A stretch of DNA of 64,000 nucleotides from Dialister micraerophilus DSM 19965 (GTDB lineage: Bacteria > Bacillota > Negativicutes > Veillonellales > Dialisteraceae). Both the position numbers and the translations under genes were made by a program. Below the pieces are notes generated by a model, which searched no databases, was not told where the DNA came from, and saw nothing but the letters and a program-made list of their open reading frames with translations. Shown one piece after another: positions 1 through 64,000 of this stretch; position 1 is the stretch's first letter; each line of letters opens with the position of its first letter. The DNA lies in assembly GCF_000194985.1 (NCBI RefSeq), contig NZ_GL878519.1, positions 512,327 to 576,326 on the forward strand, written 5' to 3'.

Positions 1-104
1 TTTTGTCAAAGGTTTTTTTATATTTTCTTAAATTTGTTTCAAAGTAAATAATTTCGGAATTGTAACGATAATTTTTCATGTTATTATATAGAAAAGGAGG
101 CCCT

Positions 105-284
105 ATGAATTTAGCTGATGAAATAAGGAAAACGGAGTTGTATAAAACGTTTGAGGCATATATCGACACCGATGATATAACAAAAAGAATAAAAGGACAT
201 TTCAATCTTACAGGCGATGCTCCGAAAGAGGCTCATGAAGCACTTGCAAAATGGCGTGCGATAAAATTATCTAAACGTTTTTGA
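105..284 (+). CDS. Small hypothetical protein, 59 aa
   Basis: I do not recognise this protein. It is short, charged and predicted soluble, with no signal peptide and no cysteines. The start at 105 is preferred over an in-frame ATG at 78 because AAAGGAGG lies just upstream of it. The middle resembles an amphipathic helical bundle (IDTDDITKRIKGHFNLTGD). It stands alone, closed by a hairpin terminator shared with convergent gyrA. The good RBS and defined terminator suggest a real gene. Confidence 0.6.
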   Translation: MNLADEIRKTELYKTFEAYIDTDDITKRIKGHFNLTGDAPKEAHEALAKWRAIKLSKRF

Positions 285-290
285 AATGAA

Positions 291-324
291 AAAGCATGAG
301 GTACATATAAGTACTTCATGCTTT
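291..324. terminator. Bidirectional terminator between the small ORF and gyrA
   Basis: The arms AAAGCATGA and TTCATGCTTT flank an inner GTAC/GTAC pair, with A- and T-runs on the two sides, so it can act on both converging transcripts. Confidence 0.75.
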
Positions 325-330
325 TATTTT

Positions 331-2769
331 TTATTCTTCTTCGTTTTCTTCCGGTACTACATCAATTGATGCTATACGATCGCCTTCTTCAAGACGTTGG
401 AGAATTACTCCCTGACCGGCTTTCGCTTTTTTGCTTGAAATTTGAGATGCCGATGTTTTTATCGTAATACCGCCTTCGGATACTCCGACAAGTTCATCAT
501 TGTCATCTGCAGCTACAAGTGCAACTACTTCGAATCCGCGTTTGAAGTTTCTTACGCCTTTACCGTTTCTGCCTTGTACATGGTAAGCGCTTTCTTTATT
601 TCGTTTTGCATTTCCGTCTGCGGATATTGTGAAAATATCTTTTTCATCGGCTATTACCGCACCGACAACTTCATCTCCTGTGGATAATTTTATGCCATGA
701 ACGCCGGCGGCTACACGCCCTACCGCTCTTATTTCGTCATCTGCTATCGAGAAACGTATCGCCATACCTTTTCTCGTACCCAATATAACGTCTTCATCAC
801 CGACAACCGGAATAACTTTTACAAGACGGTCACCTTCATTCAAACGAAGTGCTATAATACCGTTTTTATTTATATGCTTGTATTCTTCGATTAATGTTTT
901 CTTTACATAACCGTATCTTGTAATCATAAGCAGGTATTTTACGCCTTCAGTCGACATGTCCGGATCGAGCATTTCCGTTACACGTTCATCTTTTTCAAGT
1001 GTAGGAATGAAGTTTATCAACGCACTTCCACGTGCAGTTCTGCTTGAAAGCGGGAACTCGATAACGGATTTCAGATATACTTTACCTTCATCGGTAAAGA
1101 AAAGTAATCTGTTGTGTGTGGACGTATTCATTATTTTCCAAACATAATCGTCATCTTTCATCTTCATTCCGCTGACACCGCGTCCGCCTTTACGTTGAAT
1201 ACGTATATCACTTGATTCCATACGCTTGATGTAATTATGCTTTGTAACGGTAATCGTCATAGGTTCATCGGGAACGAGATCCGTCAAATCGAAACCTTCC
1301 GTACTTTTTTCGAATTGAGTTCTTCTTTCATCGCCGAATTTTTCCTTTATTTCGATTAATTCGTCTTTTACGACTTTCATAATCTTGTTTCTGTCGGACA
1401 ATAAATCCTCCAAGTATGCTATTACTTCCATTACATCTTTGTAATCGGATTCAATTTTTTCACGTTCAAGTCCTGTCAAACGACGCAAACGCATATCCAA
1501 TATCGCAACCGATTGCTTTTCGGACAATTCAAATTTCGACATCAAAGAATCTTTTGCTTCGCCGTCCGTTTTCGATGCACGAATGGTTTTTATTACTTCA
1601 TCTATATGGTCGAGTGCAATAAGCAAACCTTCGAGTATGTGTGCCTTTGCTTTCGCTTTGTCCAACTCGTAGCGACTTCTTCTTGTAATAACTTCTTCCT
1701 GATGTTTCAAGTAGTAGTACATCATCTGTTTCAAGGACAATACACGTGGATGACCGTCTACAAGAGAAAGCATTATCGCACCGAAATTTATTTCGAGTTG
1801 AGTATGCTTGAACAAGTTGTTGAGCATAATTTGCGGATTTATATCACTTCTGAGTTCGATAACGATACGCATACCGTTACGATCCGATTCATCACGCAAA
1901 GCGGTAATTCCTTCAATAACTTTTTGCTTGCTCAATTCCGCTATATTTTCAACAAGACGTGCTTTATTTACCTGGTAAGGAATCTCCGTTACGACAATAC
2001 GATTTTTTCCGTGCGACATTTCTTCAATTTCCGTTTTTGCACGTACTTTTATACTGCCTCGGCCTGTGCGGTATGTATCTTGAATACCCTTTTTACCCAT
2101 GATGATTGCGCCGGTAGGAAAATCCGGACCTTTTACATAATTCATCAATTCATCTACGGTAATCTCAGGATTATCAATCATCGCACACAATCCGTCAACA
2201 ACTTCACCCAAATTATGTGACGGAATATTCGTTGCCATACCTACGGCAATACCGTAAGAGCCGTTCACCAATAAATTCGGAATACGTGAAGGAAGCACTA
2301 CGGGTTCTTGCAATGAACCGTCATAGTTCGGCATGAAATCGACAGTATCTTTATCAATATCACGCAACATTTCTGCAGAAATTTTTGCCATACGCATTTC
2401 CGTATAACGCATTGCAGCAGCGGAGTCACCGTCAACCGAACCGAAATTTCCGTGACCGTCAACCAAGAGGTAACGAGTCGAAAAATCTTGAGCCATACGA
2501 ACTGCAGACTCATAAACGGCAGTATCACCGTGCGGATGATACTTACCGAGTACATCCCCGACAAGACGTGCAGACTTTCTGAACGGTTTCGATGAAATCA
2601 TACCGGATTCTTGCATGGCGTACAAAATACGTCTATGCACCGGCTTCAAACCGTCACGCACATCAGGTAATGCACGAGTAACGATAACCGACATGGCATA
2701 GTCGATGTAAGAATTTTTCATCTGACCTTCCAGCGGTGTAGAAACTATTTTACCTTCTTGCCAATCCAT
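331..2769 (-). CDS. gyrA: DNA gyrase subunit A
   Basis: Breakage-reunion subunit of the type II topoisomerase that introduces negative supercoils, working with GyrB in the cytoplasm. The 812-aa length is normal. The catalytic tyrosine is Y122 in AMRYTEMR. The quinolone-determining region reads [17 protein letters not shown], with Thr at position 83 and Glu at 87. A GyrA box (QRKGGRG) opens the C-terminal beta-pinwheel and distinguishes it from ParC. The start at 2769 (MDWQEGK) follows AAGGAGTAATT; an upstream in-frame ATG would place the RBS inside the gene. gyrB is not in the window. Confidence 0.97.
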
Positions 2770-2803
2770 AATTACTCCTTTTTTATACAATTTTTACATA
2801 TAC

Positions 2804-2809
2804 ATTATA
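2804..2809 (-). promoter_or_regulatory. Predicted gyrA promoter, extended -10
   Basis: On the minus strand TGGTATAAT forms an extended -10 element about 35 nt upstream of the gyrA start. No good -35 hexamer is visible at 16-18 nt. Confidence 0.5.
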
Positions 2810-2914
2810 CCATAGAAACGCATTTAAAAGCATTTTAAAGCATTTTTTGACTGTTTTAAAACAAAACTTCACATGTCGTTTAAATTCAAATTCCATGAAA
2901 ATAAATTTTTTTAC

Positions 2915-2943
2915 TTTTCATAGAAGATAATTAATTGTATAAT
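2915..2943 (+). promoter_or_regulatory. Predicted promoter for the 2964 gene
   Basis: TTTTCA, a 17-nt spacer, then a perfect TATAAT (2938-2943), about 20 nt before the start codon. Confidence 0.55.
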
Positions 2944-2963
2944 TTACACATGGAGGAAGAAGT

Positions 2964-3473
2964 ATGAAAAAAAGTAAACTGATTGCATTTTTGATTCTAC
3001 TCATCGCTATAATAGGCGTCACAATTGCTTTTTTCTTCTACACGAAACGTGAACCTTGGCAAGGAACATGGTGGGGCGTGCAAGATGCCGGAATAAATTG
3101 GACCGGAGATCATATAAAAAATCTTGAAACGGTAACATTCACCGAAAACGACGACGGTACAATAAATGTATTACACAAAGTTCAACACGGAAGTAAAGAG
3201 GTGGACGGTTTACTCTGCGGAACAGGAAAAATCGATGGAGGAAGACTTGTAATAACACCGAAAAACGGAAAAAGAGAACTCACACTGGCATACGAAAGAC
3301 TTTCAAAACAGATAGAAACGCCTTTCAAGAACGAAGATAAATCGTACGTAAAACTGCAAAAACTCACCGAAGAAAACGATACCGAAAAAGAAGAAATACG
3401 AAAAGAAATAATACGTATATCGCAAAAACCGGAAAATAAAATAGACACCACGTTGAGTAGTGCCAAAAGCTGA
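2964..3473 (+). CDS. Membrane-anchored hypothetical protein, 169 aa
   Basis: I do not recognise a family. A single hydrophobic helix covers residues 5-26 after a short basic start (MKKSKL), so the protein is probably anchored in the inner membrane facing outward, or is exported. The next ~100 residues look beta-rich, beginning PWQGTWWG, which resembles small extracytoplasmic beta-barrel or sandwich domains. The last ~50 residues are highly charged and probably helical. One cysteine (LLCGTG) is present. GGAGGAAG precedes the ATG. It is a single-gene unit with its own promoter and terminator, divergent from gyrA. Confidence 0.75.
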   Translation: MKKSKLIAFLILLIAIIGVTIAFFFYTKREPWQGTWWGVQDAGINWTGDHIKNLETVTFTENDDGTINVLHKVQHGSKEVDGLLCGTGKIDGGRLVITPKNGKRELTLAYERLSKQIETPFKNEDKSYVKLQKLTEENDTEKEEIRKEIIRISQKPENKIDTTLSSAKS

Positions 3474-3499
3474 AAAACATCGCAAAAAGCGATGTTTTT
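3473..3499. terminator. Bidirectional terminator
   Basis: An 11-bp perfect stem of AAAAACATCGC with its complement and a 5-nt A loop, followed by a T-run. It serves the 2964 gene and convergent Nudix gene. Confidence 0.85.
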
Positions 3500-4003
3500 T
3501 TATTTACAATCATATTTCTTATCGCTATCGGACAATATCGCATCTTCAAAAGAATACGAAAGAACGGTACTTCCGTCAAAATCAAAAGTAATCAAACCTT
3601 TTACGGTTCTCCCCGAAAAAATCATCGGCAACCAAATTTTATCCGCCTGCCACATTTCATCATAAGGAAAATGCTCAAGTGAAAACACTCTCGGTTCCAT
3701 TTCATCCGAAGACGTAAAAGTTCCCTTCCACTTTCTTAAAAAATAAATCGCTCCGGGATGCGACCAACTTCTGTCGGACGGTTGATCGAAATAAATATCC
3801 GCAACAAACTCCAAATCCTCAACCGCTGCCGAAATACCGCACTCCTCATACAACTCACGAACCGCACACTCACGCATCGTTTCACCGTCTTCTATTTTAC
3901 CGCCGAAACCGTTCCACTTGCCGAAACCCATTCCGCGTTTTTTACGTCCTAATAAAACCTTACCGTCGGCATATATAGGAAAAACCAACGAAGTAGCACG
4001 CAC
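3500..4003 (-). CDS. Nudix hydrolase, MutT/MTH1-like (8-oxo-dGTP diphosphatase type)
   Basis: Likely removes oxidised nucleotides from the pool. The Nudix box is complete: GKIEDGE, then REL, then EECG, fitting GX5EX7REUXEEXGU. The preceding GFGKWNGFGG is characteristic of the MTH1/NUDT1 subgroup, which supports 8-oxo-dGTP (or 2-hydroxy-dATP) as substrate rather than ADP-ribose. I place the start at a GTG (4003) because GAGGGGGG lies 6 nt upstream and the family usually begins just there; an in-frame ATG at 4033 would add 10 residues. Substrate is inferred, not shown. Confidence 0.85.
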   Translation of the reverse strand: MRATSLVFPIYADGKVLLGRKKRGMGFGKWNGFGGKIEDGETMRECAVRELYEECGISAAVEDLEFVADIYFDQPSDRSWSHPGAIYFLRKWKGTFTSSDEMEPRVFSLEHFPYDEMWQADKIWLPMIFSGRTVKGLITFDFDGSTVLSYSFEDAILSDSDKKYDCK

Positions 4004-4312
4004 ACAAATCCCCCCTCGATAAACATTATACACTTAATGAGCTCATAAAAATATATAACTCATAAATATGTAAAATTTTTTTATTTATCTAAAATAGTGT
4101 ATAATTAAAATGTATGATAAAAATTATCTCTTAATAATTGTATTTCATACCAGATATTCAATTTTTGCGTTAACGTATTTATAATTTATAAATCTATCAA
4201 TATTTTAATATAAAATATTGACGCAAATAAAGATGATATTACCTACATGTTATACAATTAATCAAGAGTACCATTATTTACAAATTTTTATTGTTCCTAC
4301 AAGGAGATGCCT
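4004..4312. promoter_or_regulatory. Divergent intergenic region with a 25-bp palindrome
   Basis: AT-rich spacer between the divergent Nudix and lysR genes, without a credible ORF. It contains a perfect palindrome at 4197-4221 with 11-nt arms (TCAATATTTTA and its complement) and a 3-nt centre. A wider pair, TTTGCGT (4164-4170) and ACGCAAA (4221-4227), brackets it. Position and symmetry fit an autoregulatory LysR site, but no known motif is matched. Confidence 0.4.
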
Positions 4313-5221
4313 ATGAAACTTACTCTTTTAGGTCTCAGATATTTCCAAAAAATTGCAGAACTGCAACACATTACAAGAGCTGCGGAAATTTTACACATAT
4401 CACAACCGTCACTGAGCCATATCGTAAAAGTTATGGAAACCGAACTTGGCGTACCGCTGTTTGAAAGACGTGGAAGAAATATCGTACTCACACACTACGG
4501 TGAAATACTGCTGCTTCACACAAATCATATAATGGAAGAACTCGATGCAGCAAAAAAAGAAATTGCAAGAATAAAAGAAAAACAAAAAATGACGGTAAAA
4601 ATATCAATATCGTCAAATTCTATTACATTTCCTGCATTTTTAACCACATTCCACCGTCATCATCCGGAAATACATTTTGAAATCCATCAAAAAACAAACC
4701 AGCTCTCAAAAACTTCGGCAAAATCGGCAGATTTATTCTTTACGACAAGTTTTACACCACCGAAAGGAAAAAACATCGTTACTCTTTTGAAAGAGAATAT
4801 AATTCTTGCACTTGCAGAAACAGATGAAAATACAAAAAAAACATCATGTAAACTCGAAGATTATAAAAACTCGGGATTTATATCACTCGAACCTTCAAAA
4901 ACGGGTGAAACGATAACGGATCACTTCTGTCAAAAAGCCGGATTCGTACCGCAAACAATACTGGAAAGCGACAGTATAACTGCGGTAACCGAATTTATAC
5001 GTGCAGGTCTGGGTATATCCCTAGTACCGGAAATCACATGGCACGGACTTAGAGGAACACAAATAAAATTACTCCAAATCGAATCGCCGAAATGCGAAAG
5101 ATATCTTAATCTGTCATGGACAGAAGGAAAAGAACTTTCGGAACCGGCAAAAATCGTAAAAGAATTCATAATACAAAATTTCATGGAATTTGCAAAAAAT
5201 TACACATACAAAAAAGGATAA
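4313..5221 (+). CDS. LysR-family transcriptional regulator
   Basis: A one-component regulator with an N-terminal winged HTH (about residues 1-60; ITRAAEILHISQPSLSHIVKVME is split over the HTH, recognition portion SQPSLSHIVK) and a C-terminal LysR substrate-binding domain (about 90-295). The 302-aa length is standard. The start at 4313 is chosen because AAGGAG (4301-4306) lies 6 nt upstream; the ATG at 4307 overlaps that RBS. The effector and targets are unknown; the neighbouring Nudix gene and the downstream zinc-ribbon gene are the nearest candidates. Confidence 0.92.
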   Translation: MKLTLLGLRYFQKIAELQHITRAAEILHISQPSLSHIVKVMETELGVPLFERRGRNIVLTHYGEILLLHTNHIMEELDAAKKEIARIKEKQKMTVKISISSNSITFPAFLTTFHRHHPEIHFEIHQKTNQLSKTSAKSADLFFTTSFTPPKGKNIVTLLKENIILALAETDENTKKTSCKLEDYKNSGFISLEPSKTGETITDHFCQKAGFVPQTILESDSITAVTEFIRAGLGISLVPEITWHGLRGTQIKLLQIESPKCERYLNLSWTEGKELSEPAKIVKEFIIQNFMEFAKNYTYKKG

Positions 5222-5255
5222 TCAATTCTGATCTATTTTACCTACCGGAGCATAT

Positions 5256-5948
5256 ATGGAAGAATTATCACTTTTCGACTTTACAAAAAATACACAAACG
5301 GAAAACAAAACGAACAAAAAAACTGCACAAAAAATTACAAAAGAAACCGAAAAAAATGAACCTTCACTGCTTTCAAAAAAGGAGTTTTACCTTGAATTTG
5401 CACTCACAATGCGAACACAGGAAATAAAAGACTATATAATAAAACTCTATCTTGACGAAGGCCTGAAGAAAAGAGAAATAAATAAAATTTTAAAAGGATT
5501 GTTTTTCAAAGAAAAAATATTCAACACAAAATTTCAAGCAATGCAATACCTTACGGAAATTCCTCACACATATGCGGTAAAGTATAAAATCGGTATAAAA
5601 CCCTCACCGAAAATAATTACACTTTCGGAAAAACTTGAAAAGAAAAAAACTCTGCTTGAAAATTATAAAAAAGAAATAAAAGAAAAATTCAAAGCGGAAT
5701 TTCTGACATGTAAAAATTGTAAATCCAGATTGAACATGAAATACGTAAAAAATTACAATTGCCCGCTCTGCAATGAAGAACTGAGAAATGCAACTTTGTT
5801 GCAAAAATTGAAAAAAACGGAAATTCTCGTAGAAAATCTGAAAACGAAACTGGAATTTGAAACAAGAAAATACAACAGCCGCTTCACCGGCGGAGAACAA
5901 TGGATTGTTCGTGTAGTAAATAATTTGATAACGGAAAAACAAAAATAA
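5256..5948 (+). CDS. Hypothetical zinc-ribbon/coiled-coil protein, 230 aa
   Basis: Family not recognised. It opens with EELSLFDF, close to the QL(S/D)LF sliding-clamp-binding pentapeptide (ELSLF here). A lysine-rich linker covers residues ~10-35, followed by a helical domain (45-120) with a possible HTH-like stretch around DEGLKKREINKILKG. Two coiled-coil segments (~123-148 and ~180-207) flank a zinc ribbon with C152/C155 and C169/C172 (CxxC-13-CxxC). It begins 34 nt after lysR with a modest CGGAG RBS and ends at a strong terminator, so it may share the lysR transcript. A nucleic-acid-binding role is plausible; nothing more can be said. Confidence 0.75.
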   Translation: MEELSLFDFTKNTQTENKTNKKTAQKITKETEKNEPSLLSKKEFYLEFALTMRTQEIKDYIIKLYLDEGLKKREINKILKGLFFKEKIFNTKFQAMQYLTEIPHTYAVKYKIGIKPSPKIITLSEKLEKKKTLLENYKKEIKEKFKAEFLTCKNCKSRLNMKYVKNYNCPLCNEELRNATLLQKLKKTEILVENLKTKLEFETRKYNSRFTGGEQWIVRVVNNLITEKQK

Positions 5949-5984
5949 TTTAAAACCGAAAACCGGACATAATTTAATTTTATA

Positions 5985-6022
5985 AAACGGATGCCGACCT
6001 ATAAGTTACAGGGCATCCGTTT
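5985..6022 (+). terminator. Terminator of the lysR/zinc-ribbon unit
   Basis: An 11-bp stem AAACGGATGCC with its complement, followed by TTTTTT. Confidence 0.85.
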
Positions 6023-6335
6023 TTTCTTTTGAATTTTTTCCGTTACTGTAATAATTAATGTATTCTTTTATTAATTTAGAACTCCGATTGTTTTCAAGTC
6101 CATAAAACACATATTGTTTATTACTTTTTGTCGATACGATAAATTTCTTTTAAATCTTTATAATTTTACAAGGAACTTGCTTCAATATTAATACAATGTA
6201 TACCGTTTTAAAAACCGTTATTTATGATTTTAAATTAATTCATATCCGATTTAATTTATTTACTATAGATTTAAATAAGAAATTGAAAAAATCGAAGTGA
6301 TTGCTCCGATTTTCAGTTTGTTTATTTTTTTGTTT
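6023..6335. other. AT-rich convergent intergenic region
   Basis: No ORF or known RNA is recognised. The distal end holds a minus-strand terminator-like hairpin (AAAATCG at 6288-6294 with CGATTTT at 6307-6313, T-run on the minus strand) that would end the ADH-family transcript. Confidence 0.5.
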
Positions 6336-7478
6336 TCAATTACCTTTGAAGGACAATTTCATCATTTCATATACTTCCTCTTCGGTGAAAGGTTTTTCAA
6401 GGTATCTTTTTATTTCAAATTTCAAATCTTTTTCTTCCGGTCTTTTTCCTATTTGGTCGTAGGATGTGGGAAGTTGTGCTTCATCTAAAAGTTTGTACCA
6501 TTTTTTGCACGCTTTTTCTACCGCTTTTTCGGGGAGAAATCTTCCGTCTATGTCGAATATTTCCACTACGAACGCTTTTATTTCTTCGGGAAATTTCTTT
6601 ACTGCAACTTTAAGCCATGCCGGAAAGAATATTACCATGGATGTACGATAATCTATTCCATAGAGTGCTTCCGCTATGGTTTCAAACGAGTATATGCTCC
6701 ATGCGTATGATCCGCCCATACCTGCCGACAGAAATCCTACTGTCGACATTGATGACAGCCACATAAATTCTGCACGAAGTTCGTAGTTTGTAAGTCTGTT
6801 TGCAATATTGTCGATGTCTTGCAGAAGCATTTTCATCAATGCTCGTCCGATTACTTTTCCTACCGGATTTTCATTTTTTATATAGCTTATCGCCATTTGT
6901 ATAAAGCTGACCAATGCTCCGTTTACAGTGAGTTTTTTGCTTACAGAGTATGTAAATTCGGGGTTCAGTATTGCATAGTCGGCGTATATTCCGTAGAGTG
7001 AACCGTGACGATGCTCTTCCAAGTCGTCCACTTCCGATACGGCGTCTATCTCACTTCCGCCCGATGCGTATGTCGGTATGAGTATTGTTTCGATGTGTTT
7101 TTTGCCTACGGGGTCTTTTTTTGCAAATATATAGTCTTCATGGTCTTCATTCATACATACGAACGATATTATTTTTGCCATGTCCATACAGGTGCATCCG
7201 CCGATTCCGATGATGCAATTTATTTTTTCTTTTTTACATATTTCTACCGCTTCAAGTATTTTTTTGTATAAAGGAAGTTTGTTGCCTCCGAAGTCTGTGT
7301 AGGAAATATCATTTTCGTTGAGTATTCTTGTTATTTCTTCATATACTCCGTTTTCTTTTATCGCTTTTTGTCCGTACACGAGCATCACTTTTTTGTTTTT
7401 GCATATTGAAGCAAGTTTCTCGTGTGAGTCTTGTCCGAAGTATACTTTTACGGGTGTATAAAATTGAAAATCTTCCAT
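6336..7478 (-). CDS. Iron-containing alcohol dehydrogenase family protein lacking the metal ligands
   Basis: The 380-aa length and fold signatures match the BDH/YqhD branch of group III (iron) alcohol dehydrogenases: PVKVYFG at the start, a dinucleotide-binding GGCTCMDMAK in place of GGGSxxDxAK, and ASGGSE. By eye alignment with E. coli YqhD, however, the four metal ligands D194, H198, H267 and H281 correspond to V190, Q194, F265 and Y277. Without them the hydride-transfer metal site cannot form in the known way. The reading frame is intact with a good RBS (AAAGGAGG), so this looks like a maintained pseudoenzyme or a changed chemistry rather than decay. It is monocistronic and divergent from ridA. 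Confidence 0.85.
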   Translation of the reverse strand: MEDFQFYTPVKVYFGQDSHEKLASICKNKKVMLVYGQKAIKENGVYEEITRILNENDISYTDFGGNKLPLYKKILEAVEICKKEKINCIIGIGGCTCMDMAKIISFVCMNEDHEDYIFAKKDPVGKKHIETILIPTYASGGSEIDAVSEVDDLEEHRHGSLYGIYADYAILNPEFTYSVSKKLTVNGALVSFIQMAISYIKNENPVGKVIGRALMKMLLQDIDNIANRLTNYELRAEFMWLSSMSTVGFLSAGMGGSYAWSIYSFETIAEALYGIDYRTSMVIFFPAWLKVAVKKFPEEIKAFVVEIFDIDGRFLPEKAVEKACKKWYKLLDEAQLPTSYDQIGKRPEEKDLKFEIKRYLEKPFTEEEVYEMMKLSFKGN

Positions 7479-7597
7479 GTCGTTTTATCCCCCTCCTTTG
7501 TATATATATTAAATTATATGGATATGAAATTACAAGCTTTTTGACTGACGTTTTTATTTTTTTGTTGTATACTGTAGTTGACAAGGAGGTATTTTTT

Positions 7598-7972
7598 ATG
7601 AAAATTATTTATTCTGAAAATGCGCCGGCGGCTATCGGTCCATATTCTCAGGCAATTAAGACCGGCAATCTTCTCTTTATTTCCGGTCAAATAGGTTTTA
7701 TTCCTTCTACCGGAAAACTTGCCGGCAATTCCGTTGATGAACAGGCTGAACAAATTTGCGCCAACATCAAGGCCGTTTTGAAAGAGGCGGGTCTTTCCAT
7801 GAGTGATGTTGTAAAAACAACTTGTTTCTTGACCGATATGGGTGAGTTCAAAAAGTTCAACGCCGTTTATGCAAAGCATTTCATAAGTAAACCGGCAAGA
7901 AGTTGCATCGGTGTTACCGCTTTGCCGAGCGGTGCAGTTTGCGAGATTGAAGTTATTGCGGAGTTTAAATAA
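7598..7972 (+). CDS. ridA: RidA-family enamine/imine deaminase
   Basis: A 124-aa RidA/YjgF/UK114 protein. It hydrolyses reactive 2-aminoacrylate-type enamines released by PLP enzymes, protecting them from inactivation. Family marks are visible: NAPAAIGPYSQAI at the N-terminus, FISGQIG, the substrate-binding arginine in ARSCIGV, and CEIEVIAE near the end. The start at 7598 follows AAGGAGG; a much longer upstream in-frame extension has no RBS. Its stop overlaps the ATG of the nitroreductase by one base (TAATG), indicating translational coupling. Confidence 0.95.
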   Translation: MKIIYSENAPAAIGPYSQAIKTGNLLFISGQIGFIPSTGKLAGNSVDEQAEQICANIKAVLKEAGLSMSDVVKTTCFLTDMGEFKKFNAVYAKHFISKPARSCIGVTALPSGAVCEIEVIAEFK

Positions 7973-8538
7973 TGGATTTTTCAAGTCTTTGTTTGCATTG
8001 CAGATCTTACAGACGTTTTAAGCAAGTTCCCGTTCCCAAGTCTGTAATTGATGAATTGATGAGAAATGTTTCATTGGTAAGTTGCAGCAGAAATGCACAG
8101 AAGTTGCGTTATTATGTAATTTCTTCCGATGACGTTTTGAGAAAGGTTTTCCCTTGTCTTCATTGGGCCGCTTCTTTACCTAAGGAAATCGGCACTCCTA
8201 AAGAGGGTGAAACTCCTACGCTTCTCATCGTTGTTTGCAAGCAAGGTAATTATCCTGCAGAAACAGATGCGGGTATCGCAGTACGCAATTTGGCTCTCAA
8301 TGCGTATGTGCATGGTGTGGGAAGTTGCGTTATCGGTAATGTAAATTTCGTAAAATTAAAAGAAATTCTTGAAATTCCCGATGGGTTGACTCCTTTGCTT
8401 ACTCTCGCATTGGGTTATCCTTCTCATACGTCTACCGTTGTTGATGTAAAGGACAACTCGCTTAAGTATTATGTGGATAAAGACGAAAATTATTTTGTTC
8501 CGAAATTAAAACCGGAGGATATCTGTAAATTCAGATAA
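7972..8538 (+). CDS. Nitroreductase-family flavoprotein
   Basis: A 188-aa FMN-dependent nitroreductase-like protein. CRSYRRFKQVPVP carries the family's N-terminal RSxRxF FMN-phosphate contact. RNAQKLRYYVI replaces the usual SxxNxQPW segment, and a glycine-rich stretch (HGVGSCVIGNV) precedes the ALGYP signature. It is translationally coupled to ridA, which hints at a shared role in handling reactive amino-acid intermediates, but the substrate cannot be told. Confidence 0.88.
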   Translation: MDFSSLCLHCRSYRRFKQVPVPKSVIDELMRNVSLVSCSRNAQKLRYYVISSDDVLRKVFPCLHWAASLPKEIGTPKEGETPTLLIVVCKQGNYPAETDAGIAVRNLALNAYVHGVGSCVIGNVNFVKLKEILEIPDGLTPLLTLALGYPSHTSTVVDVKDNSLKYYVDKDENYFVPKLKPEDICKFR

Positions 8539-8546
8539 GCCTCCGG
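8512..8546 (+). terminator. Terminator of ridA-nitroreductase
   Basis: CCGGAGG (8512-8518) pairs with CCTCCGG (8540-8546) followed by CTTTTCTTTTT. The stem begins inside the last codons of the nitroreductase. Confidence 0.75.
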
Positions 8547-8555
8547 CTTTTCTTT

Positions 8556-9251
8556 TTATCCTATTTCGAATACTACGGTTATTTCTCCGCTTACATGCGT
8601 TTCTCCGCTTTCTATTGATGTTGATCCCATGTCGGCTGCCAACATTTTACTTCTGAAATTATATGGATTTATATCCACGCTTCCTTCACTTACTGATATG
8701 ATGTTTATTATTTTTTTATGAAGTGTTTTCGCTATTGTTTCAGCTTTGCTTTTTGCATCGAGTATTGCATTTGCGAGTGCTTGACTTTGATATTTTTTAC
8801 TGTCTTTCAATGTGAATGAGAGTGAATCTATGTCGGTCGCACCTGCATTTGTCGCAGCATCAATTATCATGCCGGTTTTTTGCAAATCTTCTGTTTTTAC
8901 TTTTATTGTATGTACCACTTCATACGTTTCCATTTCGTCTTTGTCTTTTTCATCGTATTTATTTGTTTTGTAAAGTCTGTAGTTGTCCGTTTTCAAAGAT
9001 TCTTTTAAAAATCCTTCTTTTTGGAGTGCGGCTTTTACCGCATTCATTTTTATTGCATTTTCTTTTACGGCTTCGTCTGCAGATTTCGATTGTGTCGTTA
9101 CACTTACTCTCATTATCGCCAGGTCTGACGGTACGCTGATTTCACTTGTTCCAGTTACGGTTATGCTTCTGCGATCATCTTGTGCATGTGCTGTAATGTA
9201 TGTTCCGGCAATCAATCCCAATGCCAGTAATATAGATAGTGCCTTTTTCAT
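8556..9251 (-). CDS. Secreted SIMPL-domain (DUF541) protein
   Basis: A 231-aa exported protein. A signal peptide covers residues 1-23 (basic MKK, hydrophobic core, cleavage after AHA). The rest is one SIMPL/DUF541 domain: SITVTGTSEISVPSDLA start, a central ALANAILDAKSKAETIAKTL helix, and a VSGEITVVFEI end. The family includes BP26 and YggE, periplasmic proteins whose role remains vague. It lies 15 nt downstream of the DUF3298 gene on the same strand, so the two exported proteins probably share an operon. Confidence 0.9.
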   Translation of the reverse strand: MKKALSILLALGLIAGTYITAHAQDDRRSITVTGTSEISVPSDLAIMRVSVTTQSKSADEAVKENAIKMNAVKAALQKEGFLKESLKTDNYRLYKTNKYDEKDKDEMETYEVVHTIKVKTEDLQKTGMIIDAATNAGATDIDSLSFTLKDSKKYQSQALANAILDAKSKAETIAKTLHKKIINIISVSEGSVDINPYNFRSKMLAADMGSTSIESGETHVSGEITVVFEIG

Positions 9252-9266
9252 AAATTTTCCTCACTT

Positions 9267-9944
9267 TCAAATTTCAACCGGAAGCCCTATCCATCCTTCC
9301 GAGTAGGGCGCAATGTCGTATTCTTGAAATAATACATATGTTTTTCCGTTTCTGCCTATGTAATAATTTTGCGGAAGTTCTTCTACATTTGTATCTTCAA
9401 ATAGTTGATGCCCTTCTTTTTTTGCCGTCGTTTTTACCCATTTGTCTATATCGGTTTTCAATAATTTTTCTATGGATTTTTGTTCTTTAAACGGTATTTC
9501 ATTCCCCTTTTTATCGAATGTCATTCCTTGTATGAACGATACGGGATGCACTCCGCCTTTTACATAGTAGGTTTTTATCAATACCAAACTATCTCCGGTA
9601 TTTTCGTTTTCAACTTTCCTTTGCCCGATTTGCCATTGCATCCATCCGCTAGTTTCGCTTTCTACATTTCTTTGTTTAAGTTCTTCTACAAATTCATTTA
9701 TTTTTCTTTCTATTGCAAGGTTTACTCTTACTCGATACAGTATGCATTTGTCTTTGCTAATCGGTACCGCTATCGTTTGTCCTTGTATTTCTCTGTTTTC
9801 ATATATAAAATCTTTTTGTACTTTTTCCAGCGGTTCAAGTCCTTCGCCTGCAATGAAGGAATCGTTTGCATTTATTCCAATCGGTAATACAATTGCAAAT
9901 ACAACCGTTATAAGTGCTGTTATAATTTTTTGAATATTTTTCAT
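9267..9944 (-). CDS. Secreted DUF3298/RsiV-like domain protein
   Basis: A 225-aa protein with a signal peptide (about residues 1-26, cleavage after INA) and a DUF3298-type C-terminal domain recognisable from KTYYVKGGVHP, the NYYIGRNGKTYVLFQEYDIAPYS block and the terminal GWIGLPVEI. The same domain is found in the RsiV anti-sigma factor, where it binds lysozyme; here there is no N-terminal anti-sigma domain. AAAGGAGG precedes the ATG. It is first in an operon with the SIMPL gene. A cell-envelope stress or inhibitor role is only an inference. Confidence 0.82.
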   Translation of the reverse strand: MKNIQKIITALITVVFAIVLPIGINANDSFIAGEGLEPLEKVQKDFIYENREIQGQTIAVPISKDKCILYRVRVNLAIERKINEFVEELKQRNVESETSGWMQWQIGQRKVENENTGDSLVLIKTYYVKGGVHPVSFIQGMTFDKKGNEIPFKEQKSIEKLLKTDIDKWVKTTAKKEGHQLFEDTNVEELPQNYYIGRNGKTYVLFQEYDIAPYSEGWIGLPVEI

Positions 9945-9974
9945 TTTATAAAAGCCTCCTTTAATTATAACATA

Positions 9975-10012
9975 AATAACAAAGACTCTCCTTACGGAGA
10001 AGCTTTGTTATT
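9975..10012 (-). terminator. Terminator of the yggS-to-methyltransferase operon
   Basis: AATAACAAAG (9975-9984) pairs with CTTTGTTATT (10003-10012). The 3' end of the methyltransferase gene lies in one arm. Confidence 0.7.
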
Positions 10013-10736
10013 TTCTCTTTATCAACTTTATAATTACCGCCATAATTCCGATGCAAAGAAGCGTACTTAAAATACGATTGAAATATTTCTTGGTTTGTGC
10101 AAATCTTTCATGATTGTCGTATCTTTCCGCAAGTCTTTCCGGTTTGCGTGCGGCTATTGCAGTTTTACCGAATTTCGTGTCCGTTTCAATTTCTACAAAT
10201 CCTGTTTTTTCAAGCATACTTTTTAACGCATCCAGTGTGTATGTTTTTTCACATTCCGTTTTGCAAATTCCTGTTATGTATTCACAAATCGGACAGTTCG
10301 ACATTTTGTCTACGAGTAAAAATACTGATCCGGGTCTCAGTACTCTCAATATGTCTTTGAATACTTCTTCCGGATTTTCCCATTTGTACAATGAGTTGTA
10401 TGCAGTTACCAAGTGGAAATAGTTGCGTTCGAAAGGAAGGTGCTCGGGATCTCCGGCTACGAATGCACAGTTTTCTTCTTCTATTTCTTTTTTGTTGAGT
10501 TTTTTCGCCTCTTCTATTTTTTCTTCGGATTTATCCAGTCCGAATACTTGTCCGGACGGTGCTTTTTGTATGAGATTTTTAATTCTTTTGCCGTTTCCGC
10601 ATCCTATTTCAAGTACATGGTCTTCGTGTCCGATCGTTACGTGAGATATTCCCCACAACCACGGTATTGCGCATAGGTTAAGGTATCGACATAAAAATTT
10701 CAGCACTTCCGTAATAATTTTATTTATGCATTCCAT
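10008..10736 (-). CDS. Class I SAM-dependent methyltransferase with C-terminal membrane helix
   Basis: A 242-aa protein. Motif I is VLEIGCGNG, the acidic loop is FGLDKSEE, and motif IV and following are LVTAYNSLYKW and LRVLRPG, all typical of Methyltransf_11. A hydrophobic segment at the extreme C-terminus (LLCIGIMAVIIKLI) followed by KRK suggests a membrane tail. A second hydrophobic patch lies before motif I. It is the last gene of the division-cluster operon, 20 nt after speE. Substrate unknown; membrane lipids or quinones would suit the tail anchor. Confidence 0.85.
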   Translation of the reverse strand: MECINKIITEVLKFLCRYLNLCAIPWLWGISHVTIGHEDHVLEIGCGNGKRIKNLIQKAPSGQVFGLDKSEEKIEEAKKLNKKEIEEENCAFVAGDPEHLPFERNYFHLVTAYNSLYKWENPEEVFKDILRVLRPGSVFLLVDKMSNCPICEYITGICKTECEKTYTLDALKSMLEKTGFVEIETDTKFGKTAIAARKPERLAERYDNHERFAQTKKYFNRILSTLLCIGIMAVIIKLIKRK

Positions 10737-10756
10737 GTCGTTCCTCCTTTTTCAAT

Positions 10757-11614
10757 TTAAAATGTATATTTCCCTTTATATATGGCTTCTTTTATAAATT
10801 CAGGCAATACAAAAGCGCTTTTTTGTATTTCTTCGTTGTAGTACTTCATAGGTATAGGATGTTTTCTTGTTATTTTTGCATTTCTTATGTCAATATCGTC
10901 CGATGCCGCCATGAATGAGTGCAGACATTCCGGATATATCGGTACATATGCCAAAAATACATTTACATTTGTAAATACGTCTGTCATCGCTTTGTATACT
11001 TCGTGTACGGTTTTTTGTTGTACTATCGGCGATTCGGTCTGTTGTACTATAATTCCGTTTTTACGAAGTGCTTTTTTTGCGTCTTTGTAAAAGTTTCTTG
11101 TAAAAAGTCCTTCTCCCGGCCCTATGGGATCGGAGCAGTCTATTATTATCAAATCGTAAAAGTTTTCTATTTCTTTTACAAATGCAATCCCGTCACCTAT
11201 GTGCATTTTCAGTTTTCCGTTTTTTTCGTTTATTTCTTTTGATATTGTCGGAAAATATTTTTGAGATACTTCTACAACTCTTTTGTCGATTTCACATATA
11301 TCCAATTGTTTTACGGTTTCATGTCTTAATATTTCTCGGGCGGCGCCTCCGTCTCCTCCTCCGATTATAAGTATTCGTTCGGGATTCGGATGTGCCATCA
11401 TCGGTATGTTCGTTATCATTTCGTGGTATGTCCATTCTTCTTTTACCGATGTTTGAAATACTCCGTCAAGTATGAGAATTCGTCCGTATCTTTCGGTTTC
11501 CGCAACTTGTATGTGTTGGTACGGTGTTTGCTCGTCAAGGAGCATTTCTTTTATTTTCAGAGTAAATCCGAGATTTTTATCGACATACTCCGTTATCCAA
11601 TTCTTTTCATTCAT
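10757..11614 (-). CDS. speE: Polyamine aminopropyltransferase (spermidine synthase)
   Basis: Transfers the aminopropyl group of decarboxylated SAM to putrescine (or another diamine). Motifs: HEMITNIPM, the nucleotide-binding GGGDGGAAREILRH, and the catalytic-loop DCSDPIGPGEGLF. The 285-aa length is normal. The start at 11614 is chosen because homology begins at NWITEYVDK and GGAAG lies upstream; the ORF is open 42 codons further as a lysine-rich artefact of overlap with divIVA. It overlaps the divIVA stop by 8 nt. No speD is in the window, so the source of decarboxylated SAM is not visible. Confidence 0.95.
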   Translation of the reverse strand: MNEKNWITEYVDKNLGFTLKIKEMLLDEQTPYQHIQVAETERYGRILILDGVFQTSVKEEWTYHEMITNIPMMAHPNPERILIIGGGDGGAAREILRHETVKQLDICEIDKRVVEVSQKYFPTISKEINEKNGKLKMHIGDGIAFVKEIENFYDLIIIDCSDPIGPGEGLFTRNFYKDAKKALRKNGIIVQQTESPIVQQKTVHEVYKAMTDVFTNVNVFLAYVPIYPECLHSFMAASDDIDIRNAKITRKHPIPMKYYNEEIQKSAFVLPEFIKEAIYKGKYTF

Positions 11615-12224
11615 TGCTTTCTTCCGTTTTTTCCTGAGCGTCCGCTTCAACGTTTTCTTCTTTATTTTCTGTCGTTTCTTCAATTTCTTCAGTTTCTTCC
11701 GCTTTTGACGAAAGTTCTTCCGCATATAAATCATCTTCATGCGGTGCGTTTTCCGGTTCTTCGATTATTTCCGGTGCCGGTGTCGATTTGCATGCTTCGA
11801 CAAGTGAGAATGCTGATTTGAAGTTTGAAAGTATTTTTTCTATGTAAAGGTTCAAATCGCCTTCCGTCTTGATCAGATTTGCATTTATTTCTCGGCGTGC
11901 GCTTTCCGCATCCGCTACTATTTTACTTGCTTTTGTTTTTGCTTCACGTATGCAAAGTTCCGCTTCTTTTTCCGCCGCTCTTTTTACGTTTTCGGCAGTT
12001 TCTTGTGCCATTACCAAAGTGGAGGACATCGTTGCTTCCATTTTTTCATAATTACGTAATTTTGTTCTTATGGTGTCCATTTCTTCTTCCGCTTCACGAT
12101 GCTCGCGATATATTTTTTCATAGTCACTTGCCAATTCTTCCAAAAATGCGTTTACTTCTTCTTGTGAGTAACCTCTAAGTTGACGTGAAAATGTTTTATT
12201 ATGTATATCCATCGGTGTAATCAT
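11607..12224 (-). CDS. divIVA: DivIVA-domain cell-division/polarity protein
   Basis: A 205-aa coiled-coil protein that binds curved membrane at septum and poles and recruits division or wall-growth partners. The N-terminal DivIVA lipid-binding domain is clear (MDIHNKTFSRQLRGYSQEEV with FLEELASDYEKI after it). Long coiled-coil heptads cover about residues 30-140. The C-terminal ~55 residues are an acidic tail (EE-rich) of low complexity. AGGAGG precedes the start. The position after ylmH is the classical one, although ileS, the usual next gene, is instead at the far end of the window. Confidence 0.94.
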   Translation of the reverse strand: MITPMDIHNKTFSRQLRGYSQEEVNAFLEELASDYEKIYREHREAEEEMDTIRTKLRNYEKMEATMSSTLVMAQETAENVKRAAEKEAELCIREAKTKASKIVADAESARREINANLIKTEGDLNLYIEKILSNFKSAFSLVEACKSTPAPEIIEEPENAPHEDDLYAEELSSKAEETEEIEETTENKEENVEADAQEKTEESNE

Positions 12225-12241
12225 GCTGTTCCTCCTAAATC

Positions 12242-13033
12242 TTATTTGAAACGATTTATTAAAAGTCCGGTTCTGCCTTTTCGGCTTTTTCCGGTTATTT
12301 CTTCAATTTCAATGCGTCCTTTTCCGCGTATGCTTATTATATCTTTGACTTTTACTGTCTGAGATACGCTTTTTGCGGATTGCCAGTTTACTTGTACTCT
12401 GTCTCCGTCTATCATTTGTACCATTTTGGTCCTTGACAGTCCGAATCCTGCGGCACCCACCGCATCAAGTCGCATTGATGCTACCATCGCACGTATTTCT
12501 TTCGCTTTTTGCTCCGGTACCTTCAATTCTTCAAGCGGAATTTCTTCTACTTGTACCGGTACCATTGCAACTTTTGTGAAATTGCTTTTTATGTACTCCG
12601 ACATTTTACCGTCTACAAGTATTTGCGCTTGTGCGCCTTGCATGAGTATATCTCCAAGCACTTCTCTTTCAATTCCCAGTCCCATAAGACTTCCCAATAC
12701 ATCTCTGTGTCCTATAAGTCTGAAACGGTCATCCCATGTTACGGAAAGCAAACTTATTTCATAATTTACTTTGCCTCCGTAATCATTTGACTGAAATGCC
12801 ACTTTTACACGTTCCGCTTCATGATATCCGCCGTTGTATGAGCTTGTGACGGTTTTCATGTGTGCGGCAATTGTTTGCCCTATCTGTATGGAAAGGGGCG
12901 ACATGAATGAACTTACTGTAAACGGTCGTCCCCGTTCTACGGATTCGGCAAGATCGACAAGCCTTATTGCCATTTCTTTCGCTTCATCTCCCGATGAGGA
13001 GAAAAAGTTTATTATTTTTTCTCTTTCTTTCAT
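12242..13033 (-). CDS. ylmH: S4-domain RNA-binding protein YlmH
   Basis: A 263-aa protein with an N-terminal YlmH-specific region and a C-terminal S4 domain (about residues 185-245; SMRLDAVGAAGFGLSRTKM and VKVKDIISIRGKGR). In other Firmicutes YlmH binds the 50S subunit and acts in ribosome rescue, in addition to its division-cluster linkage; I infer the same here. Its ATG overlaps the proC stop by 4 nt, so the two are translationally coupled. Confidence 0.92.
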   Translation of the reverse strand: MKEREKIINFFSSSGDEAKEMAIRLVDLAESVERGRPFTVSSFMSPLSIQIGQTIAAHMKTVTSSYNGGYHEAERVKVAFQSNDYGGKVNYEISLLSVTWDDRFRLIGHRDVLGSLMGLGIEREVLGDILMQGAQAQILVDGKMSEYIKSNFTKVAMVPVQVEEIPLEELKVPEQKAKEIRAMVASMRLDAVGAAGFGLSRTKMVQMIDGDRVQVNWQSAKSVSQTVKVKDIISIRGKGRIEIEEITGKSRKGRTGLLINRFK

Positions 13034-13824
13034 TTTTTGCTCATTTCTTTTGTTTTTTGAAATGCCGCTAAAACTCCGTCTTTCAACGCAGTTCTTATTC
13101 CGGCTTTTTCCATGGCATGTATTCCAGCGATTGTCGTTCCGCCGGGACTTGTCACTTCATCTCTCAATTCTCCGGGGTGTTTTTTCGTTTCAAGTGCCAT
13201 TTTGCCTGCACCATATAATGTGAGTGCGGCAGCTTTCGTGGCAAGTTTTCTTGAAAGTCCGATTTCAACTCCGGCATCCGAAAGTGCATCCATTATTACG
13301 AACGCATAACCGGGACCGGATCCGGACAATGCTCCCAATGCATCCAGTTCTTTTTCGGTAACTACAACCGTTTCACCGAGTGCATTGAATATTTTTTCCG
13401 TTTCTTCAAGAAATTTTTCACTTACATTGTCTTTGCATGTTATTGCCGTCAAACCTGCACCTACCGATGCCGGAGTATTCGGCATAACTCGTACCACTTC
13501 GGTTTCTTTCGGAAGTTTTTTTGAAAGATCCGAAAGCGTCACCGCAGCTGCAAGTGAAATTACATGCTTGGGGCCATACTTCGATATTTTATCCAAAACG
13601 GACGGCACGATATGCGGCTTTACCGCTATCAATACAACGTCCGCTTCTTCAATTTCTTTTTCATCTTTAATGTAAAAAACGCCATATTTTTCCGCTTTTT
13701 CTTTTGATGATTTTTCATTTTTAGATAAGATTTTTACTTCGCGTCTCTTCCATATACCTTTTTCAAGACATCCTGAAAGAACCGCACCTCCCATTGCTCC
13801 GCATCCGACTATAATTACGTTCAT
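13030..13824 (-). CDS. proC: Pyrroline-5-carboxylate reductase
   Basis: Final step of proline synthesis: reduces 1-pyrroline-5-carboxylate to proline with NAD(P)H. The 264-aa sequence has the Rossmann motif GCGAMGGAVLSG, VMPNTPASVGAG, and the C-terminal dimerisation and active-site signature ELRDEVTSPGGTTIAGIHAM. It overlaps both neighbours by 4 nt. proC is common in Firmicute sepF-ylmH clusters, so its presence here is conserved context rather than chance. Confidence 0.96.
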   Translation of the reverse strand: MNVIIVGCGAMGGAVLSGCLEKGIWKRREVKILSKNEKSSKEKAEKYGVFYIKDEKEIEEADVVLIAVKPHIVPSVLDKISKYGPKHVISLAAAVTLSDLSKKLPKETEVVRVMPNTPASVGAGLTAITCKDNVSEKFLEETEKIFNALGETVVVTEKELDALGALSGSGPGYAFVIMDALSDAGVEIGLSRKLATKAAALTLYGAGKMALETKKHPGELRDEVTSPGGTTIAGIHAMEKAGIRTALKDGVLAAFQKTKEMSKK

Positions 13825-14228
13825 TCATCTACTCCTTTCCATACCGGAATATCCGAATATCTATGTAATTCGTCTGTTTGCATGCGTACACATGACGGTG
13901 CACATATAAGTACACGATCTTCAAAGTATTCGACGGTACCTTTTCCGAAATATACCGCCCCGCTCATGAAATCGACAAATTTACTTGCATCTTCGTGTAA
14001 AATATTATCTTGTAAAATAACTATCACAACTTTGTCATTCTGCAATTCATTTGTAACTTTCTTTGCGTCAGAATACTTTTCGGGTTTGATAATTACCGCT
14101 TCAAGCGGTCGAGCTGTGCGGGCAGGCAGCGCGCCTGCCTGTACGGATTGCTCTTCTTCATAATCATTTACTTCATCTTCGACAAATTGGGATTTTATCC
14201 AATTTATCAATTTACGAATAAATGACAT
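13821..14228 (-). CDS. Second, diverged SepF-like protein (SepF2)
   Basis: A 135-aa SepF-family paralogue directly after sepF. An N-terminal amphipathic helix (SFIRKLINWIKSQF) could bind membrane, as in SepF. An acidic linker follows, then a diverged SepF core: VIIKPEKYSDAKKV, KVVIVILQDN, ASKFVDFMSGAVYFG and VLICAPS. Relative to the upstream copy, the RPVVMNM strand and the conserved loop differ most. The start at 14228 gives a one-base TAATG overlap with sepF; 7 upstream in-frame codons have no RBS. A GC-rich palindrome lies in the linker. Confidence 0.82.
   Translation of the reverse strand: MSFIRKLINWIKSQFVEDEVNDYEEEQSVQAGALPARTARPLEAVIIKPEKYSDAKKVTNELQNDKVVIVILQDNILHEDASKFVDFMSGAVYFGKGTVEYFEDRVLICAPSCVRMQTDELHRYSDIPVWKGVDE
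14116..14144. repeat. GC-rich palindrome inside sepF2
   Basis: GGCAGGC (14121-14127) and GCCTGCC (14133-14139) flank a 5-nt AGCGC loop, and pairing continues outward with wobbles to 14116/14144. It is almost entirely G and C within a clearly AT-rich gene and stays in frame, encoding AGALPARTAR in the disordered linker. It resembles a small palindromic insertion. Confidence 0.55.
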
Positions 14229-14686
14229 TAACGACTTACGGCTTCCCACTGAGGTACTGCCGCACCTTCGGTATTGTTACCTATGTCGGCAAAACTCTCA
14301 CGAGATACACTCATATTGTTCGGCGCGCAAAGATAAATATTTTCAGAAATATGATCGATTCTGCCGTCAAGAGCATACATTATGCCCTGTACGAAATCTA
14401 CAATTCTTCTTGCCTGCTCATCATCGGTCTTTTCCATATTCATAACTACCGGACGAGATTCTTTCAAATGATCTCCGATTTTTTCGGCATCTTCATAACT
14501 TTGAGGACTTACGACAACCATGGTATACGGTTTTGTCTGTCTTACGGAAACTCCACGAGCTACAGCCGCACTGCTGTGTGCCGGTTGCGAAGGTACGGAA
14601 ATTTCCTCTTCTTCATCCTCATATTCTTCCTCATAATCCTCGTCACGATCAACGAACTGGTCTTTCAACTTATCTAAGAAACTCAT
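14228..14686 (-). CDS. sepF: Cell division protein SepF
   Basis: Membrane-binding FtsZ partner that aligns Z-ring filaments. The 152-aa sequence has the canonical layout: a short amphipathic N-terminal helix (MSFLDKLKDQF), a very acidic linker (~residues 14-30), and a SepF core (about 55-140) with RPVVMNMEKTDDEQARRIVDF, followed by GIMYALDG and the IYLCAPNN motif. It overlaps yggS by 4 nt. The next gene is a diverged paralogue, so this copy probably keeps the standard function. Confidence 0.95.
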   Translation of the reverse strand: MSFLDKLKDQFVDRDEDYEEEYEDEEEEISVPSQPAHSSAAVARGVSVRQTKPYTMVVVSPQSYEDAEKIGDHLKESRPVVMNMEKTDDEQARRIVDFVQGIMYALDGRIDHISENIYLCAPNNMSVSRESFADIGNNTEGAAVPQWEAVSR

Positions 14687-15384
14687 AAATTAACTCCTCT
14701 CGTGTAGTCTCTGGCACCGAAAATCGCAGTACCTACCCTAACCATATTAGATCCTTCTTCAATTGCTATTTCAAAGTCTCCGGACATACCCATCGACAAA
14801 ATTGAAATCTGTCCTTTCGGGAAATATTCTTTCAACTTTTCCCACATTTCATGACCCTTTTTGAATACCGGACGAATTACATCTTCACCCTCTTCAGGTG
14901 CCATGCACATCAAACCTCTTACACAAATATTCGGCAATTCTTTTGCAAGTTGAACGGCTTCTTCGAATTCCTCGGGTTTAAGCCCATGCTTCGTTTCTTC
15001 ACCGGAAATATTGAATTCCAGAAGAACATCCTGCACTTTACCTATAGCAGCCGCACGTTTATTTATTTCCTTTAAAATAGACAATGAATCTCCCGAATGT
15101 ATAAGGCAATCCATCGCAATAACTTTCTTTACTTTATTTTTTTGCAAATGTCCCTGCAAATTCCAATGTACGGGTTTTTGAAGTAATCTGTACTTTTGTT
15201 CCATTTCTTGAACTCTGTTTTCACCTACATATGTTATCCCGCAATCAATTGCTTCTTCCATCTCGGCAAGCGAATGAAACTTTGTTACTGCAACAAGCGT
15301 TACATCTTGTTTGTACGGAGAACGTTTCTTTGCATCTTCCATACGCTTTCGCACATCTGCAATACGCTTTTCTATCTCTGACAT
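14683..15384 (-). CDS. yggS: YggS-family PLP homeostasis protein
   Basis: A 233-aa single-domain PLP-binding protein of the alanine-racemase fold without racemase activity; it buffers pyridoxal phosphate. The PLP lysine is K35 in VAVTKF. Other marks are GENRVQEM, HWNLQGHLQKNK, FNISGEETKHG, LSMGMSGDFEIAI and the phosphate-binding VRVGTAIFG. It is the first gene of the division operon, with an upstream promoter. Confidence 0.95.
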   Translation of the reverse strand: MSEIEKRIADVRKRMEDAKKRSPYKQDVTLVAVTKFHSLAEMEEAIDCGITYVGENRVQEMEQKYRLLQKPVHWNLQGHLQKNKVKKVIAMDCLIHSGDSLSILKEINKRAAAIGKVQDVLLEFNISGEETKHGLKPEEFEEAVQLAKELPNICVRGLMCMAPEEGEDVIRPVFKKGHEMWEKLKEYFPKGQISILSMGMSGDFEIAIEEGSNMVRVGTAIFGARDYTRGVNL

Positions 15385-15425
15385 AGTATTCCCCTTTTCT
15401 AAAAAATCTTTTACTTCTAAAAAGT

Positions 15426-15431
15426 ATTATA
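15426..15431 (-). promoter_or_regulatory. Predicted promoter of the yggS operon
   Basis: Minus strand TGATATAAT, an extended -10 with a perfect TATAAT, about 40 nt before yggS. The matching -35 (TTTTTA) is weak. Confidence 0.45.
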
Positions 15432-15533
15432 TCACACACTAAGCAAGCTAAAAACAAAAGTTTATTCATAATTACACTTTTATTTACATATTTTTAAATT
15501 CTTTTCATGTTAAAATATACTCGAGGTGATTTA

Positions 15534-15989
15534 ATGTTCAAAAAATTCAAGAAAAATAAAAACACTTGGGAAGATACACCTACTCATATTTATAAAGAAA
15601 ATCCCGATATTTTCAAAGATGTTACAAGGCAAGTACTCTTTGACGGTGCTTTTGATTTACCTGTGCAATTTCGCTACTTTCAAGTGGAAGAAGGCGGATA
15701 CTCTTCACTCGAGCATCACAAGCACAGCCATTTCGTAATGATTTACAAAGGTAAAGGACATGTACTTTTGGGAAATGAAGTACATGAAGTGGAAGAAGGC
15801 GACATTCTTACAATAAATTCATGGCAATGGCATCAATTCAGAGCAGACAGAGGCACATTGCTCGGATTTTTATGTATGGTAAATATTGAACGTGACCGTC
15901 CTTCTTATCCGACTGAAAAAGAACTCGAAGATTTACGCTCCAATAAAAACGTTCCGGAATTTCTTGACGGTAAACTTCAAAAAAAATAA
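15534..15989 (+). CDS. Small cupin-domain protein
   Basis: A 151-aa single cupin. Cupin motif 1 is HHKHSHFVMIYKGKGHVLLG with histidine metal ligands, and motif 2 is EEGDILTINSWQWHQF. The N-terminus is lysine-rich. The start at 15534 follows GAGGTGATTTA; an in-frame ATG nine codons upstream has no RBS. The fold suggests a metal-dependent sensor, dioxygenase or sugar/AraC-like ligand-binding role, but there is no effector domain and the function is unknown. Confidence 0.85.
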   Translation: MFKKFKKNKNTWEDTPTHIYKENPDIFKDVTRQVLFDGAFDLPVQFRYFQVEEGGYSSLEHHKHSHFVMIYKGKGHVLLGNEVHEVEEGDILTINSWQWHQFRADRGTLLGFLCMVNIERDRPSYPTEKELEDLRSNKNVPEFLDGKLQKK

Positions 15990-16067
15990 GCATATCCAAG
16001 TGTGCCGATTCCAAAAAGTCAAACCAAAATCCAACTTTTGAGAGGTCGGCACATAAGTGATATGCTT
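15988..16067. terminator. Large bidirectional hairpin between the cupin and TAXI genes
   Basis: Outer arms AAGCATATC (15988-15996) and GATATGCTT (16059-16067) enclose inner arms GTGCCGA and TCGGCAC. T-runs follow on both strands. Confidence 0.75.
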
Positions 16068-17051
16068 TTATATTGCATTTATTTCTTTGTAGTACTTCAT
16101 AGCTCCGTTGTGTATCGGAAGGTCCGCTATATTTTTTACCGCTTCTTGAGGTGTCAAATTTTTCAGACTTTTTTGTGTTTTTGACAGCTCTTCCACATTT
16201 TCCCAGAATGCTTTTGTAAGTTCGTACACTACTTCATCGGGAAGATCTTCGTTGCAGAACATTACCATTTTTACCGCAGTTGTTTGTATATCCGTTTTTT
16301 GAGTCGGATATGTCCCTTTCGGTATGGTGTAAGCTACGTACCAAGGATATTTTTTTTGCATTTGTTTTATAAACTCGTCCGACAAGTTTACAAGGTGCGA
16401 ATTCGATGACAATGTCTGCATTACCGATGATGAAGGTACTCCCGCCATTATCCATGCTCCGTCTATCGTTTTGTTTTGAAGCATTGCCGCCGCTTCTCCG
16501 AATCCTATGTATTCGGCTTGTATGTCATCGGGTACTTTTATATTTGCGGTTTCAAGGTGAGTTTTTACTTCGTTGTATACGCTTGAGCCTGCGCTCGCTA
16601 TTGCAAAGTGTTTTCCTTTTATATCTTCTATTTTGTTTATTTCTGATTTGTCCGTTGCAATTACCTGATTCGGATTCAAGTATAATCCTGCTATAACTCT
16701 GAGGTGAGGATTTGCATGTCCCTTAAATATGTCGGTTCCATGAAATGATTGGTAGCAATTGCTGCTTATTGCAATTGATACTTGCGCTTCACCGTCATTT
16801 ACCATATTCAGATTTTCAACTCCGCCCGCCGATGATTGTACCGATGCTTTTATTGTCGGTATTTTTTCGTTCCACATATGAGTTATTGCAGCTCCCGTTG
16901 CATACAATGTCCCCGATGATGTAGCAGTAGGCATTCTGATTTTTATTTTTCCGTCCGGCGTTGTGTTTTTCATATCTCCGAATGCTTTGAAACTTGCAAT
17001 AATTACAATAATTACCGTTATTGCAATCATAAAAATTTTTGTTTTTTTCAT
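16068..17051 (-). CDS. TAXI-family TRAP transporter solute-binding protein
   Basis: Periplasmic receptor of a TRAP importer. An N-terminal hydrophobic segment (residues 5-24) is a signal peptide or anchor. TAXI-family marks: MPTATSSGTLYATGAAI near the mature N-terminus (the TAxxGGTxY region), SSAGGVENLNMVNDGEAQV, and GKHFAIASAGSSVYNEV. The 327-aa length is typical. It overlaps the permease gene by 4 nt (ATGA). The ligand is not known; glutamate or dicarboxylates are common for the family, and substrate should not be assumed. Confidence 0.92.
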   Translation of the reverse strand: MKKTKIFMIAITVIIVIIASFKAFGDMKNTTPDGKIKIRMPTATSSGTLYATGAAITHMWNEKIPTIKASVQSSAGGVENLNMVNDGEAQVSIAISSNCYQSFHGTDIFKGHANPHLRVIAGLYLNPNQVIATDKSEINKIEDIKGKHFAIASAGSSVYNEVKTHLETANIKVPDDIQAEYIGFGEAAAMLQNKTIDGAWIMAGVPSSSVMQTLSSNSHLVNLSDEFIKQMQKKYPWYVAYTIPKGTYPTQKTDIQTTAVKMVMFCNEDLPDEVVYELTKAFWENVEELSKTQKSLKNLTPQEAVKNIADLPIHNGAMKYYKEINAI

Positions 17052-18967
17052 ATTTTTTTCTCCGCATTTTTCGCATTGAAATATTGTTTCATTATTATCG
17101 GTACAAACATAATTATTCCGATTATATCGGTTGTTGTCGAAGAATCCAAAAGCATCATCGCAGAAATGAAAAGTATTGCACGTTCATATATTTTCATGCT
17201 GCAAAGCATGTATCCTTCTATTGATGATGTAAAAAGTACAGTTCCGATTATTGCGGTAAATATCGCAATTATTGTATGTGTGCTTATATCGCTTATAAGA
17301 AGTTGCGGACTTGCAAGAAAGAAAAACGGTATTATAAATCCTATCAATCCGAGTTTTACTGAAATCAATGCCGTTTTCGTTTGATCCGAATTTGCTATTC
17401 CGGATGCTATATAACTGCTTATCGCTACCGGCGGTGTAATATTTGAAAGACACGCATATATAAGGCAAAACATATGTGCGGATACCGGTGTTATACCGGA
17501 TTTTATAAGTACAGGTACGGCTACCGTTTGTACAATTACATATGCTGCTACCCCCGGTACTCCCATTCCTAAAATTGTCGACATTATCATTACAAATATT
17601 CCCGTTATATATATGTTCTCGGAATTTACCGAAGACAATATGAAATATCCCATATTCAGTCCCAATCCGGTGAGTGTTACGCTTCCTATTATTATTCCTA
17701 TTACTATGCAACATATTCCTACGCTTATTGCATTTGAAGCACCTTCGGTTGCCGCTTGTATTATTTTTCCGACTGTCATTTTCGTATCTTTTCCGATATA
17801 AGACGTAACTATCGTAACAAGTATTGATACAAGTGCCGCATATACAGGTGTATATCCGCTTACCATCAATCCTATAAGCGAGATAAACGGAAGTACAAGA
17901 TACCATTTTCTTTTTATTATTTTAAGAGTATCAGGAATATTTTCTTTTTTTATTCCTGAAAGTCCCATACGTTTCGCTTCAAAATGTACCGCAAATATAA
18001 GACTTATGTAATAAAGCAATGCAGGAACGGTCGCAGCTATCATTATTTGTATATAACTTGTATGTAAAAACTCCGCCATTACAAATCCTACGGCACCCAT
18101 TACCGGCGGACAAAATTGCCCTCCCGTAGATGCCACCGCCTCTACCGCCGCCGCAAATTCTTTTTTATACCCTGTCTTTTTCATCATCGGTATGGTAATC
18201 GTACCCGTTGTTGCGACATTTGCCACCGCAGATCCGTTCATCATTCCCATAAGTGCCGATGCGATAACTGCAACCTTCGCCGGCCCTCCTGTAGTATGTC
18301 CGACCAATGCAAGAGCTATTTCATTTATAAAATCCGAAAAGCCGCCGTACTTCAAAAATGCACCGAAAATTACAAATATAAATATATACGTTGAAAATAC
18401 TCCGCTGCCTATTCCCAATATTCCTTCAGTTCCCCAAAATTGTGTGATGAGTATACGTTTTAACGTAAATCCGTTATGTCCCAAAAATCCCGTTATATAC
18501 TCACCTAAATAACTGTATGCAAGAAATACAAGTGCCAACGGCAACAAATTTTTTGCAACACGTCTTGCACTCTCAAGTACCAAAAGTATGGCGATACCTG
18601 CAATTATAATATCCGGTGTACTTACACGCCCTCCGCTTTGCGTTATAAAAGTGTAATTGCAAATAAGGTATACGAATGTAACCGAAGAAAGTATTGCAAA
18701 AATTATATCCGAAATCGGCGGTTTATATCGCTTTATATTTTCTTTTTTACTTGCCGGAAACAGTATAAATGTAAAAACCAAAAGAAATATGCAATGTATT
18801 GCACGCATATTTATCGCACTTATCGTTCCTACAGTAGAAAAGTACAATTGAAATACTGTCCACGCACACAAAAGAAGCATGACGATTTTTCTCATTATTC
18901 CGTCATACTTGCGAAATTTTGTGCCTTCATTATTATCATTTTCTTTTTCGTAAATTTTATTTTCCAT
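17048..18967 (-). CDS. TRAP transporter fused permease (4TM/12TM)
   Basis: A ~639-aa polytopic membrane protein joining the small DctQ-like and large DctM-like subunits, as is usual for TAXI systems. About 15-18 hydrophobic helices are visible. Signature stretches include SRVFSTYIFIFVIFGAFLKYGG-like IFGAFLKYGG, ASALMGMMNGSAVANVATTG, GGQFCPPVMGAVGFVMAEF and LSNITPPVAISSYIASGIA. I use the ATG at 18967, but a TTG at 19003 is open in the same frame and AAAGGAG lies between them, so the true start is uncertain. Confidence 0.92.
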   Translation of the reverse strand: MENKIYEKENDNNEGTKFRKYDGIMRKIVMLLLCAWTVFQLYFSTVGTISAINMRAIHCIFLLVFTFILFPASKKENIKRYKPPISDIIFAILSSVTFVYLICNYTFITQSGGRVSTPDIIIAGIAILLVLESARRVAKNLLPLALVFLAYSYLGEYITGFLGHNGFTLKRILITQFWGTEGILGIGSGVFSTYIFIFVIFGAFLKYGGFSDFINEIALALVGHTTGGPAKVAVIASALMGMMNGSAVANVATTGTITIPMMKKTGYKKEFAAAVEAVASTGGQFCPPVMGAVGFVMAEFLHTSYIQIMIAATVPALLYYISLIFAVHFEAKRMGLSGIKKENIPDTLKIIKRKWYLVLPFISLIGLMVSGYTPVYAALVSILVTIVTSYIGKDTKMTVGKIIQAATEGASNAISVGICCIVIGIIIGSVTLTGLGLNMGYFILSSVNSENIYITGIFVMIMSTILGMGVPGVAAYVIVQTVAVPVLIKSGITPVSAHMFCLIYACLSNITPPVAISSYIASGIANSDQTKTALISVKLGLIGFIIPFFFLASPQLLISDISTHTIIAIFTAIIGTVLFTSSIEGYMLCSMKIYERAILFISAMMLLDSSTTTDIIGIIMFVPIIMKQYFNAKNAEKKI

Positions 18968-19612
18968 GTCTTTAACTTTATAAAAATAAATCTCCTTTTT
19001 CAAGAGCCTTTTACATTTAATTGATCAATCTTACTTGAAATTATTTACCAAACGCAATTTTCCTTTACTAAAAATTCAGTCCTCATACTTTTTCTTTCCG
19101 CCTTTAAAAGATCATCATTGAAAATATATAATACCTCGATGTTTCATAAATATTTAATATAAAAAATAATATGTTCACACTTGATTTAAATAAATTTTGC
19201 AAAGAAGATTTCAGTGCAATCACTCTGACAATATACTTTGCCGTTATGTACCTTGACTGTCGTCAATACGCATACTATAGGCCGACTTCGGTTTATCATC
19301 GGAATACAAGTAATGCAAGAAATAAATTTAAGTTACATGAAAAACAAAGGAAACGAAAAAGAGATAATACAAACACATACAATGTGCGAATAAAACACAA
19401 AACAACAAAAGAAACACAAAATAGTATAAATATAGGAATAGGAATCGACATACACAATGATGAAATATGATGTTTTGCGGCGTAAGGGTTTTGAATTGTT
19501 TAATCCGTACCTTTCATCATAACTTTTTTTAAAAGAGATATTTACTACAGGTGTTTAAGTAAAAAATCGAAATAGGGATTTCTCCATATTCCGATTTTTT
19601 TATATTTTAATT
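18968..19612. other. Gene-poor intergenic region
   Basis: About 640 nt between the divergently ordered TRAP and aminopeptidase units. A 99-codon plus-strand frame (19171-19470) lacks an RBS and has a low-complexity lysine/asparagine/threonine-rich tail, so I do not call it. No RNA gene is recognised. The 3' end carries the aminopeptidase terminator. Confidence 0.5.
19561..19600 (-). terminator. Terminator of the aminopeptidase gene
   Basis: AAAAAATCGAAATA (19561-19574) pairs with TATTCCGATTTTTT (19587-19600), one mismatch, with a T-run on the minus strand. Confidence 0.75.
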
Positions 19613-20986
19613 TTATTTACTTTCGAAGAATGCTTTGTATGCCAAGTATGTTTCGTAAATGTCCGCTTTTTCTACCAAATCGAACGGTGCATGCATTGAG
19701 AGCATTGAGGTTCCGCAGTCTACTACTTCGGCGCCCCAGTTTGCTATCATGAATGCGATTGTTCCGCCGCCGCCTTGGTCTACTTTGCCGAGTTCTCCGA
19801 TTTGCCAGCATACTCCCGCTTCGTTGAATATTGTTCTTATTTTGTGTAAAAATTCCGCATTTGCATCGTTACTTCCGGCTTTGCCTCGTGATCCTGTGTA
19901 CTTTGTTACGCTTATTCCGTATCCGAGAAGTGCCGAGTTGGATTTTTCAGATACTTCGGGGAACATCGGATCCATACAGCTGTTTACGTCCGCCGAGAGC
20001 ATTTCACTGTTTTCCATTGTTTCGTAAAATTCCAAAAGGCTTCCTTGTCCTTGAAGTGCAAGCATTTTCATTACGAATTTTACAAAATATGAGGATTCCA
20101 TTCCTGTGTTTCCGTAGGATCCTATTTCTTCTTTGTCGGTGAGCAGTGCGATTTGTGTGTATTCGCCTGCATTTGCGGCAAGTATTGCTTCCATATTGGA
20201 GAATGAGCATGCACGATCGTCTTGACCGTATGATGCGAGCATGGATTTATCAAATCCTACGTCACGACTCTTCATTGCAGGTACGAGTTCAAGTTCTGCG
20301 GTTGCAAAATCTTCTTCTTCGATTCCGTATGTATCTTTGAGCAATTTCATGATTGCTTCTTTCGGTGTTTCACCGTCTTGGGAGTGTGTACCGATAAGTG
20401 CTTGTAATTGTTCTCCCGTTATTCCTTGTGCCATGGTTTTTTTCATTTGTTCTTGTGCCATGTGCGGAAGTAAGTCACTTATATAGAATACCGGATCGTT
20501 TTCATTCATTCCGATTGAAATTTCCACTTTTTTGCCGGATTTTGTAAATACTACTCCAATAAGTGCAAGAGGAATACATGTCCATTGATATTTTTTTATT
20601 CCTCCGTAATAGTGTGTTCTGAAGTATACAAGTCCGTCTTGTTCATTTACGGGATTTGGTTTTAAATCCAGACGTGGAGAATCGATGTGCGATCCTACAA
20701 TTTTTGTTCCTTCGTGTACCGGTTTTTTACCGATTACGGATAAAATTACGGATTTACCTTTTTGATTCCAATATACTTTGTCGCCGGCTTTGAGTGTTTT
20801 CATATCGTATAGGGGTTTAAATCCGGCCTCTTTTGCACGTCTTATAATTTCCGCAGTTGCCAAACGTTCGGTGCGTGCGGTGTCCAAAAATTGTTTATAT
20901 TTTTCACAAAGGTCAATTGCTGCTTGACGTTCTTTTTCGTTCATTCTTTGCCAAACTGTTTTTTTTCTGCTGTATGTTTCTTTCAT
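19613..20986 (-). CDS. M18-family aminopeptidase
   Basis: A 457-aa cytoplasmic metallo-aminopeptidase (aspartyl/general aminopeptidase, tetrahedral assembly in the family). The dinuclear metal site is visible: H in VGSHIDSPR, D in SYGQDDRAC, E-E in TDKEEIGSYG, D in LSADVNSC and H in LSMHAPFD. GGAGGATACGCA precedes the ATG. It stands alone between two terminators. It probably supplies amino acids from imported peptides. Confidence 0.94.
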   Translation of the reverse strand: MKETYSRKKTVWQRMNEKERQAAIDLCEKYKQFLDTARTERLATAEIIRRAKEAGFKPLYDMKTLKAGDKVYWNQKGKSVILSVIGKKPVHEGTKIVGSHIDSPRLDLKPNPVNEQDGLVYFRTHYYGGIKKYQWTCIPLALIGVVFTKSGKKVEISIGMNENDPVFYISDLLPHMAQEQMKKTMAQGITGEQLQALIGTHSQDGETPKEAIMKLLKDTYGIEEEDFATAELELVPAMKSRDVGFDKSMLASYGQDDRACSFSNMEAILAANAGEYTQIALLTDKEEIGSYGNTGMESSYFVKFVMKMLALQGQGSLLEFYETMENSEMLSADVNSCMDPMFPEVSEKSNSALLGYGISVTKYTGSRGKAGSNDANAEFLHKIRTIFNEAGVCWQIGELGKVDQGGGGTIAFMIANWGAEVVDCGTSMLSMHAPFDLVEKADIYETYLAYKAFFESK

Positions 20987-21076
20987 TGCGTATCCTCCCT
21001 TTTCATTATGTACTTAGTATATATCTTTTCTTTTGTATTGTATACAATTTTCACTGATTTTCGGATTTTTATTGAA

Positions 21077-21619
21077 TTATGACAACTTTTTCATGAGTTT
21101 TCTTATCATTTCTTCGTTTATCGCTCCGGGGATTATTTCTTTTACTTTTCCTTCACTGTCGATAAATACGGATGTCGGATATGCTTGTATGCTCATTTTT
21201 TTCGAAAGTTCACCGTCTTCGTCAAGAAGTACCGGTAAATTTTCAAATGAGTTTTTGTTGTACCATTGAATAAATTCTTCTTTTGTTTTTTCTCCGTTTA
21301 TACCGGGTGATACTACCGACAGAACAACAATATCTTCGCTGTTTTTTGTCATTGCATCGGTTTCCGGCAGTGTTTTGATGCAAATTCCGCACCAGCTTGC
21401 CCAAAATTTTATATATACTTTTTTACCGCGGTAATCGGAAAGTTTGTATGTTTTTCCGTTAACGTCTTTAAGTTCAAAGTCCAACGGTTCGTCGTATACG
21501 TTACTTGTCGCTTCATCTTTATTTTCTACATCGTCAGATATAATTCCGCAGCCCGAGATTGCACATATCATAAACATGGCGGCAAAAATCATCATTATGC
21601 TTTTTATTGTTTTATTCAT
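21077..21619 (-). CDS. TlpA/ResA-like thioredoxin lipoprotein
   Basis: A 180-aa membrane-anchored, extracytoplasmic thioredoxin-fold protein. Lipobox AISGC places the lipid on C24. The active site is WASWCGIC (C77, C80), and YPTSVF supplies the cis-proline. The start at 21619 follows AAAGGAGAAAAT; a long in-frame upstream extension overlaps ccdA and is not real. It lies 11 nt after ccdA, which would provide its electrons, and with msrAB suggests a chain that reduces oxidised methionine or disulfides. Confidence 0.92.
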   Translation of the reverse strand: MNKTIKSIMMIFAAMFMICAISGCGIISDDVENKDEATSNVYDEPLDFELKDVNGKTYKLSDYRGKKVYIKFWASWCGICIKTLPETDAMTKNSEDIVVLSVVSPGINGEKTKEEFIQWYNKNSFENLPVLLDEDGELSKKMSIQAYPTSVFIDSEGKVKEIIPGAINEEMIRKLMKKLS

Positions 21620-21630
21620 ATTTTCTCCTT

Positions 21631-22326
21631 TTACGAAATGAGTGCGGTAAGTGAGTTTATTTGTCCGCTTATAAGTAAAATTCCCATAAAAATAATTATC
21701 GCTCCGCCGATTTTCTTCAAAAGTACCATATGTTTTTTTATTGATGTAAAATAGTTCATACACCATGATGCCGCAAGTGTAATAATCATAAACGGTACTG
21801 CCATTCCTAATGCATATACGCCTGTAAGTATGAGTCCGTATATTGCCGATCCGTTTTGAGTTGCAGCTATTGCAAGTACGGATGCAAGTACGGGTCCTAC
21901 GCATGGTGTCCATCCGAAGCTGAATGTAAGCCCGAGTAAAAATGAGCTTAGTATTCCCGTTTTTTCACTTTTTATTGCCGTCATTGTTTTTTGTCGTTGA
22001 AGTATGCCGATATTTATGAGTTCCGTTTGATGTATTCCTAAAAGAATTACTATGAATCCCGTTATATATCGTGTATACGGATGATGTATCCATTTACCCA
22101 AGACTCCGGCTCCCAATCCGAAGCTCAAAAAGACGGCGGACAGCCCCAGTATGAAAAATAGCGTTTTCAGTATCGAGTATATATTTACACTTTTTTCATG
22201 TTTTTCCGTTTCATCTGTAAGTTTTCCTATGTATACAGGAATCAAAGGAAATACGCATGGTGAAAAGAATGACAGTATTCCCGATATGAAAACCGTTCCG
22301 ACAAATATGTCGTAATTTCCGTTCAT
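21631..22326 (-). CDS. ccdA: CcdA/DsbD-type thiol:disulfide electron carrier
   Basis: A 231-aa integral membrane protein with about six helices that moves electrons from cytoplasmic thioredoxin to extracytoplasmic partners. The two redox cysteines are C24 (FFSPCVFPLIP) and C142 (GWTPCVGP), the CcdA signature pair. GTGGAGG precedes the ATG. It sits between msrAB and the TlpA-like lipoprotein, as in the pilB/ccdA and pneumococcal msrAB2-ccdA2-etrx2 arrangements. Confidence 0.95.
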   Translation of the reverse strand: MNGNYDIFVGTVFISGILSFFSPCVFPLIPVYIGKLTDETEKHEKSVNIYSILKTLFFILGLSAVFLSFGLGAGVLGKWIHHPYTRYITGFIVILLGIHQTELINIGILQRQKTMTAIKSEKTGILSSFLLGLTFSFGWTPCVGPVLASVLAIAATQNGSAIYGLILTGVYALGMAVPFMIITLAASWCMNYFTSIKKHMVLLKKIGGAIIIFMGILLISGQINSLTALIS

Positions 22327-22348
22327 GGTTCCTCCACTGTTTTACGAA

Positions 22349-23284
22349 TTATCTCTTGCTTTTCAGAAGGTATCCGTAGCCTTCTTTTTCCATGTCTTTT
22401 TTCGGAATGAAACGAAGTGCGGCACTGTTTATACAGTATCTTTTGCCTCCGAGTTCGCTCGGCCCGTCATCAAATACATGTCCCAAGTGTGCATCTCCGC
22501 TTCTGCTTCTTACTTCCGTTCTGTGCATTCCGTAACTGTAGTCTTCATGTTTTTTTATTACTTCGTCTGCAACCGGTTTTGAAAATGCCGGCCATCCGCA
22601 GCCTGAATCGAATTTGTCTTCTGATGAAAAAAGCGGTTCGCCTGTTGTTATGTCTACGTAAATACCTTCTTCGAATTTATCGAAAAATTCATTTTCAAAT
22701 GCTCTTTCGGTTTTATTTTCACGAGTTACTTCATATTGAACCGGTGTAAGTTCTTTTTTCAGTTCTTGGTCACTCTTTTTTGTGTACATTCCTTCGTCTA
22801 TTAAAGGTTCGTATGCTTTTGCTATGTTTATGTGACAGTAACCGTTAGGATTTTTTTCCAGATATTTTTGATGGTATTCTTCGGCTAAAATATAATTTTT
22901 CAACGGTTCAATTTTTACGAGTATTTTCCTTTCGTAATTTTTTTGTTTTTCGTCAAAAAATTTTTTTATCACTTGCGCATCCGCTTCATCTACATAAAAA
23001 ATTCCGCTTCTGTATTGCGCTCCGTAGTCGTTTCCTTGTCTGTTGTATGTGGTCGGATTTACTACTCTCAAGTAAAAGAGCAGTATTTGACGAAGTGTAA
23101 TTTCATTTTCATCATATATTACATGTATTGTTTCGGCATGTCCCGTCACAGCTACTTTTTCATAGTCAGTTTCATTTGTTTTTCCGTTTGCGTATCCGCA
23201 GTCTACATGTTTTATTCCATGAATTCTTGTAAAATATGCTTCCATTCCCCAGAAGCATCCTCCTGCCAAGTATATTTCTTTCAT
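22349..23284 (-). CDS. msrAB: Fused peptide methionine sulfoxide reductase MsrA-MsrB
   Basis: A 311-aa bifunctional repair enzyme. The MsrA domain (about 1-155) has GGCFWGME with catalytic C10 and the GYANG loop; the MsrB domain (about 175-305) has [21 protein letters not shown] and the catalytic RYCINSAAL. MsrB lacks the CxxC zinc pairs, as in the PilB-type subgroup. No signal peptide is present, so this copy should be cytoplasmic although its operon partners act outside the membrane. Confidence 0.96.
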
Positions 23285-23313
23285 TTGTGCCTCCTATATC
23301 GAGATTTATATAT

Positions 23314-23341
23314 ATTATACTCATATTTGTTTATTTTACAA
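23314..23341 (-). promoter_or_regulatory. Predicted msrAB promoter
   Basis: Minus strand TTGTAA, a 16-nt spacer and a perfect TATAAT (23314-23319), about 30 nt upstream of the msrAB start. Confidence 0.6.
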
Positions 23342-23389
23342 ATTAATAAACAATGTTTTTATTTTTTTAACATATTTTTGCGTAAAAAA

Positions 23390-23416
23390 AAGACCCTGCT
23401 GTATAAGCAAGGTCTT
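23390..23416 (-). terminator. Terminator of the ATP synthase operon
   Basis: AAGACC-TGCT pairs with AGCA-GGTCTT around a GTATA loop, followed by seven T on the minus strand. Confidence 0.85.
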
Positions 23417-23420
23417 AATT

Positions 23421-23837
23421 TTAATTTCGGATTGCTTTCAAACGTACTATTGCACGTTGGAGTGCAAGTTTTGCACGTTCGATGTCCGTACCGGCTTTGC
23501 GTGCTTTAATTCTTTCTTGAGCTCTTTTTTGTGCTTCTATTGCACGAGCTTCGTCGATATTTTCAGCAAGTTCAGCCAGCGGTGCGATAATCGTTACTTT
23601 GTTGTCTTTGTTTTCAAGAAAACCGCCGAATACCGCAACTTTCTGCTCTTTATTTCCTGTATGGATACGTACTGCGCACATATCCAATGCGGATGCTAAA
23701 GGCAGGTGATTTTTCATTATTGCAAATTCTCCGTCCGATGCACGAGCTACTACCATTGTTACGCCGTCGGCTACATATATCGGGCCGTCCGGTGAAATGA
23801 TTTCAACGTGCATTGGAGATGTAAGGGTATCAGCCAT
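23421..23837 (-). CDS. atpC: F1Fo ATP synthase epsilon subunit
   Basis: Central-stalk subunit that couples gamma to the c-ring and can inhibit hydrolysis. The 138 aa comprise an N-terminal beta-sandwich (VEIISPDGPIYVADGVTMV, FAIMKNHLPLASAL) and a C-terminal helical hairpin (ENIDEARAIEAQKRAQERI). It is the last gene of the atp operon, 3 nt after atpD. Confidence 0.96.
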   Translation of the reverse strand: MADTLTSPMHVEIISPDGPIYVADGVTMVVARASDGEFAIMKNHLPLASALDMCAVRIHTGNKEQKVAVFGGFLENKDNKVTIIAPLAELAENIDEARAIEAQKRAQERIKARKAGTDIERAKLALQRAIVRLKAIRN

Positions 23838-23840
23838 GGC

Positions 23841-26200
<2,360 letters not shown>

Positions 26201-26205
26201 TCAGA

Positions 26206-27750
26206 TCACCCCTCTACCGTTTCAGACTGCTTTGCTGATTTTATTGCATTGTAACGTTCTTTGAATTCTGCAATTGCTTTACGCAAGTTTTCTTCCGTTT
26301 CTTCGATGAGTTTCTTTTCCGTGCGGATAGATTCTCCTACTTCCGGATGGTTTGTATGCATAAAGTCGAGTAATTGCTTTTCAAAGTTTACAACTTCATC
26401 AACTTCAATATCATCGAGATATCCTTTAACACCTACATATATAGCCATAACCTGGTCTTCTACCGGATATGGGTTATATTGCGGCTGTTTAAGAATTTCC
26501 GTTGTTCTTTGACCACGGTCGATTTGTGCCTTTGTTGCGGCATCAAGGTCGGAACCGAACTGCGCAAATGCAGCCAATTCACGGAATTGTGCCAAGTCAA
26601 GACGAAGTGTACCGGCAACTTTCTTCATCGCTTTGATTTGTGCGGATCCACCTACACGGGATACAGACAAACCTACGTTGATAGCCGGACGTACACCTGA
26701 GTAGAATAATCCTGTTTCAAGGAATATCTGACCGTCGGTAATAGAAATAACGTTTGTAGGAATATAAGCACCTACGTCACCTGCCAGTGTTTCGATAATC
26801 GGAAGTGCGGTAATGGAGCCGCCGCCCAATTCTTCGGACAAACGTGCAGCACGTTCCAACAATCTTGAGTGCAAGTAGAATACGTCACCCGGATAAGCTT
26901 CACGTCCCGGCGGACGACGAAGCAAGAGTGACATGGCACGATATGCAACAGCGTGCTTGGACAAGTCATCATAAATTATGAGAACATCTTTGCCCTGATG
27001 CATGAAGTGTTCCGCAATGGAAACACCTGAATACGGTGCCAAGTATTGCATCGGAGAACCTTCCGCAGCACCTGCGTGTACGATTACGGAGTAGTCCATT
27101 GCTCCTGCTTCTTTAAGTCTTTCATACACACGAACTACGTTGGAGTTCTTCTGTCCGATGGATACATATACACAAATTACATTTTGACCTTTCTGGTTCA
27201 AAATGGTGTCGATCGCAATAGCTGTTTTACCTGTACCGCGATCACCTATGATAAGTTCACGCTGGCCTCTGCCAATCGGAACCATCGAGTCAATACATTT
27301 AAGACCTGTTTGCAGCGGTACATTAACCGGCTGTCTTTCGGCAATGCCCGGTGCTTTAATTTCAATGTCACGATAAGCATCAGTTTTGATATCGCCTTTT
27401 CCGTCGATAGGCTGACCCAGGGAGTTGACAACACGGCCGATAACCGCATTGCCTACCGGCACCTGCATCAAGCGACCGGTTCTTTTTACCGTATCGCCTT
27501 CTTTAATGGTTTCGTGTTTACCTAAAAGAACGGCACCTACGTTGCTTTCTTCCAAGTTTAACGCCATACCATATACGCCATTCGGCAGCTCGAGCAATTC
27601 GCCGGCCATACAGTTTTCCAATCCATAAATATGGGTAATACCGTCACCGACTTCCAGAACTGTACCTATTTCATCAACATTGAGGTCTACTTTGTAGTTT
27701 TCAATCTGTTTTTTAATCACAGATATGATTTCATCTGAACTGATTTTCAT
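26206..27750 (-). CDS. atpA: F1Fo ATP synthase alpha subunit
   Basis: Non-catalytic nucleotide-binding F1 subunit, 514 aa. Visible: Walker [11 protein letters not shown], the VYVSIGQK stretch, [12 protein letters not shown] and the [14 protein letters not shown] signature. It begins 21 nt after atpH. Confidence 0.98.
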
Positions 27751-27771
27751 TTCCTATAAGTCACCTCAACC

Positions 27772-28317
27772 TCACTGTATCATCATCGCTTTAAGTGCAT
27801 TCAGCTGTCTAACTACAGAACCGTCAATCAATCGGTCCCCAACTTGAATTGTGAAACCTCCGATAAGTGCCGCATCAACTTTTTGCTTCAAAATGATTTT
27901 ACAACCGAGCTGTGCTCCAAGTTTTTCTTTAATCATTTCCGCCTGTTCGTCTGTCAATGGAACGGCAGTTGTAACAATTGCCTCTTCCATTCCCAATCCG
28001 TGGCATGCCAAATTGTTATATATTTCCACCATATCACCGAAAAGATTCATATGTTCTTTATCAATGACTACATAGCAGAAATTCAGCACCAACGTTGAAA
28101 CTTTGTCTGTAAATAGACTTTCTATAGTATTTTTCTTGATATTCTTTGCAAGAATAGGATGAGTCAGCAAATTTGAAAGTTCCGCGTTTTCCTTTAAGGT
28201 ATCCGCAATCAATTTCAAATCGTTGCCAATCGATTCCAAACTCTGCGTTTCAGCGGCAATGTCATAGATAGCACGTCCGTACTTTTTTGCAAGGATTACG
28301 TTCTTATCCATAATCAT
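27772..28317 (-). CDS. atpH: F1Fo ATP synthase delta subunit
   Basis: Peripheral-stalk subunit linking F1 to the b-dimer, ~180 aa. The N-terminal helical bundle starts AKKYGRAIYDIA, and the C-terminal signature is DAALIGGFTIQVGDRLIDGSV. The ATG at 28317 overlaps the atpF stop by 4 nt; a second ATG two codons later is also possible. Confidence 0.96.
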   Translation of the reverse strand: MIMDKNVILAKKYGRAIYDIAAETQSLESIGNDLKLIADTLKENAELSNLLTHPILAKNIKKNTIESLFTDKVSTLVLNFCYVVIDKEHMNLFGDMVEIYNNLACHGLGMEEAIVTTAVPLTDEQAEMIKEKLGAQLGCKIILKQKVDAALIGGFTIQVGDRLIDGSVVRQLNALKAMMIQ

Positions 28318-28808
28318 TTACCCGATTTGACCGCACCCAATTTTGTGATGCTGTCTTCTATAATCCGGCCATTTTCTTCCGGAGTCATATTTTTGCTGAT
28401 GATCTTCGCAGCAATATCGCAAGAAAGAACGGCAACCTGTGCTTTCAGATCATCAAGAGCATCCTTGCGTTCCCTTTCAATCTGTTTCGTTGCGTTTTCT
28501 TTTTCCTGCTCTATAGCGATATGAGCAGCCTCAATCTGTTCTTCAGCTTTGACTTTCGCTTCTTTTACCGCCTGAGTTACAATTTCCTGCGCTTTCGCCT
28601 GTGCGTTCCGGAGCTGTTCTTCATAACTGTCTTTCAACTTTGCCGCATCGGCTTTAGATGCAGCAGCTGAATCCAAGTCGTTTTGAATGCGCTGCTTACG
28701 CGCATCCAATACCTTAAGCATCGGCTTGTATGCAAAATGCCCCAAAATAGCGACGAGAATAATAAAGTTGAGGATCTGAATCAGCAGTGTACCATTAAGT
28801 TCTACCAA
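28314..28808 (-). CDS. atpF: F1Fo ATP synthase b subunit
   Basis: Peripheral stalk subunit, 164 aa. One N-terminal membrane helix (LLIQILNFIILVAILGHFAY), then a continuous charged coiled coil (KQRIQNDLDSAAASKADAAK and onward) running to the delta-binding end. Translationally coupled to atpH. Confidence 0.96.
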   Translation of the reverse strand: MVELNGTLLIQILNFIILVAILGHFAYKPMLKVLDARKQRIQNDLDSAAASKADAAKLKDSYEEQLRNAQAKAQEIVTQAVKEAKVKAEEQIEAAHIAIEQEKENATKQIERERKDALDDLKAQVAVLSCDIAAKIISKNMTPEENGRIIEDSITKLGAVKSGK

Positions 28809-28844
28809 TGAGCTCCCCTCCTTAGGCTAACAAATAAAATTGAA

Positions 28845-29096
28845 TTAGCCGAGGAACGGGTTGGCGAATACAAGAACGATAGCGATAACTACTGCGATAA
28901 TCGGAATAGATTCTACCAAACCGATAGCAACGAGCATGTTTGTGAAGAGCTGGCCTGCCAATTCCGGCTGACGAGTCATTCCGTCGATAGCACGTACTGC
29001 TACGCGGGAGTCACAAAAAGATGCACAAGCTGCTGCCACACAAGCAATGATAGTAGCTGCAATAAGAGAAAACTGAACAACAATTGTCTGATCCAT
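28845..29096 (-). CDS. atpE: F1Fo ATP synthase c subunit (atypical helix 1)
   Basis: Rotor-ring proteolipid, 83 aa, two membrane helices joined by the polar loop RQPE (42-45). The ion-binding carboxylate is E62, followed by S63. In helix 1 the usual GxGxGxGxG packing motif is replaced: aligned on RQPE with Ilyobacter tartaricus AtpE, G25/G27/G29/G31/G33 become A22/C24/S26/C28/S30, and the Na+-ligand Gln32 position is D29. There is thus a second carboxylate facing the site. The coupling ion cannot be told from this. Confidence 0.96.
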   Translation of the reverse strand: MDQTIVVQFSLIAATIIACVAAACASFCDSRVAVRAIDGMTRQPELAGQLFTNMLVAIGLVESIPIIAVVIAIVLVFANPFLG

Positions 29097-29189
29097 GATA
29101 ATAATTCCTCCTGAGAATTAAACTTTTTCTATTTTTACCGGATTTCGGCCGGCACCGTATTTCCTTTTACCGAAGGTACGGTTCGCGGT

Positions 29190-29855
29190 TTACTCGACAC
29201 TCGATTTCAAATAAATCGACACGAGGGTGGTAAATATGTAAGACTGAATCAACCCCACGAAAAGGCTGAATGCAATCCAGATAATAGGTACTAACCACGG
29301 CGCCATGAAACACAAAATTTCAAGCAGAATTTCACCTGCCAAAATATTTCCGAACAGACGCATTGCCAATGTAATAGGCTTTGATATCTCTTCAACTACA
29401 TTGATAACTACAAAGAACGGCATCGGTTGGAAAAAATGTTTAATCCAATGTCCAAATCCGCTGTTTTTAATTTTGAAGAAATGAACGAACAGCGATGATC
29501 CTATAGCCAGTCCCAATGTCGTATTTACATCGTTTGTAGGTGATGCCGTTAAATGTTCTGTCGGCAACAATCCTATTTCGTTTGCTACGAATATAAACAT
29601 GAATAATGTAAGAAGTACATAAACTACTTGTCTGTAGTTTTTTCCCACATTCTTTTCAAACTGGTCGCAGAGTGCTTCAATAACAAATTCTACCGCATTT
29701 TGAATTCCGCTCGGAACCAATGCTCTTCCTCTACTTGCCATAAAGACAACAATGAAAACTATAATAGCTGTAAGCCATGTAGTAAAGAGAGTGTCCAAAT
29801 TGACACCCATACCCAAAAATTGTGCAACAACGTGTGTACCCGTATGAAGATGCAT
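29190..29855 (-). CDS. atpB: F1Fo ATP synthase a subunit
   Basis: Stator channel subunit, 221 aa with about five membrane helices. The essential arginine lies in ITLAMRLFGNILAGE. GGAGGTGAGATT precedes the ATG. It is followed by atpE in the usual BEFHAGDC order. Confidence 0.97.
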   Translation of the reverse strand: MHLHTGTHVVAQFLGMGVNLDTLFTTWLTAIIVFIVVFMASRGRALVPSGIQNAVEFVIEALCDQFEKNVGKNYRQVVYVLLTLFMFIFVANEIGLLPTEHLTASPTNDVNTTLGLAIGSSLFVHFFKIKNSGFGHWIKHFFQPMPFFVVINVVEEISKPITLAMRLFGNILAGEILLEILCFMAPWLVPIIWIAFSLFVGLIQSYIFTTLVSIYLKSSVE

Positions 29856-29896
29856 AATCTCACCTCCTCCCTCTTACGAGAATGTCAAGAAAAGAT

Positions 29897-30280
29897 TTAT
29901 TTCTTAATAACATTGACCGCACGTTCAAATAATGACGCCAGCGGCAATGAAAGTAAGCCACCTATAAGACCGATTACGTTAAGCGGTGTATAGATTACAA
30001 CTACCGCCGCTATTACAATCTCAAGTATAAATCTCAATCCGGCATAACCTGCAATTTTTTTACCTATTGCGGTCGGTTCTGCATCTTTCGATACCCATTT
30101 AAAGTATCGAATTCTCAATACATAGAAAAAAGCAGCATGGAAAAATGATCCTATTGCCCATGCAAGACCGGCTTTCCAACCCCATATAACTGTAATTAAT
30201 GCAGTCCCGATAATAAGCATGCCGGTAAGCCAAATAATCATTCGCTTTGCATACATAGGGAAAGTCTGATCATACATCAT
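29897..30280 (-). CDS. atpI: ATP synthase subunit I-like membrane protein
   Basis: A 127-aa protein with four predicted membrane helices, located between atpZ and atpB where atpI/UncI genes are found. AtpI proteins help assemble the c-ring. The assignment rests on length, topology (WAIGSFFHAAFFYVLRIRYF) and position rather than a strong motif. Confidence 0.8.
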   Translation of the reverse strand: MMYDQTFPMYAKRMIIWLTGMLIIGTALITVIWGWKAGLAWAIGSFFHAAFFYVLRIRYFKWVSKDAEPTAIGKKIAGYAGLRFILEIVIAAVVVIYTPLNVIGLIGGLLSLPLASLFERAVNVIKK

Positions 30281-30283
30281 TTG

Positions 30284-30523
30284 TCATTTCTTCTCCAACA
30301 TCTGCTTTATTAATGATAATAGTCCTAAAATCGCACCGAAAACCGTTCCGAGCATTACGCCGAACGGTCCTGATGCCAAATATTTATCACAAGTATCTCC
30401 AAGCCAAAATCCTATAGCTATAAAAATCAAAAGTGTTATTCCCGCTGCCGCTGCAGATGCAACGATATGTACAGGATTGAATTCGGATTTTTTACCGCTT
30501 TCTTTTTTAACTTTTTGTTTCAT
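30284..30523 (-). CDS. atpZ: AtpZ-like small membrane protein
   Basis: A 79-aa protein with a basic N-terminus and two membrane helices (SAAAAGITLLIFIAIGFWLG and GPFGVMLGTVFGAILGLLSL), fitting the AtpZ family (PF09527), which in some bacteria functions with AtpI in c-ring assembly or Mg2+/Ca2+ transport. First gene of the atp operon. Confidence 0.85.
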   Translation of the reverse strand: MKQKVKKESGKKSEFNPVHIVASAAAAGITLLIFIAIGFWLGDTCDKYLASGPFGVMLGTVFGAILGLLSLIKQMLEKK

Positions 30524-30577
30524 AACCGTACCTATATTTGCAACTCGGCCGATAAATGTAATTTATACAAATTAAAG

Positions 30578-30605
30578 ATTGTACGCAAACGGCATACAAC
30601 TTCAA
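30578..30605 (-). promoter_or_regulatory. Predicted atp operon promoter
   Basis: Minus strand TTGAAG (30600-30605), 16-nt spacer, TACAAT (30578-30583), 55 nt before atpZ. No terminator is visible between wecB and atpZ, so read-through is also possible. Confidence 0.5.
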
Positions 30606-30655
30606 TAAATAAGCATAATACCACTTACACATTCCCTATTGTATCATAAGAAATC

Positions 30656-31798
30656 TTACTTTGCTATAAATAAAGACGGTTTTTTATTACTTATTTTTTC
30701 TATATACAAGAGAGTTTGCACAATTCTTTGTGACGACTTTCCGTCTCCGTAGGGATTTACAGCTTCCGACATTTTGCGGTATTCATCTTGTAAGGTCAAT
30801 AATTTATACGCTTCATTGTATATTTTATCTTCATCGGTTCCCACGAGCTTTACGGTACCGGCATTTATTGCTTCCGGTCGTTCGGTCGTATCACGAAGTA
30901 CAAGTACGGGTTTACCCAAACTCGGCGCTTCTTCCTGTATTCCTCCCGAATCCGTCAAAACTATGTCGCATCTTGACATAAGGTTGGTAAACGGTTCATA
31001 TTCCATAGGTTCAACGAGGTGTATATGAGGTATTCCCAAAAGTTCCTCTCTTACAGATTTTCTTACCAAAGGATTTCTGTGTACGGGAAATACTACTTCC
31101 GTATCCGGTACATCTTTCACGAGTCTTTTCAATGCACGATATACATGGTGCATCGGTGCACCCAAATTTTCTCTTCTATGTGTAGTCACAAGTATTACAC
31201 GCTTATGTTCTTCTATGTTTTGTATTTCTTTATCTTCAAATTCGTAATCTTTTTTCACCGTATGAAAAAGTGCATCTATTACCGTATTTCCTACAACGAA
31301 AACGGTATCGGGATTCTTGCCTTCACGAAGGAGATTTGATTGTGCAAATTCCGTGGGTGCAAAGTGTATATTTGCAACAACTCCGGTCAATCTTCGATTT
31401 GCTTCTTCAGGAAACGGGGATCTCAAATTACCCGTACGAAGTCCAGCTTCCACATGTGCAACTTTTATTCCTTTGTAAAATGCTGCAAGTGCGGCGGAAA
31501 ACGTTGTAGTCGTATCTCCATGTACGAGTACATAATCAGGTTTTTCTTTTTCAAGGACTTCTTCAAGTCCGCAAAGTACACGTGAAGTTATGTCGTACAA
31601 AGATTGACTTTTTTTCATTATGTCCAAGTCGTAATCTACCGGCAAATTAAATAAATCTACCACTTGGTCGAGCATTTCACGATGCTGTGCGGTTAAGCAT
31701 ACTTTTACATCGAATTCTTCATGTTTCAAAAGTTCTTTCACTACCGGTGCCATTTTTATAGCTTCCGGACGTGTGCCGAATATTGTCATAACCTTCAC
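30656..31798 (-). CDS. wecB: UDP-N-acetylglucosamine 2-epimerase (non-hydrolysing)
   Basis: Interconverts UDP-GlcNAc and UDP-ManNAc for envelope polysaccharide. The 380-aa GT-B-like protein has FGTRPEAIKMAPV, HVEAGLRTGN, TTHRRENLG and the UDP-binding DSGGIQEEAPSLGKPVLVLR. Its start overlaps the wecA-like stop by 4 nt, so UDP-ManNAc supply and lipid-carrier loading are coupled. Confidence 0.96.
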   Translation of the reverse strand: MKVMTIFGTRPEAIKMAPVVKELLKHEEFDVKVCLTAQHREMLDQVVDLFNLPVDYDLDIMKKSQSLYDITSRVLCGLEEVLEKEKPDYVLVHGDTTTTFSAALAAFYKGIKVAHVEAGLRTGNLRSPFPEEANRRLTGVVANIHFAPTEFAQSNLLREGKNPDTVFVVGNTVIDALFHTVKKDYEFEDKEIQNIEEHKRVILVTTHRRENLGAPMHHVYRALKRLVKDVPDTEVVFPVHRNPLVRKSVREELLGIPHIHLVEPMEYEPFTNLMSRCDIVLTDSGGIQEEAPSLGKPVLVLRDTTERPEAINAGTVKLVGTDEDKIYNEAYKLLTLQDEYRKMSEAVNPYGDGKSSQRIVQTLLYIEKISNKKPSLFIAK

Positions 31799-32853
31799 GA
31801 CTTTTTTCCTCCGTTCGTTTCACATTCCTTTTTTTGATTTCTTTTACCGCTCATTACTCCCAATTTTTTTACCCATATAAGAAATAGAATCAGTGCAATC
31901 AACGCAAGCAATACACCTATCCACAAACTTAAATGTATAACGAGTAATGCAAAGCATGAGAAGAATGCCGTAAGCGCATACATTATCAAAACAACTTGTT
32001 TTTGACTCAAACCTTGCGCAAGTAATCTGTGGTGCAAATGATTTTTATCCGGTGAAAAAATCGGTACTCCGGACAATTTACGTCTTACAATCGCAAGAAG
32101 TGTATCCATAATAGGCACCGTAAGTGCGATAAGCGGCACCAAAAGTACTGCCATGGCGGCAGTTTTCACCGCTCCTATTACCGACACCGCAGCAATAACG
32201 TATCCCAAAAACATGGATCCGGTATCACCCATAAATATTTTTGCGGGATTGAAATTGTACTGCAAAAACGCTATACAAGATCCCGACATTGCAATCATTG
32301 CCGCCGCCGGTATCCATTGTCCCATTTGAAATGCCATCAACGCAATTGCAATGGATGCGATAGATGCGACTCCGGCAGCCAAACCGTCCAGTCCGTCAAT
32401 CAAATTTACCGTATTTACAAATCCCACTATCCAAAATATGGTAAGAGGAACTGAAATAAATTCGGATAAATATATCATTCCGAAGTAAGGAAGTACCAAC
32501 CATTTTATACTTACACCGAAAACACATACCAATACTGCCGCAGATATTACTTGTCCGGCCAACTTTACTTTTGCCGGCAATGAAAATTTATCATCCGATA
32601 TACCCACAAGCACCAAAACGGTAGCACCTATAAGAATTCCCGTCATTTCATAAGTCAATCCTATGGTTGAAACAACGGAAACGACAAATCCCGCATATAT
32701 CGCCAATCCACCCAAACGCGGTATCAAACCATGATGAACTTTTCTGGCATTCGGCTTATCTACTGCTCCCCACTTTACTGCAAGAGTCTTGACTAACGGT
32801 GTCAATACAAATGTAACCGCAAGTGCAGTAATGAAGGTCCATACATATGCCAA
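31795..32853 (-). CDS. Undecaprenyl-phosphate GlcNAc-1-phosphate transferase (WecA/TagO family)
   Basis: Initiates envelope glycan synthesis by moving a sugar-1-phosphate from a UDP-sugar to undecaprenyl phosphate. The 352-aa polytopic protein has about ten helices, the catalytic aspartates in LIDGLDGLAAG, the IFMGDTGSMFLGY motif and the substrate-recognition DKNHLHHRLL. The start is TTG at 32853 with GGAGGTG 7 nt upstream. WecA and TagO cannot be separated on sequence alone. Confidence 0.93.
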   Translation of the reverse strand: MAYVWTFITALAVTFVLTPLVKTLAVKWGAVDKPNARKVHHGLIPRLGGLAIYAGFVVSVVSTIGLTYEMTGILIGATVLVLVGISDDKFSLPAKVKLAGQVISAAVLVCVFGVSIKWLVLPYFGMIYLSEFISVPLTIFWIVGFVNTVNLIDGLDGLAAGVASIASIAIALMAFQMGQWIPAAAMIAMSGSCIAFLQYNFNPAKIFMGDTGSMFLGYVIAAVSVIGAVKTAAMAVLLVPLIALTVPIMDTLLAIVRRKLSGVPIFSPDKNHLHHRLLAQGLSQKQVVLIMYALTAFFSCFALLVIHLSLWIGVLLALIALILFLIWVKKLGVMSGKRNQKKECETNGGKKS

Positions 32854-33062
32854 AATAACACCTCCAAAAAGTTTATGTATTTAAGTTTACGTCTTTATAC
32901 TACCATACAAAATAAAAAGGGACATATATATTTTACATTACTCATGTTATTATACAATTATTGTCTACTTGTATCAAAGAAATATTAAGATTTATAATCG
33001 ACTTATGACATAAGTCCATGATGATTTATAATGCAAATGGTATTACATTAATAAAACGTATA

Positions 33063-33125
33063 GAAAGAGCTTTAATTTTGAAAGAAAGAGCTTTAATTTT
33101 GAAAGAAGGAGCTTCAACTTTGAAT
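33063..33125 (+). repeat. Three tandem 21-bp copies of an RBS-TTG start module
   Basis: Two identical 21-nt units (33063-33083, 33084-33104) and a third diverged copy (33105-33125). Each has a purine-rich AAAGAG or AAGGAG followed 8 nt later by TTG, and all three TTGs are in frame with the glycosyltransferase. Confidence 0.8.
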
Positions 33126-34577
33126 TTTATAAAAAAACATCCATATATATGCTTGGGATTATTTTCACTTATAATTTTTTTACTCGGAAGTTACAATCTT
33201 CCCATAACCGATACGGTTGAGTCGAATTATGCTCAAACTGCAAAAGAAATGCTTATTGCAAAAGATTGGATATCACCGCAAATTTACGGAAGATATTGGT
33301 ATGACAAACCGATTTTTTACTATTGGGAATTGATGATTTCATTTTCCGTATTCGGTTTTACGGAAATTGCGGCACGTATACCCGGAGCCGTTTTCGGTAT
33401 GCTCGGAGTGCTTTTCACCTATAACTTCACTTCAAAAGTTTACAGTCGAAAAACGGGATTTCTTGCATCGTTTATTTTAATTTCGTCTTTTGAAATGTCG
33501 CTTTTAACTCATTCGGTACTTACCGATGTAACGCTGTTTTTGTTTATGAGTATGTCGGTAGCGTATTTTTACTTGGGTTATACACAAAACAAAAATTATT
33601 ATTACTTGTGCTACATTACCGCTGCACTCTCGACTTTGACAAAAGGTCCTGTCGGACTTGCACTTCCGGGACTTGCTTGTGTAATCTTCCTTTTGTACAA
33701 AAAAGATATTAAAGAACTTCTCAAGGTAAAACTCATCTTCGGAATAATTCTTTTCTTGATTATTACATCAAGTTGGTACGGAACAATGTACGGTATACAC
33801 GGAAACGATTTCCTGCTTAATTTCTTCGGAGTTCATAATTACCTTCGTGCGACGGTTTCCGAGCATCCTGCACAGAATGTATGGTACTTCTACATACTTA
33901 TGTTCTTTGTCGGATTTGCACCTTGGAGCTTTTTCCTTGTATACAAAATGTACAAAAAATATAGAGAAAAAACTCTTTCTTTCAAAAAATCTGACAGTTT
34001 ATTTCAGCTTTTGATAATTTATTCCGTTGTTGTTTTTGCATTTTTCCAATGTATAGCTACAAAGTATACGACTTATACATTCCCGATGTTGTTTGCACTT
34101 TCCATAATGACGGCAAAATTATACACTTCGAATTTCAAAAAAATAATAAATGTCTCCGTTGTTTTTTCCGTAATTTATACTTTACTTTTAATTTTTGCTG
34201 CACCGCCTTACATGGCCATGAACGCCGGCAAAGCAACGGGAGAATTTCTGAAGTTTGAAGCTTCATACGAAAAACCCGTTTACTTTTATGAAAATTACAG
34301 TACAAGTATGGTTTTTTACAGTGACAGAAAAATATATTCCACTGTCGAGGATAACGAGTTTGAAGATGTAAAACCCGGAAAATTGGATTGGAACGCAAAA
34401 AATGTTATGCCTCTTATAAAAAAGAGTACGGCATTAAACGACAAAGATTGCTACATAATCACGAAAAATAAAAAAATCGATAAATTCAAAAATGAAATAA
34501 GTAAAATAAAGGGTGCGAATATACAAATTGTAAAAAGTGATGCAAGTTATACAATTTGGCACAAAACACAGAAATAA
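33120..34577 (+). CDS. GT39 family glycosyltransferase (ArnT/PMT-like)
   Basis: A ~485-aa polytopic membrane enzyme that uses lipid-linked sugars, related to ArnT and protein mannosyltransferases. The acceptor/donor-site acidic residue lies in ITDTVESNYAQTAKEM after the first helix, and KPIFYYWELMI follows. About 11-12 helices are followed by a C-terminal soluble domain (~380 onward). The best start is TTG at 33120 with AAGGAG 8 nt upstream; the ORF opens at ATG 33018 but without an RBS. It diverges from the wecA-wecB pair, consistent with envelope glycan work. Confidence 0.9.
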   Translation: MNFIKKHPYICLGLFSLIIFLLGSYNLPITDTVESNYAQTAKEMLIAKDWISPQIYGRYWYDKPIFYYWELMISFSVFGFTEIAARIPGAVFGMLGVLFTYNFTSKVYSRKTGFLASFILISSFEMSLLTHSVLTDVTLFLFMSMSVAYFYLGYTQNKNYYYLCYITAALSTLTKGPVGLALPGLACVIFLLYKKDIKELLKVKLIFGIILFLIITSSWYGTMYGIHGNDFLLNFFGVHNYLRATVSEHPAQNVWYFYILMFFVGFAPWSFFLVYKMYKKYREKTLSFKKSDSLFQLLIIYSVVVFAFFQCIATKYTTYTFPMLFALSIMTAKLYTSNFKKIINVSVVFSVIYTLLLIFAAPPYMAMNAGKATGEFLKFEASYEKPVYFYENYSTSMVFYSDRKIYSTVEDNEFEDVKPGKLDWNAKNVMPLIKKSTALNDKDCYIITKNKKIDKFKNEISKIKGANIQIVKSDASYTIWHKTQK

Positions 34578-34583
34578 AAAAAG

Positions 34584-34645
34584 AGATGACTTTGCAAAAT
34601 GATACCTTATCGAATATGACGGTATATCAAATCGCATTGTCATCT
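34584..34645. terminator. Hairpin terminator between GT39 and the alpha-CTD/sigma-4 gene
   Basis: AGATGAC (34584-34590) pairs with GTCATCT (34639-34645), with further imperfect inner pairing and A/T runs outside. Confidence 0.65.
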
Positions 34646-34657
34646 TTTTTCATGATT

Positions 34658-37351
34658 TCATTTTTTCATTTTTTCATATGTTTCATAATCCCGATAAACT
34701 CTCTTGTCTATAGGATCGTAGTGCAAATCGGTTTCTTTCATAAATTCTATTATTTTGTACATGTTTACATGTATGTTGTAGTAGTCGGCCAAAAGACGAT
34801 GAAGTTCTTCAAGGGAAATATATTTTCTGACTGAAAGCAGTACGGAAAGCATGTCCGACATTCTTATCTTTTCACGTCCTCTGTAAAACAGACGTGTTTT
34901 ACCCATTCTTCTGCACGAGAAATGTTCGTAATCTTCAGCAAGTATGGATACATAGAACCAATATCCGAATCCCGCATCGTCAATTTTGTGCGTAAATCCG
35001 TCTTTACGAAGTGATGTTACGGTGAAAAATTCTCCCGGTTTTACTTTTTCCGCTACCGCATTGCAATAGTCTTTCAATGTGTCTTTTGTTATTCCTTTTT
35101 CTTCCAATTTCCTTATATTTATGTATTTATGCGGTTCAAATTCAATTATTTCATATTTTGCACAAATGTCATAAAGTGTCGATATAAATGTCACGCAATT
35201 TCTTATGTGTCTGTTCAAATTGCCGATGTCTATTATATCGTCTTTCGTAAGCATGTGTTTGAAATAACTCAATGCCGAATCGTATGTATTTTTTATAATG
35301 TAACCCGTATATACTTTAAATCCCAGCGTTTTTAATGTATACGGATTTATCGCAGATATACTTTTATACGGAAATTGAGATTTGTATATTTGTTTTACTT
35401 CGAGTATCGCATAGCAATCTTGAGTAAGAAGTTCTTTCATCTTTTCAAATTCTTCATGAGGTAAATTGTCTGCCGACAATGTATAAATACCGTCATAAAA
35501 ATAATCGTCAAAGTTCTTCATGTAACTTCCTATTACCGTTTCAGCTTTTACACCGTATTGCTTTTCATACATTTTTGCAAAATCTTTTACCGAAATCGGT
35601 GCATATTGCAAAAGCATTTCCAATACTTGATTGTCGGTATTGGGATTTCCGAATTCCATTGTGGGCATTCTCCCGAATTTTATATATGTATTTTCTTTCG
35701 GGATTATCTTTTTGAGTAAATTATGAAATTCGTATTCATCATGTATATCGTATCTTCCCATGAGTTTAGGATAGTCATTTATAAATTTCAAAGTCGACAG
35801 TTCCACGTCTTCGTATTGCTCCAAATCCAATGTGTCGAATAAATCTTCATAATCTTGTCCGGCTATATCGTAATATCTGAAACTCTTTCCCTGATTCCAT
35901 AAAACGTAATTGCATTCACTCAATTGATTTATATATGCTCTGTCCTCTATCCAAAGCGCCGTTTCGTTATCTATACCGTTTTCCTTTAAAAAATTCATGT
36001 ATATTTCACGAAATTTGTCAAACCTCGTTTGTTCTTTGCAATACTTTTTCACTACGTACTTGACAAGTTCCGGACGATTTTTTCTTATTGCGGTCGCACC
36101 TATTCTTACATAATCTTTGTAAATTACGGGTTCGAGCATTTTTTTCATTTGCTGAGGTATGTTTTCGTCAAAAAGAATTTCTTCGTCCAGTTCTTTTTTG
36201 TCGCCGTTTTTTACTCCGCATATGGTTTTCAAGTACATATACGTTTCTACCGGTTCGGAAAACGCTTCACAAAATTCGTCTTCATTTATATGGTAATTTT
36301 CGTAAAGGTAAATATATTTGTTTTCTTTTACATCCGGAAAACCTGAAATTACCTTGCTTACTATTTGTCTTACACGTTCTCGTGTAAGATCGAATTCTTT
36401 TGCAACATCCTCAAGCGTTTTTCCGGAGAAACGGCTACGCACTATTTCTTTTGTCCTCTGTTTCGGTATTTTATCCAAAATTTCCGAAAAGGAAGGTAAG
36501 TAAAGACATATTTTCCCTTTTTCAAAGCAAATTATTTTCCCTTTTTCCATATTTTTCAAAATATCTTCCATAATTTCCGTTTTTTGCAGACATGCCGGAA
36601 TTATTTCAAATATTTCGCTTTTACTTGCATAATGATTTCTTTTCAGGAAAAATATTATTTTGCCGTTCAAAAACATTTTTATCGGCTCATATTCGATAAG
36701 CGATTTCAAAAATGTTTTTTCATCGTATCTGTTTGTGATGAATATGTGCAGAAGTTGCAATACTGCTACATTTTTATTTCGATTTACATACGGTACAAGT
36801 TCTTCAATTATACGGTTTAAAATTTTGTAATTTTTGAGAAGGAATTTCGCTTCTTCCGAGGTGGCTTTATCGTATAAATCTCTCGACTCCAATGTTTTGT
36901 AAAAGAAGTCCCACATGCTTTTATATTTCGCTATTCCCAGTGAATATATTTCAGATATGGATTTGTCCCACAGTTGGGTATAAAGAAATATATTTTTTTC
37001 GCAGAGTTTTTCTTTCATCTCGTCATCGAAGTCGCCTGCGCTTATAAGTAAATTTTCTTTCCTTATATTTTCATCTTTTTCAGATCTGCACTTCGTTTTT
37101 TCTTTTATGTCCAACGTACCTTTGTCTATAAGTATAAATTTGGAATTATCGCCCGTTTCAAGTTCTTTGAGAACTCTTTCCACTTCTTCCACACTGAGGC
37201 GTCCCATTCCGTAAATCATACTTAAATCATTGTTTTTGGCATATTCAATTAAACTTCCTATTGTATGAACTTCCGCTCGTCTTAAACAGTTGTTTGTTCT
37301 TGTCGAAAGCTCCAATACATCTATAAAATCATCTTTTGTTATGAATTTCAT
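34658..37351 (-). CDS. Large protein with RNA polymerase alpha-CTD-like and sigma-70 region-4-like modules
   Basis: An 897-aa protein without a known overall assignment. Residues ~12-62 match the alpha C-terminal domain: E. coli DNA contacts R265, N268, C269, G296 and S299 correspond to R18, N21, C22, G50 and S53. Residues ~298-336 match sigma-70 region 4.2, with TLEDVAKEFDLTRERVRQI carrying the -35-reading R/E/R triplet. No sigma region 2 core-binding motif is visible. The remaining ~550 residues are helical and include a repeated winged-HTH-like pattern near the end (SLEELHRLLADYYN). The start at 37351 gives a 7-nt spacing from GGAG. It is monocistronic with a strong promoter. Role unknown; transcription control or defence are possibilities. 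Confidence 0.85.
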   Translation of the reverse strand: MKFITKDDFIDVLELSTRTNNCLRRAEVHTIGSLIEYAKNNDLSMIYGMGRLSVEEVERVLKELETGDNSKFILIDKGTLDIKEKTKCRSEKDENIRKENLLISAGDFDDEMKEKLCEKNIFLYTQLWDKSISEIYSLGIAKYKSMWDFFYKTLESRDLYDKATSEEAKFLLKNYKILNRIIEELVPYVNRNKNVAVLQLLHIFITNRYDEKTFLKSLIEYEPIKMFLNGKIIFFLKRNHYASKSEIFEIIPACLQKTEIMEDILKNMEKGKIICFEKGKICLYLPSFSEILDKIPKQRTKEIVRSRFSGKTLEDVAKEFDLTRERVRQIVSKVISGFPDVKENKYIYLYENYHINEDEFCEAFSEPVETYMYLKTICGVKNGDKKELDEEILFDENIPQQMKKMLEPVIYKDYVRIGATAIRKNRPELVKYVVKKYCKEQTRFDKFREIYMNFLKENGIDNETALWIEDRAYINQLSECNYVLWNQGKSFRYYDIAGQDYEDLFDTLDLEQYEDVELSTLKFINDYPKLMGRYDIHDEYEFHNLLKKIIPKENTYIKFGRMPTMEFGNPNTDNQVLEMLLQYAPISVKDFAKMYEKQYGVKAETVIGSYMKNFDDYFYDGIYTLSADNLPHEEFEKMKELLTQDCYAILEVKQIYKSQFPYKSISAINPYTLKTLGFKVYTGYIIKNTYDSALSYFKHMLTKDDIIDIGNLNRHIRNCVTFISTLYDICAKYEIIEFEPHKYINIRKLEEKGITKDTLKDYCNAVAEKVKPGEFFTVTSLRKDGFTHKIDDAGFGYWFYVSILAEDYEHFSCRRMGKTRLFYRGREKIRMSDMLSVLLSVRKYISLEELHRLLADYYNIHVNMYKIIEFMKETDLHYDPIDKRVYRDYETYEKMKK

Positions 37352-37419
37352 TTCCATTCTCCAAATAATTTTATTTCCGTTCTGCGAATAATTACTTTCC
37401 CGTATATTTATTCATCTTT

Positions 37420-37448
37420 ATAATAGAACTTTAACTAAATTACGTCAA
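37420..37448 (-). promoter_or_regulatory. Predicted promoter of the alpha-CTD/sigma-4 gene
   Basis: Minus strand TTGACG (37443-37448), exact 17-nt spacer, TATTAT (37420-37425), about 60 nt before the start codon. Confidence 0.65.
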
Positions 37449-37475
37449 GAATGTAAATATTTCATTTTTCAGGTA

Positions 37476-37625
37476 AAGAAAAAACGACCCCGAGGGTCGT
37501 TTTTTTCACTAGGAGTGTAAAAAATAAAGGGAGTTAGAAAGGAGTGAGATTTATGATTGGGATTTCATAATCTCTTAACGGATTTTGTCCGTCTTTCTCT
37601 AAAAGCGTGGTTTTCCATCGCTTCC
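37476..37625 (-). ncRNA. Candidate CU-rich small RNA
   Basis: A self-contained minus-strand unit of about 150 nt. It has a promoter (TTTTCA, 17 nt, TATAAT at 37632-37637), then a hairpin AAGCG/CGCTT, then a three-way junction closed by TTAG-GAAAG/CTTTCTAA containing ACGGA/TCCGT and GAGATT/AATCTC hairpins. A single-stranded tract with ACTCC, ACTCCC and ACACTCC follows, then a terminator. No ORF is present. The CU-rich segments complement Shine-Dalgarno sequences, as in trans-acting sRNAs. No known family is recognised, and a role as a leader for the downstream gene is not excluded. Confidence 0.55.
37479..37505 (-). terminator. Strong terminator of the candidate sRNA
   Basis: A 12-bp perfect stem AAAAAACGACCC with its complement, loop CGA, T-run on the minus strand. 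Confidence 0.85.
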
Positions 37626-37631
37626 GAATTC

Positions 37632-37660
37632 ATTATAACAAATTTAAGTGCATTTGAAAA
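37632..37660 (-). promoter_or_regulatory. Predicted promoter of the candidate sRNA
   Basis: Minus strand TTTTCA (37655-37660), 17-nt spacer, perfect TATAAT (37632-37637). Confidence 0.5.
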
Positions 37661-37758
37661 GTCTTTTCAGAATATTTTTTAATAATAAATAAAATTTTAA
37701 TTTTATTTCTATTTTCAAGTTGTTTAAGCTTTTATTTTAGCTTATACCTAAATGTGTT

Positions 37759-38238
37759 TTATTTCATTTTTTCGAATGCGTCTTGCGCCGCTTCAAGGAA
37801 TTGTTTGTAGGATATTGTTGCGCCGGATATTCCGTCCACTTTTGAAATTTCCTGTTTCTGCAAAAGTGCTTGTGCGTATTCACCGTTTGCTTTTACTGCC
37901 GCTTGCGCTTTGTTGTAGAATGCTTTGTTTTCTATTTCTCCGTTTGTTTTTCCGTAGTCTTCACCTTTTACGGTTCCGTCTTTTTGTATTCCTTCAAATT
38001 GCACATCGGCTATTTTGTGATCTTTTATGGTTACTGTGAGTTTTCCTATTCCGCCTCTGTTGTCCGGTGAGCTGGTTCCCGTATATGTTCCGTCTTTTGC
38101 TTTTTCAAGTATTTCTTTTGTATTGTTCAATACATTTTTTTCATTTTCGTTTTCAGGTTTTGCGGAGTCGTTGTTTCCGCATCCTGCGCTTGCAATTGCA
38201 AGTGCGCTTGCCATCAACAAAAGTGTGTATTTTTTCAT
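37759..38238 (-). CDS. FMN-binding-domain lipoprotein (probable ApbE flavinylation target)
   Basis: A 159-aa exported lipoprotein: signal peptide with lipobox ASAGC, lipidated at C20. The single FMN_bind domain starts at DGTYTGTS and ends with DGISGATIS, where T141 in SGAT is the position to which ApbE attaches FMN by a phosphoester bond. It is the last gene of the iron operon, overlapping the ATPase by 4 nt, in the place where Campylobacter has thioredoxin-like genes. An apbE gene lies at the head of the same operon. Likely role: extracytoplasmic electron carrier for iron reduction or release. Confidence 0.9.
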   Translation of the reverse strand: MKKYTLLLMASALAIASAGCGNNDSAKPENENEKNVLNNTKEILEKAKDGTYTGTSSPDNRGGIGKLTVTIKDHKIADVQFEGIQKDGTVKGEDYGKTNGEIENKAFYNKAQAAVKANGEYAQALLQKQEISKVDGISGATISYKQFLEAAQDAFEKMK

Positions 38239-38900
38239 TCGTTTTCTCTCGCTTTCCTCATATGTCCATGTTCGATTATTACTTTGTGTTTTGCCGCTCT
38301 TCCCACTTCGTCGGAGTGTGTAACGGTAATAATCGTATGTCCTTCGGCATTGAGTTCACGGAATATTTCCATTACAAGTTCCTGATTTTTTTCATCAAGG
38401 TTTCCTGTAGGTTCGTCCGCCAAAAGCAATACGGGGTAATTTATCAATGCTCTTGCTATACATACACGTTGTTGTTCTCCTCCGGACAGTTCTCGCGGTA
38501 AGTGGTCGGCTCTGTCTTTGAGTCCTACTCTTTCGAGTACTTCCAACGCTTCCTGTTTGTCGGGTACGCTGTGATAGTATTGTGCAACCATCAGATTTTC
38601 GACTGCTGTAAGGTACGGTATAAGGTGAAATTGTTGAAATACCATTCCTATTTTGTCTCGCCTTATACGTGTAAGTTCATCCGTTGTAACGTCACGCAGA
38701 TTTATTCCGTCAAGTATTACTTCTCCCGATGTTGCTCTGTCCATGCAACCTATTATGTTCATAAGAGTTGTTTTTCCCGATCCTGACGGTCCCATGATTG
38801 CAAGCCAGTCGCCTTTTTCAACTGTCAAATTTACTTCTTTAAGTGCCGGCACTTTCCCTCCATATAGCATGGATACGTCTTTTAATTGTAATAAACTCAT
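38235..38900 (-). CDS. ABC transporter ATPase (MacB/LolD type) of the iron operon
   Basis: A 221-aa ATPase. Walker A is GPSGSGKTT (37-45), the signature LSGGEQQRV, and Walker B LLLADEPTGNLD, which is typical of the MacB/LolD subgroup that works with FtsX-like permeases. It is the ATPase partner of the two permeases just upstream, corresponding to Cj1663 of the Campylobacter P19 locus. The transported substrate is unknown in these systems. Confidence 0.94.
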   Translation of the reverse strand: MSLLQLKDVSMLYGGKVPALKEVNLTVEKGDWLAIMGPSGSGKTTLMNIIGCMDRATSGEVILDGINLRDVTTDELTRIRRDKIGMVFQQFHLIPYLTAVENLMVAQYYHSVPDKQEALEVLERVGLKDRADHLPRELSGGEQQRVCIARALINYPVLLLADEPTGNLDEKNQELVMEIFRELNAEGHTIITVTHSDEVGRAAKHKVIIEHGHMRKARENE

Positions 38901-38909
38901 ATTTTCTCC

Positions 38910-40046
38910 TTATTCACCTCGTAAAACTATCGCCGGTTCTATTTTTACCGCAGTTCTTACCGGTATAAGACTTGCCAGTGATGTAATCAATATGGAAATT
39001 ATTATTGAAAATATCGCCACGCTGAATGAAAATCCTATTTCTCTTCCGAATACGTTCATTCCTACCGCTTGTGCAAATATATATCCGCATGCGGTTCCTA
39101 CTATTCCTCCGAAGAGTCCGAGCATTCCGCTTTCGCCCAAAAATTCAAACGCTATATTTTTGTTGCTTGCTCCGAGTGCTTTTTTCAGTCCGATTTCTTT
39201 TCTTCTTTCGGATACCACTTCAGTCATTGTAGTGCCTACGCATACCAATGTAAGGAGCAGTACGACAAGGGTTACCAAAAGTACCAATGCTTGCAGTTTT
39301 GCCAGCACCGCAGCTTCCGAGCCTGCAATTTGTTTAACTATTTGTGATTGTACTTCTTTATCTTGCGAATGAAGTTTGTTTTCAAATGCTTGCAGTTTGC
39401 TTTCGTCTGCCACTACAGATACTTGTACAACGCTTACTTGTCCTTCTTTTTCCGTCATTTGTTGAAGTATCGGAAGGTCGACATATGCAAATTGTTCTTC
39501 TTTACCGCCCGTTCTTACTATTCCGCTTACGGTAAATTTTTCTTCCACGTTTCCGTCATGTGTGCTTACTATTAAAGTGTCTCCGATTTTTGAACGGTAT
39601 TTTTGTGCTATGTCGTTTCCGAGAAGTATTTCTTTGCTGCCTTTTTTAGGCATTTTACCTTCTATTTGCCAGTACGGACTGACTTTCTTCAAAACGTCGA
39701 AGTCCGTTCCGCCCGTAAGTACGGGACTTTCATTTATTTTAAGTCTTTCGTATAGGAACGGTGATGCTCCTACAAGTTCTTTTTTATCCAAGAGTTTATA
39801 TATTTCAGCAAGTTTGCTTTGATCGAATGTCTTTTTTCCGTCTGCCGGTATTAAAAGCAGGTTCGCACCGTAAGCACGAAATTCCCTTCCCATTTGTTCG
39901 GGTACTTCTTTGTATACCGTCATCATTCCGGATATTATTGTCGCTCCGATTGCAACTGCAAGGAGTGCAATGAACATACGCAATTTTCTTCGCATCAATG
40001 CATTAGTTACCAAAACCAAGTACATTTTAAGTTTCTTTATATTCAT
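38910..40046 (-). CDS. FtsX/MacB-like ABC permease (second permease of the iron operon)
   Basis: A 378-aa permease: N-terminal membrane helix (~19-40), a periplasmic MacB_PCD-like domain (~45-240), then three helices in an FtsX domain containing ERRKEIGLKKALGAS. The start at 40046 is chosen because AGGTGATG precedes it; 8 upstream codons overlap the previous gene. It lies 4 nt after the first permease, and the pair probably forms a heterodimer. Confidence 0.93.
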   Translation of the reverse strand: MNIKKLKMYLVLVTNALMRRKLRMFIALLAVAIGATIISGMMTVYKEVPEQMGREFRAYGANLLLIPADGKKTFDQSKLAEIYKLLDKKELVGASPFLYERLKINESPVLTGGTDFDVLKKVSPYWQIEGKMPKKGSKEILLGNDIAQKYRSKIGDTLIVSTHDGNVEEKFTVSGIVRTGGKEEQFAYVDLPILQQMTEKEGQVSVVQVSVVADESKLQAFENKLHSQDKEVQSQIVKQIAGSEAAVLAKLQALVLLVTLVVLLLTLVCVGTTMTEVVSERRKEIGLKKALGASNKNIAFEFLGESGMLGLFGGIVGTACGYIFAQAVGMNVFGREIGFSFSVAIFSIIISILITSLASLIPVRTAVKIEPAIVLRGE

Positions 40047-40050
40047 TTCA

Positions 40051-41328
40051 TCACCTGCCATGCAATACATTTGCCGGACGTAATTTGAGTATCATACGGA
40101 TTGCGGGCAAACTTCCCAATAAAATCATAAATACAAGAAGTAAAAATAAAATAGGAATGACTCCGCGATTTACAGCGATTGCGGAGTTGAATACCGCATG
40201 TCCGATAATTTGTGCAAATCCCAGTCCTACTATGTATCCGACAACTGCTCCTACAAGTCCCGCTATAAAAATTTCCGTCAGTACATATATTGCAACAGCT
40301 CTGTCTGTAGCTCCGAGTGCTTTCAAAAGTCCGAGTTCACGACTTCTTTCCATAATGTTTGCGCTTACAAGGTTTGATACTCCCATTGTTGCGGAAAGAA
40401 GTGAAAGTATTGTAATCAGCAACATGAGCATTTCGGTTTTGTTCAATATTTTACCTTCGGATTCCGCTATTTGTCGTACGGGTCTTGCTACCGAGTCGGG
40501 TATTACTTCTTCTATTTGGAAAGCTATGGATCCCACGTATGCCGTACAGTACCACACTTCGTATTCTTTCAACGACAGACTTTTCGGGTTTGCCGCAGCT
40601 TTTCTTGCCAAATCGTTTTCCGGTGTGGTTATCGCACTTACCGTTATGGAGTCCACTTTCCCTTCAAGTCCCAACATTTTTTGTACTGCGGGAAGTTGTG
40701 CGACAATTTCTCCGTCTTCTTCGCCGCCGCCGTTTACTATTCCTACGACTTTCAATTTTTCTTCTCCGCCTTTTCCTTGGCATGAAAGTTCGTCACCGTT
40801 TTTAATATTCATTTTATCGGCGAGTTTTTTCCCGACAAGTACTTCGGAGGGATTGTTTTCGCTCGGCCAACTTCCGGATACTTGCCACCATGATTTCATA
40901 TATTGTTCACCTGTGGAAAATATATCGTCGGTAGGAAGTACCATGTTGTGGTCGAACCATGTTCCCGTAACGGGAACTTCATTATTTCCTTTGAGTGTTA
41001 CTTTCCCGTTAAGATGCGGAGAAAGTGCCACAATATTATTTGCCCAGAAAATCGTTTTCAAACTTCCTATTGCCGAATCGGGCAAGTATTCTTTCGGTGC
41101 TTTTTCATCGTCAAGTCCGTATATGTCTTTGAGTATCGATGAATTTTTGGGTGTTACGGTAATGTTTGCGCCGAATGCTTTGAGTTCCTGATTTACTTTA
41201 CTTCCTACGTCAAACATTACATTAAGCATCGCTGTAGCAAGCGATATACCCAGTGCAACCGTCAATGCCACGAAAAGAAGTTGTCTTCCCTGTCTTAACA
41301 TGGCATTTTTCACCATTTGCCAAAACAC
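40051..41328 (-). CDS. FtsX/MacB-like ABC permease (first permease of the iron operon)
   Basis: A 425-aa permease of the same layout: one N-terminal helix (17-38), a large extracytoplasmic domain, then three helices with MERSRELGLLKALGATDRAV. It resembles the Cj1661/Cj1662 pair of the Campylobacter iron locus. It follows the DUF2318 gene by 15 nt. Confidence 0.93.
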   Translation of the reverse strand: MFWQMVKNAMLRQGRQLLFVALTVALGISLATAMLNVMFDVGSKVNQELKAFGANITVTPKNSSILKDIYGLDDEKAPKEYLPDSAIGSLKTIFWANNIVALSPHLNGKVTLKGNNEVPVTGTWFDHNMVLPTDDIFSTGEQYMKSWWQVSGSWPSENNPSEVLVGKKLADKMNIKNGDELSCQGKGGEEKLKVVGIVNGGGEEDGEIVAQLPAVQKMLGLEGKVDSITVSAITTPENDLARKAAANPKSLSLKEYEVWYCTAYVGSIAFQIEEVIPDSVARPVRQIAESEGKILNKTEMLMLLITILSLLSATMGVSNLVSANIMERSRELGLLKALGATDRAVAIYVLTEIFIAGLVGAVVGYIVGLGFAQIIGHAVFNSAIAVNRGVIPILFLLLVFMILLGSLPAIRMILKLRPANVLHGR

Positions 41329-41343
41329 TGTTTTCTCCTTTCT

Positions 41344-42603
41344 TTAACGGAAGTATTTTTCACCTTCGTCCAATAAATTTTGCTCTATTTGTAAATTACC
41401 GTCATTTACCGAGTATTTAAGAGGAATGGGGTTACATCCGCCCTTCATTCCTATTGTGGACTTGTTCATAACTACGTCACAGAGTTTACATACTATTTGT
41501 CCTTCACGTTCAATGTAACCGGTAGCTCCGCAAATTTCACATGCGTCAAATCCTACACCGTATGCCGAGCCGCCTTTCAGTACAACTATAAATCTTACCG
41601 CCGTACCTTTTTGCGTGTGATATGCAAATCTGTGCAAGTGTCCGTCATTTACTTTGCTTAGCGGTATCGACACGACATTGTTTACGGCTGTTACGTTTAC
41701 TGCCGGAACAAGTTCTTCTTTTTTGTGCGCATACATATTTCCGACACTTGAAATCAAAATCATTGCGACAAGATATACAACCATGGCTTTGCCCCATCTC
41801 TTCTTATGTATGTCGGATGCAATGACTTTTCTGTATTGTGCCGGATTTTCATTATCTTTACGTGCCGGCCTTTTTTGAAGAAAGAGTGCAAAAGGTACTG
41901 CAAATGCAACTGCAAAAACTATAAATACAAATTGCGATTGATGATCTATGAGCGGACCCATTATGTTTATGAGTTTTTGCAAAGGAAGTATGTTTCTTGC
42001 CATCAATATTTGTACTATGTATACAATTTGCTGGAAAAGAAGTGCCGCCGTTTGAATTGCAAATACGACATAGAGTCTTTTACTTCTCAAGGAACGTGCG
42101 GAACGATAAACAAAAATCGAACCCATCCATGCAAATAAAAGTCCTACAACCGCTCCCAAAATTTTTATTGCAGTTTCAATTGAAACAATTACTTCGGCAG
42201 TGGTTACAGTCGTCACCGGCACAATCAAAATTTCCATTCCGTAATACAGGAAAAGTGATACGACCGTAAGCATTATGGAATTTCTGAACAATTCCTTTCT
42301 TAATTCACTTACAGTTTCCGATCTCAAAAATTGCAGCAGCAGTACTTCACCGCAAATTGCCGTAAATGCCGTTATTCCTTCAAAAACTTCACGACTTACG
42401 GCAGTTCTCGTACCTTGTTTTACCGCCATAATGAAAATCGAACCCCAAAATCCCCAGTATGCAGCTTTTTTAAAGTAACGTACAAATCGACCTTTTTCAC
42501 GATTGTCAAGCATTGCCGCCAATACGGAAAGCGGTATCAGAAGTGCTATACCGTGTTCCATGACAGGTATTAATTGTCTCAAAAACAATTGCAACATTTG
42601 CAT
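41344..42603 (-). CDS. DUF2318 membrane protein (Fe-S-like/cysteine-rich C-terminus)
   Basis: A 419-aa protein with eight or so membrane helices followed by a soluble DUF2318 domain (about the last 120 residues). That domain carries DACEICGATGYIE, then VCKLCDVVM and KGGCNPIPL, a set of cysteines likely to bind metal. It corresponds to Cj1660 of the P19 iron system. The start at 42603 (MQMLQLF) follows AAAGGAAA; the 31 upstream codons translate the hairpin region after p19 and are not part of the protein. Confidence 0.9.
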   Translation of the reverse strand: MQMLQLFLRQLIPVMEHGIALLIPLSVLAAMLDNREKGRFVRYFKKAAYWGFWGSIFIMAVKQGTRTAVSREVFEGITAFTAICGEVLLLQFLRSETVSELRKELFRNSIMLTVVSLFLYYGMEILIVPVTTVTTAEVIVSIETAIKILGAVVGLLFAWMGSIFVYRSARSLRSKRLYVVFAIQTAALLFQQIVYIVQILMARNILPLQKLINIMGPLIDHQSQFVFIVFAVAFAVPFALFLQKRPARKDNENPAQYRKVIASDIHKKRWGKAMVVYLVAMILISSVGNMYAHKKEELVPAVNVTAVNNVVSIPLSKVNDGHLHRFAYHTQKGTAVRFIVVLKGGSAYGVGFDACEICGATGYIEREGQIVCKLCDVVMNKSTIGMKGGCNPIPLKYSVNDGNLQIEQNLLDEGEKYFR

Positions 42604-42628
42604 TCGAGGTTTCCTTTCAAATAAATAA

Positions 42629-42655
42629 CCGACCGAGGGTTTCCCCGCCGGTCGG
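42629..42655 (-). terminator. Intra-operon hairpin after p19 (possible attenuator)
   Basis: CCGACCG (42629-42635) pairs with CGGTCGG (42649-42655), followed on the minus strand by TTATTTATTT. The stem is GC-rich but the T-tract is poor, fitting partial termination or 3'-end stabilisation that would favour ftr1-p19 over the distal genes. Confidence 0.5.
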
Positions 42656-42699
42656 CTGAATTTCAATTCGGAAAAAACGTTTTCTCCGTCCGGCAAAAA

Positions 42700-43245
42700 T
42701 TACCAGTGACGCGGAACGTAGTTAAATACCCACTTCATAACTACCGGTTCTTTCCAAAAATGTCCTTCTACTCCTGTTTCTTTGTCTACATGGAGCAAGT
42801 AATTTTGTCTTTCAGGACTGTCGATTGTAAATTCACAGTCGTATGTTCCGGCACCCAACATTTTCACGTTTGCACCGTAGTGCGGACCGTCATCTGCACT
42901 CATCGGCATGAATACACCTTCAATCGATTCTCCTGTTTCCTGTTTCGTCATTTTGTAATGAACCGTAAGGTACGGTATCCATTCACCTACACCGAAGCCG
43001 CATTCATTGCCTTCCGTTGCGTGAATATCGGTTTCTATATGTATATCGGCTTTGTCCGGCGGAAGTTGAGATGTTGCCGGTTCCATTTGTACCGGTTGGA
43101 AGTAAACGAGTGCTACTTTGAAATGATTTTCGGGGCTTTCTTGTTCATCTCCGATAGGATATTCCTGAAAACCTGCAGCCATAACGGATGCACCTGTCAT
43201 AGTAAGAGCAGTTGCCATTGCGGCAGCCAATAATTTCTTGTACAT
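42700..43245 (-). CDS. P19-family periplasmic iron-binding protein
   Basis: A 181-aa periplasmic protein: signal peptide 1-23 (cleavage after VMA). The P19/Tp34 family (PF10634) binds iron and copper in Campylobacter and uropathogenic E. coli FetP. Likely ligands include acidic and histidine residues in DIHIETDIHATEGNECGFG, and in SADDGPHYGANV; the family beta-sandwich follows. It is placed between ftr1 and DUF2318, the standard order. A small stem-loop (TTACATCA/TGATGTAA) lies just upstream of its RBS. Confidence 0.94.
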   Translation of the reverse strand: MYKKLLAAAMATALTMTGASVMAAGFQEYPIGDEQESPENHFKVALVYFQPVQMEPATSQLPPDKADIHIETDIHATEGNECGFGVGEWIPYLTVHYKMTKQETGESIEGVFMPMSADDGPHYGANVKMLGAGTYDCEFTIDSPERQNYLLHVDKETGVEGHFWKEPVVMKWVFNYVPRHW

Positions 43246-43281
43246 TTTAAACCTCCTGTTACATCATTTTTTGATGTAAAA

Positions 43282-44478
43282 TTAAATATTTTTATTACGA
43301 CGTTTTCTTACAAAATGCGTAATAAGACCTGAAAGTAATATAACAATCTGTATACCTACGGTTTCATAAGTCGGATACAAACCCAACCAGTCTGCATTCG
43401 GGAAATACTCCCATGCTATAACAGATTGCGGTATAATGCCGGCTTCCTGTAATTCGCTTACTCCTCCACCGGCAAATGCTACGGCCATGATGAACATCAA
43501 AAGGCTCGTAACTATAAAGAACGGTCGCAAAGGTATACGTACCAAACCTTTACGGATTACAGCAAATATAATCAAAAGCAGAATACATCCCGTACCGAAT
43601 CCGAACCAAATCATTTCGGTATCTCCGCTCGAGTTGTTGAACAGTGCCTGATAGAACAGAATTACTTCGGCACCTTCACGATACACTGCAAGGAATGCTG
43701 CAATACCCAATGCTCTTGCGTGTTTGGAAGTTATACTGTGATTAATCATATTTTCAATGTATTTCTTCCATTCTCTCGCTTCGGATTTTCCGCTCATCCA
43801 TATACTTACGGACAAGAGTACGCATACGGCCACGAGTCCCGTTATACCTTCGATAAGTTCCTGATTTGCTCCTGCGGCAAACTTATCCATAAGTTCCGAG
43901 AATATATAGGCGGTTATAAAACTTGCAACCACAGCACCTATGGAATAATTATATACCATTCCCATGTACTTCGTATTTCCGGATTTCTGAAGGTAGGCGA
44001 TAATTGCGACAAGCATCAAAATCGCTTCCATACCTTCACGTAAAAGCAGAAGTAATGACGTAAAGAACGATGCCCAACGTCCTCCTGCGACATTTTTGTT
44101 TTCAAGAGTGATCACATCGGATTTAATCATTGTGAGCAAAGTTTCGGCTTCACTCTTTACCGATGCTTCACCTTGGTCTTCTCTTATAGCTTTTTTCAAT
44201 TTTGAAAATTGATATTCGGTCAAATTCGCATTTTTTGATGCAATTGTGGAACGTATCGCTTTTTCAAGTCCGTCTTTTTCATATACTCCGTAGTAAGTGT
44301 CGTTGACGGTTTTTTTCGAACCTTCAAGGTCACCCGATGCATATTGCTCTACGGAAGTGTGTATCATACTGTCTATATGATCATATATTTGTTCCCAATC
44401 TTGAGATGCTCTTGACGAGAAAGGCACTAAAACCAATGATGTCGCAAAAATTACGGCAAACAATATTTTCTTTATCAA
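43282..44478 (-). CDS. FTR1-family iron permease
   Basis: A ~398-aa iron permease. A signal peptide (LFAVIFATSLVLVPFSSRAS) leads a ~110-residue extracytoplasmic domain, then seven membrane helices. Both iron-ligand REXXE motifs are present: REGME (147-151) and REGAE (267-271). I place the start at TTG 44478, where AAAGGA lies 8 nt upstream; two earlier in-frame ATGs lack an RBS or overlap it. The same non-ATG arrangement is repeated before tonB2, because that region is a duplicate of this one. Confidence 0.93.
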   Translation of the reverse strand: MIKKILFAVIFATSLVLVPFSSRASQDWEQIYDHIDSMIHTSVEQYASGDLEGSKKTVNDTYYGVYEKDGLEKAIRSTIASKNANLTEYQFSKLKKAIREDQGEASVKSEAETLLTMIKSDVITLENKNVAGGRWASFFTSLLLLLREGMEAILMLVAIIAYLQKSGNTKYMGMVYNYSIGAVVASFITAYIFSELMDKFAAGANQELIEGITGLVAVCVLLSVSIWMSGKSEAREWKKYIENMINHSITSKHARALGIAAFLAVYREGAEVILFYQALFNNSSGDTEMIWFGFGTGCILLLIIFAVIRKGLVRIPLRPFFIVTSLLMFIMAVAFAGGGVSELQEAGIIPQSVIAWEYFPNADWLGLYPTYETVGIQIVILLSGLITHFVRKRRNKNI

Positions 44479-44617
44479 GTCGCACATCCTTTCCATATTT
44501 AATCGGAGTATTTACGTTCATTTATTTGCCTTGCTATATTCGGTCTGTTAAATGAAATTGAAATAACTCTCGTAACTTCCATAGGCTCACCGTTTTCATC
44601 AAGTGCCGGCTTGAATC
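44459..44617. repeat. Direct repeat copy A (tonB 3' end / ftr1 5' end)
   Basis: About 160 bp nearly identical to 45238-45396 at an offset of exactly 779 bp. It covers a tonB stop region and the following signal-peptide start. Within the coding part I count three substitutions over ~124 nt. Confidence 0.9.
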
Positions 44618-45257
44618 TCCATCGCATTAACGTATTTTTCAATAAATAATCCGATATTTCATTCCCTGAACTTTTTACAATATCAACATGTAAAACCGAA
44701 CCTGCGGAATCTATATAAAGCACAAAATCAACAACTTTGAAATCCACCGATAAATCTTCATTAATAATTTTTTCTATCAAAAAATCACTCAATACATTAT
44801 CTTTTACATTCAATAAAATCGGCGATCTTCCTTTCCGGTACTCTTCCATTTTCTCTTCGAAAATTATTTTATCAGACTTCGAAGTTTCTTTATGTTTTTT
44901 TATTCCGTTAAAAGGAAAGGAAATCATCTTTACACATTCCATGGGTTTACCGTTTTCATCAAGTGCCGGCTTGAACTTCCATTTTCTTGCCGAAAGTTCA
45001 GTAATAGTGTCATAAGATTTATTACCGGAACTCCTTATGATTTCTGTCTTATATACATTACCGTCTTTACCTATGTATGCGGCAACAATAATAGTTCCAT
45101 TATAAGGAATCAAATCTTTCGGCGGGAAGAAATATGAAATCGTTATCGGAGGTTCACCCATTTGAGGTTTCTTATGAGCTTCAGATGCACGAGCGGAAAA
45201 AGGAAGCATAAGCAAAGACAATATGAAACATACTGTAAACAATAATTTCTTTATCAC
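44499..45257 (-). CDS. Exported protein with two TonB C-terminal domains
   Basis: A ~252-aa protein that is apparently chimeric. Its N-terminus copies the ftr1 signal peptide (LLFTVCFILSLLMLPFSARAS), and its C-terminus is identical to the last 30 residues of the neighbouring TonB. Two TonB_C domains lie between: ~residues 30-110 (ending KPALDENGKPMECVKM) and ~135-252 (ending KPALDENGEPMEVTRV). There is no SxxxH membrane anchor, so it should be free in the periplasm and cannot contact ExbB/ExbD in the usual way. The start is GTG at 45257, with AAAGGA 8 nt upstream. It could compete with TonB for receptors. Confidence 0.85.
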   Translation of the reverse strand: MIKKLLFTVCFILSLLMLPFSARASEAHKKPQMGEPPITISYFFPPKDLIPYNGTIIVAAYIGKDGNVYKTEIIRSSGNKSYDTITELSARKWKFKPALDENGKPMECVKMISFPFNGIKKHKETSKSDKIIFEEKMEEYRKGRSPILLNVKDNVLSDFLIEKIINEDLSVDFKVVDFVLYIDSAGSVLHVDIVKSSGNEISDYLLKNTLMRWRFKPALDENGEPMEVTRVISISFNRPNIARQINERKYSD

Positions 45258-45396
45258 ATCGCACATCCTTTCCATATTTAATCGGAGTATTTACGTTCAT
45301 TTATTTGCCTTGCTATATTCGGTCTGTTAAATGAAATTGAAATAATTCTGGTAACTTCCATAGGCTCACCGTTTTCATCAAGTGCAGGCTTGAATC
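45238..45396. repeat. Direct repeat copy B
   Basis: Partner of the 44459-44617 repeat, 779 bp away; it contains the 3' end of tonB and the 5' end of the double-TonB_C gene. Confidence 0.9.
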
Positions 45397-46123
45397 TCCA
45401 TTTTCTTGCCGCAGACATTGCTATTTCATCATAACTGCGTTTACCTGATGTAACTGCAATACTCGTTTTGTGAATCAATCCGTCCTTGCCGATTGTCGCA
45501 GATACACGTATACGTCCCTTGAAAGGAATAAGATTGTTCGGCGGATAAAAATCTTCTATAAGTTTCGGAGGTGTACCTATTTGAGGTTTTCCGCCTCCAC
45601 GACCGTTTCCGCCGCTGCCGCCTCCTTCAGTGCCTTTTCCTATAATAATTAAACTTGAAACTTTCTTTGTCGAGTCTTTTTTTGCTTGTTTTACCTGCTC
45701 TTCAAGCTGAGCGATTGCATCGGCTTCGTTATCTGCAATAATAGGACTTGTTTCAGTATCTTCGGCATTCTCTTCGGACGAATCCAATACTTCGTCATCG
45801 GACTCGTCATAATTCATGACGTCACCCGCATTGTCTTCTGAAGTAGTGCTTTCACCTATTTCCTTGTTTATGGCTTTATCATCCTCATTTTGAGGTGCGC
45901 CGACTCCCGTTCCGTCGCCTTCGCCGGTACCTTCACCTTCACCGTTTCCCCATCCGGGGCCTTCATATCCTGTCGGAAGATCTTCAAGCATTATTGCGTC
46001 ATCCGAAACTTTGGCAGATGAAAAATCCAAAAGCGGTACGACAAATGTCAGAACCGACCACAATATGAAATGCACAATGAGCGAAACTACAAAGCATAAT
46101 CGCCAATTTGCCGAATACTTCAT
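45278..46123 (-). CDS. tonB: TonB energy-transducing protein
   Basis: A 281-aa protein that passes proton-motive energy from ExbB/ExbD to outer-membrane receptors. The N-terminal membrane anchor (8-31) keeps the essential S14-xxx-H18 motif. The periplasm-spanning linker is acidic and glycine-rich (GNGEGEGTGEGDGTG) instead of proline-rich. The TonB_C domain (about 185-281) contains IGKDGLIHKTSIAVTSGKRS and RKWRFKPALDENGEPMEV. It overlaps exbD by 4 nt. No TonB-dependent receptor is in the window. Confidence 0.94.
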   Translation of the reverse strand: MKYSANWRLCFVVSLIVHFILWSVLTFVVPLLDFSSAKVSDDAIMLEDLPTGYEGPGWGNGEGEGTGEGDGTGVGAPQNEDDKAINKEIGESTTSEDNAGDVMNYDESDDEVLDSSEENAEDTETSPIIADNEADAIAQLEEQVKQAKKDSTKKVSSLIIIGKGTEGGGSGGNGRGGGKPQIGTPPKLIEDFYPPNNLIPFKGRIRVSATIGKDGLIHKTSIAVTSGKRSYDEIAMSAARKWRFKPALDENGEPMEVTRIISISFNRPNIARQINERKYSD

Positions 46124-46542
46124 TTCTTATCAGCCTTCACTTCCGTTGCGAGTGAAATATGCTTGGCACCCGATTGCTTCAAAGCATCAAGCACTTTCGT
46201 CACATCATCATAGTTCGTACTCTTGTCGGCACGAAGTACAAATACAACTTCAGGATTTTCGGAAATATTTTTCTTCATACGTTGAACCACATCTTGGGAC
46301 GGAGAGGTATCTTTATCATAATAAACTTCTCCGTTGTCCAGTACCGTTACGGGAATAACCTCGGGTTTCGTTTCACGTTTCGATGCGGACGCTTGAGGCA
46401 AATTTACCGACATTGTATTAAGTTCGGTCATATACATTGTCGCCATCATGAAGAACACGAGAAGAAAAAGCATAATATCTATCATCGGAACGATAATTAT
46501 CGACGGTTCTTTCACTTTGTGAAAATTACGTTTACCAAACAT
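46120..46542 (-). CDS. exbD: ExbD biopolymer transport protein
   Basis: A 140-aa single-pass stator protein. The proton-relay aspartate is D22 in VPMIDIMLFLLVFFM. The periplasmic domain has VLRADKSTNYDDVTKVLDAL. It lies 2 nt after exbB and is coupled to tonB. Confidence 0.95.
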   Translation of the reverse strand: MFGKRNFHKVKEPSIIIVPMIDIMLFLLVFFMMATMYMTELNTMSVNLPQASASKRETKPEVIPVTVLDNGEVYYDKDTSPSQDVVQRMKKNISENPEVVFVLRADKSTNYDDVTKVLDALKQSGAKHISLATEVKADKK

Positions 46543-46544
46543 GA

Positions 46545-47150
46545 TTAACCTCTCTTTCTTACTTCAGAAAGAAGAACGGCTCCTGTTTTTTCCATTATCG
46601 TAAGTGCATTATCCATGCGTGAAGCAAAATACGTGTGAACTGCAAGTGAAAAAACGGCAACGATCAATCCGAAAGCCGTAGCTGTAAGCGCTTCACCTAT
46701 ACCTCCGGTAATCGCCATAGGCTGTCCGGCTTGCAAATTGAAAATCTGAAATGAATTTATCATACCAAAAATGGTACCCAAAAGTCCGAGCAAAGGTGAA
46801 AGTGTGACAATTGCGGAAAGATAATTCAAGCCTCTTCTGAACTGTGCCGCCAAAGCGGTATATGTACGATCCAAAGCAAGTTCCGCATCATATCCGTTCA
46901 AAACCGCTTTTGCGGTTTCATTCACCATAATAACCGCCACATTGTTGTATATAAGTGAACTTTGCATAATTTCTTCCCAAGATTTGCCGGAAAGAATTTT
47001 CTCCAAATTGTCGGTATAAGGTACAATACCTTTCAAAGCTTTTCTATAAAACATAAAACGTTCCGCCAAAATCGCTATCGTGCATATAGATGCAAGAAGC
47101 AACAAGTACATGACGAAACCGCCTTTTTGAAATAATTCTATAATTTCCAC
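46545..47150 (-). CDS. exbB: ExbB/TolQ/MotA-family proton channel protein
   Basis: A 201-aa protein with three membrane helices. The MotA/TolQ/ExbB signature is AIVTLSPLLGLLGTIFGMI and GGIGEALTATAFGLIVAV. It pairs with ExbD and TonB downstream; apbE ends 14 nt upstream. Confidence 0.95.
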   Translation of the reverse strand: MEIIELFQKGGFVMYLLLLASICTIAILAERFMFYRKALKGIVPYTDNLEKILSGKSWEEIMQSSLIYNNVAVIMVNETAKAVLNGYDAELALDRTYTALAAQFRRGLNYLSAIVTLSPLLGLLGTIFGMINSFQIFNLQAGQPMAITGGIGEALTATAFGLIVAVFSLAVHTYFASRMDNALTIMEKTGAVLLSEVRKRG

Positions 47151-47164
47151 TTACTACACCCCTT

Positions 47165-48109
47165 TTATAAATCAAGTAATATTTTTTCCGAATTATCGGA
47201 AATCACATTACAGTAATCATACAGATTTTTCGTAACAAAAACTTCAAACTTGTCAGTTATCAAAATCGCTTCCATACCCTTGCATTTTTTAAGCATTCTT
47301 TTTGAAAAGTCCAATCCTCCGGCAAGCAGCGCAGAAGATGTCAAGGGAAAATCGCAAATTCCGTCATATACCAATGTCGCACTTAAAAGCGGCACTCTTT
47401 TTTCATTGTTTACTGAAAAAATATGACTCTGAAATAAATCGTCCTTCTTTATAAAACGTCTGTAATCTCCGGAAGTTTCGACCGTATTCCAAGATGCAAG
47501 GACAACGGAAGCAATCAAATTATTTCTTCTGCGAGGATGTTGTATACCGATACGCCAATCACTTCCGTCCGGTTTTTTCCCTACGGTAGAAATATCGCCT
47601 CCGCAATCAATTATAATTCCTTCAAGCTTCTTTTTTCTGCAGAAATTTGCAGCTTGATGAATTGCATATTCTTTTGCAATACCGCCCAAATCAAGCGACA
47701 TGCCTTTATTCTCAAGAAATACGGAATTTCCGTCAATCAGTATATTGCGATAATCTACAAGGCTCCATGCCTTTTGTATTTCTTTTTCGGTCGGAACATA
47801 TTCACTTTCACTTCCTATATTCCACAATGATGACATTGCACCGATTGAAGGATCGAAAACTCCGTTTGTAAATTCTGCAACTTGCATGGATTTTTTTATA
47901 ATTTTCATGCAAGTTTGTGAAACTTTTACGGAGCAGATTCCGGAATTTTCATTTATTCGTGAAATTTCGCTTTCTTTCAAAAATCTGCTGCACACAGATT
48001 CAATATCTCCGAAAATTTTTCGTATGTGCAACGATACATCGCAAGGGATTTCATTTTCGGATCTTACTTGCAAAAATGTCCCCATCGCTTCACCGGATTC
48101 TACATGCAA
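47165..48109 (-). CDS. apbE: ApbE-like FAD:protein FMN transferase
   Basis: Attaches FMN from FAD to a threonine in SGAT motifs of FMN_bind proteins. The 314-aa sequence keeps AMGTFLQV at the start, FDPSIGAMSSLWN, MSLDLGGIAKEYAIHQA, IIDCGGDISTVG and WNTVETSGDYRRF. The start is TTG at 48109 with GGGAGG 5 nt upstream; an in-frame stop lies close above, so no signal peptide or lipobox can be added. That is unusual for enzymes serving exported targets. Its presumed substrate is the FMN-binding lipoprotein ending this operon. Confidence 0.93.
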   Translation of the reverse strand: MHVESGEAMGTFLQVRSENEIPCDVSLHIRKIFGDIESVCSRFLKESEISRINENSGICSVKVSQTCMKIIKKSMQVAEFTNGVFDPSIGAMSSLWNIGSESEYVPTEKEIQKAWSLVDYRNILIDGNSVFLENKGMSLDLGGIAKEYAIHQAANFCRKKKLEGIIIDCGGDISTVGKKPDGSDWRIGIQHPRRRNNLIASVVLASWNTVETSGDYRRFIKKDDLFQSHIFSVNNEKRVPLLSATLVYDGICDFPLTSSALLAGGLDFSKRMLKKCKGMEAILITDKFEVFVTKNLYDYCNVISDNSEKILLDL

Positions 48110-48202
48110 TATTGCCTCCCGAAAATAATTGTCCTTTTATCTATCCGATTTTTGATAATATTCTGATAATATTTTTATAAAACTAAAATATGTGCTTTAG
48201 TT

Positions 48203-48230
48203 ATTTTACAAAACAAAAAAAACATGTCAA
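48203..48230 (-). promoter_or_regulatory. Promoter of the iron-uptake operon
   Basis: Minus strand consensus TTGACA (48225-48230), 16-nt spacer, TAAAAT (48203-48208), about 95 nt before apbE. Confidence 0.75.
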
Positions 48231-48255
48231 TAATGATTATCATTTAGATTATCAA
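48229..48255. promoter_or_regulatory. Fur box
   Basis: AATAATGATTATCATTTAG, with ATTATC repeated directly after, closely matches the GATAATGATTATCATTATC Fur consensus. It abuts and overlaps the -35 of the iron operon, a repressing position, so the operon should be induced under iron limitation. It also lies upstream of divergent yigZ. Confidence 0.8.
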
Positions 48256-48264
48256 TTACGAAAA

Positions 48265-48292
48265 TTGTTTAATAATTCAAGTATGTTAGAAT
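48265..48292 (+). promoter_or_regulatory. Predicted yigZ promoter
   Basis: TTGTTT (48265-48270), 16-nt spacer, TAGAAT (48287-48292), about 20 nt before the start. Confidence 0.45.
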
Positions 48293-48312
48293 AAAAAAGA
48301 AAGGAGTTTCAT

Positions 48313-48945
48313 ATGCTTACAGCTTACGAGTCTATCGAAAAACTTACAAAGCAAAATACCGAAATAAAAAAATCTTTATTCATTGCACAAATCGCTCCCG
48401 TAAACAGTGAAAAGGAAGCGCAAGATTTCATACTTTCAGTTAAAAAAAATATGCGTGACGCCACTCACAATTGTTCGGCTTATCGTATCGGGATAAAACA
48501 AATTGCGGAACGTTCAAGCGATGACGGTGAACCTCAAGGTACCGCCGGCCATCCGATGCTTCACGTTTTACAGACAAATAATCTTACAAATGTGGTTGCA
48601 ACCGTCACAAGGTATTTCGGAGGAATAAAACTCGGTGCCGGAGGATTGACACGTGCTTACTCATCTTCACTTGCAAATGCACTCAACGACTCGAAAATTA
48701 TACGATTTACTCCGCATCAAAAAATTATTCTTACCGTAAACTACACTTTTGTCGGTGCGTTTGAAAATTACATAAAAGATACGGACATTATAGTCACCGA
48801 CAGACTGTTTACAGATAAAGTGAAAATTTCTATGTTGTGTTTGACGGAAAATTCGGATAAACATATTGAATTTTTTACAAATATGACAAGCGGAACCGCA
48901 ATTATCGAAACTCCAAACGAAGAATACGTAAAGCTTCCGTTATAA
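48313..48945 (+). CDS. yigZ: YigZ/IMPACT family protein
   Basis: A 210-aa UPF0029 protein. The family signature is the RSSDDGEPQGTAGHPML block followed by TRYFGGIKLGAGGLTRAY. A C-terminal ferredoxin-like domain (DUF1949) fills the remaining residues. IMPACT proteins are linked to translation control in eukaryotes; in bacteria the role is unsettled. AAAGGAGTTTCAT precedes the ATG. Its position across the Fur box from the iron operon is noted without proof of regulation. Confidence 0.92.
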   Translation: MLTAYESIEKLTKQNTEIKKSLFIAQIAPVNSEKEAQDFILSVKKNMRDATHNCSAYRIGIKQIAERSSDDGEPQGTAGHPMLHVLQTNNLTNVVATVTRYFGGIKLGAGGLTRAYSSSLANALNDSKIIRFTPHQKIILTVNYTFVGAFENYIKDTDIIVTDRLFTDKVKISMLCLTENSDKHIEFFTNMTSGTAIIETPNEEYVKLPL

Positions 48946-48976
48946 TGTTTCCTTTCACAATATTAAATAGACAAAT

Positions 48977-49032
48977 AAAAAAGACCGGATGAATTTAAGG
49001 GGGATTACCTGAAATTCAATCCGATCTTTTTT
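48977..49032. terminator. Bidirectional terminator between yigZ and the aldehyde dehydrogenase gene
   Basis: Arms 48977-48996 and 49012-49032 (AAAAAAGA, CGGAT, AATTT and complements with small mismatches), with T-runs on both sides. Confidence 0.8.
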
Positions 49033-49039
49033 TATTTAA

Positions 49040-50527
49040 TTACTTTACATTGTAAAGTCCTTTTGTTCCTTCTTTGAGGTTTATAATAACGCTCTTTGTC
49101 TGTGAGTATGCACTCATAATCATCTTGTGTGTTTCACGACCTATTCCCGAACGCTTGTATCCGCCGAACGGTGCACCTGCCGGAATGTCGTTGTATGTAT
49201 TTACCCATACACGTCCTGTGTGTACTCCACGAGATACTTTCATTGCAGTTTGCAAGTTGGTTGTAAATACTCCGCCGCCCAAGCCGTAGTCGCTGTCATT
49301 TGCAAGTGCTATAACTTCATCTACAGTCTTGAACTTCTGTACAACTACTACCGGTCCAAATATTTCTTCCTGACATACACGTTCGCTGTTGCTTGATGCC
49401 GTCAAAATTGTCGGACGAACGAAGTAACCTTTGTCACATCCGTTTTCCATGTATCTTTCTCCACCGGTGATAAGCTTGCAGCCTTCTTCAACTCCGACTT
49501 TTACGTAGTCCAGAACTTTCTGCATTTGCCTTTCATATATAGCCGAACCCATTTCGGTACTCATATCGAGCGGACTTCCGATTTTTACTTTTTCAAATGC
49601 CGTCTTCAAGCGGGCAAGAAATTCGTCATAAATACCTTCCTGAACGAATACACGGGATCCTGCACAACATACCTGTCCCTGATTGAAGAGTATACCGATT
49701 TGTACACCTTCAACAGCCTGATCTATATCGCAGTCATCGAAAACCATGTTTGCAGATTTTCCGCCGAGTTCCAATGTTGCAGGAATAAGTTTGTCGCAAG
49801 CTGCTTTGTATACCTTGTAACCTACCTGAGTAGATCCTGTAAATGCGAGCTTGTCAAATCCGTCATGTTCCAAAATCCACTGTCCGGACTTGTTGCCTGC
49901 ACCTGTAATTACATTCAATACACCCTTCGGAAGTACGTCTTTAATCAAACGTACAAGTTCGAGAAGTGACAGTGATGTGTGTGAGGACGGTTTCAAAACT
50001 ACCGTATTTCCTGCCGCCAATGCCGGAGCAAGTTTCCATGCCGCCATAAGGAAGGGGAAGTTCCACGGAATAATCTGACCTACAACACCGATTGGTTCCT
50101 TTAATACAAGTGACATTGTATTGTCATCAAGCATTGTTGCAGTTCCTTCTTCTGCACGTATAACTCCTGCAAAGTAACGGAAGTGATCTGCACTCATCGG
50201 TATATCTACCGTACTTGTTTCTCTGATCGGCTTACCGTTGTCCAAAGTTTCAACCATTGCGAGATGCTTTGCGTTAGCATCGATAATATCTGCAATCTTG
50301 AGTAATAAATTCTGTCTTTCAATCGGAGATGTCTTTGACCATGAAGGTAATGCCTTGTGTGCTGCAGCTACCGCAAGATCCACGTCTTCCTTGGTAGCTT
50401 CGGCAATTTCCGCAAGCATTTCTCCCGTAGCCGGACTGTATGACTTGAACAATCCGCCGTCAGAAGCATCTTTCCATTCACCGTCAATAAACAAACCGTA
50501 CTGTTTCTGAAGATTTACCTTTTCCAT
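49040..50527 (-). CDS. NAD(P)-dependent aldehyde dehydrogenase
   Basis: A 495-aa ALDH-superfamily enzyme oxidising an aldehyde to the acid. Visible: PWNFPFLMAAWKLAPALAAG, the general-base glutamate in LELGGKSANMVF, the catalytic cysteine in NQGQVCCAGSR, and EIFGPVVVV. Similar to acetaldehyde/betaine-aldehyde types (FGGYKRSGIGRE end). The start at 50527 (MEKVNL) has AAAGGA 8 nt upstream; the ATG at 50536 overlaps that RBS. It stands alone. Confidence 0.95.
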   Translation of the reverse strand: MEKVNLQKQYGLFIDGEWKDASDGGLFKSYSPATGEMLAEIAEATKEDVDLAVAAAHKALPSWSKTSPIERQNLLLKIADIIDANAKHLAMVETLDNGKPIRETSTVDIPMSADHFRYFAGVIRAEEGTATMLDDNTMSLVLKEPIGVVGQIIPWNFPFLMAAWKLAPALAAGNTVVLKPSSHTSLSLLELVRLIKDVLPKGVLNVITGAGNKSGQWILEHDGFDKLAFTGSTQVGYKVYKAACDKLIPATLELGGKSANMVFDDCDIDQAVEGVQIGILFNQGQVCCAGSRVFVQEGIYDEFLARLKTAFEKVKIGSPLDMSTEMGSAIYERQMQKVLDYVKVGVEEGCKLITGGERYMENGCDKGYFVRPTILTASSNSERVCQEEIFGPVVVVQKFKTVDEVIALANDSDYGLGGGVFTTNLQTAMKVSRGVHTGRVWVNTYNDIPAGAPFGGYKRSGIGRETHKMIMSAYSQTKSVIINLKEGTKGLYNVK

Positions 50528-50873
50528 TGTATTCATCCTTTCAGAAAATATATTAAAAATAAAATTAAAATTTAACAAATAAACCAAAATCGCTTAACAT
50601 TTTGAAGCAAACAAAGTATAGCATAAATAATTTCAATATTCAAGTATCTTGATATACTTTTTTTTTATTACTTTTTGTAATAGTATATTTAAATTACTAT
50701 TTTTTTCTTAAAACTTTTATTTTTCTTATATAGCATTAAAAAACAAAGATTTTTATCTATTCTGGTTATATTAAATATAATTATTTTGGAACTATTAATA
50801 ATATCAGACAGGAGTTATTATAAATATGCAATCGTTATTTAATGTGAATTATATAAATCTGCGGAGGTTTATT
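50528..50873. promoter_or_regulatory. Divergent AT-rich control region of the aldehyde dehydrogenase gene and pdxS
   Basis: No ORF or RNA is recognised. Two inverted repeats are visible: AAGTAT/ATACTT (50642-50659, 6-nt centre) and AATAGTA/TACTATT (50679-50701, 9-nt centre). They could be operators for one or both divergent genes. A TATAAT-like sequence lies near 50777 on the plus strand with no clear -35. Confidence 0.4.
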
Positions 50874-51719
50874 ATGGAAAACGTTACAAAAAAATTTATT
50901 GGCGGAGTAATAATGGATGTTACTTCTCCGGAACAAGCTAAAATTGCTGAAGAAGCTGGCGCTGTTGCTGTAATGGCATTGGAAAGAGTTCCAGCGGATA
51001 TTCGTAAAGCAGGCGGCGTTTCACGTATGAGTGATCCTAAAATTATCAAGGACATTATGAAAGCGGTAAAAATTCCGGTTATGGCAAAATGTCGTATAGG
51101 TCACATCGTTGAAGCAAGAGTACTTGAAGCTATCGGAATTGATTTCATTGATGAATCTGAAGTACTCTCTCCAGCCGACAACAACAACCATGTTGATAAA
51201 ACAAAATTTAAAACACCATTCGTTTGCGGTGCAAGAAACTTAGGTGAAGCTTTAAGACGTATTCAAGAAGGTGCAAAAATGATACGTACTAAAGGTGAAG
51301 CTGGAACTGGTGACGTTGTGCAAGCTGTTAAGCATATGCGCACTATTCAAGAAGAAATGCGTCATGTAGCATCTCTTCGTGAAGATGAACTTTACACAGT
51401 TGCAAAGGAATATGCAGTTTCTTATGAACTTATAAAATACGTACACGATAACGGTAAATTGCCAGTAGCAAACTTCTCTGCCGGTGGTGTTGCAACTCCA
51501 GCAGATGCTGCTTTAATGGTTGAACTTGGTGCAGATGGAGTATTCGTTGGCAGCGGTATTTTTAAGTCCGGTGATCCAGAAAAACGTGCAAAAGCTATCG
51601 TTCAAGCAGTAAAACATCATGATAATCCAAAAGTAATTGCTAAAGTAAGTGAAAACTTAGGTGAAGCAATGGTAGGCATAAATGAAGATGAAATTGAAAT
51701 AATCATGAGTTCTCGTTAA
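50874..51719 (+). CDS. pdxS: Pyridoxal 5'-phosphate synthase lyase subunit PdxS
   Basis: A 281-aa TIM-barrel enzyme that builds PLP from ribose 5-phosphate, glyceraldehyde 3-phosphate and ammonia. Clear marks: [66 protein letters not shown], and [15 protein letters not shown]. The start at 50874 follows GCGGAGGTTTATT; an ATG at 50826 has a more distant RBS. No pdxT glutaminase adjoins it. Proline codons are often CCA, unlike the CCG habit of most neighbours, hinting at a different origin. Confidence 0.96.
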
Positions 51720-51741
51720 TCGTACTCATGACCTCCAACAC

Positions 51742-51774
51742 AAAAGAAGTCTCTAAAAAATAGAGACTTCTTTT
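51742..51774. terminator. Bidirectional terminator between pdxS and the SDR gene
   Basis: A 14-bp perfect stem AAAAGAAGTCTCTA with its complement and T-runs on both strands. Confidence 0.9.
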
Positions 51775-51796
51775 TATTTCGTTAATTTTATTTATT

Positions 51797-52543
51797 TTAT
51801 GACATTGTCCAACCACCATCGACTGGTAGTACCACTCCTGTTAAGTAGCTTGATTCATCACTTGCTAAGTACAATGCTGCATATGCTACGTCATTTCCTT
51901 TTCCGAATCTTTGCATCGGTATCGGATCTAAAAAGTTTTTTCTAAGTGGTTCTATATTCATTACGTCTTTTGTCATTTCCGTTTCAGATGTTCCTGGGCA
52001 AATTGCATTGCATCTCACTCCGTCTTTTGCAAAATCTACTGCTACCGCTTTTGTAAATGAAATTACTCCGCCTTTTGATGCTGCATAGCTTACCGCTTGT
52101 GGAAATCCTATGAGTCCACCTGCTGATGCTGTATTTATTATATTTCCTCTCGTTTTCTTTAGATGCGGTATCGCCGCTTTTCCCATGTAGAAAAGCGCCG
52201 TTAAGTTTACAGATATTACATCTTTCCAATCTTCATTTGACATTGTTTCTATTGTTCCGGCTCTAAATGTACCGGCATTATTGAATAGTATATCTATTTT
52301 TCCAAAATGTTCTAGTGTTTTTTCTATTATTTTTTCTGCATTTGTGTATGTTGTTACATCTGCTGGTATTACTAGTGCTTTTCCGCCTATTTCTTTTATT
52401 TCTTTTTCTACTTGTTCTAGCTTTTCTTTTGTTCTTCCTACTAGAACTACTTCTGCACCTTCTTTTGCAAATAGTTTTGCTGTCGCTTTTCCAAATCCTG
52501 AACCCGCGCCTGTGATTATTGCCACTTTGTTTTCTAGTCTCAT
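51797..52543 (-). CDS. Short-chain dehydrogenase/reductase (FabG/glucose-DH type)
   Basis: A 248-aa classical SDR. The cofactor motif is TGAGSGFG (TGxxxGxG), with NNAG, the catalytic S in NTASAGG and YxxxK in SYAASKGG, and the end SSYLTGVVLPVDGGWTMS. The substrate is open: 3-oxoacyl-ACP, sugar or hydroxysteroid are all possible. Codon and base use (e.g. ACTAGT, TTCTAG stretches) differ from the neighbours as in pdxS, so both may have been acquired together. Confidence 0.93.
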   Translation of the reverse strand: MRLENKVAIITGAGSGFGKATAKLFAKEGAEVVLVGRTKEKLEQVEKEIKEIGGKALVIPADVTTYTNAEKIIEKTLEHFGKIDILFNNAGTFRAGTIETMSNEDWKDVISVNLTALFYMGKAAIPHLKKTRGNIINTASAGGLIGFPQAVSYAASKGGVISFTKAVAVDFAKDGVRCNAICPGTSETEMTKDVMNIEPLRKNFLDPIPMQRFGKGNDVAYAALYLASDESSYLTGVVLPVDGGWTMS

Positions 52544-52620
52544 GTTTTTCTCCTATTTAAAATAAATATTCTATTTATTTGATTATATCAATTTTACTTG
52601 TTAAATAAATATGTTTTTGC

Positions 52621-52860
52621 CATATAAAAAGCACAGAGTCCGGGAGGTCGCCCGACTATGTGCTTTCTACACAGTGTTTTACTACAAGGAGTATTAAATA
52701 TTGTGTAATATCGCTTATGCATTTGCATATAATATTACTGGCAATTTGTTTTCCGATTTCTATGTAAATTGCCAAATCATAGAATCGGTTTTATTTTTTC
52801 TTGATGAATACGCACGTAAATGCTCCCGTAAGTACGCCGGTATTCATCAAGATTTATGCA
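52621..52860 (-). ncRNA. Candidate structured non-coding RNA with a pseudoknot
   Basis: Read on the minus strand this ~240-nt unit has: a 12-bp stem (CTTGATGAATAC at + 52800-52811 with its complement 52840-52851) enclosing further pairing; two interleaved helices, 52740-52747 with 52766-52773 (GGCAATTT/AAATTGCC) and 52753-52764 with 52778-52788 (CCGATT-CTATG), which form an H-type pseudoknot; a hairpin 52705-52738 (GTAATAT and TATGCA with complements); and a terminator 52630-52659. No promoter is convincing. It is not recognisable as tmRNA, 6S, SRP or RNase P RNA. The U-tract sets the strand. Confidence 0.6.
52626..52665 (-). terminator. Terminator hairpin of the structured RNA
   Basis: AAAAGCACA-AGTC-GGG pairs with CCC-GACT-TGTGCTTT; on the minus strand it is followed by TTTTTAT. 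Confidence 0.65.
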
Positions 52861-53119
52861 ACAAAAAAACATCCACTTAAATTCAATCCGAATTTATAGT
52901 GCATGCCTACAATCACTACTTTTCTTCTGTTTTTACCTCGATTGCCGTTTCATGCTTTTTTATATACTATCTTTTTATCGCCTTCATATTTTACTACTTT
53001 GCTACGTTTTATATTGTATAAAAAATTATCATACTTATTATTTATTGTCAATTATATTTCCCGTTTTATGAGATTGATTTTATTTATAGCATTCTCTAAT
53101 TTAAATTTATAATAAATTA

Positions 53120-53181
53120 AAAAGAGTCTTTTGCCGATATGCCCTGTTTGTGACAAGGCATATCATGCAATAGACTCTTTT
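53120..53181 (-). terminator. Terminator of the gnd gene
   Basis: Outer arms AAAAGAGTCT/AGACTCTTTT (53120-53129, 53172-53181) and inner arms GATATGCC/GGCATATC. Confidence 0.8.
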
Positions 53182-53183
53182 CT

Positions 53184-54596
53184 TTAGAACCATTCGGTGT
53201 GGAATGTACCTTTTTTATCGTTTCTTTCGTAGGTGTGTGCACCGAAGTAGTCTCTTTGTGCTTGTATAAGTGATGCACCTGATTGTGATTTTCTGTATGC
53301 ATCGAAGTATTGAAGTGCCGAGCCAAGTGCCGGAACTGCAACTCCCGACAGTACTGCTGTCGATACGATGCGTCCCCAGCCTGCTCTTGATTCTTTCAAC
53401 GCTTTTGCAAAGTAGTCGGTGAAAAGCAAGTTTTCTATTTCTTTTTGCTTTTCATATGCTTCGGTTACGCGATCTAAAAATCCTGCACGTATTATGCAAC
53501 CGTTTCTCCATATTTTGGCAATGTTACCTAGTTTTACGTCCCAGTCGTATGTTTTACTTGCTTGCGCTATGAGATTGAATCCTTGTGCGTATGCACAAAT
53601 TTTCGCTCCGTAGAGTGCATTTTCCAAATCGTCTATAATTTGTTTTTTGTCTATATCCGTTTTCGGCAAGTTTACCGTTTCGTAAATTTTTGCAAGTGCC
53701 GTTCTTTCTTCTTTGTTGCTTGACATTATTCTTGCAAATACCGCTTCGGTTATGGTAGGTGCCGCCGTACCCAATTCAAGTGCAGAAAGGCTTGTCCATT
53801 TGCCTGTACCTTTTTGCATTGCTTTGTCGAGTATGACGTCTACCATCGGTTTACCCGTTTCATCATCTTTTTTACGGAGTATTTGAGATGTGATTTCTAC
53901 AAGGTATGATGAAAGTTTTCCTTTATTCCATTTTTCCCATGTGTTTGCCATTTCATCGGTTGTCATGCAAAGAATTTCTTTCATGAACATATATACGTCG
54001 GCAATCATTTGCATGTCTGCGTATTCTATTCCGTTGTGTACGGTTTTTACATAGTGTCCTGCACCGTCTTTCCCTATGTAGTCTACACAGGGTTCACCGT
54101 TTGCTTTTGCCGATATGGCTTCCAAAATCGGTTTGAGTTCGTTGTAAGCTTTGAGGTTTGCACCGGGCATGAGGCTCGGTCCGTTCAATGCTCCCTCTTC
54201 TCCGCCGGACACTCCCATTCCTACGTATTCGATACCTTTTCCTGAAAGGTATTTTTCACGTCTTTGCGTGTCTTTGTAGTAGGAGTTTCCTCCGTCTATA
54301 ATTATGTCGCCTTTTTCTATGAGCGGAAGAATTTGTTCGATTGTTTTGTCGACAGCTTCTCCGGCTTTGATCATGAGAAGTATTTTACGCGGCTTTTCAA
54401 GTTTTTCCACAAGCTCTTCCAATGTTTCCGCACTTACAAGGTGAGGATTGTTTCCGAATTCTTTCATGAAGTTTTCGGTTTTTGAGTATGTACGGTTGTA
54501 CACACAAGTTGTAAATCCGTTTCTTGCTGCATTACGTGCTAAATTGGCTCCCATTACCGCCAATCCGATAAGTCCGAGTTTTGCTTTTTGCGTCAT
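53184..54596 (-). CDS. gnd: 6-phosphogluconate dehydrogenase, decarboxylating
   Basis: Third step of the oxidative pentose phosphate pathway: 6-phosphogluconate to ribulose 5-phosphate with NAD(P)H and CO2. The 470-aa length fits the long form. Motifs: GLIGLAVMGANLARN (Rossmann), the catalytic-loop KTVHNGIEYADMQ, GVSGGEEGALNGPSLMPG, and the C-terminal QAQRDYFGAHTYER. The gene ends just before a strong terminator and lies 18 nt downstream of the ferric SBP gene stop region on the same strand's opposite side (SBP ends at 54615), so it may follow the FbpABC-like operon in the direction of transcription. Confidence 0.96.
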   Translation of the reverse strand: MTQKAKLGLIGLAVMGANLARNAARNGFTTCVYNRTYSKTENFMKEFGNNPHLVSAETLEELVEKLEKPRKILLMIKAGEAVDKTIEQILPLIEKGDIIIDGGNSYYKDTQRREKYLSGKGIEYVGMGVSGGEEGALNGPSLMPGANLKAYNELKPILEAISAKANGEPCVDYIGKDGAGHYVKTVHNGIEYADMQMIADVYMFMKEILCMTTDEMANTWEKWNKGKLSSYLVEITSQILRKKDDETGKPMVDVILDKAMQKGTGKWTSLSALELGTAAPTITEAVFARIMSSNKEERTALAKIYETVNLPKTDIDKKQIIDDLENALYGAKICAYAQGFNLIAQASKTYDWDVKLGNIAKIWRNGCIIRAGFLDRVTEAYEKQKEIENLLFTDYFAKALKESRAGWGRIVSTAVLSGVAVPALGSALQYFDAYRKSQSGASLIQAQRDYFGAHTYERNDKKGTFHTEWF

Positions 54597-54614
54597 TTAT
54601 TATTCCTTCGTTTA

Positions 54615-55652
54615 TTATTCTTTTACTGCTGCATTCCATGCTTCCAAAAGTCTTCCGCGATTGTCGCCGGACCACTGGAAGTCGTACTTCATTAACTTAG
54701 CATCCTTGAATTTCATTGCTTCTTCCGGCGGATTTGCATCCGGATTTGTCAAGAACTGGTAAGAGTTGTTGTGCTGTCCGATTTCCTGTGCTTTCTTTGT
54801 CAGACACCAGTCAACGAACTTCTTGGCATTTTCCATGTTCGGTGCGTTCTTTATAATTGCTACTGCGCCCAATTCGTATGCAGTTCCTTCTTCAGGTAAT
54901 GAAAGTCTTACGTTTGTATTTCCTTCTTTCATCAAACGGATACCGTTGTGAATGTATGTAATTCCGATTGCAGCTTCTCCCAATGCGGCACTTCTTGCCG
55001 GAGCGGCTCCCGCCTTGGTGTACTGCTTGATTTGCTTGTTCAACTTAGCGAGGTATTCCATACCTTTTTCTTCGCCCATGTTCTGAACGATTGCAGATAC
55101 GATTACGTATCCTGTGGATGCCGATCCCGGGTTACCCATTACGATTTGTCCCTTGAATTCGGGTTTCAAAAGGTCGTCCCATGATTTCGGTTCTTGAAGG
55201 TTGTGTTCATCGAAGTATCTTCCGTCAAGAATAAATCCCAAGTATCCTTGGTAAATACCGGTCCAGTATCCGTCAGCATCTTTGAACTCGGGTTTTATTT
55301 TTTCCGCATTCGGTGATTTGTATGCCTCAAGAAGTCCTTCTTTCTTTGCCATGATGAATGAGTCGGCACTTCCGCCGTACCATACATCGGCTTGAGGATT
55401 GTCTTTTTCTGCACGGATACGGCTCAATGTTTCTCCGCCGCTCATACGTACGAAGTTTACATGTATACCTGTATCTTTTTCAAATTCTTCAGCAACTACT
55501 TTTGCCGACTGTTCGACAACGCCCATATAAATGGTTACTTCTTTGCTGTTGTTTGCTTTTGCAGCTTCTTTTTCACTGCCGCAGCCTGAAAAACTCAACG
55601 CCACCGCACCTGCCAATACAGCTGCAATTGTCGTTTTCAAAAAACGATTCAT
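54615..55652 (-). CDS. Iron(III)-type ABC transporter substrate-binding lipoprotein
   Basis: A 345-aa periplasmic binding protein anchored by a lipobox (SFSGC, C24). The FbpA/IdiA-like SBP fold is shown by EVTIYMGVVEQSAKVVAEEF, ADVWYGGSADSF and IGITYIHNGIRL. It is the last of three genes encoding an importer; the ATPase ends 66 nt upstream. The ligand is probably ferric iron, but 2-aminoethylphosphonate- or other anion-binding relatives look alike, and the phenolate ligand pair cannot be confirmed by eye. Confidence 0.88.
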   Translation of the reverse strand: MNRFLKTTIAAVLAGAVALSFSGCGSEKEAAKANNSKEVTIYMGVVEQSAKVVAEEFEKDTGIHVNFVRMSGGETLSRIRAEKDNPQADVWYGGSADSFIMAKKEGLLEAYKSPNAEKIKPEFKDADGYWTGIYQGYLGFILDGRYFDEHNLQEPKSWDDLLKPEFKGQIVMGNPGSASTGYVIVSAIVQNMGEEKGMEYLAKLNKQIKQYTKAGAAPARSAALGEAAIGITYIHNGIRLMKEGNTNVRLSLPEEGTAYELGAVAIIKNAPNMENAKKFVDWCLTKKAQEIGQHNNSYQFLTNPDANPPEEAMKFKDAKLMKYDFQWSGDNRGRLLEAWNAAVKE

Positions 55653-55718
55653 ACTTTTCCTCCTTTGGAAAATAGAGACTTTCGTCTAGAAAATTGAATA
55701 TAGAATACTAGCTTTCAG

Positions 55719-56801
55719 CTATTTATTCACTGCATGCAAGGCTTCTCTGTGTATTTTAAGCCATACTTTGTCGCCGACTTCGTATATTTTCTTTCCTATA
55801 GGGTTGTACGCTTCAACTTCCAGTTCATGGTCGCCCGCTTTTACTACGTATTCCTGCAATGCTCCCATGTATGTGGATGTGATTACTTCACCTTCAATGT
55901 CTCCGCCGTCGGCAAGTTCAATCGCTTCAGGTCTTATTACTATGTCTACGGTATCGTTTACTTTTACATCGTCTGCGGAACAGTGTACCGAAAATTTGCT
56001 TCCCAGTACATCCACTTCCAATTCTTCATCACAGACTTTTTCAACTTTTGCCGGTATGAAGTTCGCATTTCCTATGAAGTCCGCCACAAACTTTGTTTTC
56101 GGATAATGGTAGATTTCACGAGGTGTACCGCATTGTTCGATTTTACCTTTATTCATTATTATTATCATGTCCGACAAGCTCATCGCTTCGGATTGGTCAT
56201 GTGTTACGTATATACTTGTAATTCCTATACGTTGTTGTATTTTTCTTATTTCTTTACGCATGTAAATACGCAATTTGGCATCGAGGTTTGAAAGCGGTTC
56301 GTCAAACAACAGCATTGCCGGTTCCATTACAAGCGCACGTGCAAGTGCCACACGTTGCTGCTGCCCTCCGGATAATTGATTCGGAAATCTGTGTTCCAAT
56401 CCTTTCAATCCTACGAGTTCGAGCATTCCCAATACTTTTTCTTTTATAAGTTTCTTGTCCATTTTCTTGTTGACAAGTCCGTATGCCACGTTTCCGAATA
56501 CGTCATAGTGCGGAAAAAGTGCATAACTTTGAAATACCATTGATGAATCACGTTTGTCGGGTGTCATTTCATTTATTCTTTTTCCGTCCAAGAGTATTTC
56601 TCCGTCCGTTATGGTTTCAAATCCGGCAACCATACGCAGTGTAGTGGTTTTTCCGCAGCCGGAAGGTCCCAAAAGGGTTACGAATTGTCCGGCGGATATA
56701 TTTACATTTATGTGATCTACGGCGAGAAATGTGCCTTTTCCTTCAGGACTTTCATATTTTTTTGTCAAGTTTTTCAATTGTATATCTACCTGTTTTGTCA
56801 T
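55719..56801 (-). CDS. ABC transporter ATPase (FbpC/PotA-like)
   Basis: A 360-aa ATPase: Walker A LLGPSGCGKTT, signature LSGGQQQRVALARAL, Walker B LLFDEPLSNLDAKL, H-loop YVTHDQSEAM. A C-terminal regulatory OB (TOBE) domain follows (about 245-355). It is the energy module for the permease 9 nt upstream. Confidence 0.94.
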   Translation of the reverse strand: MTKQVDIQLKNLTKKYESPEGKGTFLAVDHINVNISAGQFVTLLGPSGCGKTTTLRMVAGFETITDGEILLDGKRINEMTPDKRDSSMVFQSYALFPHYDVFGNVAYGLVNKKMDKKLIKEKVLGMLELVGLKGLEHRFPNQLSGGQQQRVALARALVMEPAMLLFDEPLSNLDAKLRIYMRKEIRKIQQRIGITSIYVTHDQSEAMSLSDMIIIMNKGKIEQCGTPREIYHYPKTKFVADFIGNANFIPAKVEKVCDEELEVDVLGSKFSVHCSADDVKVNDTVDIVIRPEAIELADGGDIEGEVITSTYMGALQEYVVKAGDHELEVEAYNPIGKKIYEVGDKVWLKIHREALHAVNK

Positions 56802-56810
56802 GTTCTCTCC

Positions 56811-58517
56811 TTAAAAACTTGCCGGTTCCGTTTCCGGTGTTACTTGCTTGGAACCTAATCGGCTCAAAATCAATTGTATAACGAGTACGGCAATGTATAC
56901 TATTAAAATAAGCAATGTGGAGAATGCGGATGCAACTCCGAATTGGTTGTCTTCTACCTGGTCAAGTACAAGAACCGTCAAAAGACTGTATTTTGCCGAT
57001 ACCAAAAATATTACCGCACTGATACTTGTCATACTTCTGATAAATGAGTAAACAAGTCCGCTGAAGAATGCACTCTTTATCAACGGAAGTGTGACGGTTG
57101 TAAATACACGTGTGGAGTTACTTCCCAAGTCCGCTGCCGCTTCTTCTATGCTCGGATCTATTTGCTGAAGGCTGGATACTCCGGCACGTATACCGATAGG
57201 AAGCGATCTTACTACAAATGCTGCTATCAAAATTGCAGCAGTACCTGTAAGCTGCAACGGTTCTTCATTGAATGTCAGTATATATCCTATACCGATAACT
57301 GTACCCGGTACGGCAATACTCAAAAGTGATGCGAAGTTTATGAACATTCGCCCGATAAATTTTTTACGTACTACAAGGTATGCAACTATCATTCCTAAAA
57401 TACCTGCAATAGGTGTTGCGACAATTGCAAGCCATGTCGTATCTTGGAACGCACTCTTACCTACACTCAACGCATACTTGTAATGGTTTAAAGTAAATGA
57501 ATAATCCACTCCCCACATTTTTACAAACGATGCGACCGGTATAAGTACGTATATGGCTATAACGATTGCCGATACCAAGAAACAAAATCCGGCTATCGGG
57601 TACACTACGTGAGGATCTGAAATCATTGTACGTTCACGTGATGCTTTACCCGTAACGGTTACATATGTTTTCTTTTCAATCCAATACTTGGATAAAACGA
57701 AGAGTACCATTGCAATATCCAAAAGCATTACCGCAACCGCCGCTCCGCCTTGTACGTCATAGCTTCCGATGGTCTGCAAGTAAACTTGTGTCGCCAATGT
57801 CGAGAAGTTTCCGCCGATTGCCATAGGGTTTGCAAAGTCGGCGATGGATTTTATAAATACAAGCAAAAACGCATTTGCAATACCGGGACTTACAAGAGGT
57901 ACGGTAACCGTTTTGAATGTACGCCACTTGGAAGAACCCAAATCTCTTGCGGCATCTTCAATTGACGAGTCTATTGAACGAAGCATACCGGCAAGAAGAA
58001 GAAATGCTATCGGGAAGAATGAAATGGTCTGTACGAATATCAAACCTTTCAATCCGTAAATGTTCGTATTGCTCCAACCTAAAAGATTGTATGTAATAAG
58101 TCCACGACTTCCGAAAAGCATTATAATCGACAATGCAACCGAAAACGGCGGTGATACCATCGGCATCATCGCTATCAAACTGAAAAGTCTTTTACCGCCC
58201 ATTTTCAGATGCGATGTGCAATATGCAAAAAGAAATCCTATTGCAGTTGCAAGCACGCTTACTATTACTGCAAGAAACAGAGTATTTATGAGAGCGGTAT
58301 ATGTCGCACTCATTGTAAAAATATTCTTGTATGCGGTAATAGATACATTTCCGCTTGTATCTACAAAACTTTGTTTTACCACTTCAAGAAGCGGCCAAAC
58401 TACAAATACACACAGTCCTATAATAACCGCTACAGTTACTATGGCTATCACAGGATCGCGAAATGTATTTTTCGTGATTTTTATTTGATTTGACAAATAA
58501 GATGAAACGCGATTCAA
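56811..58517 (-). CDS. ABC transporter permease, two fused domains (FbpB-like)
   Basis: A 568-aa permease with about 12 helices and two EAA loops: SIEDAARDLGSSKWRTFKTV and SIEEAAADLGSNSTRVFTTV, meaning both halves of the channel are in one chain, as in FbpB. The start is TTG at 58517 with AGGGGG about 8 nt upstream. First gene of the importer operon (permease-ATPase-SBP). Confidence 0.93.
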   Translation of the reverse strand: MNRVSSYLSNQIKITKNTFRDPVIAIVTVAVIIGLCVFVVWPLLEVVKQSFVDTSGNVSITAYKNIFTMSATYTALINTLFLAVIVSVLATAIGFLFAYCTSHLKMGGKRLFSLIAMMPMVSPPFSVALSIIMLFGSRGLITYNLLGWSNTNIYGLKGLIFVQTISFFPIAFLLLAGMLRSIDSSIEDAARDLGSSKWRTFKTVTVPLVSPGIANAFLLVFIKSIADFANPMAIGGNFSTLATQVYLQTIGSYDVQGGAAVAVMLLDIAMVLFVLSKYWIEKKTYVTVTGKASRERTMISDPHVVYPIAGFCFLVSAIVIAIYVLIPVASFVKMWGVDYSFTLNHYKYALSVGKSAFQDTTWLAIVATPIAGILGMIVAYLVVRKKFIGRMFINFASLLSIAVPGTVIGIGYILTFNEEPLQLTGTAAILIAAFVVRSLPIGIRAGVSSLQQIDPSIEEAAADLGSNSTRVFTTVTLPLIKSAFFSGLVYSFIRSMTSISAVIFLVSAKYSLLTVLVLDQVEDNQFGVASAFSTLLILIVYIAVLVIQLILSRLGSKQVTPETEPASF

Positions 58518-58940
58518 AAGAAAACCCCCTAAAACATTTATCTAACATTTTTACCATAAATCTCTCTTACTTTTAACTTTACAATTATACCATTAAAAGG
58601 TTAATAAGTATACCATATCTATTAAATTGAATAATTGTCACAAAGCACATTAAATTATACTTTTTTTTACTTGTAAATATCATTCAGGATAATAAAAAGG
58701 GACTTTTTTATCGTATTTTTTGCTTTGTTTTCAGAAACTTTCAAGGTTGTTTTATTTTGTGTATCGTGAAAATTTCCGGATAAAAAACATAAGTATACAC
58801 TTATTCATCAATTGTCGACTTAAAATGGTTATTTTGATATTTAAAACGGGTTTCATTTGTTATAAAACTTTTTTCTATACACTTATATTTTTGTTTTCAA
58901 ATATGCTGTCAATCATTTCACTTTATATTTTATTTCATAA
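58518..58940. promoter_or_regulatory. AT-rich upstream region of the FbpABC-like operon
   Basis: No ORF with an RBS or RNA gene is recognised. A minus-strand extended -10 (TGGTATAAT, 58584-58589) about 70 nt before the permease is the likely promoter. I see no convincing Fur box here, in contrast to the 48.2-kb promoter. Confidence 0.45.
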
Positions 58941-58982
58941 AAATACCCTCTCTACCGATTTATTCGGTAAAGAGGGGTATTT
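58941..58982 (-). terminator. Terminator of the PBP gene
   Basis: AAATACC-CT-TACCGA pairs with TCGGTA-AG-GGTATTT; the PBP stop codon lies at its edge. Confidence 0.75.
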
Positions 58983-61047
58983 ATTCGCTGTCTTCTTGCG
59001 AGCCTTTTCCCGCTATTTTATCAAGAAGTTTTTCTCCGGCTCGTTTTACATTTAACTTTGCTTTATCTACCGTTTGTTGCAATTTTTGTTTTTTATCTTT
59101 TTCTTCTTTCTCTTTCTTTTCTTTTTCGTCCTTTTCCTTTTGCGACATGTATTGAGTCTGCTGTCTTATATTGTCGGAGATTTCAAATCCTTTTGAAGGA
59201 TAAATTCCTTCCGCAACTCTCATGTAATCTTTCCAGATAACCGCCGGTACGGTTCCTCCCGTATATCCCGCATTTGTCGATGTGTCGTCACCTATCCATA
59301 CGACCGTTGAAAGATGGGGAGTGTATCCTGCAAACCATGCATCGTGTTCATCGTCCGTTGTACCTGTTTTTCCTGCAGCCGCTCCTCCGATGTATGCACC
59401 GCCGCCGGTACCTTTCGTTATTACCTGTTCGAGCATGCTTGTGAGTTTGTCCGCAGTTGTTTGGTCAAGTATATGTTTTCCTTGCGGTTTTTCGGAGTGA
59501 TCTTCAAGTGTATTTCCGTTTTTGTCTACAACTTTTATAATCGCTCTCGGTTCTACAAGTACACCGTCATTTGCAAATACGCTGTATGCCTTTGCCATGT
59601 CGATTACCGAAACACCGTTTGTAAGTCCGCCGATGGATGCTGCAAGGTTGTTGTCCGAGTATTTTCCGTCTTTTACAAGTGTGGATATTCCGCACGATTC
59701 TGCAAGTTTCAGAATTTTACTCATTCCGACTTTATTTGCAAGGTCGATTGTAGGTACGTTCATCGAGTGTACAAGGGCTTCTATCATGCTGACTTTTCCG
59801 CCGTATGTTCCGCCGTAATTCTTCGGTACCCATCCGCCGGCATATTCTTTCTTTTCGTTGCTGAGTGTAGTTGACGGACTTAATCCGCTGTCCAATGCCG
59901 CAGCATATACGAAAGGTTTGAATGCCGATCCCGGTTGACGTATCATCTGCACCGCACGGTTGAAGTGGTCTTCGCCTCTTCCGCCTACCATCGCTTTTAC
60001 GTATCCTGTACCTACTTCCAGTGAGAGTAATGCCGCCTGAGGCTGACTTACTCCATTTTTGTCTTTTGCTCCCGGAGGCAAATCATTTCTTACTGCCGAT
60101 TCTGCAGCTTCCTGCATATCCAAATCAAGCGTTGTGTAAATCTGAAGTCCTTCTTTGTAAATCGCTTCGGAATCGTACTTGTCGCTTATTTCCTGAATTA
60201 CATAATTTACGAAGTAAGGCGCTTTATTTACATCACTCTTTACTTTGGAAGGTTTCATGAGTCCTACATCCGCAACTTTTGCAGCTTCTGCCTGTTCTTC
60301 GGTAATGTATCCGTACTTCGCCATTTGATCAAGTACTACCGCCTGTCTTGACTTCGCCGCTTCAAGACTTCTGAACGGAGAATAGTAATTCGGACTGTTG
60401 GGCAATCCTGCAAGCATCGCACATTGTGCAAGAGTCAAATCTTTCGAATCTTTGCCGAAGTATACTTTCGATGCGGTCTCTATACCGTAGCAACCTTGTC
60501 CGAAATATATTTGATTCATGTACATTTCAAGTATTTTCTGTTTGTCATACTTGCTTTCTATTTCAAATGCAAGGAACACTTCCAATATTTTTCTCTTAAT
60601 TGTTTGTTCCTGACTTAAAAACGCATTTCTTGCAAGCTGCTGAGTTATCGTACTTCCGCCCTGTCCCGTCGCTTGACCATGTATGATATTGCTGAAAAGC
60701 GCTCTCAATATTCCCCTGGGATCTATTCCGTGATGTTCATAAAATCTCACGTCTTCAGCGGCAATAAACGCATTTTGCAAATTTTCCGGTACTTCCGTAA
60801 TAGGTACCGGTATACGGTTTTCCTCGGCATGTACGGTTGCAATCAATCTGCCTTTTACATCATATATTCTTGAGGAAATATTCGGTGTCATATTCGATTC
60901 GACATCAGGCAATCCTCTTAGTGAAAATGCAAGTCCGGCACCTATACCTGCCAATGCAATTATGCAAACTATTATAATTACTTTTAAAAATTTGCCGAAT
61001 ACCGACTTTTTTTTGTTTCGGTTTCTGTGAATTTCCGAATTTTTCAT
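58981..61047 (-). CDS. Class A penicillin-binding protein (PBP1A type)
   Basis: Bifunctional peptidoglycan synthase, 688 aa. One N-terminal membrane helix (~21-43) precedes a GT51 transglycosylase domain (EDVRFYEHHGID, GGSTITQQLARN) and a transpeptidase domain with SxxK (GSAFKPF), SxN (HSMNVP) and KTG (AGKTGTT). The C-terminal ~60 residues are a lysine/glutamate-rich coiled coil (EKDEKEKKEKEEKDKKQK), which is unusual in charge density. Transcribed from a promoter with a repeat array upstream. Confidence 0.95.
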   Translation of the reverse strand: MKNSEIHRNRNKKKSVFGKFLKVIIIVCIIALAGIGAGLAFSLRGLPDVESNMTPNISSRIYDVKGRLIATVHAEENRIPVPITEVPENLQNAFIAAEDVRFYEHHGIDPRGILRALFSNIIHGQATGQGGSTITQQLARNAFLSQEQTIKRKILEVFLAFEIESKYDKQKILEMYMNQIYFGQGCYGIETASKVYFGKDSKDLTLAQCAMLAGLPNSPNYYSPFRSLEAAKSRQAVVLDQMAKYGYITEEQAEAAKVADVGLMKPSKVKSDVNKAPYFVNYVIQEISDKYDSEAIYKEGLQIYTTLDLDMQEAAESAVRNDLPPGAKDKNGVSQPQAALLSLEVGTGYVKAMVGGRGEDHFNRAVQMIRQPGSAFKPFVYAAALDSGLSPSTTLSNEKKEYAGGWVPKNYGGTYGGKVSMIEALVHSMNVPTIDLANKVGMSKILKLAESCGISTLVKDGKYSDNNLAASIGGLTNGVSVIDMAKAYSVFANDGVLVEPRAIIKVVDKNGNTLEDHSEKPQGKHILDQTTADKLTSMLEQVITKGTGGGAYIGGAAAGKTGTTDDEHDAWFAGYTPHLSTVVWIGDDTSTNAGYTGGTVPAVIWKDYMRVAEGIYPSKGFEISDNIRQQTQYMSQKEKDEKEKKEKEEKDKKQKLQQTVDKAKLNVKRAGEKLLDKIAGKGSQEDSE

Positions 61048-61101
61048 GTTTATTTCGCACCTCTATGATAAAGACTTAAAGTCCATTACGCAGTTTAGCT
61101 T

Positions 61102-61107
61102 ATTATA
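61102..61107 (-). promoter_or_regulatory. Predicted PBP promoter
   Basis: Minus strand TGATATAAT, extended -10 with perfect TATAAT, about 55 nt before the PBP start. The -35 is poor. Confidence 0.5.
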
Positions 61108-61126
61108 TCATATTTTTTGAATTTAT

Positions 61127-61232
61127 ATACATTAGTGTTTTACTTTATATACGTTAATATTTTACTTTATGTGCATTGATATTTTATTTTGTATACGTTC
61201 GTACTTCACTTTGTATAATTCATATTTTACGC
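61127..61232. repeat. 22-bp tandem repeats upstream of the PBP promoter
   Basis: Four consecutive 22-nt units (61127, 61149, 61171, 61193) and a partial fifth (61215). The shared pattern is ATACRTTNRTATTTTACTTTRT. The array begins about 20 nt upstream of the predicted -10, so it covers the -35 and upstream positions with a period close to two helical turns. Confidence 0.75.
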
Positions 61233-61237
61233 ATGAA

Positions 61238-61272
61238 AAAAACTTCCGCAAGTTTCTCTCACGGAAGTTTTT
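61238..61272 (-). terminator. Terminator of ileS
   Basis: AAAAACTTCCG (61238-61248) pairs with CGGAAGTTTTT (61262-61272); more T follow on the minus strand. Confidence 0.85.
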
Positions 61273-61276
61273 CGTT

Positions 61277-64000
61277 TTATAATCCCATTTCTTTAAGCAC
61301 TCTTGAACATCTTGCGCATACTGTCGGGTGTTTTTCGTCATTTCCTACACTCGGCAAATGTTTCCAACATCTTTCGCATTTTTCACGTGTTGAAATTTTT
61401 ACGTCGACTTTGAGTTCTTCGTCATCGCTCTTTTCTACTTTTATTGTAGAAACGATACAGAAATCCGCAAGTTCTTTTTCCATTTCAACAAGTGTATCGT
61501 ATGCTTCGCCTTTTGCATATACCGTTACATCTGCATCCAAGGAATGTCCTATTTCTTTCAATTTACGTTTTTCTTCCAACGCTTTGGTGATTTCGCCTCT
61601 AAGTGCAAGACGTTTGTTCCATTTTTCTTCAAGTTTTTCATCAAGGTATTCAGGTTTTGCTTCAGGCCAGTTTTCAAGATGCACACTCTTCTCATCTTTT
61701 GAGGTGTGTTTCATTGCCTGCCATACTTCTTCGGTCGTGAATGCCAATACCGGTGCCATGAGTTTTGTAAGTGTTACGAGTATTTCATGAATTGCAGTCT
61801 GTGCACTTCTTCTTTCTTTTGAATTCGGTACTTCTTCATAAAGTTTGTCTTTCAATATATCGAGATAAATTGCCGACATATCTACCGTACAGAAGTTATG
61901 TATTACGTGGTACATTACATGGAATTCATAATTTTTATATGCTTTCGTCACTTGATCACGCACTTGTTCCAAGCGGAGCAATGCCCATTTGTCGATTTCT
62001 TCCATTTCATTGTACGGAATTGCATCTTTTTCTACATCGAAGTCGTAGAGATTGCTCAAAAGGTATCTGTATGTGTTTCTGATTTTACGATATACATCGC
62101 TCATCTGCTTGATAATTTTGTCCGAGAGTCGTACATCGCCTTGGTAGTCGGAGCTTGCAATCCAAAGTCTCATTACGTCCGCACCGTATCTGTTTATGAT
62201 TGTCTGAGGTGCAACTACGTTACCTACGGATTTACTCATCTTTCTGCCTTCACCGTCTACGGTAAATCCGTGTGTGAGTAATGCTTTGTAAGGAGCTTTT
62301 CCGTTTACGGCAACAGAGGTGAGAAGTGAGCTTTGGAACCAACCGCGGTGCTGATCGCTTCCTTCAAGGTACAAATCACAGGGGAATGACATGCCTTTCC
62401 ACTCTTCACGAGGTTGTTTTACAACTCCGTTCCATGTGGAACCCGAGTCGAACCATACGTCCATGATGTCCGTTTCTTTTCTGAAATTGGATTTACCGCT
62501 GTATGGAGATTTGAAACCTTCCGGAAGAAGTTCTTTTGCACTGTGTGTCCACCATGCATCGGAACCCTCCTTTTCAATCCATGCTTTTACGGATGCTATA
62601 GTTTCATCGGTAATAATCGGTTTACCCGTATCTTCACAATAGAATACCGGAATCGGCACACCCCATGAACGTTGACGTGAAATACACCAGTCTTGTCTGT
62701 CACGTACCATGTTGTACAATCTGTCATGTCCCCATGAAGGAATAAATTTCGTATCGTTTACCACCTTGAGTGCTGCATCTCTGTAATCGTTGATTGATGC
62801 AAACCACTGCTCCGTCGCTCTGTAAATTACAGGATTTTTGCAACGCCAGCAATGCGGATATTGGTGACGCATGGATTTCTTGCCCAAAAGACGTCCCGCA
62901 TGTGCAAGAAGTGAAATTTCCTTGCCCTGTGCATCCCAAACAAGCAGCCCTTCAAGCTCTTCTCCGGCTTCTTTTGTCATTCTTCCTTTTGCATCTACCG
63001 GACAAATTACTTCAGCATCAATTTTTCCGGCATGTACATACTTCAAATGTATATTGAAGTCGTCACTACCATGTCCCGGTGCTGTATGTACACAACCTGT
63101 ACCGGCATCCAAAGTTACGTGATCGCCTTCAAGCACATGTACTACTCTGTCGGTAACAAGAGGATGAGAAAATTCTATCATCTCGAGTTCTTCACCCTTC
63201 ATCACACGACCGGCAAATTCATAATTTTCAACTTTGCATTCTTCGAGCGCTTTCGGTGCAAGTTCCTTACTCATAAGGTAGTATTCATCGGCATCTTTAT
63301 TATGTACCCATACATAATCGAACTTGGGATTTACACAAATGTGCTGGTTTGCCGGAATTGTCCAAGGTGTGGTTGTCCAAATAACCGCAAAAGCTTTTTC
63401 CTTTGAAACGCCTTCCGGTAAAAGATTTTTCACATCACGTACCGGAAATTTTACATAAATACTCGGAGACTTGCTTTCCTTATATTCAATTTCAGCTTCG
63501 GCAAGAGCGGTTTCACAATTTGCACACCAATAAACGGTTTTCTTACCCTTGTAAATATAACCGCGCTTTGCCATTTCTCCGAAAACTTCAATCTGTCTTG
63601 CTTCCAAATGCTTGTCATAAGTTACATAAGGATTATTCCAATCACCGATTACACCCATACGGATAAAATCTTCTTTTTGAATTGCAATCCACTTCTTTGC
63701 ATACTCAAGACATTTTCTGCGTAATTCAATCGGAGTCATATTTGCACGATCTTCGCCCGATTCCTTCAAAACCGCATATTCAATCGGAAGTCCATGAGTA
63801 TCCCAACCGGGAACGAAATTTACATTGTTCCCTTCCATGAACTTGTAACGAACGATAATATCCTTCAAAGTTTTATTCAACGCATGACCTATGTGAATTT
63901 TGCCGTTTGCATACGGAGGTCCGTCATGAAGAACAAACAACGGTGCATTTTCACTACTTCTTTTTTCAATTCTTTTTTCATACAAATTGTTTTCTTGCCA
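61277..64000 (-). CDS. ileS: Isoleucyl-tRNA synthetase (5' end beyond the window)
   Basis: Charges tRNA-Ile. 907 residues are present; the frame is open to the window edge with WQENNLYEKR as the first visible residues, so the N-terminal ~40-50 residues are missing. Class I marks: HIGH in YANGKIHIGHALN, KMSKS in GRKMSKSVGN, and the tRNA-binding WIASSDYQGDVRLSD region. The C-terminal zinc finger is complete: CERCW and CARC. The editing domain TTPWTIPANQHICV is present. In many Firmicutes ileS follows divIVA; here they are ~50 kb apart. Confidence 0.97.
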   Translation of the reverse strand, partial: WQENNLYEKRIEKRSSENAPLFVLHDGPPYANGKIHIGHALNKTLKDIIVRYKFMEGNNVNFVPGWDTHGLPIEYAVLKESGEDRANMTPIELRRKCLEYAKKWIAIQKEDFIRMGVIGDWNNPYVTYDKHLEARQIEVFGEMAKRGYIYKGKKTVYWCANCETALAEAEIEYKESKSPSIYVKFPVRDVKNLLPEGVSKEKAFAVIWTTTPWTIPANQHICVNPKFDYVWVHNKDADEYYLMSKELAPKALEECKVENYEFAGRVMKGEELEMIEFSHPLVTDRVVHVLEGDHVTLDAGTGCVHTAPGHGSDDFNIHLKYVHAGKIDAEVICPVDAKGRMTKEAGEELEGLLVWDAQGKEISLLAHAGRLLGKKSMRHQYPHCWRCKNPVIYRATEQWFASINDYRDAALKVVNDTKFIPSWGHDRLYNMVRDRQDWCISRQRSWGVPIPVFYCEDTGKPIITDETIASVKAWIEKEGSDAWWTHSAKELLPEGFKSPYSGKSNFRKETDIMDVWFDSGSTWNGVVKQPREEWKGMSFPCDLYLEGSDQHRGWFQSSLLTSVAVNGKAPYKALLTHGFTVDGEGRKMSKSVGNVVAPQTIINRYGADVMRLWIASSDYQGDVRLSDKIIKQMSDVYRKIRNTYRYLLSNLYDFDVEKDAIPYNEMEEIDKWALLRLEQVRDQVTKAYKNYEFHVMYHVIHNFCTVDMSAIYLDILKDKLYEEVPNSKERRSAQTAIHEILVTLTKLMAPVLAFTTEEVWQAMKHTSKDEKSVHLENWPEAKPEYLDEKLEEKWNKRLALRGEITKALEEKRKLKEIGHSLDADVTVYAKGEAYDTLVEMEKELADFCIVSTIKVEKSDDEELKVDVKISTREKCERCWKHLPSVGNDEKHPTVCARCSRVLKEMGL

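What the first reader, a model, noticed from the sequence alone, without database searches (positions are those of the whole stretch)
34658..37351. Protein combining both promoter-reading modules of RNA polymerase: alpha-CTD and sigma region 4
The 897-aa protein carries an alpha-CTD-like helix-hairpin-helix with the UP-element contacts kept (R18, N21, C22, G50, S53 for E. coli R265, N268, C269, G296, S299) and a near-canonical sigma-70 region 4.2 helix (TRERVRQI). It has no visible core-binding sigma region 2, and ~550 residues of unknown helical sequence. One chain could thus recognise an UP element and a -35 box together. It could act as a promoter-mimic repressor, an alternative initiation factor, or a sensor of RNA polymerase takeover.
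Basis: partly seen in the sequence, partly recalled or inferred. Interest (0 to 1): 0.8.

Follow-up and report, generated by a model that had tools for sequence, protein, structure and literature searches.

The report
Promoter-reading protein of bacterial defence cassettes
This gene encodes a large DNA-binding protein that carries copies of the two parts RNA polymerase uses to recognise promoters, and its relatives in many bacteria sit in anti-phage DNA-modification and restriction cassettes, so it probably helps bacterial immunity read promoter DNA, although nobody has yet tested it.

Summary
The 897-aa protein has an RNA polymerase alpha-CTD domain (Pfam E=2.5e-12), a degenerate second alpha-CTD-like repeat and a primary-sigma-type region 4 (Pfam E=6e-7). 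AlphaFold supports all three folds. The "unknown helical" remainder is mostly a tandem winged-helix array. Of 62 homologs of at least 750 aa, 38 have exactly two alpha-CTD repeats ahead of one sigma-4.

The homologs are sparse and mobile. In 31 of about 68 loci the gene precedes a ParB-like gene, usually followed by an SNF2 helicase that often carries a PLD nuclease domain. Five more loci are phosphorothioation operons (Ssp, type-4 BREX). About 20 are solo copies in genomes with no such cassette found. The window copy is solo, but its genome carries the ParB-like/PLD-helicase/C5-methyltransferase cassette about 330 kb away.

Best reading: an uncharacterised family of promoter-type DNA-recognition proteins linked to modification-based phage defence. 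Whether it targets nucleases, occludes promoters or regulates its cassette is untested. An alternative initiation factor is unlikely. Parts are precedented (PglW, MzaA, BrxL, DndH); I found no description of this combination.

The parts
34658..37351 (-). Whole gene: 897-aa alpha-CTD / sigma-4 / winged-helix protein (called SIG here); alternative start at 37357
   Evidence: ORF and translation; full-length homologs
37163..37330 (-). Alpha-CTD repeat 1, residues 8-63, with R18, N21, G50, S53 for E. coli R265, N268, G296, S299
   Evidence: Pfam PF03118 2.5e-12; VIA Z up to 10.0 to RpoA CTD; conservation
36887..37042 (-). Degenerate alpha-CTD-like repeat 2, about residues 104-155; the R265 and N268 positions are lost in this protein but kept in many homologs
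   Evidence: Repeat HMM 5e-7; VIA rows at 91-155 (Z 9.0) and 84-154 (Z 8.8)
36497..36691 (-). Winged helix, residues 221-285
   Evidence: AlphaFold model and VIA matches Z 8-10 to assorted winged helices
36329..36496 (-). Sigma-70 region 4-like domain, residues 286-341
   Evidence: Pfam PF04545 6e-7; VIA Z 9.1, 36% identity to S. aureus SigA domain 4
36362..36385 (-). TRERVRQI recognition helix, residues 323-330
   Evidence: Sequence; near-invariant in 46 homologs
35627..36316 (-). Middle region, residues 346-575, mixed alpha/beta; holds the family signature DIHDEYEFHN (535-544)
   Evidence: A2 invariant columns; model
34661..35626 (-). C-terminal module, residues 576-897: tandem winged helices; also present in a MutH-type endonuclease on a Priestia plasmid
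   Evidence: AlphaFold pLDDT 94, pTM 0.80; Foldseek/VIA winged-helix matches
37420..37448 (-). Sigma-70-type promoter-like site TTGACG-17-TATTAT ahead of the gene
   Evidence: Consensus scan only, not evidence of function

Best explanation
The protein belongs to an uncharacterised, horizontally mobile family that puts the promoter-reading modules of RNA polymerase holoenzyme (usually two alpha-CTDs, then one primary-type sigma region 4, in the order UP element then -35) on one chain with an array of winged helices. It most likely works as the DNA-recognition component of modification-based anti-phage cassettes. Inferred mechanism: it occupies promoter-type DNA (A/T-rich UP sequence plus a -35 hexamer) through its alpha-CTD and sigma-4 domains, and the winged-helix array holds the DNA or partner proteins. 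This either directs helicase/nuclease partners to promoter regions of incoming DNA or excludes RNA polymerase from them. In this genome the gene is separated from the ParB-like/PLD-helicase/C5-methyltransferase cassette, which lies about 330 kb away. Shown here: domains, conserved contact residues, operon linkage, mobility. Inferred: binding to promoters, the defence role, and the choice between targeting and occlusion.
For: Domains and folds. Contact residues conserved among homologs mostly 20-36% identical to the window protein. Two alpha-CTD repeats in 38 of 62 homologs of at least 750 aa, three in 3. Gene order SIG - ParB-like - SNF2 helicase (often with an N-terminal PLD nuclease of PbeA type) in about 30 loci, with genes overlapping or a few bases apart. 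Linked C5-methyltransferase and MutH/Sau3AI-type endonuclease genes. Ssp/BrxP phosphorothioation operons in 5 loci. Co-occurrence in a phylum sample: SIG in 4 and the ParB-like gene in 6 of 398 genomes, 3 shared; by my arithmetic p is about 4e-4 even without the window's genome. The window's genome carries the cassette elsewhere. Mobility: plasmids, several phyla, absent at the syntenic place in a congener, lower G+C.
Against: About 20 homologs are solo, and the genomes searched have neither the ParB-like gene nor the helicase, so the partner link is not obligatory. Several operonic members, including two of the three plasmid-borne Enterococcus homologs checked, have no recognisable alpha-CTD, so UP-element reading is not a family constant. 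In the window protein the second repeat has lost its contact residues. No DNA-binding or phage data exist. The relative placing of the domains is unreliable (pTM 0.47).
Confidence: 0.45

Rival explanations
1. Generic multi-HTH DNA-binding platform: the alpha-CTD and sigma-4 folds are used as ordinary DNA-binding parts with no promoter recognition, as HTH arrays are in PglW, BrxA or DUF4007.
For: Winged-helix array; NCBIfam/PADLOC cross-hit of the alpha-CTD to PglW; alpha-CTD and wHTH modules reported in PglW and sigma-HTH in BrxL (PMC12839542); alpha-CTD lost in some members.
Against: The specific base-contact residues of region 4.2 (R324, E325, R326, Q329) are near-invariant while the rest of the protein diverges to 20-35% identity, more than generic backbone binding would require.
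Confidence: 0.25
2. Transcriptional regulator of the cassette: it sits first in the operon, binds the cassette's own promoter over UP/-35 and represses or times expression.
For: First gene in the operons; promoter-like architecture suits occlusion; solo copies could control other loci.
Against: Nearly 900 aa with many DNA-binding domains is large for an autorepressor; solo copies in genomes without the cassette need other targets; very short gene spacing also suits a stoichiometric complex.
Confidence: 0.2
3. Alternative initiation factor or RNA polymerase-associated factor: it binds core polymerase through the sigma-4/beta-flap surface and redirects transcription.
For: Sigma-4 and alpha-CTD are also main protein-contact modules of polymerase (established knowledge); both are detected here.
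Against: No sigma region 2 detected, so no -10 melting or main core contact; about half of the loci are defence cassettes.
Confidence: 0.06

Closest known systems
BREX type 2 PglW
   Same: Alpha-CTD-like domain followed by several winged helices in a large defence protein (PMC12839542); weak cross-hit to the alpha-CTD region
   Different: PglW has a kinase and other domains; this protein has no enzymatic domain detected and adds sigma region 4. The NCBIfam PglW score is far below cut-off (13.6 against 990 bits)
MzaA of the MZA anti-phage system
   Same: Sigma-70 region 4 in a defence-system protein
   Different: Only about 50 residues match; 28.9 bits against a cut-off of 800
Sigma-like HTH domains of BrxL and of some DndH
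   Same: Sigma-type HTH in modification-based defence (PMC12839542, PMC10853773)
   Different: Different proteins; no alpha-CTD is mentioned for them in the passages read
RNA polymerase alpha-CTD and sigma region 4 on UP/-35 DNA (PDB 3n97)
   Same: Same folds and contact residues; two alpha-CTDs plus one sigma-4 in most homologs
   Different: One chain, no polymerase core parts; window repeat 2 degenerate
PbeA-type PLD-helicase, Ssp/type-4 BREX phosphorothioation operons
   Same: Homologs of this gene lie directly in front of or within such operons
   Different: SIG itself is not a described component in the passages read

Membership tests
RNA polymerase alpha-CTD domain (PF03118) | Profile match above cut-off, fold, minor-groove contact residues | tested here: met
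   46.8 bits against cut-off 23.8; fold; R18, N21, G50, S53
RpoA (alpha subunit) | N-terminal dimerisation domain and match to the rpoA equivalog | tested here: not met
   Only the CTD matches, 39.5 bits against cut-off 227.8; a separate 337-aa frame matching the CTD, taken as rpoA, lies elsewhere in the genome
Sigma-70 factors | Region 4 with the -35-reading helix | tested here: met
   PF04545 29.3 bits against cut-off 24.1; VIA Z 9.1
Sigma-70 factors | Region 2 (core binding, -10 melting) | tested here: not met
   No region 2 hit at E up to 10
MzaA (MZA system) | NCBIfam MzaA equivalog score | tested here: not met
   28.9 bits against 800
PglW (BREX type 2) | NCBIfam PglW score, kinase domain | tested here: not met
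   13.6 bits against 990; no kinase hit
Ssp / type-4 BREX phosphorothioation systems | Operon with BrxP/SspD, SspB, SspC or BrxC | tested here: not met
   True for 5 homolog loci, not for the window gene, which is solo
Sau3AI/MutH restriction enzymes | MutH-type nuclease domain | tested here: not met
   No MutH hit in P0001; only the C-terminal module is shared with the Priestia enzyme
This SIG family as a defence component | Protects against phage | not testable with these tools
   No experimental data at hand

The most novel reading that the evidence does not exclude
A single protein that reproduces the whole promoter-reading set of RNA polymerase holoenzyme (two alpha-CTDs and one sigma region 4, in promoter order) and uses it as an immune receptor, so that bacteria recognise invading DNA by its promoters and direct helicase/nuclease or phosphorothioate machinery to them.
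Probability: 0.18. Interest if true: 0.88.

Novelty: new variant of a known kind. Interest (0 to 1): 0.62.

Why it matters
Phage DNA must present promoters that the host polymerase can read. An immune component built from the polymerase's own promoter-reading modules could exploit a feature that phages cannot easily lose. Even if the role is only regulatory, the family links several chemically different modification systems (C5 methylation, phosphorothioation) through one unstudied protein and gives a clear test of what sigma-like and alpha-CTD-like domains in PglW, BrxL and DndH are for.

Tried and rejected
Single-sequence scans of genome and viral contigs gave no relatives; an alignment query was needed. 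Annotated phages: no match. I first took the c7-c12 gene cluster for DISARM; PADLOC shows Ssp/BrxP phosphorothioation genes instead. I first thought Sau3AI-type endonucleases in general share the C-terminal module; only the Priestia protein hits that profile, the others were joined by their MutH domain. The 'ParB-like' label rests on a DGNRR motif and sub-threshold Pfam hits (0.005-0.006), and a profile search of solved structures did not support it. The C-terminal module has no sequence relative in the PDB. Rfam: nothing at the locus. Text searches found no description of the combination; the HARE-HTH paper is not held. The search for cassette genes in solo genomes contained no positive genome; the ParB-like profile does find the cassette in the phylum search, but the helicase profile (five rows, E limit 1e-40) was not run on a positive genome, and it missed the shorter PLD-helicase of G011 that a broader local profile finds. 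A masked ORF after the methyltransferase in the window's genome was not pursued. The careful tree was not finished; the quick tree is used.

Full report
Observation. The gene lies on the minus strand at 34658-37351 (897 aa; alternative in-frame start at 37357). Pfam finds an RNA polymerase alpha C-terminal domain at residues 8-63 (2.5e-12) and a sigma-70 region 4 at 298-334 (6.1e-7), both above curated cut-offs, and no sigma region 2. phmmer against the PDB gives alpha-CTDs first, at 1.7e-5.

Structure. An AlphaFold model from 46 window and locus proteins has mean pLDDT 85 but pTM 0.47, so the domains are good and their mutual arrangement is not. VIA-align matches 2-65 to alpha-CTDs (Z 8-10), 91-155 and 84-154 to alpha-CTDs again (Z 9.0 and 8.8), 221-285 to winged helices (Z 8-10) and 286-341 to sigma domain 4 (best Z 9.1, 1.9 A over 55 residues). 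The list includes 3n97, the alpha-CTD/sigma-4 complex on UP/-35 DNA (Z 8.9). The C-terminal 322 residues folded alone give pLDDT 94 and pTM 0.80. They match winged-helix arrays (UFL1, ESCRT-II, SelB, Rpc5) with modest scores (VIA Z up to 7.0), consistent with tandem winged helices. No enzymatic domain was found.

Conservation. Across 46 full-length homologs the alpha-CTD contacts are largely kept: R18 in 36/42, N21 in 33/42, G50 in 35/41, S/T53 in 33/41; C22 is often A. In the sigma helix Q329 is invariant and R324, E325, R326 and R328 are kept in 42-44 of 46. A repeat profile finds exactly two alpha-CTD-like repeats in 38 of 62 homologs of at least 750 aa, three in 3, one in 7 and none in 14. 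Repeat 2 also keeps R in 30/38 and N in 21/38 rows, but in the window protein it has lost both. Polymerase holoenzyme carries two alpha-CTDs and one sigma-4; that parallel is my inference, not a test.

Distribution. The family is sparse: 4 of 398 Bacillota-phylum sample genomes, 6 of 380 genomes of the class with full-length matches, plasmids of Enterococcus and Exiguobacterium, and scattered MAGs assigned to Spirochaetota, Mycoplasmatota, Melainabacteria and Verrucomicrobiota. In the nearest syntenic congener (G001) the iron-transport operon that ends at window 37759 is conserved but the gene is absent. Its G+C is 33.3% against 38.6% for the window. This fits an acquired gene.

Context. Of about 68 distinct loci, 31 have the gene directly before a ParB-like gene; where the contig continues, an SNF2-type helicase usually follows, with genes overlapping or a few bases apart. 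The helicase comes in a ~620-aa form and a ~855-aa form with an N-terminal PLD domain close to PbeA. C5-methyltransferase, Vsr and MutH/Sau3AI-type endonuclease genes are often adjacent, and the ParB-like/helicase pair also occurs with a methyltransferase but no SIG (L026, L146, L147). Five loci show a second context: four with BrxP-like, SspB, SspC and SspA/DndA genes, and one IMG/VR contig with BrxP and BrxC, that is, phosphorothioation and type-4 BREX systems. Loci L025 and L079 have tandem paralogs next to a methyltransferase and Vsr. A Priestia plasmid encodes a MutH-type endonuclease that carries the same C-terminal module and sits beside the ParB-like/helicase pair.

Window genome. The window copy stands alone, but the same genome has a ParB-like gene, a PLD-helicase and a C5-methyltransferase together at C1:877463-882625 (L102:12464-17626), about 330 kb away. 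In the phylum sample 3 of 4 SIG genomes have the ParB-like gene, against 6 of 398 overall. Excluding the window's genome, 2 of 3 against 5 of 397 gives p of about 4e-4 by my arithmetic. In contrast, 22 searched genomes whose SIG lies outside the cassette had no ParB-like gene, and the 20 of them searched with the helicase profile had no match. That helicase profile is strict: it also missed the PLD-helicase next to SIG in G011, which a broader local profile finds. The solo proteins compared are intact, with dN below dS (0.20 against 0.43 for L039/L052). A quick tree mixes solo and operonic members (13-14 label changes, fewer than in shuffles) and puts the window protein in a supported set of 11 rows of which 6 are operonic; its nearest rows by path are operonic.

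Mechanism. What is shown: fold, conserved contact residues, operon linkage, mobility. What is inferred: recognition of UP/-35 DNA, a role in defence, and whether this means targeting, occlusion or regulation. An initiation factor is unlikely without region 2. Solo copies argue against an obligatory complex; close gene spacing and the shared C-terminal module argue for a partner link.

Known and new. Alpha-CTD plus winged helices are described in PglW, and sigma-type HTH domains in BrxL and some DndH (PMC12839542, PMC10853773). MzaA is annotated as a sigma factor of a defence system. RefSeq names homologs only 'sigma factor-like helix-turn-helix DNA-binding protein' or 'hypothetical protein'. 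I found no description of the combined architecture or of the SIG-ParB-helicase cassette in the searchable literature, which is not all literature. Hence: new variant of a known kind.

Noticed in passing
window 37475-37625, minus strand: Intergenic stretch ahead of the gene with an extended -10 promoter-like site (37632-37660), a strong predicted RNA fold (z -5.2), C-rich unpaired segments (ACUCCUUUCUAACUCCC) and a terminator-like GACCCUCGGGGUC hairpin; looks like an unannotated small RNA. No Rfam hit; a 36-base piece matches in congener G001.
   Followed up: partly
L102:2187-4142 and 11991-12392 (window's genome, about 867-877 kb): The 3' part of a 23S rRNA methyltransferase (RumA/RlmCD-like) gene is duplicated just before the ParB-like/helicase/methyltransferase cassette, suggesting insertion by a mobile element at that gene; a solo homolog in L057 also lies right after such a gene.
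   Followed up: no
L025:8681-17628 and L079:4764-13629: Exiguobacterium plasmid and contig with three tandem paralogs of the family; the longest (about 1220 aa) has three similar N-terminal repeats.
   Followed up: no
L067, L077 (same place as L148): Peptoniphilaceae-type genomes keep a solo homolog at a conserved chromosomal place beside a sodium-symporter-like gene at 44% identity, suggesting long-term vertical retention.
   Followed up: partly
L054:10096-13506 (same place as L149): In a Veillonellaceae relative the gene is followed by a 425-aa protein with a cysteine-rich radical-SAM-like motif and no Pfam hit, then a PLD-helicase and a RecF/SMC-like ATPase.
   Followed up: no
L085:7971-18694: IMG/VR contig with a 1449-aa homolog followed by BrxP and BrxC: a type-4 BREX start on a contig classed as viral.
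   Followed up: no
G593, G609, G656, G665: Other open frames of roughly 900-1400 aa in the class match only the N-terminal part of the profile, a possible separate family of alpha-CTD-repeat proteins.
   Followed up: no
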